Source: Treponemataceae bacterium
Lineage (GTDB): Bacteria > Spirochaetota > Spirochaetia > Treponematales > Treponemataceae
Direction: 5' to 3'
Length of the DNA stretch: 51,512 nucleotides
Assembly (NCBI GenBank): GCA_024680915.1
Contig: JAILBN010000052.1
Coordinates: 1 to 51,512, forward strand
Part shown: positions 1 to 51,512 of the stretch, piece by piece
Layout: every line of letters begins with the position of its first letter
How positions within the stretch are numbered: the stretch's first letter is position 1
Notes under the pieces: generated by a model
What the model was told of the DNA's origin: nothing
The model's database searches: none
The model's input: the letters and a program-made list of their open reading frames with translations, nothing else
Position numbers and translations under genes: made by a program

Positions 1-757
1 CATCGCCGTTCATTAATGCGCCCCATTGCGCCGCGCTCATGGCTCCCGTGCCTGAATCTGTAAGAAAGTCTATCGTTACTTTCTCTGCAGGCAAGCTGAA
101 AGGATTATAAAAAGCTTTTTTAAGGGCAGCTTCCCTTCCAAGCTCCACAAGTTTTGATAAGGGGAAGCGCAGCTGAAAGCCTATCGTTATTGCTATTATT
201 GTGGAACGAAGGGAGTGGTTTATAAGGAACATCTTGCTGTGGGCTTCTTGCGCAGGATTCAGGCGAAGTATGTAATTCTTATTGTCTTTTATAAAGAAGC
301 ACAGTTCTTTTACGGTTGACGCGATATCATCGTAATCAAGCTCCTTGTGAGTCGCATACCGGGTATATACCGCAAAGATATAGTTCAGGTATTCGTTGTA
401 GACATTCAGAACTGTCGTAATCCTTGATGATTCATTAAGCTGGTTGTTCTCAGCCTCACTTATTGCGGTTTTCAAAGCCTGGCTGTCTGGTTTCTTGATC
501 TGGGAAGTGTCAATGTTGTTCTCTTCGGTCAACTCAATCAGATTTGCTTCTTGTTCATCATCTTCCTCAGACTTCTTTTCACTATCGCTTATAGTACCTT
601 CGCTGTAAACCTCTGTGAAGCTCCAATCATTAAGAGCGGTTAAAAGTTCCTCCGAGACAGGGATCAAGTTGGTCAATATAAGAAAAGTCTTGTCTATAGA
701 GACATCATCTGTAAAGAAAACTCCTGCTTTTATGTCTGACACTTTAAAACTATTCAT
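1..757 (-). CDS. HD-GYP-like protein fused in frame to tryptophanase-like sequence (partial)
   Basis: An open frame starts at ATG 757 (AGGAG 5-6 nt upstream) and runs off the left edge without a stop. Residues 1-60 ([19 protein letters not shown]...) and about 175-205 ([16 protein letters not shown], then LSKLVELG) resemble spirochaete HD-GYP cyclic-di-GMP phosphodiesterases, where the next expected segment is like AALLHEIGM with the catalytic HD. Instead the frame continues [40 protein letters not shown]. That matches the N-terminal region of tryptophanase / tyrosine phenol-lyase (E. coli TnaA has [21 protein letters not shown]). The HD catalytic residues are therefore absent. The two identities are seen in the translation. 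Whether the join is a real gene fusion, a recombination scar or an assembly error at a contig edge cannot be decided here. Confidence 0.6.
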
Positions 758-903
758 ACAAACTCCTGGTATATGCGTGACTTTAGTGCTGCAAGAGAAA
801 TAACCTTCCCCTTATAATTCATCGGTAGTTTTGAGAATAAACATAAGATATATATAAGTATAAGGCTTTTTTTAGAATTTTAGTTATATAAAAGTGCTTT
901 ATT

Positions 904-944
904 AAAAAAAAGAGCCGGAAAACCACACACATTCGTTCTCCGGC
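904..944 (-). terminator. Rho-independent terminator after the lepB-PBP-MAF operon
   Basis: On the minus strand GCCGGAGAAC (935-944) pairs with GTTTTCCGGC (914-923), 10 bp with one G-U, loop of 11 nt. It is followed by TC and a run of eight T (904-911). It lies about 90 nt downstream of the MAF glycosyltransferase stop codon. Confidence 0.85.
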
Positions 945-953
945 CGGTGAACC

Positions 954-992
954 GACATCCTCCTCGGACGTCTGGATGTCGTAACCGTCCGA
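954..992 (-). other. Two interlocking 7-bp helices (pseudoknot or switch) 3' of the operon
   Basis: On the minus strand TCGGACG (986-992) pairs perfectly with CGTCCGA (964-970). GACATCC (974-980), in the loop of that hairpin, pairs perfectly with GGATGTC (954-960) just downstream. The arrangement is an H-type pseudoknot with linkers of 5, 3 and 3 nt, or two mutually exclusive hairpins, since a 3-nt linker over a 7-bp stem is tight. The element sits directly 5' of the terminator at 904-944, so an RNA reading through the MAF gene would end in it. I do not recognise a known RNA family. Confidence 0.5.
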
Positions 993-1035
993 AGTCAGTG
1001 TCATCAACAATAATAGTATCGGAAAAACACAAGGG

Positions 1036-2892
1036 TTACTTTAATAAGTTTTTTTCCCATTGTTCTATTGAGCTAAGAATGTGAGTGTATATGAGCTCCG
1101 AATACCTAAGGCTTTCTGTGTATGGATTGTCACTTTCTTTCTTTTGACCGGCTTTCATCGAGTCAAGCTCTTCTTTACCTGGGAAAAGAAGAGAGGCCAG
1201 CTCTGCCGCCTTGCTTTTGAGCAAGGCCCTGTCGCAGGCAGAAAGAGAACCCGATATCCTTTTGTATTCATTTTCTGTCTGGCAGTGGGTTTTGCAGAGT
1301 AAGGCAGCTTTTTCCGCGTAATACTTCATCTCCCTGAGGTCTTCCTTTAGTGAGCTTAAAGCCTTAGTAAGCTTTTCCTGTCTTTCCTGCTTATCTATAC
1401 TTAAGCTTTCTTCTTCCCCTTGGTCTATGAAGCTTTTTATTTGCATCTCTCGTTCTGCTTTCTCTAGGACATCCTTAATGTCCTTTTGGAATATACCTGG
1501 TATTCTAAGCCCCTCCGGCGTAAGGGTGGAGGTATGTAGGTCCGGATGCTCCGCTGCCCGGCTCTCGAACCACCATGCATATAGCTTCATCCTGTTGTCT
1601 GTTTTCAGCGGATTCCCATGGTAATCCTTTTCTATTACAGTGTTTGCCCCGAACAGGGCGTTGGAAACAGTCGTCTCTGCATTTTTGAGTCTATATGCTT
1701 CTGTAAGTGCTTTCTCTTCGAAAGTACTTCCCTTTGTATGAGTTTTACCCCCTGGAAAGCCCAAGTCCAAGCCTGCCACATATACGTCCCTGCATCCGCA
1801 GTATCGGGCGAAATCCCAGGTCGTTGATGCCACAGAGCCTCCTGTCCCAAGCTTTCCCTTGCTTCCTGTCCTGGCTTCTATATACTGGCCGAGGGGGAAG
1901 AAGGAGGCACAAAGGTGAATGCTCCTGCACTGGAACCTGAAAACAGAAGGATATGCCGCAGTGTCTGTTATAAGAATCGTTTCAGGGGCTGACAGTCCTG
2001 CTAAGTGACGGGCATTCCAAAACTGAGGGTCTGTAAGGACCACAAAGTGGGGTTGCACTCCCACCCGTAAGCATCCCCTTAATGCTGTGTCTACGCATAT
2101 CAGAAGACATCGTTTTTTCAGCTCTTTCAAAAAGGGGAGTATCCTGTCCAGACTTGGGCCTGCTCCTATGATACAGGCCGGAATCCCAGAAGCCTTTCCT
2201 TTGAAGGCTGTTATTCCTGGGCATTCTGCCATTTTACCTATATTGATGCACATGTTCCTGAACCATAGGCGGGAAAATGTTTTAAGAGTCCTGCTGTTTA
2301 TTTTATGCTTTTGTATGTTTCTTTCTACCAGGCATTTCAGTTCATTGAAAAATTGTGCTTCATGAAGCTCATGGGCCGGTGTCTGGAAAAAAAAGCAGTC
2401 TTCCATACCGTTTTTTTCCAGTATGGCTATTATCTGTGGTTGTGAAGCTCCTGTAAGGATTACACATGAAGGATGTCGGAAGACAGGGGTCCAGTCTACT
2501 GTATAAAATGCAGAAATAAGACGAGCTATACTGGGCTCTATTATGATGAGAGTTTTATTAGGGAATGTCTGGGTGAAGGAAACTGCTGTATAACCAAGTC
2601 CAGTTCCCATGAAAACTCCTGCTGAGAAATCCTTGCCTTCAGCAGCCGCAACTAGTTTATCTGCTTCTCTTTCCGGATTATACAAGGAGTGAAGCAGATT
2701 ACCCTCGTAAAGGGCTGTCCATGAGCCGTTTTTTGTTTTCTTCAACGAAACGTGGTCAGGTAGGGGAGCAGGCTTTTGTTCTGGAAAGAGAGATGCTTCC
2801 AGCATATTGAATAGTTCCGGGAATCTGATTTTAAAGGCATTTATGTTTTTTAAGTATAAATCAGGAGTAATCGGGGATATTTCATTTATCAT
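1036..2892 (-). CDS. Motility-associated factor (MAF/DUF115) glycosyltransferase family protein
   Basis: 618 residues. The N-terminal half has a nucleotide-fold motif GVFMGTGLGYTAVSF and then IIIEPSIARL. The centre carries the family hallmark IPACIIGAGPSLDRILPFL followed by LLICVDTALR and HFVVLTDPQ, as in MAF_flag10/MptE-like proteins. A charged, probably coiled C-terminus follows. In flagellated bacteria this family modifies flagellins with sugars, and spirochaete periplasmic flagella are a plausible target; the target is inferred. It starts 7 nt after the PBP stop (ATG 2892, weak Shine-Dalgarno), so it is probably translated from the lepB-PBP transcript. Its link to the two envelope genes may be only transcriptional. 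Confidence 0.8.
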   Translation of the reverse strand: MINEISPITPDLYLKNINAFKIRFPELFNMLEASLFPEQKPAPLPDHVSLKKTKNGSWTALYEGNLLHSLYNPEREADKLVAAAEGKDFSAGVFMGTGLGYTAVSFTQTFPNKTLIIIEPSIARLISAFYTVDWTPVFRHPSCVILTGASQPQIIAILEKNGMEDCFFFQTPAHELHEAQFFNELKCLVERNIQKHKINSRTLKTFSRLWFRNMCINIGKMAECPGITAFKGKASGIPACIIGAGPSLDRILPFLKELKKRCLLICVDTALRGCLRVGVQPHFVVLTDPQFWNARHLAGLSAPETILITDTAAYPSVFRFQCRSIHLCASFFPLGQYIEARTGSKGKLGTGGSVASTTWDFARYCGCRDVYVAGLDLGFPGGKTHTKGSTFEEKALTEAYRLKNAETTVSNALFGANTVIEKDYHGNPLKTDNRMKLYAWWFESRAAEHPDLHTSTLTPEGLRIPGIFQKDIKDVLEKAEREMQIKSFIDQGEEESLSIDKQERQEKLTKALSSLKEDLREMKYYAEKAALLCKTHCQTENEYKRISGSLSACDRALLKSKAAELASLLFPGKEELDSMKAGQKKESDNPYTESLRYSELIYTHILSSIEQWEKNLLK

Positions 2893-2899
2893 ATATCAC

Positions 2900-4789
2900 T
2901 TATTCCAGTTTCAGCTCTATCACCATGTCCTGTGTTACCGGTGTTCCTGGCGGTGGATTTTGAGAGACGACGTATCCGTCACCTTCTATGAGTATTGTTA
3001 TGTCACTTCTGTTCAGAAGGTCAGTCAGCAGCTTTTTAGGTGTACCCGTAAAATCAGGAAGCTCATCTCCTATTTCCGCCGCTTTGCCTGTATAGAATGA
3101 TATTGATCCTGAATGCATCAGGGAAGTAGCGTTTGCCCTTGCGATTCCAAGATGGTCTATTATCACATCCGCAGCCTCTGCTATTACAGGGGCGACGATA
3201 CGTCCTGCATAGGTTTCTCCCTTCGCTTTGCTTATAACGATATACAGTATTATTTCCGGGGCATCTATGGGGAATATAGATATACAGTTGGAAAGAAAAT
3301 CCGTGTCGCTGTAGCCATATCCATCCTCAGCCTGCATCTGAGCTGTGCCTGTCTTGACACCTATGTGAACGTCAGCCAGGTTTGCCCTGTGTCCAGTTCC
3401 CGTACGGGCTACTGTTTCCATGCAGCTTAGGAGGTATTCAGCTGTATCGCTTGATATGGCACGCTCTTTGAATATCGGTTCGTGTTTGTATTCCACAGTA
3501 CCGGAGGCATCCTCTATTTTTGATATTATAGTTGGCTGGACAGGGATTCCTCCGTTTGCGATAGCTGAAGCAGCCTGAATCATTTGAAGAGCGGAGACGC
3601 TTATTTCCTGGCCGATGGATATGGTAGGCTGTGAACGAAGGGACCAACGTGAGCTTGACGGACTGTTTACAAGTCCCCAGGTTTCCTTGGGAAGCTCTAT
3701 GCCTGTCTTAGTTCCGAACCCGAATTTATGGATGTATTCCAGGAAAAGCTGGGTGTCTATTTTCTGACTCATCTGCGCAAGAGCATCATTGCAGGAATAT
3801 TTCAGAGCCTCCTCTGCTGTTATCCTCCCGTGGTGGTCAAGACAGGTTATAACCGCTTTCTCTCCTTTTGCGTCTGTTATTTCGAAGCGTCCGTCGCACA
3901 CGAAAGTGTCATCTTTTGATATAGCTCCTGACTCAATGAAAGATGCGACGGAGAATATCTTGAATACAGAACCTGGCTCATAGGCTAAGACTGTCGGTCT
4001 GTTTGTCTGTTGCTCTGGACTGCTGTTAGGGTAATCATTCAGGTTGACGGAAGGCAGGCTTATGTATGAGAGCAGCTCTCCTGTTTTTGAATTCATGGCC
4101 AGGAGCATCAGACTCTCCGCTCCTGTGTCGTCCATGGCCTTGGCCGCTATCTTCTCGAGTTTATATTGAAGGTTTGAGTCTATCGTAAGATATACGTTTT
4201 TTCCCCTTAGTGTTGTGTTCTCTGTTATGTCGTTTATAGGAGGTATGGCAGGAGACAGTGTTTCCTGCATGGAATATTCTATTCCGGAAAGTCCTTTTCC
4301 GTCATCGCCCATAAAGCCTATTACCTGGGCTGCAAGTGCATTCTCAGGATATATACGTCCTGGTATGGAATCAAAATACAGCCCTCTGAGGTTTTCCTTT
4401 TCTATAGCTGCCTCAAGCTCATCGTGCTGGCTTTCGGAAAGCTTTTTCTTTATATATAGGAAATTTGTCTTACTGTTGATAATCATATCCTTTATTGTTT
4501 CAGGATCGATTCCTATGACGGGAGCGACTGTCTGGGCCGCGAGTCCCTCCCTGTTTATTAGAAGAGAGGGAGTGGCCGCAAGATGGTAGAAGGTGGTGTC
4601 CACAGCGAGAGGCTTCCCGCTTTTGTCCAATATGGAACCTCTTTCCACCTCTATAGAGACGTTCACGGAAGTTTTATTTTCTTTGAAAGCGAGACTACCG
4701 TAAAAAAATATTATATATCCTGCAAAAATGAGAAAAAAGATTACTAGTATTATCAGTCTTGGTTTAGAAAAAAAATTATTCAACGCCAT
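2900..4789 (-). CDS. Class B penicillin-binding protein (FtsI-type transpeptidase) with C-terminal PASTA-like domain
   Basis: 629 residues. One N-terminal membrane segment (about 10-30, LIILVIFFLIFAGYIIF) is followed by the dimerisation segment RGSILDKSGKPLA. The transpeptidase motifs are EPGSVFKIF (SxxK, Ser near 274), YSCNDAL (SxN, near 332) and VKTGTAQ (KTG, near 479). The last ~60 residues (LPDFTGTPKKLLTDLL ... PPPGTPV) look like a single PASTA domain. The protein cross-links peptidoglycan in the periplasm; division (FtsI/PBP3) is more likely than elongation (PBP2) because of the PASTA tail, but this is not certain. Its ATG lies inside the end of lepB (10-nt overlap), so the two genes are translationally coupled. 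Confidence 0.88.
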   Translation of the reverse strand: MALNNFFSKPRLIILVIFFLIFAGYIIFFYGSLAFKENKTSVNVSIEVERGSILDKSGKPLAVDTTFYHLAATPSLLINREGLAAQTVAPVIGIDPETIKDMIINSKTNFLYIKKKLSESQHDELEAAIEKENLRGLYFDSIPGRIYPENALAAQVIGFMGDDGKGLSGIEYSMQETLSPAIPPINDITENTTLRGKNVYLTIDSNLQYKLEKIAAKAMDDTGAESLMLLAMNSKTGELLSYISLPSVNLNDYPNSSPEQQTNRPTVLAYEPGSVFKIFSVASFIESGAISKDDTFVCDGRFEITDAKGEKAVITCLDHHGRITAEEALKYSCNDALAQMSQKIDTQLFLEYIHKFGFGTKTGIELPKETWGLVNSPSSSRWSLRSQPTISIGQEISVSALQMIQAASAIANGGIPVQPTIISKIEDASGTVEYKHEPIFKERAISSDTAEYLLSCMETVARTGTGHRANLADVHIGVKTGTAQMQAEDGYGYSDTDFLSNCISIFPIDAPEIILYIVISKAKGETYAGRIVAPVIAEAADVIIDHLGIARANATSLMHSGSISFYTGKAAEIGDELPDFTGTPKKLLTDLLNRSDITILIEGDGYVVSQNPPPGTPVTQDMVIELKLE

Positions 4790-5283
4790 AAAACTTTTCC
4801 AAGTATGCAGTTTATTTCAATAAAACCATAGGTCCGTGAATCTACGGAATCCTCGTAGTTATCACCCACGGCTAAGATTGTTCCCTCTGGAACTATCTTG
4901 TTATATTTTATCCTCTGGTATTGTTGTTCTGACAGAGGAATTTCCTTTCCCAGTACTGAGAAACTATATCCTGAATCCTTTGAAAAATCCAGTGCTATAT
5001 TCTCTGTCGCTACGCATCGTTTCAAGACCATCTTGTTATTCATGTAATAGATGATTATGTCGTCAATCTCTGGTTCTGCCCACTGGACTAGGAGCTTTCC
5101 TGTGAAGGGATTTGCTATTCCGTAGGCCAGCTTGTTTATTACCACCATATCACCATCTTTTATAGTGGGTTCCATCGATGTCCCCGAGACTTTTTGCACA
5201 TTGAATATGAAGACTCTTAGAAATATTCCTGCTGCAATTCCGGCTGCGATATAGATCAGGATGTTCCTTTTCCTAGATTTCAT
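4780..5283 (-). CDS. lepB: Signal peptidase I
   Basis: 167 residues, short but typical for a single-anchor type. An N-terminal membrane anchor (ILIYIAAGIAAGIFLRVFIF) precedes box B SGTSMEPTIKDGD with the catalytic Ser near 36, the general-base region MVLKRCVA with Lys near 88, and box E VGDNYEDSVDSRTYG. It cleaves secretory signal peptides on the outer face of the cytoplasmic membrane. It is first in an operon with the PBP and MAF genes. Its ATG lies 8 nt downstream of a good -10 box with no room for a normal leader. Confidence 0.93.
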   Translation of the reverse strand: MKSRKRNILIYIAAGIAAGIFLRVFIFNVQKVSGTSMEPTIKDGDMVVINKLAYGIANPFTGKLLVQWAEPEIDDIIIYYMNNKMVLKRCVATENIALDFSKDSGYSFSVLGKEIPLSEQQYQRIKYNKIVPEGTILAVGDNYEDSVDSRTYGFIEINCILGKVLWR

Positions 5284-5291
5284 AGCAGTTT

Positions 5292-5320
5292 ATTCTAATA
5301 TGGAGCTTTGTTTATGTCGA
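5292..5320 (-). promoter_or_regulatory. Sigma-70 promoter of the lepB operon
   Basis: On the minus strand TCGACA (5315-5320), a 17-nt spacer, then TAGAAT (5292-5297). The -10 ends 8 nt before the lepB ATG, so the mRNA 5' end should fall at or within a base or two of the start codon. The divergent M23 gene begins on the other side of the -35. Confidence 0.6.
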
Positions 5321-5329
5321 TAGAAGAGT

Positions 5330-6502
5330 ATGGAAATTATCAGTTTTCTTGATGCCCGTGCTTATGAAGGCTCTGATTACGAGCCTGCTTCCTTTGACAA
5401 GATGCTTGAAAAGCAGAGAGTGATTCAGCGTTCCTTGCGGAAAAAATCTCTTCCCAGTGTGAGGACTGCTCAGAAAATAAGCAGTGAACCATATGAAATT
5501 ATAAAAGTTTTCTCCTCCTCAGTTTATGGACTTCGTTGGTTCTTCGCCGTGGTCGCGGCGGTTGCCCTTGCCTCCTTGCTGCTTTTTAGGGTTTATTCAT
5601 ATATCATATCCAGACCCCAGCCTGCGGTTTTTACTTCCGAGGATCTTTCTGCAGAAAGCTATATCGTAGACAGCGCGATGAAGCAATTGTTCGTTGAGGA
5701 TGGGTATTCCGAGGTCAGTGATGATGGAACTATTGCTGATGTTACTGTCAGCCTTCCTTTTTCCAGAGCTGTTGAGTACAGTGAATATGTAGTCGCTTCC
5801 GGTGATAATATAACGAATATTTCCAGGAAATATGGACTTTCTAACATATCGACTCTTATATCTGTGAATAACATAGAGAATGTCCGTAAATTATGGGTCG
5901 GTCAGAAACTTAAGATTCCCTCAATGGATGGAATAGCTTATAAAGTCGGCTCCGGTGATACTCTGGCCTCCCTTTCGGCCAAGTATGGTATTTCCGTTGA
6001 GGATATACTGGATGTGAACGAGCTGACTTCAGATATTCTTTATCCTGGTTCTGTTCTTTTCATTCCAGGAGGAAAGCTTGATTCAGAGTCTCTCAAGAAG
6101 TCCCTTGGAGAATTGTGGATAAAACCCCTGGCCTGCAGCTATCGGGTAACTTCTCAGTTCGGCTACAGGGCGGATCCCTTCACTGGAGTACGCAGTTATC
6201 ATACTGGCATTGATCTGGCTGTCTCTGCCGGAACCCCTATACGTGCCTGTATGGGAGGGACGGTCTCTACTGCTGGCTGGAGCAATATATACGGAAATTA
6301 TGTTATTATTTCTCATAGTAATGGATATCAGACCTTATATGCCCATATGACAAAATATACAGTAACAAAAGGTGAGAAGGTAAATCAGGGACAGAATATA
6401 GGCTATGTGGGCAGTACAGGTTATTCAACAGGTCCTCATCTTCATTTTTCTGTGTACAAGAACAGCCAGCTTGTATCACCGTCTACTATTTTGAAATTGT
6501 AA
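5330..6502 (+). CDS. LysM-M23 (LytM-type) peptidoglycan endopeptidase family protein
   Basis: 390 residues. A cytoplasmic N-terminus (~60 residues), then one membrane segment (about 68-88, WFFAVVAAVALASLLLF), place the rest outside the membrane. Two LysM peptidoglycan-binding repeats follow (EYVVASGDNITNISRKYGL and AYKVGSGDTLASLSAKYGI, about 160-250). The M23 peptidase domain contains SQFGYRADPFTG, HTGIDL and GPHLHFSV, so both zinc-binding His motifs are intact. It probably trims peptide cross-links during growth or division, fitting its divergent pairing with lepB and a PBP. The start codon has only a weak AGAAG upstream. Confidence 0.88.
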   Translation: MEIISFLDARAYEGSDYEPASFDKMLEKQRVIQRSLRKKSLPSVRTAQKISSEPYEIIKVFSSSVYGLRWFFAVVAAVALASLLLFRVYSYIISRPQPAVFTSEDLSAESYIVDSAMKQLFVEDGYSEVSDDGTIADVTVSLPFSRAVEYSEYVVASGDNITNISRKYGLSNISTLISVNNIENVRKLWVGQKLKIPSMDGIAYKVGSGDTLASLSAKYGISVEDILDVNELTSDILYPGSVLFIPGGKLDSESLKKSLGELWIKPLACSYRVTSQFGYRADPFTGVRSYHTGIDLAVSAGTPIRACMGGTVSTAGWSNIYGNYVIISHSNGYQTLYAHMTKYTVTKGEKVNQGQNIGYVGSTGYSTGPHLHFSVYKNSQLVSPSTILKL

Positions 6503-6590
6503 ATTATATATGGGAAAAGGTCATTGAGCTGATGTCTTTCATCTTCTGATATAGTCAGTGACCGGCGTAAAAAAGTTATCAGGAGGAAAT

Positions 6591-6848
6591 ATGCGTTTGC
6601 CAGGAATATGCATTGATTGCGGAAGGACAATAAGCAAGGAGTTCGTTTATTGTCCGTGGTGCGGCTGTTCCCAAGTTGAGGCTGACCTTGTTCCTGTGGG
6701 TGCTTCTTCAGGAAGGAAAAAAATATCCTCTTCAGATGTCGAGAATTACGGAAAAAGATCACGACTGTCTCGTATAAACACCATGCTTGACGATTTGGAA
6801 AGAGATATGACAATATTTATGATTAGAAGGGAAAAAGAAAAAATATGA
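6591..6848 (+). CDS. Small zinc-ribbon protein
   Basis: 85 residues from ATG 6591, chosen over an upstream in-frame start because AGGAGG (6581-6586) lies directly in front of it. Two CxxC knuckles (CIDCGRT and CPWCGC) make a compact zinc ribbon near the N-terminus. The C-terminal half is charged and helical (LSRINTMLDDLERDMTIF). No signal peptide is visible, so it should be cytoplasmic. It overlaps the next gene by 4 nt (ATGA), so the two are translationally coupled. Function unknown; its partner may be the downstream propeller protein's gene product or its expression. Confidence 0.75.
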   Translation: MRLPGICIDCGRTISKEFVYCPWCGCSQVEADLVPVGASSGRKKISSSDVENYGKRSRLSRINTMLDDLERDMTIFMIRREKEKI

Positions 6849-9133
6849 AATTTAGTTTTCATTATGCATTAGTTGACGATGACACAAAATCAATTAACAG
6901 GCAAAGGGCTGTGAAAGCCTTGCTTTTGTCTGTCCTAATGTCTTTTTTTTGTCTGCCTGTGTTTTCTCAGGTCACCTTTTCGTCTCTCGATCTTAATAGC
7001 GCTGATAAACTTCTTTATGCGGCTCAGACTTCTTCCAAAGAGAATATAACCTATAAAAAGCTTTATTGTGCTTCTCTTACAGACAATATAAGAGAAGCTG
7101 CTGCTGGAGAAAGCCTTCTCCTTACATGTTTCCCTGAAAAAATGGAGGTTTTCCTCGGCGGCCAGAAGCTTCAGATACGTAATTCCGATGGTATAGCAGA
7201 ATACTCGGTTCCAGAAAAGCGGCTCACCTGGATTTCCGGTAAAGATTCAGTCAATATGGCGGCTATCTCCGTCAGTCCGGATGGAAACTGGCAGTGTCGT
7301 TTTGTGAAAAAGACCGCGGCCCGGGCTGATCTGATACTTGAGAATATGGTGACTGGACAATCCAGGGTTCTTGCCCCTGATACAGAGTTTTCCTACAGCT
7401 ATGTTCCGGTACTTTGGTCTCCGGATTCAGCCCGCTTGATCTACGAAAAGGAAGGAACCCTCTATTTCCTTGAGACAAGCGAGACTTTCAGCTTATCGGC
7501 CATGTCTGAGGAGTTCCGTAAAATCGGGCATGGAAGGATATCCAATGTCTGCTGGGCTACATCCTCTCTTCTTGTATATATAAATTGTGACATCGTTTAT
7601 AAAATTTCTACCAATGAGTTTTATACCCGTGCACTTTATGCGGATCTTATGGGGTCGGGAACTGTCGCAGGCAGGCTTCCCAATGCCTTCAATAATATGA
7701 CTGATACCTTCTGGACAAATAGTGACGCTTCTTCTATCGTCCTTGTGCAGAATAATCGTACCTTGTGGTATATGGAGCTGGACGGTACGGACTTTAACTT
7801 CGTCACGACTCTTTTTTCTTATCCCTTCGTCAGTGTCCCGGGAACTGCTGTTTCTTTCAAGGTCTTTTGGACTGAGGAGACATCAGGGAGCGAGGTGCCT
7901 ATCGTATGGATAGAGCAGATTCACGAGAGCAGCTATGAGAGCTATGTCTATAAGCTTGTGGAGAATCCTTCTAAAAACAGTACTTATTTCGCCGCTCTTC
8001 CTCTGCCGGTTTTTGTTACGGAGCCTATTCTTTCTCCTGACGGCAAGCTGCTTTGTTTCCGCGATAAAAACAGCTTGCATATATACAAGCTTTCAACCTG
8101 GCAGCAGGTTTATGTTTTTGCTGAGGAGGACATCGTTTCTGCCCGTTGGATAGATAGAAGGAATCTCTTTATAGGAGGAACGGAGACAGTTCGCCTGTGG
8201 GAGCTTGGAACCCTTACTTCAAAGGTGCTTCTTCTTTCTTCTGCAGAAAGATTTGCCTGGGACGCCCTTTCTGATGGAATTATAGTTTCTAACTCCTCCG
8301 GCACCTACAAATATAATGAGAAGCAAAATGTGTGGGAATCATACGCTTCTTCCATAGTAAGGAAAGCTGTGACTCAAAACAGTTATTTCCGTGTTTTCCT
8401 TGGAAGCTCTGGGAACCCGGATTTCAATAATGCGATTTATGTCCGTTCTCTTACAGGCCTTTATTCAACAAGCCCTCTGTACAGGAATCATATGGACAAG
8501 GAGGATTTGCGTCCGGCCATAGCCCTTGTCCTTGATGCCCTTGATAACGCCGATGGTCTTGCTAAGGTTCTTGAGGTTCTGGAAAAAAACAATTTGAAGG
8601 TTACCTTCTTCCTGAATGGAGAGTTTATACGCCGCTTCCCTTCTGCAGTGCAGGAGATCGCTGATGCAGGCCATGAATGTGCTTCCATGTTCTTTACCTC
8701 AGCTGATCTTACATCATCATCCTTTATAAGTGATGAAAGCTTCATAAGGCGTGGTCTTGCCAGAAATGAGGATGAGTTTTACGCGCTTACCGGTAGAGAG
8801 CTCACTCTGTATTGGCATGCTCCCCTATACAAGGTCGACCCGGGTGTATTGGCTTCTGGTCTGGCCGCCGGATACACCTATATAGATACTTCGACACCCT
8901 TATATGACACAACTACTCTTGAGGATGCCGCCGTATGGGGTGGAAAGTACTTTACCACGGCTGATGCCATAGACAATATATCCCATTTCTTTAAGGAAAA
9001 CGCTGTAATTCCTGTATCTCTGGGAATGGCAGAGGGAACAAGAAGCGATTATCTCTATAACCGTTTCGATGTTCTTGTAGAAGCTATCATTGATGCAGGT
9101 TTCAGAATAGTTCCGGTATCTGAAATAAAATAG
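6845..9133 (+). CDS. Secreted beta-propeller protein with degenerate NodB polysaccharide-deacetylase domain
   Basis: 762 residues. A late N-terminal signal peptide (about 23-41, ALLLSVLMSFFCLPVFS) is followed by a long beta-rich region with TolB/WD-like repeats (SVSPDGNWQCRF, LWSPDSARLIYE, ILSPDGKLLCFRDK). The C-terminal ~205 residues have the NodB fold pattern (VLEVLEKNNLKVTFFLNGEFIRRFP, AGHECAS). The metal site is missing: the usual TFDDG reads VLDAL, and the usual HxxxH reads MFFTS. The usual RxPxG motif reads YWHAPLY. It is therefore probably not a zinc deacetylase and may be a glycan-binding or scaffolding protein of the periplasm or surface. Family assignment is by fold pattern; the loss of residues is seen directly. 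Confidence 0.72.
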   Translation: MKFSFHYALVDDDTKSINRQRAVKALLLSVLMSFFCLPVFSQVTFSSLDLNSADKLLYAAQTSSKENITYKKLYCASLTDNIREAAAGESLLLTCFPEKMEVFLGGQKLQIRNSDGIAEYSVPEKRLTWISGKDSVNMAAISVSPDGNWQCRFVKKTAARADLILENMVTGQSRVLAPDTEFSYSYVPVLWSPDSARLIYEKEGTLYFLETSETFSLSAMSEEFRKIGHGRISNVCWATSSLLVYINCDIVYKISTNEFYTRALYADLMGSGTVAGRLPNAFNNMTDTFWTNSDASSIVLVQNNRTLWYMELDGTDFNFVTTLFSYPFVSVPGTAVSFKVFWTEETSGSEVPIVWIEQIHESSYESYVYKLVENPSKNSTYFAALPLPVFVTEPILSPDGKLLCFRDKNSLHIYKLSTWQQVYVFAEEDIVSARWIDRRNLFIGGTETVRLWELGTLTSKVLLLSSAERFAWDALSDGIIVSNSSGTYKYNEKQNVWESYASSIVRKAVTQNSYFRVFLGSSGNPDFNNAIYVRSLTGLYSTSPLYRNHMDKEDLRPAIALVLDALDNADGLAKVLEVLEKNNLKVTFFLNGEFIRRFPSAVQEIADAGHECASMFFTSADLTSSSFISDESFIRRGLARNEDEFYALTGRELTLYWHAPLYKVDPGVLASGLAAGYTYIDTSTPLYDTTTLEDAAVWGGKYFTTADAIDNISHFFKENAVIPVSLGMAEGTRSDYLYNRFDVLVEAIIDAGFRIVPVSEIK

Positions 9134-9167
9134 TCATATTGAAGGAAGCGATGCCAATGATTCCGAT

Positions 9168-9196
9168 GACTGACACCCTCTTACGGGCTGTCAGTC
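9168..9196. terminator. Hairpin between convergent genes
   Basis: GACTGACA (9168-9175) pairs with TGTCAGTC (9189-9196), with CCC/GGG inside. It lies between the converging propeller and dacA genes, and its right arm overlaps the dacA stop codon. There is no T-tract on either strand, so termination is only a guess. Confidence 0.4.
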
Positions 9197-10618
9197 AAGA
9201 AACAGGTGGTCTATAAAGCTTTTCAAACCCCAGCTTTCTTCCACATCCCTGTCCGCTACAAGGGGTACCCTTGCAAGAACAGTTTGGCCCAGAGAGTAAG
9301 TTACGCTTCCGTATTCGTCACCCGCTTTTATTGGAGCTTCTATATAATCTGGTACCGAGACCTCCGTGGAGAGATATATGCTTGAGCTTTCTCCGTCTGC
9401 TGATATTTCGGCATCTATATGGGGGACAGATATAGCTTCTGCTGAAACTTGCCTCAAGGATATGCTCTTTCTTTTTCCTCCGGCGACTATTATAGGAATG
9501 TCCTCCACGGCAGTCGGCCTGACCGTTGTAAAGGTCCTGTAGCCGAAGTCTGTAAAAGTCTCCGCATCCTCGACTCTGTACTTGTTCCCTTCCCATGTTC
9601 CGGTTCCCGGACCCTTCAGTGTTATTGAGAGAAACCTTGTGTCACCCCGCATGACAGTATATGCGAGATTGTAGCCAGACTCATCTATGTAGCCTGTTTT
9701 CAGCCCGTCAGCACCGGGTATAAGTCCCAGGGTTTTATTGGTGTTGTTATGTTTGATGGGTTTGTCAGGATAAAAGTGCCTTACAGCTGCTGGTACAGAA
9801 AAGGAAGAGAAGCCTTCAGGTAGATTCCATGGTTGGGGATAAGAGAATGATTCAAGTGAATGGTATTTCTTCAGACTTTCCGGGTATTTTTGGATATAAA
9901 TCCTTGCGAAAGCTGCAAAATCCCTTGCTGTCGTAAGATTTTCCTCACTATAGCCGGAAGGCTCTACAAAATGAGTGGAGCTAAGCCCCAGTTTTTCCAT
10001 TTCTTCATTCATTCTTTCGACGAAGGCTTCCACGGAGCCTGAGACATAGGAGGCCACAGCGTAGGCGGCATCGTTACCGGAACAGACAGACAGACCTTCC
10101 AGAAGCTCGTGCAGAGTCACTTTCTGTCCTTCCGCAAGGAACATAAGGGAAGAATCCGGAGGCTGGTTTACAGCCCAGCTTTCTGGAGGTAAAGGAACAA
10201 TGTCGTCATAAGCGATACGGCCTGTATTTATCTCTTGTTCCACTACGAACATGACGGCAAGTTTTGTCATGGACGCCGGTGGTATTTGTTCATCGGCGTT
10301 CTTTTCATAAAGTATGCATCCGTTTGAGGTGTCTATGAGAATGGCCGACTCTGCGTTTATGCTGAGTTCGGCAGGAACCGTGTCGTAGGGAAGCGGGTTT
10401 AGTATTGATGCGGGATATAGGGCTGCAGTCCTTTCCTCTAGTATAAGCTTCTCGTCTGCCGTCAAGAGGACTGACTCGGGGTTTCTGAGCTTCTTGCCGT
10501 AGATAAGCAGAGCTGCTGTCACAGCCGCTGCAGTCAGGAGAAGTGAGGATAGAGTTATGATTATTGTTTTTTTCAGTGTCTTTGAGACTCTTTTGGCTTT
10601 TTCTTTTTCTTGCTTCAT
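9191..10618 (-). CDS. dacA: D-alanyl-D-alanine carboxypeptidase (penicillin-binding protein 5/6 family)
   Basis: 475 residues. An N-terminal hydrophobic segment (about 19-40) acts as signal/anchor. The S11 serine-peptidase motifs are present: PPASMTKL (SxxK, Ser near 116), CSGNDAAYA (SxN, near 180) and DGLKTGYI (KTG, near 307). A beta-rich C-terminal domain like PBP5_C follows. The enzyme removes the terminal D-Ala of peptidoglycan stem peptides in the periplasm, controlling cross-linking. It is monocistronic as far as seen, with AGGGA upstream of the ATG. Confidence 0.9.
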   Translation of the reverse strand: MKQEKEKAKRVSKTLKKTIIITLSSLLLTAAAVTAALLIYGKKLRNPESVLLTADEKLILEERTAALYPASILNPLPYDTVPAELSINAESAILIDTSNGCILYEKNADEQIPPASMTKLAVMFVVEQEINTGRIAYDDIVPLPPESWAVNQPPDSSLMFLAEGQKVTLHELLEGLSVCSGNDAAYAVASYVSGSVEAFVERMNEEMEKLGLSSTHFVEPSGYSEENLTTARDFAAFARIYIQKYPESLKKYHSLESFSYPQPWNLPEGFSSFSVPAAVRHFYPDKPIKHNNTNKTLGLIPGADGLKTGYIDESGYNLAYTVMRGDTRFLSITLKGPGTGTWEGNKYRVEDAETFTDFGYRTFTTVRPTAVEDIPIIVAGGKRKSISLRQVSAEAISVPHIDAEISADGESSSIYLSTEVSVPDYIEAPIKAGDEYGSVTYSLGQTVLARVPLVADRDVEESWGLKSFIDHLFLD

Positions 10619-10960
10619 AAAAAATCCCTGCTAGAATCTGTTGCTTTCAAAAGGTATCATAATAAAAGAAGCTAGTCCATATCAGGGAAAATTGCTGTCA
10701 AAAAAGAAAGCTTGTTATAAAGTAAAATGTGAAAGAGAAGCTGTCAGAAGCGTATTTGTTCTTAAATCTTCCTGATACCTATTGAATAAGATGTATAAAA
10801 ATGCAATAATCTGCATAAACTTACATAAGCCTGAAGGATTTCAAAAGTTGAAAGACTCTTGAAAGAGGCTAAGACTGTATGGCAGACCGGGCAGTTTTCC
10901 TCCCTTGGAAAATGCTGAAAGAATACTAAGGTCTGCCGGATAATGCTGGGAGGCATTAAA
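10619..10960. promoter_or_regulatory. dacA/dapA intergenic region with structured dapA leader
   Basis: A 342-base gap between divergent dacA and dapA. The dapA side could form an ordered RNA: AGCCT (10827-10831) with AGGCT (10866-10870) enclosing two small hairpins; GGCAGACC (10881-10888) with GGTCTGCC (10930-10937) enclosing a nine-pair arm (10891-10900 with 10907-10915); then AATGC (10942-10946) with GCATT (10953-10957), which holds the Shine-Dalgarno GGGAGG (10948-10953) in its loop and arm. TATAAA near 10793-10798 is a possible -10. I see no match to the lysine riboswitch core. No ORF is credible here. Confidence 0.45.
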
Positions 10961-11884
10961 ATGTCAAAATTGCGCGGGGCTTTTACCGCACTGGTCACTC
11001 CGATGTTTGAGGACGGCTCTGTTGATTACGAGGGCTGGCGCAAGCTGATTCAGCTTCAGCTTGAAGGCGGGATTTCTGGTCTCGTTCCGCTGGGAACGAC
11101 AGGAGAAACTCCTACTCTTGATGAGAATGCAGAAGAGGAGAAATTAATTGATATAGTAATATCAGAAGTTCGTAAATATAAACAGAAGCTGGCCGAAGAG
11201 GGGAATCCTCGGGAAATTCCCGTCATTCTTGGTGCCAGCTCCAACAATACCCGTGATGCTGTGCGTTATGCCACAAGGGCTAAGGCCATGGGGGCCGATT
11301 ATGCTCTTATCGTCACTCCTTATTATAACAAACCTTCTGATGAGGGAATTTTCCGTCATTTCGAGGAAATCTCAAAAGTCGGAATTCCTATAATCGTGTA
11401 CAATATAGCAGGTCGTACTGGTAAGAATATAAGTACGGATCTTCTCTGCCGTATTGCTGAGCTCCCGAATATTGCCGGCGTAAAAGAAGCTTCAGGCAAT
11501 ATCAACCAGATGATGGAGGTGATTGCCCGCATCAGCCGTAAAAGGACGGATTTCTCTGTTCTCAGCGGTGATGACGGTCTTACACTCCCCATGATTGCTG
11601 CTGGAGGCGACGGTGTGGTTTCTGTAGTCTCCAACGTGGCTCCGGCTCTTGTGACGGAGATGGTCAACAGTGCTCTTGAGGGTGATTTCGAAAAAGCCCG
11701 TGAGATCCACTACAGGCTTACTCCTTTCTTCAAGGCCGCTTTCATTGACGGAAATCCTACATCCATAAAGTACGCTATGAATGTGAAGGGACTTCCCGCA
11801 GGCGGACTCAGGCTTCCTCTCATGGAAGTGAACGATGGAGCCAAGAAAATAATAGAGAATGCTCTTAAAGAGTGCGCTTTGTAA
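10961..11884 (+). CDS. dapA: 4-hydroxy-tetrahydrodipicolinate synthase
   Basis: 307 residues from ATG 10961, preferred to an ATG 18 nt upstream because GGGAGG stands 7 nt before it. The class I aldolase fold shows LVPLGTTGETPTL, PYYNKPSDEG, VYNIAGRTG and the Schiff-base lysine in GVKEASGN (about residue 175). It condenses pyruvate with aspartate semialdehyde in the first committed step to diaminopimelate and lysine. The next gene, asd, supplies its aldehyde substrate. A structured leader upstream and a double-hairpin spacer downstream suggest both are regulated. Confidence 0.93.
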   Translation: MSKLRGAFTALVTPMFEDGSVDYEGWRKLIQLQLEGGISGLVPLGTTGETPTLDENAEEEKLIDIVISEVRKYKQKLAEEGNPREIPVILGASSNNTRDAVRYATRAKAMGADYALIVTPYYNKPSDEGIFRHFEEISKVGIPIIVYNIAGRTGKNISTDLLCRIAELPNIAGVKEASGNINQMMEVIARISRKRTDFSVLSGDDGLTLPMIAAGGDGVVSVVSNVAPALVTEMVNSALEGDFEKAREIHYRLTPFFKAAFIDGNPTSIKYAMNVKGLPAGGLRLPLMEVNDGAKKIIENALKECAL

Positions 11885-11925
11885 TTTGATGCAGGGACGG
11901 GTTTTGCAAAGGCAAAACTGCGATT

Positions 11926-11964
11926 CCGAGCATCCATGCTCGGCGGCTACCGCCGAGCTTTTAT
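11926..11964 (+). promoter_or_regulatory. Terminator/anti-terminator pair between dapA and asd
   Basis: CCGAGCAT (11926-11933) pairs with ATGCTCGG (11936-11943). GCTCGGCGG (11938-11946) pairs with CCGCCGAGC (11950-11958), loop of 3, followed by TTTT. The two hairpins share bases 11938-11943 and cannot form together. The second is a plausible intrinsic terminator 18 nt before the asd ATG. A further hairpin (11902-11907 with 11912-11917) precedes them. Confidence 0.6.
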
Positions 11965-11976
11965 AGGAGATTTATT

Positions 11977-13080
11977 ATGTCAGAAAAAATAAAGGTGGGG
12001 GTGCTTGGTGCTACTGGTATGGTAGGCCAGCGCTATATTAAGCTTCTTGAAAACCATCCCTGGTTCAAGGTTACTTACGTTGCCGCTTCTCCCCGTTCCG
12101 CAGGAAAGCTCTACAAGGAAGCCGTCGCCAACAGATGGCTCATAGGTGCGGATATTCCTGCTGATGTGGCAGAGCTTATGGTAGAGGATGCCAACGATGA
12201 GAAAAAAGCTCTTGGTAAGTGTCAGTTCGTATTCAGCGCCCTGGAGATGGGTAAAGAGGAGATAAAGGCTCTTGAGGCCGCCTATGCCGCAGAGGGAATC
12301 CCTGTGGTATCCAACGCCTCCGCTAACCGCTGGACGGAAGATGTCCCCATGCTGGTGCCTGAGATCAACTTCAGTCATCTTGACGTTATAGCGGATCAGA
12401 AAAAACACCATGGTTGGGATAAAGGCTTCGTGGCCGTAAAGCCCAACTGTTCCCTCCAGACTTATATGATGCCGATTTATTCCCTGCAGCAGGCTGGTTA
12501 CCCCATCAAGCGTATGATAGTAACCACCCTTCAGGCCACCAGCGGTGCGGGTTATCCTGGTGTGGCATCCTTTGATATGATTGACAATATAGTTCCCTAT
12601 ATAGGAGGCGAGGAAGAGAAGACAGAGAAAGAGTGCCTTAAGATTCTTGGCTCTGTAAAGGACGGAAAAATCGTCAATGCCCCAGGTCCTTTAGTTTCCT
12701 CCACCTGTACCCGTGTACCTGTCGTGGACGGACACACAGCCTGTGTCTCTCTTGAGTTCGACCTTCCTGAGGATAAGAAGCCTTCTATGGAAGAGATAAT
12801 AAAGGTCTGGACAAGCTTCTCCTCTCTTCCCCAGGAGCTGAAGCTTCCTTCTGCACCGGAGCATCCTATAGTTTACCGCTATGAGGAGAATCGGCCCCAG
12901 CCTCGCCGCGACCGGGAGGCAGAGAAGGGAATGGCCTGCGTGGTAGGCCGCCTGCGTCCTTGTCCTGTCTTTGACGTGAAATTCGTAGCTCTCAGCCATA
13001 ATACGAAAAGGGGAGCGGCCTTGGGCGGAATCCTTAATGCGGAGCTCCTTAAGGCAAAGGGTTTCTTCGACAATCTTTGA
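11977..13080 (+). CDS. asd: Aspartate-semialdehyde dehydrogenase (archaeal/fungal-like type)
   Basis: 367 residues. The Rossmann motif GVLGATGMVGQRYI is at the N-terminus, the catalytic cysteine lies in KPNCSLQ (about residue 158), and ATSGAGYPGV and CTRVPVVDGHTA are substrate-domain motifs. Length and motifs fit the archaeal/fungal ASADH branch. It reduces aspartyl phosphate to aspartate semialdehyde with NADPH, the substrate of the neighbouring DapA. The Shine-Dalgarno is AGGAG, 7-8 nt before the ATG and 3 nt after the T-tract of the possible attenuator. Confidence 0.93.
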   Translation: MSEKIKVGVLGATGMVGQRYIKLLENHPWFKVTYVAASPRSAGKLYKEAVANRWLIGADIPADVAELMVEDANDEKKALGKCQFVFSALEMGKEEIKALEAAYAAEGIPVVSNASANRWTEDVPMLVPEINFSHLDVIADQKKHHGWDKGFVAVKPNCSLQTYMMPIYSLQQAGYPIKRMIVTTLQATSGAGYPGVASFDMIDNIVPYIGGEEEKTEKECLKILGSVKDGKIVNAPGPLVSSTCTRVPVVDGHTACVSLEFDLPEDKKPSMEEIIKVWTSFSSLPQELKLPSAPEHPIVYRYEENRPQPRRDREAEKGMACVVGRLRPCPVFDVKFVALSHNTKRGAALGGILNAELLKAKGFFDNL

Positions 13081-13116
13081 TCCTGGCCCCATTTTGTTTT
13101 CTGCCTTTTTTGCAGA

Positions 13117-13198
13117 AACTCCCCTTCGCTGATATGCCCCACCTTTTCTGGACGAACGGATAAGGCGGCATATCATTAAGCAGGGGAGTTTTTTTTAT
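13117..13198 (+). terminator. Terminator after dapA-asd
   Basis: AACTCCCCT (13117-13125) pairs with AGGGGAGTT (13182-13190), and GATATGCC (13131-13138) with GGCATATC (13167-13174). A T-run follows to 13196. A smaller hairpin (TTTCTGC 13098-13104 with GCAGAAA 13112-13118) shares two bases with the left arm. Confidence 0.8.
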
Positions 13199-13341
13199 CG
13201 ATATCCCTTCTGATTCTTATTTCTTAAAATTATCTTAACTTTGTCTTTTAAAAGATATAAAAAACTTGTCAAAAATATCAATAAGTGCCAAAATTATTAG
13301 GTAAAGGCTGAAAATGCAAATTTTATTCTGGAGGAGATAGT

Positions 13342-15207
13342 ATGCCAGCTATTAATAGTAAAACTTGCGTAATTGAAAAATTTCCCAAGAGGGTACTGAT
13401 ATTTTATATCCTTCTTTATGTTTTACCTTTTGTATCCAGCATTTTTTGGCTTAGTGCCATAAGGGTATATTCTTCGGAATTGATTCTTGTGATAATGAAT
13501 CCGGCCTTCATTGGTTTTACCTTATTAGCAATGTTGCTGGTTACTGTAAATTACGTGTATCATGTGAAGAAAATCCGTTCCTATGATGGCTCGGAAGCTC
13601 AACAAGACCCTATAAATAAGGTGGTGAGACACTTTGAGTCTTTGTCTCTGGTGTCCGCCAGTCTTAATGGCCTCTATATTGCGTTTGCTCTTAAGGTCGC
13701 CACTAATCTCAGAGGCTTCACATGGCAGCCTTATCCTGTCTTTATGGGATGCTGCGGCTGGACCTTCTTGTTCGCACTGTTATGTTATATCAGTTTTATG
13801 CAGAACTTCGAGAAATCTCTATACAATCTTCCTTTTGCAAAAAGAAATAAATCTTTGTCCTTGAAAGCCCGCAGTATTCTGACTATGTTCTTCGGAAGCC
13901 TGGGTGTCATTCTTGTTATGCTGAGTCCTATGAATGTAATAGCCCTGAATGATCATCCTCGCCTTGTCCTCGTCACTAATGTCATTATTCCGTCTGCAAT
14001 AGTCGGTATGATTTGTCTTATTTATGATATTTACAAGCAGATGGGCGGAACTGTATCAAGGATAAAGGATATATCTGATTTCGCCGAGACCATAGCCAAG
14101 GGTGATTATTCGAAGGATAAGCTTCTTGTCAAAAGCCGTGATGAATTCGGTATTCTTATCGGTGAGCTTAATACCTTTTACCAGACTACTAATGATCTTC
14201 TTCATTCTATAAGGAAATCAGTAGATGTTTCTCTTAAATCAGCTGATTCTTTTAAGGAGAATATGTCCGAGTCCTCAGCTGCTATTATGAACGTAATGGA
14301 AGGTATAAACTCCGTTAAGGAAAGGGTCGTGGATCTTTCTGCCGGTGTTGAGGAGTCTAATTCCACCGTCGGCAGCATGGTGACTAGAATAAAGAATCTT
14401 AATGACAATATCTCGACTCAGTCTAAATCTGTGGCAGATTCTTCAGCTGCCGTAGAGCAGATGGTGTCCAATATACGCTCCGTCACTGATATCCTTGAGA
14501 AAAACTCCGAATCCGTAAAGAGCCTGGGGTCAGAATCTGAGCTGGGCCGCTCTAAAATCAATGAGTCTGTAGAGCTTTCTGACATAATAATGGAGCAGTC
14601 AGCAGGGCTTTTTGAGGCTTCTAGTATAATCCAAAGTATTGCCAGTCAGACTAACCTCCTTGCCATGAACGCTGCCATAGAGGCTGCCCATGCGGGAGAT
14701 GCAGGAAAAGGCTTTGCAGTCGTAGCTGATGAGATTCGAAAACTTGCCGAACAGTCGAATACCCAGGGAAAATCTATTACAGGCCAGCTTAAGCAGCTTC
14801 AGGCGGATATAGAGAAAGTCGCGAAGAACTCCAAGGATGTTCAGAAGCAGTTTGAAGTTATTTTCGAGCTGACTAATACCGTAAAGAACCAGGATATGAT
14901 TATCAAGAACAGTATGGAAGAACAGTCTGCCGGCAGTACACAGGTGCTTCAGGCTATCGGCGAGATCCAGGAGACAACACGCACTGTTCATGACGGTTCT
15001 CTTGAGATCCTTGAGGGTGGAAATGAAATCGGCAAAGAAATGAAGGTTCTTTCTGAAGTTACGACCGAAATAAACAACACCATGATTGAGATGGCATCGG
15101 GAACAGATCTTATATCGAAGGCTGTTTCAACGGTGTCTGCTGATTCAGAAAATAATAAAGAGAATATTGATACCCTCAACAGCAAGGTAAGTGTCTTTAA
15201 GGTATAA
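13342..15207 (+). CDS. Methyl-accepting chemotaxis protein with six-helix membrane sensor
   Basis: 621 residues. Six hydrophobic segments (about 13-35, 41-66, 103-119, 128-150, 174-198, 203-226) form an integral membrane input domain instead of a periplasmic ligand domain. A HAMP-like stretch ([29 protein letters not shown]) and a long coiled-coil MCP signalling domain follow. The tip is [20 protein letters not shown] (about 435), which contacts CheA and CheW. The sensed signal is unknown; it may be in or near the membrane. The C-terminus VFKV resembles the LFKV end of the second MCP in this window. Good Shine-Dalgarno GGAGGAG. Confidence 0.9.
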
Positions 15208-15246
15208 AGAGTGTAAAAGAGGGGAGCTTTCTTTTGCGGTGCTTTA

Positions 15247-15275
15247 TTGACTTTTTCCCCTCCTGTAATTAATAT
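15247..15275 (+). promoter_or_regulatory. Sigma-70 promoter of the secreted-protein gene
   Basis: TTGACT (15247-15252), a 17-nt spacer, TAATAT (15270-15275). Transcription should begin near 15281-15283, inside the left arm of the hairpin described next. Confidence 0.6.
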
Positions 15276-15279
15276 ACTT

Positions 15280-15319
15280 CCTCGTGTAGGTGTTTTTACC
15301 TATGCGAGGAGTTTTTTTT
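15280..15319 (+). promoter_or_regulatory. 5'-terminal hairpin plus T8 abutting a start codon
   Basis: CCTCG (15280-15284) pairs with CGAGG (15305-15309), and TAGGT (15287-15291) with ACCTA (15298-15302). Eight T (15312-15319) run straight into ATG 15320. It looks like an intrinsic terminator for the upstream MCP, yet it also contains the only Shine-Dalgarno (GAGGAG) of the next gene, locked in its 3' arm. Confidence 0.6.
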
Positions 15320-15955
15320 ATGAAATATTTGAGTAAAACCAAGGTTGCTTCTGTTTTTCTCATGATTGTTATGATTATCATGGGAACTTATGTATTTGCT
15401 GATGGATCTGCATATTTTGATGTAGTCAGTGTGGAGGGTGTTCCTTGTTACATAGTTCCAGAGGCCTTGGATGAGATGCAGGTAAGCGATGATACAGTCT
15501 TCTTCCTTCCTGTTGCTATAAGTGAAGGCTATGAGGCCGTCTTCACAACCCTTGCTTCTTACTCTGCGACTGATAAGGGGCTTGCAGAAGCTGACGGTAA
15601 TGAGATTTCTGATATTTTCTATGGCATTTGGTCAAATGATGATTATGGAAATGCTTGTCTTAATGAAGAAGATGCGAATATCGTGTACGCCCTGTGGGAT
15701 GAAGCGGAGGATGCATATTACGATGATGCCGCAGATGACGATCCTCTTATGGTGATCTATAACTGTCTTCCTAACTGGGCCTATGAGATGAGGGAAGCTT
15801 GCTGGCAGATTACCTATTGTCTTAAAGAGATATATGATTTTGTGAATGGTGACAGTTTATATGACTCTTTGGAAGAGATCATGCAATACAATGGTCAGGA
15901 TTTTTTGAAGGGAGTTGCTTTCGTAAACACTTACTTCCCTGATATTCAATTCTAA
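15320..15955 (+). CDS. Secreted acidic protein of unknown function
   Basis: 211 residues from ATG 15320. Upstream in-frame starts are less likely because this one begins a clean signal peptide (MKYLSKTKVASVFLMIVMII, cleavage near VFA-DG). The mature part is very acidic (runs such as EAEDAYYDDAADDD) and rich in Tyr and Trp, with no membrane segment. I recognise no family. It is probably periplasmic or released. It has its own promoter and an unusual leader in which the ribosome-binding site is part of a hairpin. Confidence 0.7.
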   Translation: MKYLSKTKVASVFLMIVMIIMGTYVFADGSAYFDVVSVEGVPCYIVPEALDEMQVSDDTVFFLPVAISEGYEAVFTTLASYSATDKGLAEADGNEISDIFYGIWSNDDYGNACLNEEDANIVYALWDEAEDAYYDDAADDDPLMVIYNCLPNWAYEMREACWQITYCLKEIYDFVNGDSLYDSLEEIMQYNGQDFLKGVAFVNTYFPDIQF

Positions 15956-16002
15956 AATGCTGGTGCTGACTTTCACTAAGTGTGTCGGTCAGCATTTTTT
16001 TT
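15955..16002 (+). terminator. Terminator after the secreted-protein gene
   Basis: AAATGCTG (15955-15962) pairs with CAGCATTT (15990-15997), and CTGAC with GTCGG inside. Eight T end the element. The left arm overlaps the stop codon. Confidence 0.85.
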
Positions 16003-16045
16003 ATACTGTTTAGCTTTGCTTAGGGCGTGCTTTTGTATAGGTGGC

Positions 16046-16074
16046 TTTCCTGTTGGAGGAAAAGACGCTATACT
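16046..16074 (+). promoter_or_regulatory. Possible leaderless promoter of marC
   Basis: TATACT (16069-16074) ends 6 nt before ATG 16081. TTTCCT (16046-16051) is a weak -35 at 17 nt. A purine-rich GGAGGAAAAG lies about 20 nt upstream of the ATG, too far to serve as Shine-Dalgarno. Confidence 0.4.
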
Positions 16075-16080
16075 GCCTTT

Positions 16081-16728
16081 ATGAGCAAAGAACTGTTATT
16101 TGATTTTTTTAAGATTCTTTTTACTTTCATAATGCTGCTTGATCCTATAGGGAATACACCTGCTTTTGTGGCTGTCGCCGGTGGCTACGAAAGAAAGACC
16201 CAGCTTAGGATACTTAAGCATGCCATTGCCATAGCAGGTGTAGTGCTCCTTATTTTTGCTATAGGCGGACGTTTCATCCTCATGTTTTTCGGCATAACTC
16301 CCGGAGCTTTCTATATAGCGGGAGGAATCATCTTCTTTAAGATCGCCCTTGAATTGATAAACAGTAAGCCTCGTAGCCGCCATACTCCGCAGTCTACCCT
16401 GAATCCTGATGAGACCCGTATCATAGCTGTTTTTCCCCTGGCATTTCCCCTTATAGCGGGACCTGGAATGATAACCACTATAATGGTTTATACAGCTTCT
16501 CCTGAGTTTTCTCCTGGTACCTTCATCTTTGTATTGATAGCAATCGTCGTAGGACTTTTGATAGAATATCTTTTCCTTAGAAGCGCGTCCAAGCTTATGA
16601 GCATACTGGGAAGAACAGGAATGTTCGTCCTTGAGAAAATCATAGGACTGATTCTGGCTGGACTTTCCGTACAGCTTGTCTACGACGGACTGGTAAAGCT
16701 GGGGATTCTTGAGCAGCTCCTTTCCTGA
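16081..16728 (+). CDS. MarC family integral membrane protein
   Basis: 215 residues from ATG 16081. Six hydrophobic segments and the family signatures LLDPIGNTPAFVAV near the N-terminus, FPLAFPLIAGPGMITTIMVY in the middle and a final LILAGLSVQLVYDGL identify MarC/UPF0056. The transported substrate of the family is unresolved, and the old link to antibiotic resistance is not supported for E. coli MarC. There is no Shine-Dalgarno at a useful distance, and the -10 box position suggests a leaderless mRNA. A longer upstream start (16027) would add a cationic, unlikely extension. Confidence 0.85.
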   Translation: MSKELLFDFFKILFTFIMLLDPIGNTPAFVAVAGGYERKTQLRILKHAIAIAGVVLLIFAIGGRFILMFFGITPGAFYIAGGIIFFKIALELINSKPRSRHTPQSTLNPDETRIIAVFPLAFPLIAGPGMITTIMVYTASPEFSPGTFIFVLIAIVVGLLIEYLFLRSASKLMSILGRTGMFVLEKIIGLILAGLSVQLVYDGLVKLGILEQLLS

Positions 16729-16786
16729 TATTCTCCTGGCATAGCAGGGAGGGACTGTTTTTGAACAGTTTCCAAGGCCCTTTCGC

Positions 16787-16815
16787 TTGTACAACACTTC
16801 AAAAATCGTTAGAAT
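16787..16815 (+). promoter_or_regulatory. Sigma-70 promoter of valS
   Basis: TTGTAC (16787-16792), 17-nt spacer, TAGAAT (16810-16815). The predicted start near 16822 gives a leader of about 49 nt before valS. Confidence 0.5.
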
Positions 16816-16830
16816 TATACTCCATAGGTA

Positions 16831-16858
16831 TTCTGCTTTAGCAGAAAATTTTTTTTTT
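16831..16858 (+). promoter_or_regulatory. Terminator-like hairpin in the valS leader
   Basis: TTCTGC (16831-16836) pairs with GCAGAA (16841-16846), loop TTTA, then AA and ten T (16849-16858). It lies between the valS promoter and its Shine-Dalgarno (GAGG 16859-16862), so it could attenuate valS. It could instead be the marC terminator. Confidence 0.55.
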
Positions 16859-16870
16859 GAGGTATGAATT

Positions 16871-19600
16871 ATGAAAGCTATTGAACTTGAGAAAGCCTAC
16901 AATCCCCAGGATTTTGAGGACAGGCTTTATGAACGCTGGGAGAAGGAAGGTTATTTTAAGCCCTCTTCTGATGAGTCTTCTCCTGTACACAATGAAAACT
17001 GCAGCTGCAAAAAATCGGATACCTATACAGTCGTCATACCTCCGCCAAACGTCACAGGCGTCCTTCATATGGGACATGGCCTTAACAACACACTTCAGGA
17101 TATAGAAATACGTTATCACCGCATGAAGGGTGACAATACCCTTTGGGTTCCAGGAACTGACCATGCCGGTATCGCTACCCAGAATGTGGTGGAGCGCCGT
17201 CTAAAAAAAGAGGGCTTGCGCCGTCAGGATTTAGGACGGGATAAATTCCTTGAGCGTACCTGGGATGTGAAAAAAGAACATCATGCCATAATCACCAAGC
17301 AGCAGAGAAAGCTGGGCAACTCCGTTGACTGGAGCCGTGAGCGCTTCACCATGGACGAAGGCCTTTCCAAGGCTGTGCGTAATGTTTTCGTAACACTTTA
17401 TGAAAGAGACCTTATTTATAAGGGAAATTACCTTGTAAACTGGTGTCCTTCCTGTGGTACGGCCCTTGCCGATGATGAGGTTGAGCACGAGGATACACCC
17501 GGTGCTATGTACCATATGTTCTATGAATTCGCTGATGGTTCCGGCAAAATAGAGATAGCCACCACCCGTCCGGAGACACTTTTCGGTGATACTGCCGTTG
17601 CCGTCCATCCGGAGGATCCCCGCTATAAGGACATAATCGGCAAGAAGGTAAAGCTTGCCCTGACAGATAAAGAAATCCCTATTATCGCAGATACTTACGT
17701 TGACCGGGAGTTCGGTACCGGTATGGTTAAGATCACTCCGGCCCATGACCCCAATGACTGGGAGGTGGGTAAGCGCCATGACCTTCCTATAATCAATATC
17801 CTCAATCCTGACGGAAGCTTGAACGAGAACGTCCCCGAAAAATACCGGGGAATGAGCTGCAAGGAAGCCCGTGAGGTAGTCCTGGAGGATCTGAAAGCAG
17901 CAGGACTTTTTAAGGAAGAGGAGAAGATTACCCATCCTGTAGGCCATTGTTATCGTTGCCACACTGTGGTTGAGCCCTATCTTTCAGAGCAGTGGTTCGT
18001 CCGCATGAGACCTCTTGCTGACAAGGCTCTTAAGGCTTGGAAAGACGGTGAGATCGTATTCTATCCCAAGAAATGGGAGAACACATATACTCACTGGATG
18101 GAGAACATCCGTGACTGGTGTATAAGCCGGCAGCTTTGGTGGGGGCACCGTATCCCGGTATGGTATTGCCAGGACTGCGGCGAGATGATCGTTTCCCGCG
18201 AGGATCCCTCCTGCTGTCCCAAATGTGGTGCTAAAGCAGACCGCCTGAAGCAGGACCCCGATGTCCTTGATACCTGGTTCAGCTCCTGGCTGTGGCCCTT
18301 CAGTACTCTGGGCTGGCCTGAGAACACTAAGGACCTTCAGACCTTCTACCCCACGACAGCTCTTGTGACCGCCTATGACATCATCTTCTTCTGGGTTTCC
18401 AGAATGATTATGGCCGGTCTTGAATTCACAGGTAAAGCGCCTTTCCATGATATCTATATTCATGGTCTTGTCCGGGATAGGCAGGGGCGTAAAATGAGTA
18501 AATCCTTGGGTAATGGTATGGATCCTCTTGAGCTTATACAGGAATATGGCTCAGATGCCGTTAAATATACCCTTGGCTTTATGTGTGCCCAAGGCCAGGA
18601 TGTCCTGGTTGACAAGGACTCCTTCAAGCTGGGAAGCCGTTTCGCCAACAAGATATGGAACGCCAGCCGCTATCTACTTGGAAACCTTGAGGGAAGAAAT
18701 CTTATTCCTGTTCGTAAGGCAGATCTTACGGAGCTTGATAAATGGATTTATGCCCGCCTCGATAACGCTGTCAGGACGGCTAGAAGCGCCCTGGAGGGCT
18801 ATCGCTTCAATGACGGTGCCCAGGCCTTGTACGAGTTCTTCTGGACTGAATTCTGTGACTGGTATGTTGAAGCCACTAAGCTTTCCTTCCGTAATGGGGA
18901 CGATGCCGAGAAGGATCGCGCAGCTTCTGTGCTCCTCAATATCCTTGAGGAAAGCCTGCGTCTCCTTCATCCTTATCTGCCCTTCGTGACAGAGGAAATC
19001 TATCAGAAGCTGCCTCTTTCAGAGATTGCGGAATCCCGTAAGGCCGCTGGAAAGGAAGCTGTATGCACAAGCATTTACACAGGTATGCTGATTGCAGCTC
19101 CTTATCCGGAAATAGATGATGGTCGTGCGGATTCTCTCGTCACGGCCCGTTTCGATGCCCTTCAGGAGCTTATCAGGTCTGTAAGAGCCCTCCGTGCTGA
19201 ATGTGGAATAGGACCTGAGGTCAAGCTCAATACAAAGGTCATTATCACTAAGGGCAGCAACGCTGAGGTTTGTAAGGAAAAGACAGATATAATCAAGCTG
19301 CTTGCAGGCGTCGGTTCCCTTGACTTTGTGGATGAGAAGCCCCATAGTGCCATTGGAGCCGTAGGTAACGGCTTTGAGACCTTTATCATCGTTGACAGCT
19401 CTATAAATGTAGATGCCCTGAAAGCCCGTTTTGAGAAAGCTCTTAAGAACGAGAATGACTTCATAGAAAAGACGAAAGCAAAGCTTTCTGGTAAATTCGC
19501 CCAGAATGCCCCGGCTGAGGTCGTGGCTCAGTTCCGTGAAAAACAGGCGGAGGCAGAAAGACGTGTAGAGAAGCTTTCTTCCTATCTGCAGAATCTTTGA
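16871..19600 (+). CDS. valS: Valyl-tRNA synthetase
   Basis: 909 residues, the usual length. Class I signatures are PPPNVTGVLHMGHGLNNT (HIGH box, about 65) and KMSKSLGNGMDP (KMSKS, about 541). WCPSCGTALADDEVEHED and the editing-domain stretch TTRPETLFGDTAVAVHP separate ValRS from IleRS. WYCQDCGEM ... CCPKCGA is a zinc knuckle. The C-terminus ends in the short coiled coil typical of ValRS (REKQAEAERRVEKLSSYL). It charges tRNA-Val in the cytoplasm. The leader carries a hairpin plus T10 that may attenuate transcription. Confidence 0.97.
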   Translation: MKAIELEKAYNPQDFEDRLYERWEKEGYFKPSSDESSPVHNENCSCKKSDTYTVVIPPPNVTGVLHMGHGLNNTLQDIEIRYHRMKGDNTLWVPGTDHAGIATQNVVERRLKKEGLRRQDLGRDKFLERTWDVKKEHHAIITKQQRKLGNSVDWSRERFTMDEGLSKAVRNVFVTLYERDLIYKGNYLVNWCPSCGTALADDEVEHEDTPGAMYHMFYEFADGSGKIEIATTRPETLFGDTAVAVHPEDPRYKDIIGKKVKLALTDKEIPIIADTYVDREFGTGMVKITPAHDPNDWEVGKRHDLPIINILNPDGSLNENVPEKYRGMSCKEAREVVLEDLKAAGLFKEEEKITHPVGHCYRCHTVVEPYLSEQWFVRMRPLADKALKAWKDGEIVFYPKKWENTYTHWMENIRDWCISRQLWWGHRIPVWYCQDCGEMIVSREDPSCCPKCGAKADRLKQDPDVLDTWFSSWLWPFSTLGWPENTKDLQTFYPTTALVTAYDIIFFWVSRMIMAGLEFTGKAPFHDIYIHGLVRDRQGRKMSKSLGNGMDPLELIQEYGSDAVKYTLGFMCAQGQDVLVDKDSFKLGSRFANKIWNASRYLLGNLEGRNLIPVRKADLTELDKWIYARLDNAVRTARSALEGYRFNDGAQALYEFFWTEFCDWYVEATKLSFRNGDDAEKDRAASVLLNILEESLRLLHPYLPFVTEEIYQKLPLSEIAESRKAAGKEAVCTSIYTGMLIAAPYPEIDDGRADSLVTARFDALQELIRSVRALRAECGIGPEVKLNTKVIITKGSNAEVCKEKTDIIKLLAGVGSLDFVDEKPHSAIGAVGNGFETFIIVDSSINVDALKARFEKALKNENDFIEKTKAKLSGKFAQNAPAEVVAQFREKQAEAERRVEKLSSYLQNL

Positions 19601-19626
19601 TTTTTAGAGGATAAAGGAGGCCGCCA

Positions 19627-20226
19627 GTGGGAATGAACGTCGATAAACCTTCTCAGATGAATGAGCAGGGAATGTTACAGCTGAAAGGTATATATTTAGC
19701 GCCTTATATACAGTTGGCTACTGCGCTTATCGGAAAATCACGTCACGCTGGCGGTAATATGTTCCGTCATCAGATAGACACAATGGGAATTCTCATCGAT
19801 TACGGCTATCTGGATGGAGTTTTATTGAAGGCTGCCCTTATACATGATTTGGTGGAGGATATTCCTGGCTATGATGTTCAGAATATACTCCATATTGATG
19901 AGGATTCTCCAGAAGTCCTCAAGCTTGTCATGGAAGTTACCAGGGAAGAGGGACAGACAAAAAGTGATTTCCTGAAAAAAATAATGAGAAGGGGCAGCGA
20001 GAATGCCAAAATCCTGAAATGCGCTGACCGCATAAGCAATATGATAAGCCTTGGTTTCGTCACTGATGAAGCATTTATAGCGCGTTACTGTGATGAGACT
20101 GAGTTTTATATTTTCCCGATCGCGCTTGAAGTCGATTACAATATGTACCTGGAGCTTATTCAGCTTGTTATAACAAGACGGCGGTATTTGGAGGATACCG
20201 GTTATTATATCAGGAATAATGACTGA
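19627..20226 (+). CDS. HD-domain hydrolase resembling (p)ppGpp hydrolases
   Basis: 199 residues. GTG 19627 is chosen because GGAGG ends 6 nt before it; ATG 19633 is the alternative. HD-superfamily residues appear in the order seen in the SpoT/MESH1 hydrolase domain: FRHQIDTMGIL, AALIHDLVEDIPGY (HD followed by ED) and ILKCADRISNMISL (late Asp). No synthetase, TGS or ACT domain is present. A small alarmone hydrolase or a related nucleotide phosphohydrolase is the best guess. It starts 26 nt after valS, so it is probably cotranscribed, which would suit a gene tied to aminoacylation status. Confidence 0.7.
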   Translation: MGMNVDKPSQMNEQGMLQLKGIYLAPYIQLATALIGKSRHAGGNMFRHQIDTMGILIDYGYLDGVLLKAALIHDLVEDIPGYDVQNILHIDEDSPEVLKLVMEVTREEGQTKSDFLKKIMRRGSENAKILKCADRISNMISLGFVTDEAFIARYCDETEFYIFPIALEVDYNMYLELIQLVITRRRYLEDTGYYIRNND

Positions 20227-20348
20227 TTTTCAGTCCTATGTTAGCTTGGAAACAATCTGAAATACTCAAAAAAAGAACGGTAAAAGACAATACAAAAACA
20301 AGCTGCGGTTACATACTTAAGATGAGCTTGCAGAGTTTTTTTCGGATT

Positions 20349-20378
20349 TTGTTAGTCATAAGATTTATATCTTATAAA
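20349..20378 (+). promoter_or_regulatory. Possible promoter of kduI-kdgK-eda-GH28
   Basis: TTGTTA (20349-20354), 18-nt spacer, TATAAA (20373-20378), about 90 nt before the kduI ATG. It is the best sigma-70 match in the 242-base gap after the HD gene. Confidence 0.4.
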
Positions 20379-20401
20379 GTTTGCGTTGCAGACTATATAA
20401 C

Positions 20402-20413
20402 TGAAAGCTTTCA
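20402..20413. promoter_or_regulatory. 12-bp palindrome upstream of kduI, operator candidate
   Basis: TGAAAGCTTTCA is a perfect palindrome lying about 20 nt downstream of the predicted start of transcription. Its TGAAA...TTTCA arms resemble LacI-family operators, although the centre is GC and not CG. The window encodes a LacI-type sensor protein, but that protein's DNA-binding domain is AraC-type, so a match is not assured. Confidence 0.35.
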
Positions 20414-20468
20414 AAAAAAGTCAATTTTGTGAATGTGTATTTGCTTGTTGACCTTTGTAGGAGAATCT

Positions 20469-21311
20469 ATGGATATTCGTTATTCTGTGAATCAACGTGA
20501 TTTCAAACGTTATACAACTGAGGAAATAAGATCAGAGTTTCTTATTGAGAAAGTTTTTCTTCCTGACGACGTGACAGCTGTATACTCTCATGTAGACCGC
20601 GTCGTTACCCTGGGTGCCATGCCTGTAAGCAAATCTCTTGATATTGAGAAGAACATTGACTGCTGGAAAAATTTCGGCGTCACCTATTTCCTTGAGCGCC
20701 GTGAGCTTGGCATTATCAATATCGGAGGCGAAGGAACCGTAACCGCCGACGGTAAGGAATATCTTATGGGGAATATAACCGCCCTCTATCTGCCTATGGG
20801 CACCAAGAAAGTTTCCTTCAGCAGCAGTAAGGCTGATGAGCCCGCAAAATTCTATATGTGCTCCTATCCTGCCCACAAAGCATATCCTGCCAAGCTGATA
20901 ACTAAAGACGATGCCAACAAGGTTCCTCTTGGATCCCAGGAGACTTCCAATAAACGTACTATATATCAGTTCATTCATCCTAAGGTACTTGAGACCTGCC
21001 AGCTTTCCATGGGCTGCACTATGCTGGATACAGGTTCTGTATGGAACACCATGCCGGCCCATACCCATGAGCGCCGTATGGAGGTTTATCTTTACTTCCG
21101 TATTCCAAAGGACAATGTGGTATTCCATTTCATGGGAGAAGGTCAGCAGACCCGCCATATTGTGATGCAGAACGAGCAGGCTGTCATTTCACCTAGCTGG
21201 TCAATCCATTCTGGCTGCGGTACAAGCAACTATACCTTCATCTGGGCTATGGGTGGAGAGAACCGCGAATTCGATGATATGGACAACATTGCCATAACGG
21301 ATTTGAGATGA
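20469..21311 (+). CDS. kduI: 4-deoxy-L-threo-5-hexosulose-uronate ketol-isomerase
   Basis: 280 residues from ATG 20469 (AGGAGA just upstream; an earlier in-frame start lacks a site). The cupin metal site MPAHTHERRMEVYLYF supplies two His and a Glu, and SIHSGCGTSNYTF supplies the third His. FLERRELGIINIGGEG and WAMGGENREFDDMD are family signatures. The enzyme isomerises 5-keto-4-deoxyuronate, from unsaturated galacturonate, to 2,5-diketo-3-deoxygluconate. The next enzyme, KduD, is not in this window. It is first in an operon with kdgK, eda and the GH28 gene. Confidence 0.95.
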   Translation: MDIRYSVNQRDFKRYTTEEIRSEFLIEKVFLPDDVTAVYSHVDRVVTLGAMPVSKSLDIEKNIDCWKNFGVTYFLERRELGIINIGGEGTVTADGKEYLMGNITALYLPMGTKKVSFSSSKADEPAKFYMCSYPAHKAYPAKLITKDDANKVPLGSQETSNKRTIYQFIHPKVLETCQLSMGCTMLDTGSVWNTMPAHTHERRMEVYLYFRIPKDNVVFHFMGEGQQTRHIVMQNEQAVISPSWSIHSGCGTSNYTFIWAMGGENREFDDMDNIAITDLR

Positions 21312-21336
21312 ATTATTGCCTGCGGCAAAAATTGTA

Positions 21337-21358
21337 AAACAAGCCTGCAGGCTTGTTT
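21337..21358 (+). promoter_or_regulatory. Intercistronic hairpin between kduI and kdgK
   Basis: AAACAAGCC (21337-21345) pairs with GGCTTGTTT (21350-21358), loop TGCA. A smaller hairpin TTGCC-TGC-GGCAA stands at 21316-21328. The stem lacks a T-tract beyond its own arm, so RNA processing or partial termination are both possible. Confidence 0.55.
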
Positions 21359-21389
21359 ATTGCCGCCAAGGCTTTAAAAGGAGATAAAG

Positions 21390-22427
21390 ATGGGAAAAAC
21401 AATTACATTCGGTGAGATTATGCTCAGGCTGAAATCACCGGAGCACGAAAGGCTCTTTCAGTCACCTGTACTGGAAGCAACATTTGGAGGCGGTGAGGCT
21501 AATGTCGCCGTTTCGCTTTCTATTTTCGGAAAAAACGCAACATTCGTAACGTCTGTTCCAGATAATGCTGTGGGTGAAGCCGCCATAGCGGAACTTCGTA
21601 AGCATGGTGTGGATACGTCATATATAAACAAGGTCAAGGGCGGAAGGCTTGGTATCTATTATCTTGAGACCGGTGCCTGCGCAAGACCTTCTCTGGTCGT
21701 ATACGACAGGGCAGAAAGCTGTATAGCAAAGGCAAAGCCAGCTGATTTCAACTGGTCAGACATAATGAAGGATGCGGAATGGTTCCATGTTACCGGAATT
21801 ACTCCTGCTCTTTCCCAGGAAGCTGCCGATACGGCTCTTGAGGCCATGAAAGCCGCGAAGAGTGTAGGTGCTACTGTTTCCATGGACCTTAATTACAGAA
21901 AGAAGCTTTGGAACTATGGAAAGAAAGCTCCTGAGGTTATGAGGGAGCTGGTGAAATTTGTGGATGTGGTTATCGCTAACGAAGAGGATATCCAGATGTG
22001 TCTCGGTATCACAGCTCCTGGTGTGGATGTCACAAAGGGCAAGCTTGATACTGATGACTACAAGAAGCTTACCGCAGCGGTTAAGAGCGAGTTCAGCAAC
22101 GTAAAAATCGTTGCCGTTACTCTCCGCGAAAGTATTTCTGCCGACAAAAACGGATGGTCTGCAGTCCTTTCTGGCAAAAGCGGCTTCTATACATCAAAGA
22201 AATACGCCATCGACGATATCGTTGACCGCGTAGGTGGAGGAGACTCTTTCTCTGCTGGAATCATATTCGGACTTCAGGAATACGCTGACAACGAGCAGCA
22301 GGCTCTTGAGTATGCTGTGGCAGCATCAGCCCTCAAGCACACTATTCCTGGTGATTTTAACCTCACAAGAAAGAACGAGGTCCTCGCCCTTGCAGGCGGT
22401 GATGGCTCTGGCCGTGTTCAGCGCTAA
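21390..22427 (+). CDS. kdgK: 2-dehydro-3-deoxygluconokinase
   Basis: 345 residues, PfkB/ribokinase family. The N-terminal motif FGGGEANVAVSLSIFG and the C-terminal catalytic motif DRVGGGDSFSAGII (anion hole and base Asp) are intact. It phosphorylates KDG with ATP to KDPG, joining the UxaA and KduI branches. Shine-Dalgarno AAGGAG. It lies 10 nt before eda, whose product cleaves KDPG. Confidence 0.93.
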   Translation: MGKTITFGEIMLRLKSPEHERLFQSPVLEATFGGGEANVAVSLSIFGKNATFVTSVPDNAVGEAAIAELRKHGVDTSYINKVKGGRLGIYYLETGACARPSLVVYDRAESCIAKAKPADFNWSDIMKDAEWFHVTGITPALSQEAADTALEAMKAAKSVGATVSMDLNYRKKLWNYGKKAPEVMRELVKFVDVVIANEEDIQMCLGITAPGVDVTKGKLDTDDYKKLTAAVKSEFSNVKIVAVTLRESISADKNGWSAVLSGKSGFYTSKKYAIDDIVDRVGGGDSFSAGIIFGLQEYADNEQQALEYAVAASALKHTIPGDFNLTRKNEVLALAGGDGSGRVQR

Positions 22428-22437
22428 GGATTAAGAA

Positions 22438-23403
22438 ATGAGTGATTTGTTAGATAGAATAAGGGATATTGGTATTATCCCGGTAATTAAGCTTACCAGC
22501 GAAGAGCAGGCGGTTCCTCTTGCCAAGGCTCTCATTGACGGTGGAATCCCTGCTGCTGAGGTTACCTTCAGATCAGCTGCGGCAGCAGATGGAATAAAGG
22601 CTATAAAAAAAGCTTATCCAGATATGCTCCTTGGTGCCGGTACCGTAATAAACAAAGATTACGCCCAGCGTGCCATAGATGCAGGTGCGCAGTTCATAGT
22701 TTCCCCTGGCTTCAATCCTGAGGTCATCGACTTTGTGATGAGCAAGGGTGTCCCCATGATTCCTGGTGTAGCTACCCCAGGTGAGATAGAGCAGGCTCTT
22801 TGCAAGGGACTGAATGTACTCAAATTCTTCCCTGCTGAAGCTGCTGGCGGAGTTGCTATGCTCAATGCCTTTGCAGGGCCTTTCGCCAATGTCCGCTTTA
22901 TGGCTACAGGTGGAATCAATGCTAAGAATATGGGCGAGTATTTCAAATGCAAGAATATCCTTGCCATCGGCGGCAGCTGGATGGTCAAAGAAGACAATGA
23001 GCTTGTGACAAAGCTCAGCCGTGAGGCTGTCTCTCAGATGCATGGCTTCACTCTCGGCCATATTGGTGTGAACGGTGCTGACGAGAAAGATGCCGCGGAT
23101 ATCGCCAAGCTTTTTGAGATTTTCGGTCTTCTGGGCAAGGAAGGAAATTCTTCTTGGTTCTGTAACTCTACTGTGGACTCCACCAGCTTTGAGGTTATGA
23201 AGGGTAACGGAAAGGGCCTTCATGGTCATATCTGCATAAAGACATGGAACATAGAGCGTGCTCTTGCCTATCTTTCCCGCTATGGCGTAAAAGCTGATAT
23301 GTCTACAGCAAAGTATACGGGAGAAGCTGGTAAATCTCCTCTTTCTTTTGTATATACGACAATGATGATCGGTGGCTTTGCCGTCCATCTGAACAAGGCA
23401 TAA
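22438..23403 (+). CDS. eda: KDPG aldolase with C-terminal VOC-like extension
   Basis: 321 residues, about 110 longer than usual KDPG aldolases. Residues 1-205 are the class I aldolase barrel: IIPVIKL, PAAEVTFRS with the active-site Glu, LGAGTVIN, and VLKFFPAEAAGG with the Schiff-base Lys near 129. From about 205 (HGFTLGHIGVNGADEKDAA) the chain changes to a single glyoxalase/VOC-like module ending GGFAVHLNKA. The barrel splits KDPG into pyruvate and glyceraldehyde-3-phosphate. The role of the extension is unknown. The frame is continuous, so this is a fusion. Confidence 0.9.
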   Translation: MSDLLDRIRDIGIIPVIKLTSEEQAVPLAKALIDGGIPAAEVTFRSAAAADGIKAIKKAYPDMLLGAGTVINKDYAQRAIDAGAQFIVSPGFNPEVIDFVMSKGVPMIPGVATPGEIEQALCKGLNVLKFFPAEAAGGVAMLNAFAGPFANVRFMATGGINAKNMGEYFKCKNILAIGGSWMVKEDNELVTKLSREAVSQMHGFTLGHIGVNGADEKDAADIAKLFEIFGLLGKEGNSSWFCNSTVDSTSFEVMKGNGKGLHGHICIKTWNIERALAYLSRYGVKADMSTAKYTGEAGKSPLSFVYTTMMIGGFAVHLNKA

Positions 23404-23422
23404 TAAATAAAACGGGGTGCAT

Positions 23423-24775
23423 ATGATGATCCGCAGAATTGAATCCTTTGGAGCTGTTTCTTTTCCTGAGGGTAACGATAATTCTGAAGCGTTTGCCGCA
23501 GCTTTTGATTTTTTCAGGAAAAACGGCGGCGGTATTCTGAAAGTTGGTAAGGGAATATGGAAAACAGGTCCCTTGACCTTATGTTCCAACATTACATTGG
23601 AGCTTGAGGAAGGTGCCCTTCTTTCATTCATTCCTGAGCCTGAGCTTTACAGACCCGTAAAAACACGCTGGGAAGGTGTCGTCTGTTATGCAATGCACCC
23701 CTGTGTTTTTGCCGCAGGAGAGACTGATGTCACTATCTGCGGCAAAGGTACTATCGATGGGGATGGACAGGTATGGTGGAAGCTGCTGGAAAAGAAAAGA
23801 AAGCAGGGAAAACCCCTTGAGCCCATCGAAAAAGAGCTTGCTTCCCTTAATCCTGGCTATGAGACTCAGCCTGGTGGGGGAGGTGGCCGGAATACCCAAT
23901 TCTTAAGGCCTGCCCTCGTGCAGTTCTATGAATGCAAGAATGTAAGAATCCTTGATGTAACCTTGAAGAATTCTCCATTCTGGACTCTTCATCCTGTATT
24001 CACTGATACTCTGCTGATAAAGAACGTAAGCGTCATAAATCCCCATGATGCTCCTAACACAGACGGTATGGATATTGATTCCTGTGTCAATGTGGAGATA
24101 GATGCTTGTAGAATTAGCGTAGGGGACGACGGAATCGCCATCAAGTCTGGTTCTGGAGAAGATGGCATCCGTATCAACAAAGCCTCAAAGAATATAAAGA
24201 TTTCTGACTGTACTGTTGCTGACGGTCATGGTGGTGTAGTTATCGGGAGCGAGACTGCCGCCGGTATAGAGAATGTATGTGTGGACAGCTGCCGCTTTGA
24301 GGGAACTCAGCGAGGAATCCGCCTTAAGACCCGAAGGGGCAGGGGAGGCGCCGTAAGACAGCTTGAGTTCAAGAATCTTACCATGGTGAACAATCTTTGT
24401 CCTTTGACAATTAATATGTTCTACTGCTGCGGCACGAATCGTAATGAGCCGGAGTTCTTCTCTCAGGAAGCTCTTCCTGTAAAATCCGATACACCCTCTA
24501 TAAAAGATATAGTTATATCAGGAATAAAAGCTTCAGGCTGCAAAGCCTCCGCTGGCTTTATAGCAGGACTTCCTGAATCTCCTGTGGAGAATATCCTCAT
24601 TGAGGACTGTTCTTTTGAAGTTGATATGACTTCATCCGAGGATCCTTCTGTATCTGATATGTATGCAGGGATTCCTGAATGCAATGAAAAATCCTTCCGA
24701 CTTTTGAATGTGAAGAATATCAGCTTCAACAATTCGAAAGTGATAGGTCCTTCTGAAGAATTTATACGTAGATAG
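23423..24775 (+). CDS. Glycoside hydrolase family 28 (polygalacturonase-type), cytoplasmic
   Basis: 450 residues from ATG 23423 (ATG 23426 and GTG 23417 also possible). The right-handed beta-helix enzyme shows the GH28 active-site motifs NTDGMDIDSC (~212), GDDGIAIKSG (~234), GHGGVVIGSE (~268) and RGIRLKTRRG (~300). It hydrolyses alpha-1,4 galacturonosyl (or rhamnogalacturonan) bonds. No signal peptide is present, so it should act on imported oligomers, probably as an exo-enzyme. It is the last gene of the kduI operon and is followed by a bidirectional terminator. Confidence 0.9.
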   Translation: MMIRRIESFGAVSFPEGNDNSEAFAAAFDFFRKNGGGILKVGKGIWKTGPLTLCSNITLELEEGALLSFIPEPELYRPVKTRWEGVVCYAMHPCVFAAGETDVTICGKGTIDGDGQVWWKLLEKKRKQGKPLEPIEKELASLNPGYETQPGGGGGRNTQFLRPALVQFYECKNVRILDVTLKNSPFWTLHPVFTDTLLIKNVSVINPHDAPNTDGMDIDSCVNVEIDACRISVGDDGIAIKSGSGEDGIRINKASKNIKISDCTVADGHGGVVIGSETAAGIENVCVDSCRFEGTQRGIRLKTRRGRGGAVRQLEFKNLTMVNNLCPLTINMFYCCGTNRNEPEFFSQEALPVKSDTPSIKDIVISGIKASGCKASAGFIAGLPESPVENILIEDCSFEVDMTSSEDPSVSDMYAGIPECNEKSFRLLNVKNISFNNSKVIGPSEEFIRR

Positions 24776-24836
24776 TAGATTTTTCTAGCTTTATTTTTAC
24801 ATGCCTTTCTGTTAAAACTTTTTCTCTTTTATAAAA

Positions 24837-24864
24837 AAAGACCGTAAGAAAACTTACGGTCTTT
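24837..24864. terminator. Bidirectional terminator between GH28 and ABC binding-protein genes
   Basis: AAAGACCGTAAG (24837-24848) pairs perfectly with CTTACGGTCTTT (24853-24864), loop AAAA, with A/T runs at both ends. It serves the plus-strand GH28 operon and the minus-strand importer operon. Confidence 0.88.
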
Positions 24865-24891
24865 AAAACTTGCGCTTAAAGGGCTGTCAGC

Positions 24892-26595
24892 TTATTTCTT
24901 GCTGATCTGAGAGGGCAGCTTGGTTGATTTTCCTGCCTTGTAAGCTTCAAGGCGCTCATCCATGATTTCCTGGTATCCGGCTGCAAGGTATTCCTTTGCG
25001 AACTTCTCATAGAGAGCATCGAATTCGCTCGGTGCACATTTAACAAGCTGTACATAGTACTGCTGGTATTTGCTGAGAAGTGTGGCTGCATACTCTGATT
25101 CAGATTCGATAGCCACGGCGAAAACAGGATCTGTGTAAGCCCAGCCGTTCTTAGAGATTTGTTTGAGCTCATAGTAGTTGTCGATAAGAGGCTGTGCGAA
25201 ATCCTGAGGAAGATTCTGAGGAGCGATCTGGCGGATTGTGTCCTCGATAGTTCCTGTCTTCTTTGATGCGTGTACGATACATGTCATATCGATGTTGTTG
25301 TTATGGTTGAGCATCTCTTTGATGCCTTTTCCTTCACAGTTGATCATGACAGGAAGTCCGTTGTCACCAAGCTTGTATGTGATGCCTTCAACACCGTTCT
25401 CAAGTGTGAAAAGTGTGTCTGGCTTGAACATCCATTCCATGTACATCCAAGCGGCTTTAAGCTGGTCTGGAGTTGCCTTTGAGGAGAAACCTACGATCAT
25501 ACCGAATGGATTGTCGGCACGGATTACAGGATTGTCAACTACACCTGGCTCTACAGAAGAGTAGGAGCTGGCGATAGCGAGCTCTGCACCTGGATTGTTC
25601 TCATAGAAAGCGTTGAGCCAGCTTACAGAAGCTGACATGTATCCACCGTAAGCGAAAAGCTTTCCGTTGATGAAGTCTGTCTGCTGCTGTGTTCCTGATG
25701 CACCCTGTGAACCGTCTGCATCAAGCTCGAACTCTTTTGAATACCAACCCATGTTGTATTCTGCGTTTGTTCTCTTAAGCATTTTCTTTGTTGCGTCCCA
25801 TGCGAAACAAGGTGTTCCCAGGGATGAGTGCATTACCCATTCTTCTTCAGAAATAGGAGATTCACGGAAGCCGAAGTTCTGGATGTAAGCAGCTGTGGGG
25901 AGGGAGAGACCAAGAGGAGCTTGGTCTGTGAGTCCTGCAGCGATAATCTTGTTTACAGCATCCTTGTACTCTGCATATGACTTAGGAACATGATCGTATC
26001 CGACTTTGCGGAGCCAGTCCATACGATAGAATGTAACGTATGTGTATGTTGTGTCGTAGTATGGACGCTCTGAAAGAACGAAATAGTTCTTTCCGTTGAT
26101 CTGTGAGTAGCCAAGCTGGTTGTCCTCTACCATTTTTGCATAGTAGTTAGGAGCAACGTTTGCGAACTCATTGAGGTCGATAACGCACATTGCACCATCG
26201 TTTGCCCACTGAGCAACCTTTGGATAGTCATATTCCATGAGAATCGTAGGGGTCTGATCTGCGGCGATGAGCAGAGCGTATTTTGTCATTACGTCACCAC
26301 GTGGAATTGCGACGAATTTAACGTTGATATTGTATTTATCACCGAATTCTTTCTGGATCCACTGTGTCCAGTAGTTGTCGTCAACTGCAGGATAACCCTG
26401 CTTTGAGCGGTCGTATACAGGTACTGTGATTGTTACTGTATCCTTGAATTTTGTCCAGCCTGCTTCACCGGCTGTTTTTGCCAGGGTTCCGATAGAAACA
26501 GAGCCGTCGTTAGTGTTTTTTGCGTCTTTTCTACCACCGGCAAAAAGACTGGCAACCATCAAAAGTGCGACAAAAATAGTAGCGAACTTTTTCAT
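24892..26595 (-). CDS. ABC transporter extracellular solute-binding protein (family 1)
   Basis: 567 residues from ATG 26595 (GGAGG 6-7 nt upstream; a longer in-frame start at 26631 lacks one). The signal peptide MKKFATIFVALLMVASLFAG ends in GGRKD and has no lipobox Cys, so it is not an ordinary lipoprotein. The mature chain has the LplA/YtcQ pattern (MEYDYPKVAQWANDGAMCVI, YRMDWLRKVGYDHVP, MYMEWMFKPD). It should capture an oligosaccharide in the periplasm for the two permeases encoded upstream. It is the last gene of the GH112-permease operon. No ATPase gene is present, so a shared MsmK-like ATPase is likely. Confidence 0.88.
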   Translation of the reverse strand: MKKFATIFVALLMVASLFAGGRKDAKNTNDGSVSIGTLAKTAGEAGWTKFKDTVTITVPVYDRSKQGYPAVDDNYWTQWIQKEFGDKYNINVKFVAIPRGDVMTKYALLIAADQTPTILMEYDYPKVAQWANDGAMCVIDLNEFANVAPNYYAKMVEDNQLGYSQINGKNYFVLSERPYYDTTYTYVTFYRMDWLRKVGYDHVPKSYAEYKDAVNKIIAAGLTDQAPLGLSLPTAAYIQNFGFRESPISEEEWVMHSSLGTPCFAWDATKKMLKRTNAEYNMGWYSKEFELDADGSQGASGTQQQTDFINGKLFAYGGYMSASVSWLNAFYENNPGAELAIASSYSSVEPGVVDNPVIRADNPFGMIVGFSSKATPDQLKAAWMYMEWMFKPDTLFTLENGVEGITYKLGDNGLPVMINCEGKGIKEMLNHNNNIDMTCIVHASKKTGTIEDTIRQIAPQNLPQDFAQPLIDNYYELKQISKNGWAYTDPVFAVAIESESEYAATLLSKYQQYYVQLVKCAPSEFDALYEKFAKEYLAAGYQEIMDERLEAYKAGKSTKLPSQISKK

Positions 26596-26641
26596 GCTTT
26601 CCTCCTTGTGGAAAATGTTTATTTCTGACAAGGCCTTATTC

Positions 26642-26662
26642 TTTATCCCCGTCGGGGGTAAA
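26642..26662 (-). promoter_or_regulatory. Hairpin between permease and binding-protein genes
   Basis: TTTATCCCC (26642-26650) pairs with GGGGGTAAA (26654-26662) with one G-U on the plus strand (C-A mismatch in the minus-strand RNA), loop of 3. It could raise binding-protein mRNA over permease mRNA by protecting a 5' end. Confidence 0.45.
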
Positions 26663-26684
26663 GATATAAAACCTTGTGATTTCC

Positions 26685-26764
26685 TTATCCCTTCACCGCT
26701 CCGATCATAAATGATCGAGTCCAGGACGTAATTCCCTTTTTTATCCCTTCACCGCTCCGATCAT
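26685..26764 (-). repeat. 24-bp direct repeat: duplicated 3' end of the permease gene
   Basis: The last 24 bases of the permease gene (26741-26764, coding MIGAVKG and stop) recur exactly at 26685-26708, 56 nt away in the operon spacer and out of frame. The copy also forms a hairpin with CTCGATCAT beside it. It is a scar of a small duplication or of a lost permease copy. Confidence 0.75.
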
Positions 26765-27634
26765 TATGCCCTTGACGAAGTATTTCTGTACGAAAGGATA
26801 GATACACAGAATCGGCAGTGTGGCGAACATGACCATAGCCGACTGCAGTACTTCCGGTGTGGATTGTGTCGCCATCCCTTCCGAAAGCGTTATGGCATCA
26901 GACGCTGATGAAAGAACCATGTTCCTCAGCAAATACTGGATTGGCTGCAGGGACTTGGTCGTAATATAGTACTGAGCGTCAGCGTAGGCATTCCAACGGC
27001 CGACCGCATAGAAAAGAGACAGCGTCGCTATAATCGGTGTGGACAGTGGAAGTATTATCTTAAGAAGAGTCTGGAAGTCCGTGGCTCCGTCTAAGAATGC
27101 TGATTCCTCTAGACTGTCAGGAATTGTGGACAGGAAGAAGGTCTTCATTATAAGCATGTTGTAAGGTGAGAAGGCCAGGGGAAGGACCAGGACCCAGAAT
27201 GAGTCCAGCAGGTTGAGATCCTTCATCAGCAGGTATTCAGGGATAAGTCCTGCGCTGAAATACATGGTGAACATAAGAAGGAAGGTTATTACGGAGCGTC
27301 CCTTCAGTCTCTTCCTGGTAAGAGGGTAGGCCGCGCAAATCGTAAGGAGCATTCCAATGAAGGTGAATGTGGCCGTCATGATGACAGAATAAAGCATGGA
27401 CCAAGTAAGCTGCCCGTCTTTGAAAATAGAGGCATAGGCTTGGAAGGTTATCTGCTTAGGAAGGAAGTATACCTTCTTTGAGAGAACTGCCGTGTTGCTG
27501 CTTATAGATTTTGCGAGGATATTTATGAAAGGCAGTATACAGGTCGCCGAGAGCAGACCTATTATAGTCATGTTGATTACTTCACCCACGCTCAGTCTTT
27601 TTTGTTTTTTTGAATTATAAATCACGTCGCTCAT
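26741..27634 (-). CDS. Carbohydrate ABC transporter permease (MalG/LplC type)
   Basis: 297 residues from ATG 27634, chosen because GGGAGGAAG lies before it. Six membrane segments, with the cytoplasmic EAA loop EESAFLDGATDFQTLLKIILPLS that docks the ATPase. C-terminal YPFVQKYFVKGIMIGAVKG is typical of the family. It pairs with the LplB-type permease 13 nt upstream and the binding protein downstream. Its 3' end is partly duplicated in the following spacer. Confidence 0.93.
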   Translation of the reverse strand: MSDVIYNSKKQKRLSVGEVINMTIIGLLSATCILPFINILAKSISSNTAVLSKKVYFLPKQITFQAYASIFKDGQLTWSMLYSVIMTATFTFIGMLLTICAAYPLTRKRLKGRSVITFLLMFTMYFSAGLIPEYLLMKDLNLLDSFWVLVLPLAFSPYNMLIMKTFFLSTIPDSLEESAFLDGATDFQTLLKIILPLSTPIIATLSLFYAVGRWNAYADAQYYITTKSLQPIQYLLRNMVLSSASDAITLSEGMATQSTPEVLQSAMVMFATLPILCIYPFVQKYFVKGIMIGAVKG

Positions 27635-27647
27635 TTTTCTTCCTCCC

Positions 27648-28580
27648 TTAGATAAGTCCATTCTCACCGAGAGCTTTTGCTACCCGGTCCGCAATTACGA
27701 CTAGAATGAGTCCAACAAGAGACTGGAAAAGACCAACCGCTGTCGCAAGACTGAACTGTCCGCCGGAAAGACCTTTTTCGTATATGTAGATTGCCAGCTG
27801 ATACTGGAAATCATGAACCTGAACGTTTCCTAAGGCACTCAATCTTTCGAAGTTGCTGCCCATAAGACGACCCAGGTTCATGATAAGCAGGGTAACCGCA
27901 GTGGCCTTTATGCCGGGCAGCGTAATATGCCATATCCTCTGCAGCTTGTTGCATCCATCGATTGTGGCTGCCTCATAGAGGTCCGGGCTTATACCGGCAA
28001 TTGCTGAAAGGTAGATGATTGAGTTCCATCCCATAGTCTGCCATATACCGATGAGGAGGTATGTGACAGCCCAGTGCCATTTCTCGGAGATGAAGGGAAT
28101 TCCTTCATCTATAAAGCCGTTGTTCATAAGAAAGATGTTTATTAGACCAGTCTCCGGCTTAAAAAGAGTCAGGGCTACGCTGGCTATAATGACCCAGGAA
28201 AGGAAGTGGGGCAGATAAAGGATTGTCTGCGTTACTTTCTTGAAGGTGGGCTTACGGACTTCGTTGAGCATAAGAGCCAGTATGATAGGTGCAGGGAAAG
28301 TCACGGCAAGATCAAGTATGTTGAAGATAAGAGAGTTTCTAAGGGCAAGAAGGAAATCCTTGTCCTTGAAAACTTTTAAGAATGTTCCGAAACCGACCCA
28401 TTCACTGCCGCTGTATCCTTTCGCCGGCTTATAGTTCATAAAAGCCATCCGTAGTCCCGGATAGGCCGCAAACTTGAATACGATTACAAAAGTCACTGGA
28501 AGCAGAACCAAAAGGTAAAGCCTCCAGTCTCTTTTCAGATAAAAAAGAGGACCCTTCCTGTTTTTTCCAAGATTTTTCAT
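27648..28580 (-). CDS. Carbohydrate ABC transporter permease (LplB type)
   Basis: 310 residues with six membrane segments. The N-terminal LYLLVLLPVTFVIVFKFAAYPG and the EAA loop LYEAATIDGCNKLQRIWHIT are family marks. It forms a heterodimeric channel with the LplC-type partner. It sits 28 nt after the GH112 phosphorylase gene in the same operon, which suggests that the imported sugar is the phosphorylase substrate or a precursor of it. Confidence 0.93.
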   Translation of the reverse strand: MKNLGKNRKGPLFYLKRDWRLYLLVLLPVTFVIVFKFAAYPGLRMAFMNYKPAKGYSGSEWVGFGTFLKVFKDKDFLLALRNSLIFNILDLAVTFPAPIILALMLNEVRKPTFKKVTQTILYLPHFLSWVIIASVALTLFKPETGLINIFLMNNGFIDEGIPFISEKWHWAVTYLLIGIWQTMGWNSIIYLSAIAGISPDLYEAATIDGCNKLQRIWHITLPGIKATAVTLLIMNLGRLMGSNFERLSALGNVQVHDFQYQLAIYIYEKGLSGGQFSLATAVGLFQSLVGLILVVIADRVAKALGENGLI

Positions 28581-28608
28581 TTTTTCTCCACAAGTCTGCC
28601 TTTTTAGG

Positions 28609-30765
28609 CTAGTCTACTACCTCTATGATAGATTCATAGGCTTTCAAATTGTATTCTCTCTCTCCCTTCTCTGTTTTTATGGCACATTTTTGGGCAGAAG
28701 CGCTGTTGTTTATAACTGCTATGGTTCTTTTCTCCGGGAACCATGTGCATTCCACAGCAGTGTTGTCAGATATATATAATGCCTTGTCTTCTATTCCCGC
28801 AGCCCTAACTATTATGTTCAGCAGCAGGCGGGTGTTCTCAAGACTGTAAGCGAAATGTGAGAGGTACACACCCTTTCCCTTTCCATAGTCATGGATGGTC
28901 AGTGTAGGACTGTCCCCTTCCGCTGCTATAACAGTGGCTTTGCCGTCAGTGAGGAAGACCCCTTCTTCTTTCTTTATCGTTGCCTTCTCTGGAATAAGCC
29001 CGGCCTCAGCTGTCACCTTGAATTTATATTTCCCATGGCATACTTTAGCCCCTGTATCCTTGTCTACTCCCAGTATTCCTGCAGTTCTGAAGAAATCTCC
29101 ATGTCCTGTACAGGCTGAGGGTTCGTATATTCCTATGAAAGCTCCACCCTCATAAACCCATTTGTTTAGGGCCTCAGCCACTGAAGGATCCTGCCATTCA
29201 TCGCCGCCGCTCCATGCGGAACCGGCTTTTCCTGCGTTTATTACCACGTCATAGTTACTAAGCGCTCCCTTCCTTACGTCATCGAAGCTGATAAAATCAA
29301 CATCTAAGGGAAGTCCTGAAAGAGATTCATTCACATGGATAAGATCATGCATGTATGTCTCATGGAAGTGGCCCGACAATGTCCATGATCTGAGTTTTCC
29401 CCAGCAATGAAGCACTGCTATCCTGCAAGGAAGGACATAAGGTTTTCCTGCCTTATGCAGTTCTTTTATAATACGGAATTCATCCGCTATATACTCTATG
29501 TAGTCGATGAATTCAGGGAAAGCCTCGACCAGATGTAAATACCCTCCCAGTCCTATCCTTTCTATAGGAGCGCGGAGAAGGGCTCTGCGGGCATTAATCC
29601 AGTAGTCCCTGGCATCATCAGCGGGCTTACCTCCTTTCTTAAAGGTAGGCAGTCCGCCCAGCCCCACAGGAAAAAGATAGGGATGGAAGCGTAGCTCATG
29701 GACAGGAGCGGAAACTCCGTTACAAAGGCGGACCTCATATCCCGAGAAAATACATTTTATGATTCCATCGAAACCAATGGATTTGAAATGAGGACCGTAG
29801 GGTTCAAGTCCCACCCAGCTGTCATCATAAAAAACGTAAGCCTGTTTCCCGTATTTGTGGACAAGGTCTACCAGCTCTTTTCCGAATCCTGCCACATATT
29901 CCTGTGTGAATTCCATGTAATCCCTTTTATGGGCCGTAGGCGGCATGTGAGTCACCTGATATTTACCTTGGTTGACGAAATCTTCTGCACATAGCTGGTA
30001 GCCGTATTTTTTCTCAAAATCCTCCAGGGCTTTTTCTGATACTGTGAAATCATAGGAAGCCCAGTCTGTAAGAAGATTCCTGTTCAATTCGTCGCTTCCC
30101 CAAATCCATACAAAATTGTAGAAAAGAGAAGTGAAGCGGACCACTGTTGTGGCAGGATGTGTCTGACACCAGTTTTCAAGCCAGCCGTATAGGTATTCCC
30201 TGGCTTCTTTGTTCCTTGGATCCACTGGAATCAGATGCTGCTTGTGCCAGTTGTTGGTTACATGATTGTACATGGAAATCTCTTCCCATATGCGGTATGC
30301 GAGGAAGCTGACCGTATATTCGTGATAGGGAACCGCCTGGAAAAGTGTCACGCTTTCAGTGTCATTGTTATATTTCCAGGAAGTGTTGGGAAGGAGGGTC
30401 TCTGTAGTCCTGTCATAGACCTGCCAGTATTTTAGTGAAGAGATTCTGCTGTTGACCTCAAACTGTTCTGTGAAAAAGCTTTTCATAAGGGAGATCGTCA
30501 GCTGACTGTCATGAGCCGTTTCTGCAGGCGTCATCAAGAAGGTCTGCTGCCTGCAGTCGGGATGGCTTTTGAGCCATTCGTTATGTTCACGGATTATACA
30601 GATTGTTGAGTATATACCGTATCCGGCATCAAGAATTTCTTGGGATAATTGAGTTCCGTCACTGTCCCTTATAACATCGGCACCCCATTTTTCAGCCAAC
30701 CTCAGGGTCAGTTGTTCATAGCCGGATTCTCCTGGTAATGTGAAACTTCCTTTGATTTTGCTCAC
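28609..30765 (-). CDS. GH112 beta-galactoside phosphorylase (galactosyl-HexNAc or galactosyl-rhamnose phosphorylase)
   Basis: 718 residues from GTG 30765 (GAGGAAG just upstream; GTG 30777 is an alternative). The chain aligns by eye along its length with Bifidobacterium LnpA: SFTLPGESGYEQLTLRLAEK, ADVIRDSDGTQLS, HEYTVSFLAYRIWEEISMYN, VVRFTSLFYNF. VFYDDSWVGLEPY places an Asp near 316, matching the LnpA general acid Asp313. GH112 enzymes cleave Gal-beta-1,3-GlcNAc/GalNAc or Gal-beta-1,4-rhamnose with phosphate to Gal-1-P. The pectin setting favours the galactosyl-rhamnose activity, from rhamnogalacturonan I; specificity is inferred. No signal peptide: cytoplasmic. First gene of the importer operon. 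Confidence 0.88.
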   Translation of the reverse strand: MSKIKGSFTLPGESGYEQLTLRLAEKWGADVIRDSDGTQLSQEILDAGYGIYSTICIIREHNEWLKSHPDCRQQTFLMTPAETAHDSQLTISLMKSFFTEQFEVNSRISSLKYWQVYDRTTETLLPNTSWKYNNDTESVTLFQAVPYHEYTVSFLAYRIWEEISMYNHVTNNWHKQHLIPVDPRNKEAREYLYGWLENWCQTHPATTVVRFTSLFYNFVWIWGSDELNRNLLTDWASYDFTVSEKALEDFEKKYGYQLCAEDFVNQGKYQVTHMPPTAHKRDYMEFTQEYVAGFGKELVDLVHKYGKQAYVFYDDSWVGLEPYGPHFKSIGFDGIIKCIFSGYEVRLCNGVSAPVHELRFHPYLFPVGLGGLPTFKKGGKPADDARDYWINARRALLRAPIERIGLGGYLHLVEAFPEFIDYIEYIADEFRIIKELHKAGKPYVLPCRIAVLHCWGKLRSWTLSGHFHETYMHDLIHVNESLSGLPLDVDFISFDDVRKGALSNYDVVINAGKAGSAWSGGDEWQDPSVAEALNKWVYEGGAFIGIYEPSACTGHGDFFRTAGILGVDKDTGAKVCHGKYKFKVTAEAGLIPEKATIKKEEGVFLTDGKATVIAAEGDSPTLTIHDYGKGKGVYLSHFAYSLENTRLLLNIIVRAAGIEDKALYISDNTAVECTWFPEKRTIAVINNSASAQKCAIKTEKGEREYNLKAYESIIEVVD

Positions 30766-30817
30766 TTTCTTCCTCACTGTGGCTCATTATTCCGCTATGT
30801 TCACTTAAAAACAATTC

Positions 30818-30871
30818 TTTTTTTGAGAAAAACAGTGCAGTTTCGACCTTTTTTGTTTTTTTTTGAGAAAA
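30818..30871. repeat. Two 14-bp direct repeats in the GH112 operon promoter region
   Basis: TTTTTTTGAGAAAA occurs at 30818-30831 and at 30858-30871, 40 bp apart (about four helical turns) in the spacer between the AraC gene and the GH112 operon. This fits paired binding sites for an AraC-type regulator, but low-complexity T-runs could arise by chance. Confidence 0.4.
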
Positions 30872-31001
30872 TGCTGTTGAAAGATTTTTTGCTATATATC
30901 AGTTGTCTGGGGCAAGCCATGAGCTTGATCAGTCAGACATTCCGGTTGATTCTCTGAGATTATCCGCTGAATTGGTATTATCCTGCTGGACAGGAGCCTT
31001 C

Positions 31002-31946
31002 CTATTTCTCCGGCTCAGTCCAACCGGCGAATTCAAATATATCAGATTTTACAGTATCGTTGGTCTTCTGGCGTTTCCTATATTCTTTAGGAGTCATGCC
31101 CATGACCCTCTTGAAATGACGGTTGAAGTTTGACACTGAGCCGAAGCCGGACATCTCTGCTATGTTGAGTATAGTCTCCTGCTTAGAGTCTAGCATCATG
31201 CAGGATTTTACTACCCTTACATTGTTCAGGTAGACAAGGGGGCTTGTGTTCGTGAAACTGAAGAAAACCCTGCGGAAGTGGGTGGGGCTCATGCAGCATA
31301 GAGCTGCAAGGTCTTCCATGGTGAACTGCTCCATGTAGTGGTCTTCTATAAGGTCGATAGCCCTCAGTATTACAGGCATGGTAGAATAATTATAAGGCAG
31401 CTTGTTGAGAAAACCACCCTGTGTCTCTATCCTGTACAATTCGATATACAGAGCCAGTAAAAGCCCCTTCGCACTGTACTGCCAGTTCGTCTTTTTCTCC
31501 CTCATTTCCTTTATGCAGGCTGAGAGAAGGATATGTACGTAGGGATAATCGTCCTTAGCGAGGATGCACTTGTATTTCTCTATGGAGATGTCGGACAGGT
31601 CGTATTGTATGCTCTCCGCCGGAAGCATATTCTTGAAAAGAAGGCTGGGCTGGAAGAAAATATAGGTCCATAAGCTGCGTGTACCTGGTGCGGAATAAGT
31701 GGTGTGATGCATATTCTTGGGTATGAAAGTGACATCGTCTTTCTTGAAGGACAAGGTTTCACCCAAAATTTCCAGTGTTCCGGAATCAGAACGGCATAGT
31801 CCTATCTCAAGGCAGTTATGAAAGTGGAGACGGCCGCTGGGTACATCTGAAATCCGCCAGTTAGGCCCGTCAAGAAAAACTACCGGGAAATCCTGCGAAA
31901 AGGTATACCTTCTGTATTCTGTTATGGCCTTTTTCCTTTTTTGCAA
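31002..31946 (-). CDS. AraC-family transcriptional regulator
   Basis: 314 residues from TTG 31946, chosen because AAGGAGG stands 6 nt before it; the frame opens further upstream (31994) through hairpin sequence. An N-terminal cupin-like sensor (RLHFHNCLEIGLCRS, KKDDVTFIPKNMHHTTY) is followed by two helix-turn-helix motifs (FTMEDLAALCCMSPTHFRRV and ILNIAEMSGFGSVSNFNRHF) and the closing MGMTPKEYRKRQ. It probably senses a sugar and controls the downstream GH112 importer operon on the same strand. The gene follows uxaC, but a hairpin series separates them. Confidence 0.9.
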   Translation of the reverse strand: MQKRKKAITEYRRYTFSQDFPVVFLDGPNWRISDVPSGRLHFHNCLEIGLCRSDSGTLEILGETLSFKKDDVTFIPKNMHHTTYSAPGTRSLWTYIFFQPSLLFKNMLPAESIQYDLSDISIEKYKCILAKDDYPYVHILLSACIKEMREKKTNWQYSAKGLLLALYIELYRIETQGGFLNKLPYNYSTMPVILRAIDLIEDHYMEQFTMEDLAALCCMSPTHFRRVFFSFTNTSPLVYLNNVRVVKSCMMLDSKQETILNIAEMSGFGSVSNFNRHFKRVMGMTPKEYRKRQKTNDTVKSDIFEFAGWTEPEK

Positions 31947-31967
31947 AAGCAGCCTCCTTAATATATA

Positions 31968-32032
31968 GGGGGAAAGCCTTCCCCCTGGCTTCAACCGCCT
32001 TCGGCGTTTTCAGCTACCCCCTTCTGCGGGGT
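31968..32032 (-). promoter_or_regulatory. Series of hairpins before the AraC gene
   Basis: Three compact hairpins follow each other: 31968-31974 with 31979-31985 (GGGGGAA/TTCCCCC), 31996-31999 with 32003-32006 (CGCC/GGCG), and 32016-32020 with 32028-32032 (ACCCC/GGGGT). They lie just upstream of the AraC Shine-Dalgarno. They may be termination or stability elements after uxaC. Confidence 0.5.
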
Positions 32033-32101
32033 CAAGCTTTTTTACTTTCTACCCCGCAATACCCCGGATTTTTTACTATATTGTTTTATGATTCTGTGTA
32101 G

Positions 32102-32127
32102 GAAGGGGTAGCATAAGCCACCCCTTC
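32102..32127 (-). terminator. Hairpin after uxaC
   Basis: GAAGGGGT (32102-32109) pairs with ACCCCTTC (32120-32127), 8 nt beyond the uxaC stop. There is no T-tract, so it may be a weak terminator or 3' end stabiliser. Confidence 0.5.
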
Positions 32128-32134
32128 TTGTTAC

Positions 32135-33535
32135 TCATGCGAAATAATTCTTCGCATTCTCGAAGGAGATATTCTTTACGATTTCGGACAACTTGTCCAT
32201 ATCGGCAGGGAACATTCCTCCCTCAACCCAGTTGCCCAGGATGTTGCAGAGGATACGTCTGAAGTATTCGTGGCGGGGGTAGGAGAGGAAGCTTCTGCTG
32301 TCCGTCAGCATACCCACGAAGCAGCTGAGCATTCCCAGGTTTCCAAGCACCTTCATCTGCTCTTCCATTCCGTCCTTATGGTCACAGAACCACCAGGCGG
32401 AGCCGAACTGGATCTTTCCTTTTATTCCGGAGCCCTGGAAACAGCCCATAAGCGTTCCTATGGCATAGTAATCCTTAGGATTGAGAGAGTAGAGTATGGT
32501 CTTTGGAAGACCTCCATTCATCTCCATACAGCCGAGAAGATTGGCCAGGGCTTCGCTCATATCATGGTCATGGCTGGCATCGAAGCCTGTGTCCGGTCCC
32601 AGGTTTTTCATTGCGCTGGGGTTGTTGTTGCGGATAGCAGCCATATGAAGCTGCATTACGACTTTTTTCTCACGGTAGATAGCTGCAAGGCCTTTAAGCA
32701 CGTAAGCCCTGTAGGAGTCTGCCTCGGCACGGCTGATCTTTTCTCCATTCATGGCCTTCTTGAAGGCGGCTGCAGGGTCTGTCGTCTCTACAGGCGGATA
32801 CTCCAGGGCGTGGTCTGTTGCCCGGCATCCGTTATTGATGAAGAAGTCCAGACGGATTTCAAGGGCTTTGATTACGTCATCCGGGGAGTTTATGGCAACT
32901 CCTGCGACATCGGCCAGTTTTTTTATGTAGTCTGCGAAGCCTGCCGCATCAATATGGATAGCCTTGTCCGGGCGGAAGGATGGCACTACCTTCGTCGCTA
33001 CCTTTCCTATGTGGGCAGAACCTGATGCTATGGCCTGATGATATTCCAGGCTGTCGATGGGGTCATCGGTGGTTCCCACTGCGTATACATTGAACTTGTC
33101 CAGTATTCCCTTCACGGAGAGGTCATCTGACTCAAGCATCTTGTTGGCTTTTTTCCAGATCTCAGGAGCGGACTTGCTCGTAAGAGGCTCATAGATACCG
33201 AAATAGCGCTGCAGCTCCAGGTGGGTCCAGTGATAAAGGGGATTACCGATAAGATTCTCGATTGTGGAAGCCCAGGCCAAGAACTTCTCATAGGGCTCTG
33301 CATTACCCGTTATATACTTCTCCTCAACACCGAAGGTTCTCATCTGCCGCCATTTGTAGTGGTCGCCTCCCAGCCATACATCCGTAAGGTCGGGGAACTT
33401 TTTGTTCTCTGCTATCTGGGCAGGTATAAGATGGCAGTGGTAGTCCCAAATGGGCATATCCTTGGCTGCCGTATGAAAAAGCTTTTTTGCTGTCTCTGTC
33501 TCCAGCAGAAAATCTTCGTCCATGAATTTTTTCAT
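32135..33535 (-). CDS. uxaC: Glucuronate/galacturonate isomerase
   Basis: 466 residues, the usual length. WDYHCHLIPAQIAENK near the N-terminus holds the metal-binding HxH, and DVWLGGDHYKWRQMRTFGV and NPLYHWTHLELQRYFGI are strongly conserved in UxaC. It turns D-galacturonate into D-tagaturonate (or D-glucuronate into D-fructuronate), the first step of the isomerase pathway. Its ATG overlaps the uxaA stop as ATGA, so it is translationally coupled in the order uxaB-uxaA-uxaC. Confidence 0.96.
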   Translation of the reverse strand: MKKFMDEDFLLETETAKKLFHTAAKDMPIWDYHCHLIPAQIAENKKFPDLTDVWLGGDHYKWRQMRTFGVEEKYITGNAEPYEKFLAWASTIENLIGNPLYHWTHLELQRYFGIYEPLTSKSAPEIWKKANKMLESDDLSVKGILDKFNVYAVGTTDDPIDSLEYHQAIASGSAHIGKVATKVVPSFRPDKAIHIDAAGFADYIKKLADVAGVAINSPDDVIKALEIRLDFFINNGCRATDHALEYPPVETTDPAAAFKKAMNGEKISRAEADSYRAYVLKGLAAIYREKKVVMQLHMAAIRNNNPSAMKNLGPDTGFDASHDHDMSEALANLLGCMEMNGGLPKTILYSLNPKDYYAIGTLMGCFQGSGIKGKIQFGSAWWFCDHKDGMEEQMKVLGNLGMLSCFVGMLTDSRSFLSYPRHEYFRRILCNILGNWVEGGMFPADMDKLSEIVKNISFENAKNYFA

Positions 33536-35082
33536 AATGTAACTCCTTCTTTCATAATAGCGATCTCGCTGTATCCGTTTTTTTCGTTTTTCGTCCTATA
33601 TTCTCCGTCCGCAGTCTGAAGAATCAGGGATGCAAGATTATCCCTTGTCTCAAACTGTGTCTCTTGTAAAAGCATAACAGAAGAGTCGAAATCTATCCAG
33701 CTTTTTTTTCTTTGTGCCAGAGGATGGTTGGTAGCGATCTTTATGGTGGGGACAGGAGCCCCCAGTGGAGTTCCCCTTCCTGTGGTGAATAGGATAAGGT
33801 TTGCGCCTGCCGCCGTCATTGCAGTGGTGGAGACTATGTCGTTACCAGGACCTTCAAGCAAGTAAACCCCTCCTGGACTATTGTCAGGATCTCTGTTTAC
33901 CCGGTCTCCATAGGAGAGGACTCCGCATACAGGTGCTTTTCCACCCTTCTGTACACATCCCAGTGATTTATCCTCCAGGGTAGTTATTCCTCCGTCCTTG
34001 TTTCCTGGTGAGGGATTCTCGTAAACCACCTGCCCGTGGCGGGTGAAATAGTCTTTAAAGCCGTTTATAAGGTTCACGGTATCTTTGTAGACGCTCTCGT
34101 TTATACAGCGGTTCATAAGGAGCTGTTCTGCTCCGAACATTTCAGGGACTTCGGTGAGCATGACAGAACTTCCTTCTGCAGTGAAAAGGTCGCATATCTG
34201 TCCCACAAGGGCGTTTGCGGTTATTCCTGAAAGACCGTCCGAGCCTCCGCACTTCATGCCTATCACAAGACGGGATACAGGGACTTTCTCCCTTTTGAAG
34301 CTGTCTGCGTTCTTAGCCAGCTTCTCAAGTTTGTCCATCCCTACGCTTATTTCATCCTCCACTGACTGGGTCTCAAGGTAATCTATGTGACCGTAGAGGG
34401 TAGGGTCACCTGTGTTCCCGGCCACCAGCTCCTTGAAGGCTGAGACCCGGTTGTTCTCGCAGCCCAGACCCAGTACCAAGACACCGCCGGCATTGGGATG
34501 CTTTACAAGATCCGCAAGAATTGTCCTTGTCTTTTCATGGTCTTGTCCCATCTGGGAGCAGCCGTAGGGATGAATCCAGGCATGGAAGCCGTCTATCCCC
34601 GGATATTTTGCGGAAAGCTCTCTGTTGGCTCTTGCCGCCAGGAGCTCTGCCGTCTTGTTGACGCAGCCCACCGTGGGTACTATCCATATCTCGTTTCTTA
34701 TACCTATCCTTCCGCAGGGCCTTTTGTAGGCCTTTATCAGGGGCAGGGTACTTTCCTTCGTCTCTGCTTTTTTTCTCCATGCCTCAAGACTTTCTTTGTC
34801 AGGGCTGTAGGTGTATTTAGCGTTCTCAGAAAGCAGGGTTCTTACATTATGAACATGGACATGCTCTCCCCTCTTTATGGTACGGGAAGCCTTTCCTATG
34901 GGACAGCCGTATTTTATTACCGGACTCCCTTCTTCTATGTCTTTCAGGGCGAATTTATGACCGCCGGGTATATTGTCAGCAAGAGTCACTCCCAGTATGC
35001 TTTTTCCTGCTGGCAATGCTTCCAGGGCTACGGCCACGCTGTCATCCTCATGTATTCGGACTGCTTTTGCCGGCTCTTTCAT
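33532..35082 (-). CDS. uxaA: Altronate dehydratase
   Basis: 516 residues from ATG 35082, which overlaps the uxaB stop (ATGA). An N-terminal SAF domain (VRIHEDDSVAVALEALPAG ... EHVHVHNV, about 8-85) is followed by the UxaA catalytic region with YKRPCGRIGIRNEIWIVPTV, GCVNKTAE, HPYGCSQMGQDHEKT and LGLGCENN, conserved cysteines of the family. It dehydrates D-altronate to KDG in the cytoplasm. This is the full-length (fused) form, not the split form. Confidence 0.95.
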   Translation of the reverse strand: MKEPAKAVRIHEDDSVAVALEALPAGKSILGVTLADNIPGGHKFALKDIEEGSPVIKYGCPIGKASRTIKRGEHVHVHNVRTLLSENAKYTYSPDKESLEAWRKKAETKESTLPLIKAYKRPCGRIGIRNEIWIVPTVGCVNKTAELLAARANRELSAKYPGIDGFHAWIHPYGCSQMGQDHEKTRTILADLVKHPNAGGVLVLGLGCENNRVSAFKELVAGNTGDPTLYGHIDYLETQSVEDEISVGMDKLEKLAKNADSFKREKVPVSRLVIGMKCGGSDGLSGITANALVGQICDLFTAEGSSVMLTEVPEMFGAEQLLMNRCINESVYKDTVNLINGFKDYFTRHGQVVYENPSPGNKDGGITTLEDKSLGCVQKGGKAPVCGVLSYGDRVNRDPDNSPGGVYLLEGPGNDIVSTTAMTAAGANLILFTTGRGTPLGAPVPTIKIATNHPLAQRKKSWIDFDSSVMLLQETQFETRDNLASLILQTADGEYRTKNEKNGYSEIAIMKEGVTL

Positions 35083-36530
35083 TTTTCGCAACCTTTGCAA
35101 GCGACATCAGGAAGAGCTTTTTTCATGCCCTTGGACCATATGTCGGCAAGATGGGATGAGACTTTTTCTGCAAGACCTGCTCTTTTTGTTAGATCTTCTC
35201 CCCACCAGTCTGTCTGTGACAGGATATCTGCTGTGACAGCTTCTGCCGTGGCTTTGTCCAAAGAAGGATGGGCTTCGAAAAGCATCTCGAAGTGGGAGAG
35301 GACCGCCGGGTCTTCCTTGGCCTTCTCGTTTTTCCTGTAGAAGCTTATAAGAGCGGCAAGACTGAAGGAAAGGACTTCGGGAACCTTGCCGAACTTGTCC
35401 ATGTAGCCTGTGAGAGAGGGGAGATCCCTTGTCTTGAACTTTGATACTGAGTTCAGCGTTATTGACTCAAGAAGGTGCCTTATGTAGGGGTTGGCGAACC
35501 TTTCCAGTACATCCTTGGCGTACTGTGTCAGCATATCCTTGTCTCCGTCCATAGAGGGGATGATTTCCTCGAAAAGTCCTTTGTTTATAAGAGCCATGGT
35601 GTTCTTATCATGGATGCTCTCCTCCACGGTCTCAAGACCGTACTGGAAGGCTGCCGGTACGAACATGGTGTGGGTTCCGTTCAGAATACGGACCTTACGG
35701 GTCCGGTAGAAGCTCATGTCCTCAGTCCAGATCACGTTAAGACCTGCCTTCGCATGGGGGAATTCGTCGCTGAAGTTTTTTTTGCTCTCTATTACCCAAA
35801 GATGGAATATCTCGGCGGCATCAAGAAGATTATCCTTGTAATCCAGCTCCTTGCAAAGCTCCTCAGCTTCCTGCCTTGGGTAGCCAGGAACAATGCGGTC
35901 GACCAAGCTGTTGCAGAACCAGCAGTCATTCTCTACCCAGCTTATGAAAGCATCGCCCAGCTTCCATTCCTTTGCATGACGGAGCACATACTCATGAAGA
36001 TGGTCACCGTTCTTGTCTATAAGCTCACAGGGGATGAATACAAGTCCCTTTTCCTTGGAGCCTTTGAAGGTGGTGTATCTTCTGTAAAGGAACTGTGTGA
36101 CTTTTGCCGGGAATGATGCGGGTGGCTTGTCGTCGGCTTTGCAGCCGTCGAGCCAGGCTATACCGGCTTCCGTCGTGTTCGAGATTATGAATCGTAGATC
36201 CGGGTTGTCGGCGCATTTCATATATTCATCATATTCATGGTAGGGATTTATACAGCGGCTTACAGACGTGATAGTCCTCTTGTCGCAGACTGTCTTACCG
36301 TTCTGAACACCCCGGAGTACGGTTGTATAAAGTCCCTGCTGGGAATTAATCATTTCTGCCATGCCCTGCTCCAAGGGTTGTATAAGGACTGCGTTGCCGT
36401 TGAAATCTGTCTTCTCATTCACAATGTCCAACATCCAGTCTGCAAATGCACGCAGAAAATTACCTTCACCGAACTGAAGGATTTTTTCAGGACGAGATAC
36501 TGTCCTGCACGCTTCGTTTATTGATTTCAT
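35079..36530 (-). CDS. uxaB: Tagaturonate reductase (altronate oxidoreductase)
   Basis: 483 residues from ATG 36530, chosen because GGAGGAAAG precedes it. The mannitol-dehydrogenase-family NAD site ILQFGEGNFLRAFADWM is at the N-terminus, and VRILNGTHTMFVPAAF is the conserved catalytic region. It reduces D-tagaturonate to D-altronate with NADH. First gene of the uxaB-uxaA-uxaC operon, with its own promoter and a leader hairpin (GCGGA/TCCGC) before the start. Confidence 0.93.
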   Translation of the reverse strand: MKSINEACRTVSRPEKILQFGEGNFLRAFADWMLDIVNEKTDFNGNAVLIQPLEQGMAEMINSQQGLYTTVLRGVQNGKTVCDKRTITSVSRCINPYHEYDEYMKCADNPDLRFIISNTTEAGIAWLDGCKADDKPPASFPAKVTQFLYRRYTTFKGSKEKGLVFIPCELIDKNGDHLHEYVLRHAKEWKLGDAFISWVENDCWFCNSLVDRIVPGYPRQEAEELCKELDYKDNLLDAAEIFHLWVIESKKNFSDEFPHAKAGLNVIWTEDMSFYRTRKVRILNGTHTMFVPAAFQYGLETVEESIHDKNTMALINKGLFEEIIPSMDGDKDMLTQYAKDVLERFANPYIRHLLESITLNSVSKFKTRDLPSLTGYMDKFGKVPEVLSFSLAALISFYRKNEKAKEDPAVLSHFEMLFEAHPSLDKATAEAVTADILSQTDWWGEDLTKRAGLAEKVSSHLADIWSKGMKKALPDVACKGCEK

Positions 36531-36614
36531 GTCTCTTTCCTCCGGAATAAAAATGGATGGGAGCATTTGCGGAAGACCTCCGCGTTTTGTTCTTTCTGTT
36601 CCCTGCGTAGTTAT

Positions 36615-36643
36615 AGTTTATATTCCTGTATGGTTATGCACAA
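36615..36643 (-). promoter_or_regulatory. Sigma-70 promoter of uxaB-uxaA-uxaC
   Basis: On the minus strand TTGTGC (36638-36643), 17-nt spacer, TAAACT (36615-36620). The leader to uxaB would be about 78 nt. Confidence 0.5.
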
Positions 36644-36674
36644 ATAAATAAACAGATAAAAAAGCAGATTTCAC

Positions 36675-36739
36675 ACCGATTTTTTAACATTTTTTGTACA
36701 TTTCCGTTATCATATTATTTCAGCTGTAAAAAAATCGGT
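36675..36739. repeat. 11-bp inverted repeat between the divergent uxa and regulator promoters
   Basis: ACCGATTTTTT (36675-36685) and AAAAAATCGGT (36729-36739) are perfect inverted copies 43 bp apart. They lie between the uxaB promoter and the promoter of the hybrid regulator, where an operator pair for both would be expected. Confidence 0.5.
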
Positions 36740-36777
36740 ATTGTTTTTAGTGATTTCTTTTTGTACAATACCGTTAT
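36691..36777 (+). repeat. Duplicated promoter/start segment of the hybrid regulator gene
   Basis: 36691-36710 and 36758-36777 match at 18 of 20 positions: both contain TTTTTGTACA then CCGTTAT, 67 bp apart. In the right copy the final AT begins the ATG start codon; in the left copy it reads ATC. The similarity resumes a few bases on (GCTG, then TAAAAAAATCG-like). It looks like a decayed tandem duplication. Confidence 0.6.
36741..36768 (+). promoter_or_regulatory. Leaderless sigma-70 promoter of the hybrid regulator
   Basis: TTGTTT (36741-36746), spacer of 16-17 nt, TACAAT (about 36763-36769 region), ending about 6 nt before ATG 36776. No Shine-Dalgarno is present. Predicted transcription starts at the A of ATG. 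Confidence 0.55.
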
Positions 36778-39700
36778 GGCTGCTAAAAAAAATCGCATAG
36801 GCTTGCTTCTTGCCTCTATAGATACCGGCTCTGGTATAAATATGTGGAAACCTCTCGTCAGGGAAGCTTCCCATTCCAATGCTGCCTTCTTCATCTTTCC
36901 AGGCGGGCGGCTGAACGGACCCCATGACTCAGAATACCTTCGCAATTCTATATACAGTCTCGCCAACAAGCAGACTCTTGACGGCCTTATAAGCTGGGGG
37001 TCAACCATAGGCGGCTTTGTCTCCGTCCAGGAGCTCAACAGTTTTCATAATAAATTCTCGTCGATACCTTATGTTACTATCGCCCACAAAATGCCAGGGC
37101 ATTCCTGTGTTAAATTCGATGCCTACAATGGTATGTCGGAGCTGGTAAAGCATTTTCTTTCTGTTCACGGTGCCTCCAAAATAGCCTTTCTAAGAGGACC
37201 GGAGGCCCATTCCTCCTCCATGGAGCGCTACCGCGCTTTCTGTGATGTAATGGCTTCTGCCGGTCATGATATGCGTAAGTCTCCCCTTGTATCATCTCCC
37301 TTTCCCTGGTCAGAGGGGGAGAAAGCGATAATACAGCTTTTCAACGAGCGGGGACTCAGACCTGGCCGCGATTTTGAGGTACTTATCGGGGCCAGTGACA
37401 TGATGACTTTTTCCGCCGTCAGATATCTTCAGAAAGCCGGTTATAATGTTCCAGCTGATTATAAATGTGCCGGCTTCAATGATTCTGTTGAGAGCCGTAT
37501 ATCCGGCTCTGCCTTCTCAACGGTCAGGATGCCTTACAGTGAGCTGGCTCTTACTGCCTTTGATATGATAAAGAAAGAGCTGGTATCAAAAAAAATCAGT
37601 ACGGATGACAGGATCCTTCCGTCGGATATAGTTTTGAGGGAGTCCTGCGGCTGTTCCTCCTATGCTATACCCATAAGCTCCTTTTCTTGCGGCTCCAAGG
37701 AAGAGCTGCTTTGTGAGCTTTCAAAGCTTCTCCGCCTTGACGAGACCTCTTCGAATGCTGTTATAGAGCCCTTGGTGAATGTGCTTGAGGAGCACGATGA
37801 GGAACTGCTTTTTTCTCTTTTGATTAAGGCTTTGGAACGCTTCTTTATGCAGGATATGGATATACGGCTGCTTTTCAAAGCTTTCTCCCTGCTGAAGTCT
37901 GCATCCTTCCTTCCTGCGGGGCTCTTGACCAGCTACGAGAACCGTTTCCTTCTCACCATCTCTCAGGTTCAAAGCCGTGTGATGCAGGAGGTCAGCTTCA
38001 GGGAGCTGAGTATACAAAGAGAGCTGAATTCTCTTAAATGTGAGCTTCTTGAGGCACGCAGCAGACGCCATCTTATAGAGATTCTTGCCAAACACCTCCC
38101 TAAGCTTGAGATACATTCTGCCGCCCTTGTGTTCACCGAGAACGATTCTGTCTCCTATTTTGCCGGAGGCTTCTCCGAAGGGAAAATCATAGACGGAGGC
38201 TTCCTGTTCCCCGCCAGTCTGATTCTGCCGGATAAGGTGACCGGCTTTGATTCCGGTGTTTTCCTGGTACAGCCTCTTTTCATTGAGAAGCAGTTCATCG
38301 GCCACATAGTTTGCTCCGTTCCTTCCGATTCCTACAAGGGGTCTTTCTTTGAGGATCTGCGCTCCGCTATCAGCAGCGCTCTTTCCGGGATATTCCTTTT
38401 TGAGGAGACTGCCCTTGCCAAGCAGAAGGCTGAGAAGGCAGAGCAGGCAAAAACTGAGTTTTTCTCTAATGTGGGGGCAGACCTCTGCGAGCCCTTGATA
38501 TCTATAACCCATAAAATCGAGCAGATAGAGAAGCTGCTTTCAGAAGGCGGGGCGGATGATGATATACTTCAGGCACAGATGGTCTTCCTTAAGAACCGTA
38601 TCGGGGAGCAGCTGGAAAAAACGAATCTGATTCTGGAGCTTACCCTTTCTGAGACTGACGAGCTTCCCTTGGACAGGCAGATTTTCCATCCGGAATGTAT
38701 ATTCGGAGATGGGGAAGAATCTTATTCCCTCCCTCTGCTGTATGGAGATCCGGACAGATTCAAAGAAGCCTTGTCCATAATCGCCTCGGAATGGAATGTC
38801 CCTGTCTCCGGCATTTCTTTGGATTATATGGATGAGGGACTTTCTATAACTATAGAATGTGCAAAGCCTGTCCCTGAGGATACATGGCAGAAAAATGCCA
38901 TGATTCTAGCGGAACGTATATGTGTTCTTTTTGGCGCCATTATTAAGAAGGAAGAGAAGGGCTGTCATATCCTTTATCCCTGGCCGACTTTTTCCTGTCA
39001 TCCTGCGGAGTCTTCTTCTCCCCGTGTCTTTTGGAATGCCGATGGGGAGGAGCCCGAGGCTTGGGCGGAGATGTTCTCCCGCCGCAATGATCCCGAGTTC
39101 TCCCAGAGTGCGTTTATATGCAGGGTTTCTTTACCCCAAAAGGACTTGTATGCCATAAAGACCTTCAATGCGCTTTTTGAGAGTCATCTCAGTACCGGGG
39201 TAAAAAATCCGGTGGTTTTTGTAGGCACGGAATTCGTCCGCTTCTCCTCCTGGGTTTCGGCGGAGCAGTCTGTTCTTATAAGTGATGTCTCATCCTTCGG
39301 CTCTGCTGTATCCAAGCTTGCACCTTCTCTGGTGGTTCTGGACAGCCTTGATGTAGATGCGGTGGAGATGATCAGGAAGAATCCTGTCACGGAGCTTTGT
39401 CCGGTCTTTGTCCTTCCTGACCATATTATGGATAATTCCGAGGTTGCCCGTCTTATGAGGATTCCCCGCGTTATCCTTGTGAACAGGTTTATTGCCCAAA
39501 GCGAAGAATTCGCTGTCAGGGCCAGAGCTGTTATAGCCGGTGATGAGATTCTGCCTCCAGATACGGGGGCTCTTGTTAAAAAAGCTGTCTGCTATCTTAA
39601 TAAGAACGCAGGCTCCCAGATTTCCCGCTGGAAGCTTGCCGATTCAGTCCATGTCAGTGAAGACTACCTTACCCGTATCTTCCATAAAGAGACAGGGCTC

Positions 39701-39895
39701 TCTCCTTGGGAGTACCTTAACCGCTACAGAATATTGCTCGCCTCCCAGATGCTGCTCCACACAAATTCCACTGTCTATGATGTAGCCGAGAAATGCGGTT
39801 TTCAGGATCAGGCTTATTTTTGCCGGGTATTCAAGAAAATACATGGTGTACCACCTGGAAAATTCCGCTCTAACCCGGAAAAAACAGAGAAATAG
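36776..39895 (+). CDS. Hybrid regulator: LacI-type sensor, degenerate kinase/receiver modules, AraC DNA-binding domain
   Basis: 1039 residues from ATG 36776. Residues ~5-295 are a LacI/GalR-type periplasmic-binding sensor (IGLLLASIDTGSGINMW, LDGLISWGS, FNDSVESRISG, ending LRESCGCSS). A middle region (~300-550) is followed by a coiled coil and AKTEFFSNVGADLCEPL (~557), which mirrors a HisKA box but has no His. YGDPDRFKEALSIIASEW (~656) mirrors the kinase N-box without its Asn. APSLVVLDSLDVDAVEMI (~860) mirrors a receiver phospho-Asp region, with the late Lys replaced (VILVNRFIA). Residues ~945-1030 are an AraC double HTH (WKLADSVHVSEDYLTRIF, YDVAEKCGFQDQAYFCRVF). No membrane segment: cytoplasmic. 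Probably a sugar-responsive one-component regulator derived from a hybrid kinase. It is divergent from uxaB. Confidence 0.82.
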   Translation: MAAKKNRIGLLLASIDTGSGINMWKPLVREASHSNAAFFIFPGGRLNGPHDSEYLRNSIYSLANKQTLDGLISWGSTIGGFVSVQELNSFHNKFSSIPYVTIAHKMPGHSCVKFDAYNGMSELVKHFLSVHGASKIAFLRGPEAHSSSMERYRAFCDVMASAGHDMRKSPLVSSPFPWSEGEKAIIQLFNERGLRPGRDFEVLIGASDMMTFSAVRYLQKAGYNVPADYKCAGFNDSVESRISGSAFSTVRMPYSELALTAFDMIKKELVSKKISTDDRILPSDIVLRESCGCSSYAIPISSFSCGSKEELLCELSKLLRLDETSSNAVIEPLVNVLEEHDEELLFSLLIKALERFFMQDMDIRLLFKAFSLLKSASFLPAGLLTSYENRFLLTISQVQSRVMQEVSFRELSIQRELNSLKCELLEARSRRHLIEILAKHLPKLEIHSAALVFTENDSVSYFAGGFSEGKIIDGGFLFPASLILPDKVTGFDSGVFLVQPLFIEKQFIGHIVCSVPSDSYKGSFFEDLRSAISSALSGIFLFEETALAKQKAEKAEQAKTEFFSNVGADLCEPLISITHKIEQIEKLLSEGGADDDILQAQMVFLKNRIGEQLEKTNLILELTLSETDELPLDRQIFHPECIFGDGEESYSLPLLYGDPDRFKEALSIIASEWNVPVSGISLDYMDEGLSITIECAKPVPEDTWQKNAMILAERICVLFGAIIKKEEKGCHILYPWPTFSCHPAESSSPRVFWNADGEEPEAWAEMFSRRNDPEFSQSAFICRVSLPQKDLYAIKTFNALFESHLSTGVKNPVVFVGTEFVRFSSWVSAEQSVLISDVSSFGSAVSKLAPSLVVLDSLDVDAVEMIRKNPVTELCPVFVLPDHIMDNSEVARLMRIPRVILVNRFIAQSEEFAVRARAVIAGDEILPPDTGALVKKAVCYLNKNAGSQISRWKLADSVHVSEDYLTRIFHKETGLSPWEYLNRYRILLASQMLLHTNSTVYDVAEKCGFQDQAYFCRVFKKIHGVPPGKFRSNPEKTEK

Positions 39896-39949
39896 GGCCA
39901 GGCCTCAGCTTCCGGCCTTCGCTTTTCTGGATTTTTATGGAAGGCTTGC

Positions 39950-40411
39950 TTACTTCTTTTTGCTTTCTTCTTCTCCTGCCTTATCCTCGCTCTTAGGGGA
40001 CTCATGCTTTCTGGGATGGAAAACCCAGAATTTCTGAGAAAAAAAGTTGAGTATGAATATGAAGGAATCTACCAGAGGCTTGAGAATACTTGTGTTTATG
40101 CTCAGCGAATTGTAGAGGGTGTTTATCAGCAGCCATGAGAAAAGCATAAAGAATGTGGTGCTTATTACGAATTTTCCGAAGGAGTGGTGGTATTTGCTCT
40201 TGCCGCTTTTGAAAATCTGCCTGTGCAGGAAATAATTGCATAAAGAAGATATTATCCTTGCTGTTATAGTAGCCAGCAGGGTGGATAATGAAACTGACAA
40301 ATCATTCCATATGACTTTCGTGCATAGTATGAATACTCCGTAATCCACTGAATAGGAGATAAGACTTGATGCAGAATATGTAATGAACCTTAGAATATCC
40401 TTGAATGTCAA
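39950..40411 (-). CDS. GtrA-like small membrane protein
   Basis: 153 residues from TTG 40411 (GGAAGTGA upstream). Four hydrophobic segments and the pattern FITYSASSLISYSVDYGVF ... RIISSLCNYFLHRQIFKS ... FILNFFSQKFWVFHP are those of the GtrA/DPMS family. Such proteins help flip polyprenyl-linked sugars across the membrane or assist cell-surface glycosylation. The tail is highly charged (KSEDKAGEEESKKK). It stands alone here, converging on the hybrid regulator, so its partner enzyme is not visible. Confidence 0.85.
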   Translation of the reverse strand: MTFKDILRFITYSASSLISYSVDYGVFILCTKVIWNDLSVSLSTLLATITARIISSLCNYFLHRQIFKSGKSKYHHSFGKFVISTTFFMLFSWLLINTLYNSLSINTSILKPLVDSFIFILNFFSQKFWVFHPRKHESPKSEDKAGEEESKKK

Positions 40412-40456
40412 AATATCACTTCCATTTTAAATATAATAATATTTATGAAATGAACT

Positions 40457-40513
40457 AGTCAATTTTAAAAATTATTTGACTCATTTGTCTATATGTCGGA
40501 AAAATCCAATAAT
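40457..40513 (+). promoter_or_regulatory. Possible promoter and inverted repeat of the second importer operon
   Basis: AGTCAA (40457-40462) and TTGACT (40476-40481) are inverted copies 13 bp apart. TTGTCT (40485-40490), 17-nt spacer, AATAAT (40508-40513) is a moderate sigma-70 match downstream of them, about 50 nt before the permease start. Confidence 0.35.
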
Positions 40514-40566
40514 CAATCGTTATTTTTTTTCGCCTATGAAGTAATCTGATATCGAGGTATGATACT

Positions 40567-41532
40567 ATGCTGAATGATAAAACACTTGCAAGGAAACGGT
40601 TGTGGAAAGAAATTGTCCGACATCGTTCTATTTATTTTATAATGCTTATCCCCCTTGTCTATTATCTAATCTTCAAATATGTTCCTATGTTCAACGCTCA
40701 GATAGCGTTTAAAGACTTCGCGGCAAAAAAAGGTGTCGTGGGAAGTCCTTGGGCTACAGTGGTGAATCCTGACGGAACTAAATCCTTAAGTCTGTTCAAG
40801 CATTTCCAGGCTTTCTTCGGTTCTTACTATTTCGGACAGCTTCTCCGTAATACTCTTATCTATAGTTTCGGAAAACTATTCATAAGTGTTCCTTTGGCTA
40901 TTCTTTTTGCTATCGTTTGTTACGAAAGCCGCCGCAAATACCTTCGCCCTTTAGTGCAGACTCTGGCTTATCTACCTCACTTCCTTTCGTGGGTTATAGT
41001 CTACGGTATCCTTCTCGCGCTTCTTGCTCCTGGAGACGGTGTGGTAAACGACATTATAAAACTCTGCGGAGGTCAGCCCATAAACTTCCTGACCGATACA
41101 AAAAGCTTCCCTTGGATAGTGCTTTTGTCGGACGCTTGGAAAGAGATGGGATGGAGTGCCATTATCTTTATAGCGGCCCTTATGGGTATAGATCCTTCTC
41201 TTTACGAGGCCGCCATGGTCGAGGGTGCCACTGCCTTCCAGCGTACCCGTTATATAACGCTTCCTTCTATAAAACCTGTTATAGCGACGGTAGTGTTGCT
41301 TCGTCTTGGAACCATCCTGGATGCAGGCTTCAACCAGATGTATATGCTTTATTCACCTTCTGTATATAGCGTCGCTGATATCATCGATACTTGGGTTTAC
41401 CGTCAGGGACTTCTGGAGTTCCAGTTCTCTCTTGCGACGGCTGTAGGTCTTTTCAAGGGTGTGATCGGATTCCTCCTTGTCATGTTCTCTAATGCTATGG
41501 TCAGGAAGCTTTCTGACACTTCAATAATGTAA
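40567..41532 (+). CDS. Carbohydrate ABC transporter permease (LplB type), second system
   Basis: 321 residues with six membrane segments. IYFIMLIPLVYYLIFKYVPM at the N-terminus and the EAA loop LYEAAMVEGATAFQRTRYIT mark the LplB-type subunit. It is first in permease-permease-binding protein order, followed by a GH105 gene. That suggests import of unsaturated rhamnogalacturonan oligosaccharides. GAGGT stands before the ATG. Confidence 0.93.
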   Translation: MLNDKTLARKRLWKEIVRHRSIYFIMLIPLVYYLIFKYVPMFNAQIAFKDFAAKKGVVGSPWATVVNPDGTKSLSLFKHFQAFFGSYYFGQLLRNTLIYSFGKLFISVPLAILFAIVCYESRRKYLRPLVQTLAYLPHFLSWVIVYGILLALLAPGDGVVNDIIKLCGGQPINFLTDTKSFPWIVLLSDAWKEMGWSAIIFIAALMGIDPSLYEAAMVEGATAFQRTRYITLPSIKPVIATVVLLRLGTILDAGFNQMYMLYSPSVYSVADIIDTWVYRQGLLEFQFSLATAVGLFKGVIGFLLVMFSNAMVRKLSDTSIM

Positions 41533-41556
41533 TGGAAGGCTTAAAAGGAGCTTAAA

Positions 41557-42459
41557 ATGCAAGAAAAAAACATATATAAATCGACTATAAAGGTTCCTGC
41601 ATCGGACAAGTTTTTCTACATCCTTCTTGATATCTTCCTGGTGTTCGTGCTTATTATCGTTCTTATTCCTATCTGGGCTACCATAACCCTTTCCTTCAGA
41701 CCCTCTACCTTTATAGGATCTAATCTTGAAGGTATGTTCCTTGCCCCTTGGAAGTGGTCTACAGCGGCGTATACCGCCCTTCTTGGAAACCGTGGCTTTA
41801 TACAGGCCTTCCTTAACAGTCTTAAGATTCTTGTCTTCGGTGTGGCTTCTGCCCTTTTTATGACAGTCCCCCTTGCCTATGGTCTTTCTGTCAAGACCCT
41901 TCCTGGACGTAAGTTTTTTAATACCTTCGTGCTTATACCCTATCTTTTCAGCGTAGGTATGATTCCTACCTACTTCGTAGTAAAGAATGTAGGTCTTATA
42001 GATCATATCGCCGCGGTATTTATTCCAGGTGCTGTAGGAACATATAACTGTATCATAATGAGAGGCTTCTTCGAGGGAATCCCGGATGAGCTCAAGGAGT
42101 CTGCCCGTATCGACGGTGCTCCTGAATGGATGGTCCTTATCCGTATAATCCTGCCTCTTTCCAAGCCAATCCTCATGACAATCGGCTTGTATTACGGAGT
42201 CAGCTTCTGGAATGACTTCTTCCATGCGATGCTTTACTTGAACAAGAGTGACCTTCAGCCTCTGCCTATTCTGCTTCGTAACATACTTCTGGGTGCCAGC
42301 ATGAACGAGAACCTGGATGTCAATGCCTTCGGAGAGACTCCTGTTTCTGCTATCAAGGCAGCCTCGGTCTTCATGTCGGCTATTCCTATGATCCTTGCTT
42401 ATCCTTTCATACAGAAATACTTTACGAAGGGAACTCTGCTGGGAAGTGTCAAAGGTTAA
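41557..42459 (+). CDS. Carbohydrate ABC transporter permease (LplC type), second system
   Basis: 300 residues, six membrane segments, EAA loop LKESARIDGAPEWMVLIRII, and the usual end YPFIQKYFTKGTLLGSVKG. Shine-Dalgarno AAAAGGAG. It pairs with the preceding permease (24 nt upstream) and the following binding protein. Like the first system, no ATPase gene accompanies it. Confidence 0.93.
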   Translation: MQEKNIYKSTIKVPASDKFFYILLDIFLVFVLIIVLIPIWATITLSFRPSTFIGSNLEGMFLAPWKWSTAAYTALLGNRGFIQAFLNSLKILVFGVASALFMTVPLAYGLSVKTLPGRKFFNTFVLIPYLFSVGMIPTYFVVKNVGLIDHIAAVFIPGAVGTYNCIIMRGFFEGIPDELKESARIDGAPEWMVLIRIILPLSKPILMTIGLYYGVSFWNDFFHAMLYLNKSDLQPLPILLRNILLGASMNENLDVNAFGETPVSAIKAASVFMSAIPMILAYPFIQKYFTKGTLLGSVKG

Positions 42460-42465
42460 ATACCT

Positions 42466-42565
42466 GCTGGGGCAATTCTTTACCCAGCTGGATATTTTGA
42501 ATAAATGGTGTCAGGGGAAGATCCTCTGACTGGAGATTTGTTTCAAATCCCGGTTTTATGACCGG
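42466..42565 (+). promoter_or_regulatory. Four tandem hairpins between permease and binding-protein genes
   Basis: 42466-42471 with 42483-42488 (GCTGGG/CCCAGC); 42510-42517 with 42523-42530 (GTCAGGGG/CCTCTGAC, one G-U); 42535-42540 with 42544-42549 (GATTTG/CAAATC); 42550-42554 with 42561-42565 (CCGGT/ACCGG). They fill the spacer just before the Shine-Dalgarno. They probably set binding-protein mRNA above permease mRNA by processing and 5' protection. Confidence 0.6.
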
Positions 42566-42586
42566 AATAAATAACAGGAGGACAAA

Positions 42587-44170
42587 ATGAAACAAATGGT
42601 AAAGAAACTGGTAGCTCTGCTGCTCGTTTTCGCTCTTCTTATCCCTGTATTCGCAGGCGGAAGAAAAGACACAACAGGTACAGCCGCTGTATCCAACGCG
42701 CCTGTAGACATCGAGATATGGTACGGAGCAGCTGCTTCTGAAGCAGGACCGCCACCTGCAGATTGGGAAGTTTATAAGATTGTGAAAGATAAGTTCAATA
42801 TAAATCTTACCCTTACTGCTCTTCCTTCTTCACAGGATGACCAGAACGTAAAAATCAACGCCGCTGGTGCTGCAGATGCTCTTCCTGACCTTTTCATGGT
42901 AGAGCGTGATGTATGGCTCAGACTTGTTCAGCAGGGCCTGGTTGCAGAAGTTGATGATATGTATCCTATGATGCCTGTCCGCTCCAAGACACACTACACA
43001 GAGGAAAGCGTTGCTAACACAACTGTAGACGGTGTTTCTTATGGTCTTGCAGATCCAGGTTCACTTACAAAGAACGAGGGTCTTCTTATCCGCAAGGACT
43101 GGCTTGATAAGCTTGGTCTTGCAGTTCCTAAGACTCTGGATGATCTTTACAACTGTATGTATGCATTCACATACAATGATCCTGATGGAAACGGACGCAA
43201 CGACACCTACGGTTTCGGAGCATATCTTGAGGTTTCTTCAGTAAAAGAAGGTCTCGGAAGCCGTTTCGAGCCTATCATGGGTGCCTTCGGTGTATGCGGT
43301 ACATGGGACCTTACAAAAGCTAACGCTGGTCTTAACCTTTTCAAACCGGAATATTTCGATGCCATCACATTCGTAAAGAAAATGGTGGATAACGGTGTAA
43401 TCGATCCTAACTGGACAGCTTATAAGAAAGATGATTTCCGTGCTGCCTGGAAGCAGGGAAAATTCGGTATCATGCGTGAGCAGAACGCCGCTTTCGCAGC
43501 TCAGGCAAACTACAAGCCCTTCGATGACAACTTCCCAGAAGCTTCTTGGATTGTTCTTGATGCTCCTGTAGGACCTGCCGGAAAGTCTTCTATCGGTGTA
43601 TATGCAAACGCATTCCGTATCTATGCTGTTTCTCAGACTGCAGCAGATGCTGGAAAGAAAGCTAAGATCGCTGAATTGCTCGAATGGATGGCAACTGACG
43701 GTTACTATCTCCTCGGATGGGGACAGGAAGGTGTGAACTTCGTATTCAGTGAGGAAGGAGTTCCTACAGAAAAAGGTATTCCTGATCCTTCAAAGGGCTT
43801 CTCAAAGTCAGAGATGATTCCTCTTACACAGCTTAAGAACCTGGTATTCTACAATTCAGAAGTAGAGATTGCTGCCCGCTATCCTGCTTACATAACAGCA
43901 ACTTCTCAGAAACGCATGAGTGCTGGTGATGTTCTTGCAGAGATGGAGACAAAGCAGTGGACTCCTAACAATGGAAACGGCACAATGCCTTCTCCTAATG
44001 CTGACCTTAAACGTTTCTATGAGCAGGGTGTACTGGAATTCCTTAATGGAACACGTAACCTTACTAAAGCTGACTGGGATGCTTGGGTTGCTGAGTTCAA
44101 GAACATTGGTGGTCAGGCTTGGAATGACAATGGTGTAGCATATGCCAAGGAGCATTCTCTCCTTTACTAG
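42587..44170 (+). CDS. ABC transporter extracellular solute-binding protein (family 1), second system
   Basis: 527 residues. The signal peptide KKLVALLLVFALLIPVFAG ends in GGRKD, again without a lipobox Cys and matching the first binding protein at the same place. The mature chain has VDIEIWYGAAASEAG, LFMVERDVWLRLVQQG and LLIRKDWLDKLGLAVPKTL, and a calcium-loop-like segment DPDGNGRNDTYGFG. It should bind pectin-derived oligosaccharides in the periplasm. AGGAGG precedes the ATG. Base use is A/C-ending and regular, consistent with high expression. Confidence 0.9.
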   Translation: MKQMVKKLVALLLVFALLIPVFAGGRKDTTGTAAVSNAPVDIEIWYGAAASEAGPPPADWEVYKIVKDKFNINLTLTALPSSQDDQNVKINAAGAADALPDLFMVERDVWLRLVQQGLVAEVDDMYPMMPVRSKTHYTEESVANTTVDGVSYGLADPGSLTKNEGLLIRKDWLDKLGLAVPKTLDDLYNCMYAFTYNDPDGNGRNDTYGFGAYLEVSSVKEGLGSRFEPIMGAFGVCGTWDLTKANAGLNLFKPEYFDAITFVKKMVDNGVIDPNWTAYKKDDFRAAWKQGKFGIMREQNAAFAAQANYKPFDDNFPEASWIVLDAPVGPAGKSSIGVYANAFRIYAVSQTAADAGKKAKIAELLEWMATDGYYLLGWGQEGVNFVFSEEGVPTEKGIPDPSKGFSKSEMIPLTQLKNLVFYNSEVEIAARYPAYITATSQKRMSAGDVLAEMETKQWTPNNGNGTMPSPNADLKRFYEQGVLEFLNGTRNLTKADWDAWVAEFKNIGGQAWNDNGVAYAKEHSLLY

Positions 44171-44180
44171 TGAATAAATG

Positions 44181-44233
44181 CTGGAAGCTTCTGCTTCCAG
44201 TACCCCTCAGTGCCGTCCTTCAAGAGACGGCAC
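44181..44233 (+). promoter_or_regulatory. Two tandem hairpins after the second binding-protein gene
   Basis: CTGGAAGC (44181-44188) pairs with GCTTCCAG (44193-44200), and GTGCCGTC (44210-44217) pairs with GACGGCAC (44226-44233). Both are perfect 8-bp stems. They precede the terminator at 44242-44277. Confidence 0.65.
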
Positions 44234-44241
44234 ATCACAGG

Positions 44242-44277
44242 AAAACGGCAGTGCGTGTTTTCGTGCTGCCGTTTTTT
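44242..44277 (+). terminator. Terminator 12 nt upstream of the GH105 start
   Basis: AAAACGGCAG (44242-44251) pairs with CTGCCGTTTT (44266-44275), and T continues to 44277. It would end importer transcripts, with read-through feeding GH105, whose Shine-Dalgarno (CGGAG) follows at once. Confidence 0.75.
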
Positions 44278-44289
44278 ACGGAGTTTATA

Positions 44290-45429
44290 ATGAATGGTCT
44301 ATATAATAATGACTTGCTCTCAGTAAAAATGTCGCGTTCTGTTATAAATAGATATAAACCTGCCCAGGTAAAATGGCATTATGAGCATGGACTGGTGTTG
44401 CAAAGTATTTATGCTGTCGGCAGAAAATATGATATCATAGAGTTTCCTGCATGGGTTAAAATCATGTACGACACCAAAATAAATATAGATGGCACGATTA
44501 ATACATATAAGGATGAAGAATATAATCTTGACCAGATAAACCCGGGTAAAAATCTTTTCGATTTATATAATGATACTGGCGAAAAAAAATATTTAAAAGC
44601 AATTGAGATTTTGAAGAATCAGCTTGATAACCAGCCTCGCACACAGAGTGGTGGTTTCTGGCATAAAAAAATATATCCATGGCAGATGTGGCTGGATGGC
44701 CTTTATATGCAGGGGCCCTTTTATGCCCGCTATATAAGGGACCTCAGTCCTGAAAAGGATTATGAGGATCTTGTTCATCAGTTTGAGCTTGTTTATGAGC
44801 ATACTCGTAACAAGGAATCTGGTCTGCTTTATCATGCCTGGGATGAATCCTGCAAGCAGCTTTGGGCCGACCCGGTTACCGGTTGCTCTCCTCATTTCTG
44901 GGGTAGGGCGATGGGGTGGTTCTCCCTTGCCCTTACGGATGTTTTGTCCATAATCCCTGATGAAGAAGCTTTTGCTTCCTATAGAAAACGGCTTATTGAC
45001 ATCGCTGTCTCTCTGGTGGAACCCATTCTTTCGGTTCAGGATGATAAAAGCGGTCTTTGGTATCAGGTTCTCGATATGCCCATGCGCTCGAAGAATTATC
45101 TTGAGACCTCATGTTCTGCTATGTTCACCTGTTTCCTTTATAGGATTGTCCGGAATAATTGGCTTCCTTCCGGGGCGGAAGGGAAGCTGACTCGCTCAAG
45201 CCTTCTCGCTGCGGCTGATAAAGGCTGGAGAGGCCTTTGCAGCAGAGTTTCCCAGGATGCGGATGGGAATCTTCACCTTTCAGGTATATGCAGTGTCGCA
45301 GGTCTTGGTGGAAAACCCTACAGGGACGGCTCCTATGAATATTATGTGAAAGAAGCTGTTGTTTCTGATGATTTTAAGGGTGTAGGTCCTTTCATATTGG
45401 CTGCTCTTGAGTCGGAAATCATCCAGTAA
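44290..45429 (+). CDS. Unsaturated rhamnogalacturonyl hydrolase (GH105, YteR/RhiN-like)
   Basis: 379 residues from ATG 44290, chosen because CGGAG is 7 nt upstream; a longer frame runs back through the terminator and is not credible. The (alpha/alpha)6 GH105 fold shows PWQMWLDGLYMQGPFYARY with the expected catalytic Asp (~135), YHAWDESCKQLWADP, FWGRAMGWFSLALTDVL and YLETSCSAMFTCFL. It removes the unsaturated uronic acid left by pectate or rhamnogalacturonan lyases. There is no signal peptide, so it acts on imported oligomers. The released uronate would enter the KduI branch. Confidence 0.9.
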   Translation: MNGLYNNDLLSVKMSRSVINRYKPAQVKWHYEHGLVLQSIYAVGRKYDIIEFPAWVKIMYDTKINIDGTINTYKDEEYNLDQINPGKNLFDLYNDTGEKKYLKAIEILKNQLDNQPRTQSGGFWHKKIYPWQMWLDGLYMQGPFYARYIRDLSPEKDYEDLVHQFELVYEHTRNKESGLLYHAWDESCKQLWADPVTGCSPHFWGRAMGWFSLALTDVLSIIPDEEAFASYRKRLIDIAVSLVEPILSVQDDKSGLWYQVLDMPMRSKNYLETSCSAMFTCFLYRIVRNNWLPSGAEGKLTRSSLLAAADKGWRGLCSRVSQDADGNLHLSGICSVAGLGGKPYRDGSYEYYVKEAVVSDDFKGVGPFILAALESEIIQ

Positions 45430-45452
45430 GCGGTTTTCCCGCAATATCACTG

Positions 45453-45500
45453 AAAAAAAAGCACTTTCAAAGGCTTTTGGGCCAAGAAAGTGCTTTTTTT
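45453..45500. terminator. Bidirectional terminator between GH105 and tRNA-Leu
   Basis: A-run plus GCACTTTC (45453-45468) pairs with GAAAGTGC plus T-run (45486-45500). It ends the plus-strand GH105 transcript and the minus-strand tRNA. Confidence 0.88.
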
Positions 45501-45501
45501 G

Positions 45502-45587
45502 TGCCGGAAACCAGAATCGAACTGGCACGGCATATTACTACCGAGGGATTTTAAGTCCCTTGTGTCTACCTATTCCACCATTCCGGC
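45502..45587 (-). tRNA. tRNA-Leu (anticodon TAA)
   Basis: The acceptor stem GCCGGAA (5' end at 45587) pairs with TTCCGGC (45503-45509), discriminator A at 45502. The anticodon arm is AGGGA-CTTAAAA-TCCCT, reading TAA for UUA. A long variable arm (CGG...CCG) and T arm GCCAG-TTCGATT-CTGGT follow. The class II shape and sequence fit tRNA-Leu. CCA is not encoded (ACA follows). Confidence 0.95.
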
Positions 45588-45597
45588 ATACCCCTAT

Positions 45598-45625
45598 ATT
45601 ATATGAAAACGGACTTTGTTGCAAC
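45598..45625 (-). promoter_or_regulatory. Promoter of tRNA-Leu
   Basis: On the minus strand GTTGCA (45620-45625), 16-nt spacer, perfect TATAAT (45598-45603). It starts transcription a few bases before the tRNA 5' end. Its -35 overlaps that of the divergent tatD promoter. Confidence 0.6.
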
Positions 45626-45647
45626 ATGTCTTTCAAAATAGTAGTAT
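45619..45647 (+). promoter_or_regulatory. Leaderless promoter of tatD
   Basis: TTGCAA (45619-45624), 17-nt spacer, TAGTAT (45642-45647), then 6 nt to ATG 45654. No Shine-Dalgarno is present. Confidence 0.6.
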
Positions 45648-45653
45648 AAGCTT

Positions 45654-46529
45654 ATGCTTACTGATACCCATTGCCATTTATCATATATGCAGGAGAGGGG
45701 ACTTGATCTTTCCGAAATCCTGGAGTCTGCTTACAGTGACGCTTTCAGACTAATAATTGACGCAGGAACAAAAAGTGATGACCTTTTTTCCCGGCAGAAG
45801 GTCATTTCAGATTCCATTGAGAAAATAACCGATGAAAAGGCAGTAAAGACCCTTTCATCCATCATAAAATATACCGCAGGTATCTGGCCTGCTCCGGAAG
45901 CCATAAAAAACAGGGAGGAGGAATGCCGTACCCTGGAGCATATTATCGAAGAAAGCCTTTTATCCTCTGATCCTATATGTGCGCTGGGGGAATGCGGTCT
46001 GGATCATCATTGGAATCCTGCCGGGGTGGATAACCGTTCAGAGTCAGATTTTCCAGGGGATATGCTAAAGGGGGAGAGGGAGCTTTTCGAAATGCAGATA
46101 GAGCTTGCCCGGAAGTTTTCCCTTCCTGTGATGGTCCACAGTCGGGATGCTTTCGAGGGTACCTATGCGGCGATAAAAAACTGCGCTTATGACAGGGGTG
46201 AGATCCATTGCTTCTCTTATGGCATAGACGAGGCCAGGGCCTTCCTTGACCTTGGCTGGTATATTGCCCTGGGAGGTGCTGTCACCTACACCAAGAAAAA
46301 CCGTCTGGAAGAGATGAGAGCCCTGCTTTCTTTTATTCCCTCTGACCGTCTTCTTCTTGAGACTGACGCACCTTATCTGGCTCCTGTTCCGGAGAGGGGA
46401 AAAATAAATACTCCTCTCCTTATAAAACATACCTATGCTTATATTGCTGAGATGAGGGGCGATTCCGTGGAAAGCCTGGCAGAGACCGTTTATAGGAATT
46501 CTGTCATGCTTTTCAGAGGAATAGAGTGA
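45654..46529 (+). CDS. TatD-family metal-dependent hydrolase
   Basis: 291 residues, slightly longer than usual (~260). Metal-site motifs are in order: DTHCHL at the N-terminus, LGECGLDHHW, VMVHSRDAF, EIHCFSYG and LLETDAPYL. The family contains Mg-dependent 3'-5' DNA exonucleases and D-aminoacyl-tRNA-related hydrolases; the precise substrate is not determined here. The start codon has a -10 box exactly 6 nt upstream and no ribosome-binding site, so the mRNA is probably leaderless. Confidence 0.9.
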   Translation: MLTDTHCHLSYMQERGLDLSEILESAYSDAFRLIIDAGTKSDDLFSRQKVISDSIEKITDEKAVKTLSSIIKYTAGIWPAPEAIKNREEECRTLEHIIEESLLSSDPICALGECGLDHHWNPAGVDNRSESDFPGDMLKGERELFEMQIELARKFSLPVMVHSRDAFEGTYAAIKNCAYDRGEIHCFSYGIDEARAFLDLGWYIALGGAVTYTKKNRLEEMRALLSFIPSDRLLLETDAPYLAPVPERGKINTPLLIKHTYAYIAEMRGDSVESLAETVYRNSVMLFRGIE

Positions 46530-46544
46530 AAAGCGATCAACCTG

Positions 46545-46572
46545 TGGACTTTTAAGAAATTCAAAGTATAAT
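46545..46572 (+). promoter_or_regulatory. Leaderless promoter of the trpR-like gene
   Basis: TGGACT (46545-46550), 16-nt spacer, perfect TATAAT (46567-46572), then 6 nt to ATG 46579. No Shine-Dalgarno is present. Confidence 0.6.
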
Positions 46573-46578
46573 GTATAT

Positions 46579-46884
46579 ATGAAATATGATGATGATGATA
46601 TGAACCTTCGTTCTGAAGAAAGTTTTAATGAACTTGTGGATTTGATTGCGAAAACTGATGACCCGGAATTCCTTGGGGCTTTTTTCAAATGCCTTTTTAC
46701 TCCTGCTGAAGTCCATGATATTGCTGACAGATGGCTTCTTGTGAAGGAAATTGAGAAAGGAACGACACAGAGGGAGATTGCCAGAAAGCTGAGGATAAGT
46801 CTCTGCAAAATAACAAGAGGTTCAAGGGAGCTGAAAAAAGAAGACAGCGCTTTCAGAAAAATGCTGAATATGCTCAATAAATGA
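46579..46884 (+). CDS. TrpR/YerC-like DNA-binding protein
   Basis: 101 residues. The Trp-repressor fold is recognisable: TPAEVHDIADRWLLVKEIEK, then the helix-turn-helix TTQREIARKLRISLCKITRG, then SRELKK (E. coli TrpR has ITRGSNSLK). The length matches. No trp genes are nearby, so its operon targets and whether it binds tryptophan are unknown. The YerC/YecD subgroup is equally possible. It has its own predicted leaderless promoter with a perfect -10, and lies between tatD and gap. Confidence 0.85.
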   Translation: MKYDDDDMNLRSEESFNELVDLIAKTDDPEFLGAFFKCLFTPAEVHDIADRWLLVKEIEKGTTQREIARKLRISLCKITRGSRELKKEDSAFRKMLNMLNK

Positions 46885-46915
46885 CAGCAGAATCGTGACA
46901 TTTCTTTTATTGATA

Positions 46916-46944
46916 TTGACACAAAATCTGCAAAAACATAAAAT
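46916..46944 (+). promoter_or_regulatory. Strong sigma-70 promoter of gap
   Basis: Perfect TTGACA (46916-46921), 17-nt spacer, TAAAAT (46939-46944). The leader to ATG 46977 is about 25 nt with AGGAG. Confidence 0.75.
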
Positions 46945-46961
46945 TAAGTAAACTTTTATAG

Positions 46962-47975
<1,014 letters not shown>

Positions 47976-47997
47976 TTTTGTAACTTCTTGTAAGTGA

Positions 47998-48033
47998 AAA
48001 AGGCGTTCCCTTTATTGGGAACGTCTTTTTTTT
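47998..48033 (+). terminator. Terminator of gap
   Basis: AAAAGGCGTTCCC (47998-48010) pairs with GGGAACGTC and the following T-run (48017-48033), one G-U, loop of 6. Confidence 0.9.
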
Positions 48034-48065
48034 ACAAATTTGCATTTTTTTTCAAAAAAAATCAG

Positions 48066-48133
48066 AAATTTTGTAGAATTCTGGCAAAATTTGAGATTTT
48101 TTTCTTTTCTATTAAGAAAAAGTGATTTATAAT
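48066..48133 (+). promoter_or_regulatory. Inverted repeat and -10 box upstream of the second chemoreceptor
   Basis: AAATTTTG (48066-48073) and CAAAATTT (48085-48092) are inverted copies around AGAATTCT. A perfect TATAAT stands at 48128-48133 with a poor -35 (TTTTCT 48105-48110). The leader of about 90 nt contains GTAG...CTAC and AAGGAG before ATG 48227. Confidence 0.4.
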
Positions 48134-48226
48134 AGAAGCAATGTAGGAACAGCTTATGTGTCTGACTATGTAGTACGCATAGTTCTACAAGCAACGGTGA
48201 TCAGAAAATATTGAAAGGAGACATTT

Positions 48227-50317
48227 ATGTCTATAAAATCTAAAGATACGAACGGCAAAAAAGGCATGGGTATGGCCATAAGAATGGCTCTGCTTTTTTC
48301 TCTTGTTGTTATTACGCTTGTTGTAGCAATGAATTATGCCATAGTTGATCAAGTAAGATCTTCCATTACGGCTATATATGAAAAGAATACGTTGAATCTT
48401 GCGGAAGGTTCTTCTGAGCATATCGCGGAAGCACTCCGTATATATATTGAAAATGTTAAATCATACGCGAATTCAGAGATTGTCAAAACAGGCGATGATG
48501 ATGCGGTAATAGCTTGGATGCAGGCTAACCCTCAGTTTCAGCATAAAGATTATGATTATGAGTTCTTTGCCGGACGTGAGGCTATTACTCATCGTGTAAC
48601 TGGTGAAATTGGTGCCGACATTTCGGATCGGGCATATTACAGTTCCATCATAAAAGGTGGAAAAAATGAGTATGTTGGTGACCCTATCGTTTCAAGAACA
48701 TCTGGTAAGTTCGTAGTTCCTGTCGCTGTTGCGGCTAAAGATGCTGATGGTAAGGCTTATGGTATTTTCAATGCGATGGTAAACATCGACAAAATTAATG
48801 AAATAGTTAAACAATCAACAATGGGTACAGAAGGTTACGCCATCCTTTTGGACAGTAACGGAATAATTCTTTCGCATCCGAATCCACAACTTGTAAAGAC
48901 TGAGTTCGAGGGGTTCCGAGGAATTAAAGCAAATATGGCTAACCAGAAAAGTGCCGTTTCTATTCAGAACACTCCGGTAGGTCAGAATCTTATTGCTGTA
49001 TCAAAAGTTCCAGATACACCAGGTTGGTTCTTCATTATGGCAATCACAGGTGAGGAGCTCGCTCGTGTTCCAAACAACGTTAGAACCTTCATTACGATTG
49101 TAGGTATTGTAGTTGGGCTTGTTCTTATGTTGGTTGCGTACATTCTGCTTTCAAGGACTGTTAAGCTTGTCAAGATTGTAACGAGTACAGTTGGTGATAT
49201 TACTGCTGGAGATGCAGACCTTACAAGGCGCATAGACATAACACGTAGGGATGAGATAGGACATCTTATAAATTCATTCAACGGCTTCGTTAAGAAACTG
49301 CAGAATATTATATCGTCAATAAAAGGCTCCAAAAAAATGTTGGAGAATGCCGATGGTGACCTTCAGCACAGTATAGAAGATACGGCCTCTGCTATTACGG
49401 AGATTCTTGCAAATATTGATGGCGTAAGCAAACAGGTTAATAATCAATCTTCTTCTGTTTCCGAAACAGCCGGTGCTGTTACTCAGATTTCGCAGAACAT
49501 TGATTCTCTTGAGAAAATGATTGAGAATCAGTCTGCCAGTGTTACAGAAGCATCTGCTGCTGTTGAAGAGATGATGGGTAACATCAGTTCTGTAAATACA
49601 TCTGTTGAGAAAATGGCTTCTGAGTTCTCTGCACTTGAAAAAGACACACAACTTGGTATTGAGAAGCAGAATTCAGTTAAGGAACGCATCGATGAAATCG
49701 CTGAACAATCAGCAATGCTTATCGAAGCTAACACTGCCATCGAGAATATCGCATCGCAGACGAATATGCTTGCTATGAACGCTGCTATCGAGGCTGCTCA
49801 TGCAGGTGATGCCGGAAAGGGATTCTCTGTTGTTGCTGATGAAATCCGTAAGCTTTCCGAAACTTCTACGGAACAGTCACACACTATCGGTGACGAGCTT
49901 AGAAAGATTGTTCAGTCTATCGAGGTTATGGTTAATTCTTCCAATGAATCGGAGGAAGCTTTCTCTGCTGTTGGTACTCGTATTAAGAATACCGATGTTC
50001 TTGTCCGTCAGATAAAGAGTGCTATGGAAGAGCAGAACGAAGGTTCTAAACAGATTTTTGAGGCGCTCCAGTCGCTTAATGATAATACCGCGGAAGTTCG
50101 CAGTGCTGCGGTTGAAATGTCCGAAGGCAACAAGTCTATCCTTGGTGAAGTCCGAAAGCTTCAGGATGCTACGGATGTAATCAAGGGAAGTATGACAGAA
50201 ATGTCAGATGGTGCAAAGGAGATTAATCAGTGCGGATCTGTTCTGGCTGATATTTCACGTAAAGTTAATGATTCTGTGCGTCAGATAGGATCAGAAATCG
50301 ATCTGTTCAAAGTCTGA
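48227..50317 (+). CDS. Methyl-accepting chemotaxis protein with dCache sensor
   Basis: 696 residues. The first membrane segment (~17-36) and second (~284-308, [20 protein letters not shown]) enclose a periplasmic double-Cache domain ([58 protein letters not shown]). HAMP ([20 protein letters not shown]) and a full MCP signalling domain with tip [20 protein letters not shown] (~511) follow. It senses a small periplasmic ligand and controls CheA. RAYY resembles the Arg/aromatic pocket of amino-acid Cache sensors but is not a clear match. It ends LFKV like the other MCP. Confidence 0.93.
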
Positions 50318-50337
50318 TGTGAGAGAGAATTGTTAAT

Positions 50338-50394
50338 GGGCGAAGCCGTTGCCTTAAACAACAAGTTGTTTGGGTAAGGCTTCGCCCTTTTTTT
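50338..50394 (+). terminator. Terminator of the second chemoreceptor
   Basis: GGGCGAAGCC (50338-50347) pairs with GGCTTCGCCC (50378-50387), with AAACAAC/GTTGTTT inside, and T7 follows (50388-50394). Confidence 0.9.
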
Positions 50395-50425
50395 CGGGAC
50401 AGGTTCACGCTAGAAGCCTGTCCCG
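50395..50425. other. Hairpin between convergent MCP and ABC-F genes
   Basis: CGGGACAGG (50395-50403) pairs with CCTGTCCCG (50417-50425). Flanking T7 on the left and A6 on the right can extend the stem. The T-run precedes the stem on both strands, so it is not a standard terminator, though it may stabilise 3' ends. Confidence 0.55.
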
Positions 50426-50431
50426 AAAAAA

Positions 50432-51512
50432 TTAGATGTTGAATTTTATCTTCTTTCCGCAGTCTTTGTAGTATTCTGCGCGAAGTTCTTTTACCTGCTC
50501 ATCTTTAAGGTAGTCCTCGAAGTTCATCATGCGGTCAATAATTCCGCCTGGAGTGATTTCGATTATCCTGTTTGCGATAGAAGTAATGAACTCATGGTCA
50601 TGGCTGTTAAATAGAATTACGCCGGGAAAGTCCACAAGACCTTCGTTAAGGCTTGTGATTGCCTCCAAATCAAGATGGTTCGTAGGCTCATCAAGAATGA
50701 CGACATTTGCACCAGAAAGCATGAGTTTGCTAAGCATACAGCGCACTTTCTCGCCACCAGAAAGAACCTTAACAGGTTTCAATGACTCATCGCCAGAAAA
50801 AAGCATACGGCCCAAGAATCCGCGTACATAAGCATCATCCTGATCTGGTGAATACTGCTTAAGCCACTCCGTAATGTTCATGTCGTTGTTGAAATACTTG
50901 GAGTTATCAATGCCCATGTATGTGTGCGTAACAGTCTGTCCCCAGTAAACCTCGCCTGAATCCTGCTTTAAGTTTCCTGTTATGATATCGAAGAAAGCAG
51001 ACTTTGACTTGTGCTCCAAGCCGACAAAAGCGATTTTATCTGTTCTGTTGACTGTAAGACTGAAATCCTTAAGAAGCTGAATGCCTTCTCTTGTGTAATT
51101 AAGCTTCTCTACTTTAAGGACATTGTTTCCAATCTCTCGGTTCGGCTTAAAGTTAACATACGGGAACTTTCTGCTTGTGACAGGCAGCTCCTCCAAGGCA
51201 AGCTTGTCGTATATCTTCTTGCGGCTCGTTGCCTGACGGCTTTTTGCTGCATTCGACGCAAACCGCAGGATGAATTCGCGAAGGTCTTTCATCTTTTCTT
51301 CGCGTTTTTTCTGCTGGTCTTTTGCCTGACGTTGCATTATCTGGCTCATCTGGTACCAGAAGTCGTAGTTTCCGCTGAAAAGACTGATTTTTCCATAGTC
51401 GATATCGCAGATAAACGTACAGACTGTATTCAAAAAGTGTCTGTCGTGGCTTACTACGATAACAGTATTCGGGAAATCAAGCAAAAAGTCTTCAAGCCAG
51501 TTTATTGATTCA
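50432..51512 (-). CDS. ABC-F family ATPase (YbiT/YkpA-like), 5' part missing
   Basis: The 360 residues present are the C-terminal two thirds; the frame stays open to the right edge (ESINWLEDFLLDFPNT). VIVVSHDRHFLN is the end of the first ATPase domain. The linker is basic and helical (RQAKDQQKKREEKMKDLREF). In the second ATPase the Walker A is unusual (VGLEHKSKSAFF, lacking the usual GxGKS/T), while the signature VLSGGEKVRCMLSKLML and Walker B NVVILDEPTNHLDLE are intact. YkpA/YbiT relatives also have an altered second Walker A. These cytoplasmic ribosome-associated proteins act on translating ribosomes; the specific role is unknown. Confidence 0.92.
   Translation of the reverse strand, partial: ESINWLEDFLLDFPNTVIVVSHDRHFLNTVCTFICDIDYGKISLFSGNYDFWYQMSQIMQRQAKDQQKKREEKMKDLREFILRFASNAAKSRQATSRKKIYDKLALEELPVTSRKFPYVNFKPNREIGNNVLKVEKLNYTREGIQLLKDFSLTVNRTDKIAFVGLEHKSKSAFFDIITGNLKQDSGEVYWGQTVTHTYMGIDNSKYFNNDMNITEWLKQYSPDQDDAYVRGFLGRMLFSGDESLKPVKVLSGGEKVRCMLSKLMLSGANVVILDEPTNHLDLEAITSLNEGLVDFPGVILFNSHDHEFITSIANRIIEITPGGIIDRMMNFEDYLKDEQVKELRAEYYKDCGKKIKFNI

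Follow-up and report, generated by a model that had tools for sequence, protein, structure and literature searches.

The hybrid two-component systems (HTCS) of Bacteroides carry on one chain, and in this order, a sensor, a histidine kinase, a receiver and an AraC domain, and control glycan utilisation by means of a membrane-embedded sensor and an intact His/Asp relay. Their receivers present an S/CHIP motif in the α3-β4 loop (PMC11253607). The ChiS protein of Vibrio cholerae is a membrane-bound hybrid sensor kinase which binds DNA and activates a glycan operon directly; dephospho-EIIA-Glc represses it through interaction, and our comparison with its noncanonical signalling is based on that article (PMC10208484). 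The XylR protein of E. coli (about 392 aa) joins a LacI-type ligand domain to an AraC domain and has no kinase/receiver core. Finally, pseudo-histidine kinases keep the histidine kinase fold without functional catalytic residues, as in DivL (PMC4211667) and in a ChrS variant of C. glutamicum, and pseudo-receivers, defined as receivers in which at least one of five conserved residues is missing, are able to bind ligands or proteins (PMC12632262). In all of them the fold outlives the catalytic residues, and the DivL- and ChrS-type examples that we compared cooperate with partners in a phosphorelay. Both kinds of protein are common, though little is settled about how they signal.

We studied a regulator gene of a gut spirochaete in a window (the whole stretch of DNA analysed, 51,512 nucleotides) which is one contig of a 3.1-Mb MAG; among named genomes, its closest relatives are MAGs of Treponemataceae and other spirochaetes. 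An alternative in-frame start exists (TTG 36761), but the invariance of M1 in 27 aligned relatives favours the ATG. Pfam recognized only the two ends of the protein, with Peripla_BP_3 at residues 128-291 (8e-15) and Peripla_BP_1 at residues 9-227 (1e-6) on one side, HTH_18 at residues 954-1032 (1.6e-23) on the other, and no domain over the roughly 630 residues between 300 and 930, even at an E-value of 10. The features of the gene are as follows:

36776..39895, + strand: regulator gene, 1039 aa, from ATG 36776 to the stop at 39895
36788..37663, + strand: LacI/GalR-type periplasmic-binding-protein-like sensor, ending in ESCGC, residues 5-296 (Pfam; 27/27 relatives)
37664..38341, + strand: helical segment, long signalling helix and GAF-like alpha/beta domain, residues 297-522 (AF2 secondary structure)
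38342..38665, + strand: pseudo-DHp, long helix 523-589 and helix 595-624, Ala568 in place of the phospho-His (alignment; AF2 helices)
38666..38995, + strand: pseudo-CA (HATPase-like), N, G1 and G2 boxes and ATP lid lost, residues 631-740 (alignment; VIA-align to ZraS)
39002..39199, + strand: putative remnant of a further receiver-like segment, longer in relatives, residues 743-808 (alignment)
39200..39541, + strand: pseudo-receiver, acidic pair, Thr and Lys lost, residues 809-922 (VIA-align to receivers; residue table)
39581..39877, + strand: AraC-type DNA-binding domain, residues 936-1034 (Pfam HTH_18; most conserved part)

The maximal 19-residue mean hydropathy is 1.32 and there is no membrane helix; by hydropathy, the regulator is soluble and cytoplasmic. 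The ESCGC motif which closes the LacI domain with two Cys (residues 289-293, nucleotides 37640-37654) is near-invariant in the members of the family with a dead relay and in those with an intact one.

The order of the parts is that of the Bacteroides HTCS, of which the initial annotation had made the regulator a cousin. The analogy holds, but membership does not: the sensor is a cytoplasmic LacI-type domain, the relay is left with only one of the catalytic residues scored, and the place of S/CHIP is taken by TELCP in the query and by RSVP in the orthologs with an intact relay, so the regulator is a counterpart of the HTCS by analogy only. With ChiS it shares the principle of a kinase-derived protein acting directly on DNA, and differs from it in not being bound to the membrane. 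With XylR, whose structures 4fe4 and 4fe7 were among the matches, it shares both terminal domains, and control by an intracellular sugar is expected, whereas some 630 residues of dead relay separate its sensor from its output. The regulator may work like XylR, with a large core retained by descent, without belonging to the XylR family. In contrast to DivL and ChrS, both its kinase and its receiver are dead, and they are fused to sensor and output; our literature search, which covered mainly papers outside subscription, found no description of a dead kinase and a dead receiver placed in one chain between a sensor and an output.

To identify the middle of the protein, we compared by HHalign the profile of the 27 nearest relatives with that of orthologs having intact Pfam domains, mismatched pairings serving as controls. 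The kinase parts matched with an E-value of 1e-19, the receiver parts with 5e-18 and both together with 8e-38, against 0.2-1 for the controls; residues 297-522 were likewise collinear with the intact orthologs (7e-34), and by Foldseek the only structure matches of this region were weak phytochrome hits. The AF2 model of residues 383-935 was of moderate quality (pLDDT 71.5), and that of the full-length protein too weak for interdomain geometry (pLDDT 62, pTM 0.28). Searching with the predicted middle, Foldseek gave HK853/WalK-type kinases as top matches (E 1e-5); residues 627-737 superpose on the CA domain of ZraS (VIA-align Z 11.3) and residues 810-922 on receivers (Z ~12, rmsd 2.5-2.8 over ~110 residues). 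An HMM of the dead kinase and receiver part scored the six intact orthologs at 62-96 bits and the best ordinary histidine kinase of related genomes at 44 bits; scoring the orthologs above all sampled ordinary kinases argues for vertical descent. Chance similarity is ruled out by these four approaches, and a domain swap, by which a dead family would have gained a live kinase, is disfavoured since the cores that the dead one resembles most are those of the intact orthologs themselves. The middle is thus a decayed histidine kinase core (pseudo-DHp and pseudo-CA) followed by a receiver, as profiles, ortholog series and fold comparison agree, and the alignments show, as far as sequences can, descent from a complete hybrid two-component protein of the order LacI sensor, GAF-like domain, DHp, CA, receiver and AraC. 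Most of what the initial annotation had read from the letters was confirmed in this way, i.e., a soluble protein with a LacI-type sensor, HisKA-, HATPase- and receiver-like segments and an AraC output; the domain prediction that it proposed for residues 300-930 came out blank with Pfam, and it was profile comparison that revealed the kinase and receiver similarity.

The regulator is not a one-off, but belongs to a family widespread in Spirochaetota: tblastn with the middle detected relatives in 63 of the 197 related genomes searched, and a profile survey found the family spread across the phylum. We scored 14 catalytic positions, nine in the kinase and five in the receiver, in 68 Spirochaetota members. 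Six of them (L059, L064 and L071-L074) retain 14/14, with SHELRTP or THELRAP, the N-box Asn, DTGxGI, GLGL and a full receiver including its D/T/K residues, and are predicted from these residues to carry out phosphotransfer; the 62 others retain at most 3/14, and no half-dead form was found among the 68, i.e., nothing between 3/14 and 14/14. Pfam followed the same division, finding HisKA, HATPase_c and Response_reg in the six intact members, HisKA alone in 7 of 12 intermediate members, and no kinase or receiver domain in the 27 members of the window's own group. The query keeps none of the nine kinase residues and one of the five receiver residues. It has lost the phospho-His (Ala568), both N-box Asn, the G1 Asp/Gly, the G2 glycines, and the acidic pair, Thr and Lys of the receiver, where a lone Asp persists at the phospho-site and the loop after it is gone. 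It therefore corresponds both to a pseudo-histidine kinase and, with four of five residues lost and the receiver fold preserved, to a pseudo-receiver. At the phospho-site, 13 of the 27 nearest relatives have Glu, a residue able to mimic phospho-Asp in some receivers, which might here fix an active-like state; 4 have Asp, and the rest Asn, Gly, Lys, Pro or Arg.

Across the family, kinase and receiver residues were lost together, as expected if either is useless without the other, and this joint, all-or-none pattern points to a real functional switch rather than to slow erosion. In a tree computed without the relay columns the intact rows group together, but the dead L061 nests among them; two independent losses, which this nesting suggests, are not claimed, since an AU test does not reject a single loss (p 0.106). 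The losses of phospho-His, N-box Asn and receiver Lys named in the initial annotation were all three found, along with the further ones, and every close relative shares them. Orthologs with an intact relay nevertheless exist (6/68); as they stand beside the same operon, they show the ancestry of the regulator and do not refute the reading of its relay as dead.

This operon is the second element conserved in the family. As the initial annotation had it, the regulator lies between the uxa genes and an importer:

35079..36566, - strand: uxaB, tagaturonate reductase, divergent neighbour (NCBIfam), followed by a uxaA-like dehydratase and uxaC, to 32135
40567..45429, + strand: predicted target operon, with two ABC permeases, a solute-binding protein and a GH88 unsaturated uronyl hydrolase (annotation; synteny)

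The solute-binding protein owes its name to position and homology. Between regulator and importer lies a small GtrA-like membrane protein (39950-40411, - strand). In most relatives whose flanking DNA was read the importer adjoins the regulator, and uxaB and GH88 are often present as well. Among intact members, it is the immediate neighbour of L146 (G129) and of L147 (G137), and for L148 it lies on the opposite strand at a distance of about 3 kb. The permeases of 14 related genomes that lack the regulator are no more than distant paralogs (at most 43% identity). Sharing of this neighbourhood, mostly with GH88 and uxa, by dead and intact forms indicates that they are orthologs, and full-length collinearity places the regulator in one Spirochaetota LacI-HK-REC-AraC group with them.

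The third conserved element is a candidate operator. De novo EM search in upstream regions gave the motif AtgTCGgtaTTGTACAAAAA, with a log-likelihood of 322 against 72-81 for shuffled input. We retrained it on the dead-relay loci of the window's group only and tested it on held-out loci: it was present in 7/7 importer promoters, including three with an intact kinase, each score being reached in at most 0.2% of shuffles. Two of the intact-kinase sites are weak (10-11 bits, a level also met by 3/26 unrelated permease promoters), and the third, with 16.4 bits, exceeds all controls. In 20 importer promoters the motif keeps a constant spacing to a GnAT box and to a TAnnnT -10, the latter being 90-95% conserved at offsets 50, 51 and 55. 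Two half-boxes one helical turn apart beside a weak -35 are the usual geometry of AraC-type activators. The sites of the window are:

36691..36709, - strand: candidate operator site 2, 67 bp nearer uxaB, same orientation as site 1 (motif)
36758..36776, - strand: candidate operator site 1, pointing to uxaB and overlapping the start region of the regulator (motif)
40494..40512, + strand: candidate operator of the importer promoter (motif)
40542..40547, + strand: -10-like TAATCT at fixed spacing from the operator (TAnnnT conservation)

Site 1 is stronger than site 2 and both have the same placement in the closest relatives. The pattern occurs four times in the window against 0.59 expected; the fourth match (48845-48863, - strand, three mismatches) is weaker, lies inside a dCache/HAMP chemoreceptor frame (48227-50317) and is probably due to chance. 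Genome-wide, the search gave 4 hits against 6 for the reversed control, with only the two promoters of the window above noise, so the regulon looks local. Position and conservation suggest that the regulator binds these sites, and the location of site 1 over its own start, in the window as in the closest relatives, suggests autocontrol.

Since only one of the scored catalytic residues is left while the kinase and receiver parts persist, together with the target genes and the DNA site, the regulator probably works without phosphorylation. We consider it likely, with some reserve, that a former cytoplasmic hybrid two-component system has become a phosphorylation-independent activator of the uptake of galacturonate or pectin oligosaccharides. 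Whether the whole family made the same switch in place, from two-component system to phosphate-free allosteric switch, keeping operon and operator, losing both halves of the relay together and transmitting the signal through the dead parts, appears to us evenly balanced. At the sequence level the proposal is supported by descent, catalytic loss, fold retention, selection, and conservation of the target operon and of the candidate operator. In the mechanism that we propose, the LacI domain would bind an intracellular sugar derived from pectin, be it galacturonate, a breakdown product or an unsaturated oligouronide; as judged from the neighbourhood only, a pectin breakdown product is the most likely ligand. 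The conformational change would pass through the signalling helix and a constitutive pseudo-DHp dimer to the pseudo-receiver, and would shift the two AraC domains on their site, TCGG-(N)5-TnCAA, which precedes the weak -35. The importer/GH88 operon and uxaB would then be activated, and the regulator would probably control itself through the site at its own start. The relay may plausibly be no more than a mechanical linker, and a nucleotide or another ligand may also sit in the GAF-like or pseudo-CA domain.

Selection on the core helps to weigh the alternatives. Pairwise dN/dS, obtained by the simple NG86 estimator and only where dS could be estimated, was 0.07-0.32 for the dead kinase and receiver parts and 0.23-0.43 for the intact orthologs (for the query versus L046, dS was saturated in most regions and the ratio uninformative). 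By this estimator the values show purifying selection on the dead parts, whose folds are retained, and a decaying gene is ruled out by ratios well below 1 and by open frames in many genomes, including single-contig ones. The same data bear on the strongest rival, a one-component protein of the XylR kind in which LacI sensor and AraC domain suffice and the dead core is a passive dimerisation scaffold without signalling role. XylR itself does without such a core, and here conservation is highest in the sensor and the DNA-binding domain, the dN of the core being about three times that of the sensor. However, the core is constrained to a degree comparable to intact kinases, conservation peaks at the former H-box helix (KTEFFANVGSDLCDPL) and at the receiver-to-AraC linker ILPPxTGALVKKA, and the family surveyed gave no core-less member; we hold this scenario to be rather unlikely. 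Use of the dead core as an additional sensor, with a second ligand bound by its GAF-like/pseudo-CA part, or as a docking site on which a partner protein acts, in the manner reported for ChiS and DivL, has precedents in ChiS (PMC10208484) and in pseudo-receivers (PMC12632262) and could call on the GAF-like domain that AF2 predicts, but no conserved ligand pocket was identified in the core, and it seems to us distinctly improbable. Phosphorylation of the residual receiver Asp by another kinase would need only the residue that the query keeps, but the acidic pair, Thr, Lys and post-Asp loop are lost and only 4/27 nearest relatives have this Asp, which leaves it next to no credit.

Under the preferred reading, a phosphorylation-independent activator, the family has a particular value: present-day orthologs that have kept the full relay and others that have lost it seem to perform one task at one promoter, the intact ones having the same domain order and, where examined, the same importer neighbourhood and candidate operator. 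Comparison or swaps of their cores would test the need for a His-Asp relay when sensor and DNA-binding domain share a chain, and would also throw light on signal transmission through a dead kinase core. Two further observations concern the surroundings of the gene. Beside the uxa cluster, a 1,3-beta-galactosyl-N-acetylhexosamine phosphorylase of the lacto-N-biose phosphorylase family (28609-30777, - strand) with its own ABC importer points to the use of mucin or host glycans next to that of pectin. Finally, the same genome encodes a LacI-type sensor fused to a HisKA_3/HATPase_c kinase (L004:274-2427, - strand, 718 aa) and two LacI-type sensors fused to GGDEF diguanylate cyclase domains (L007:472-2427 and L008:442-2400, - strand, 652 and 653 aa), which indicates that cytoplasmic LacI-type sensors feed several signalling outputs in this genome.
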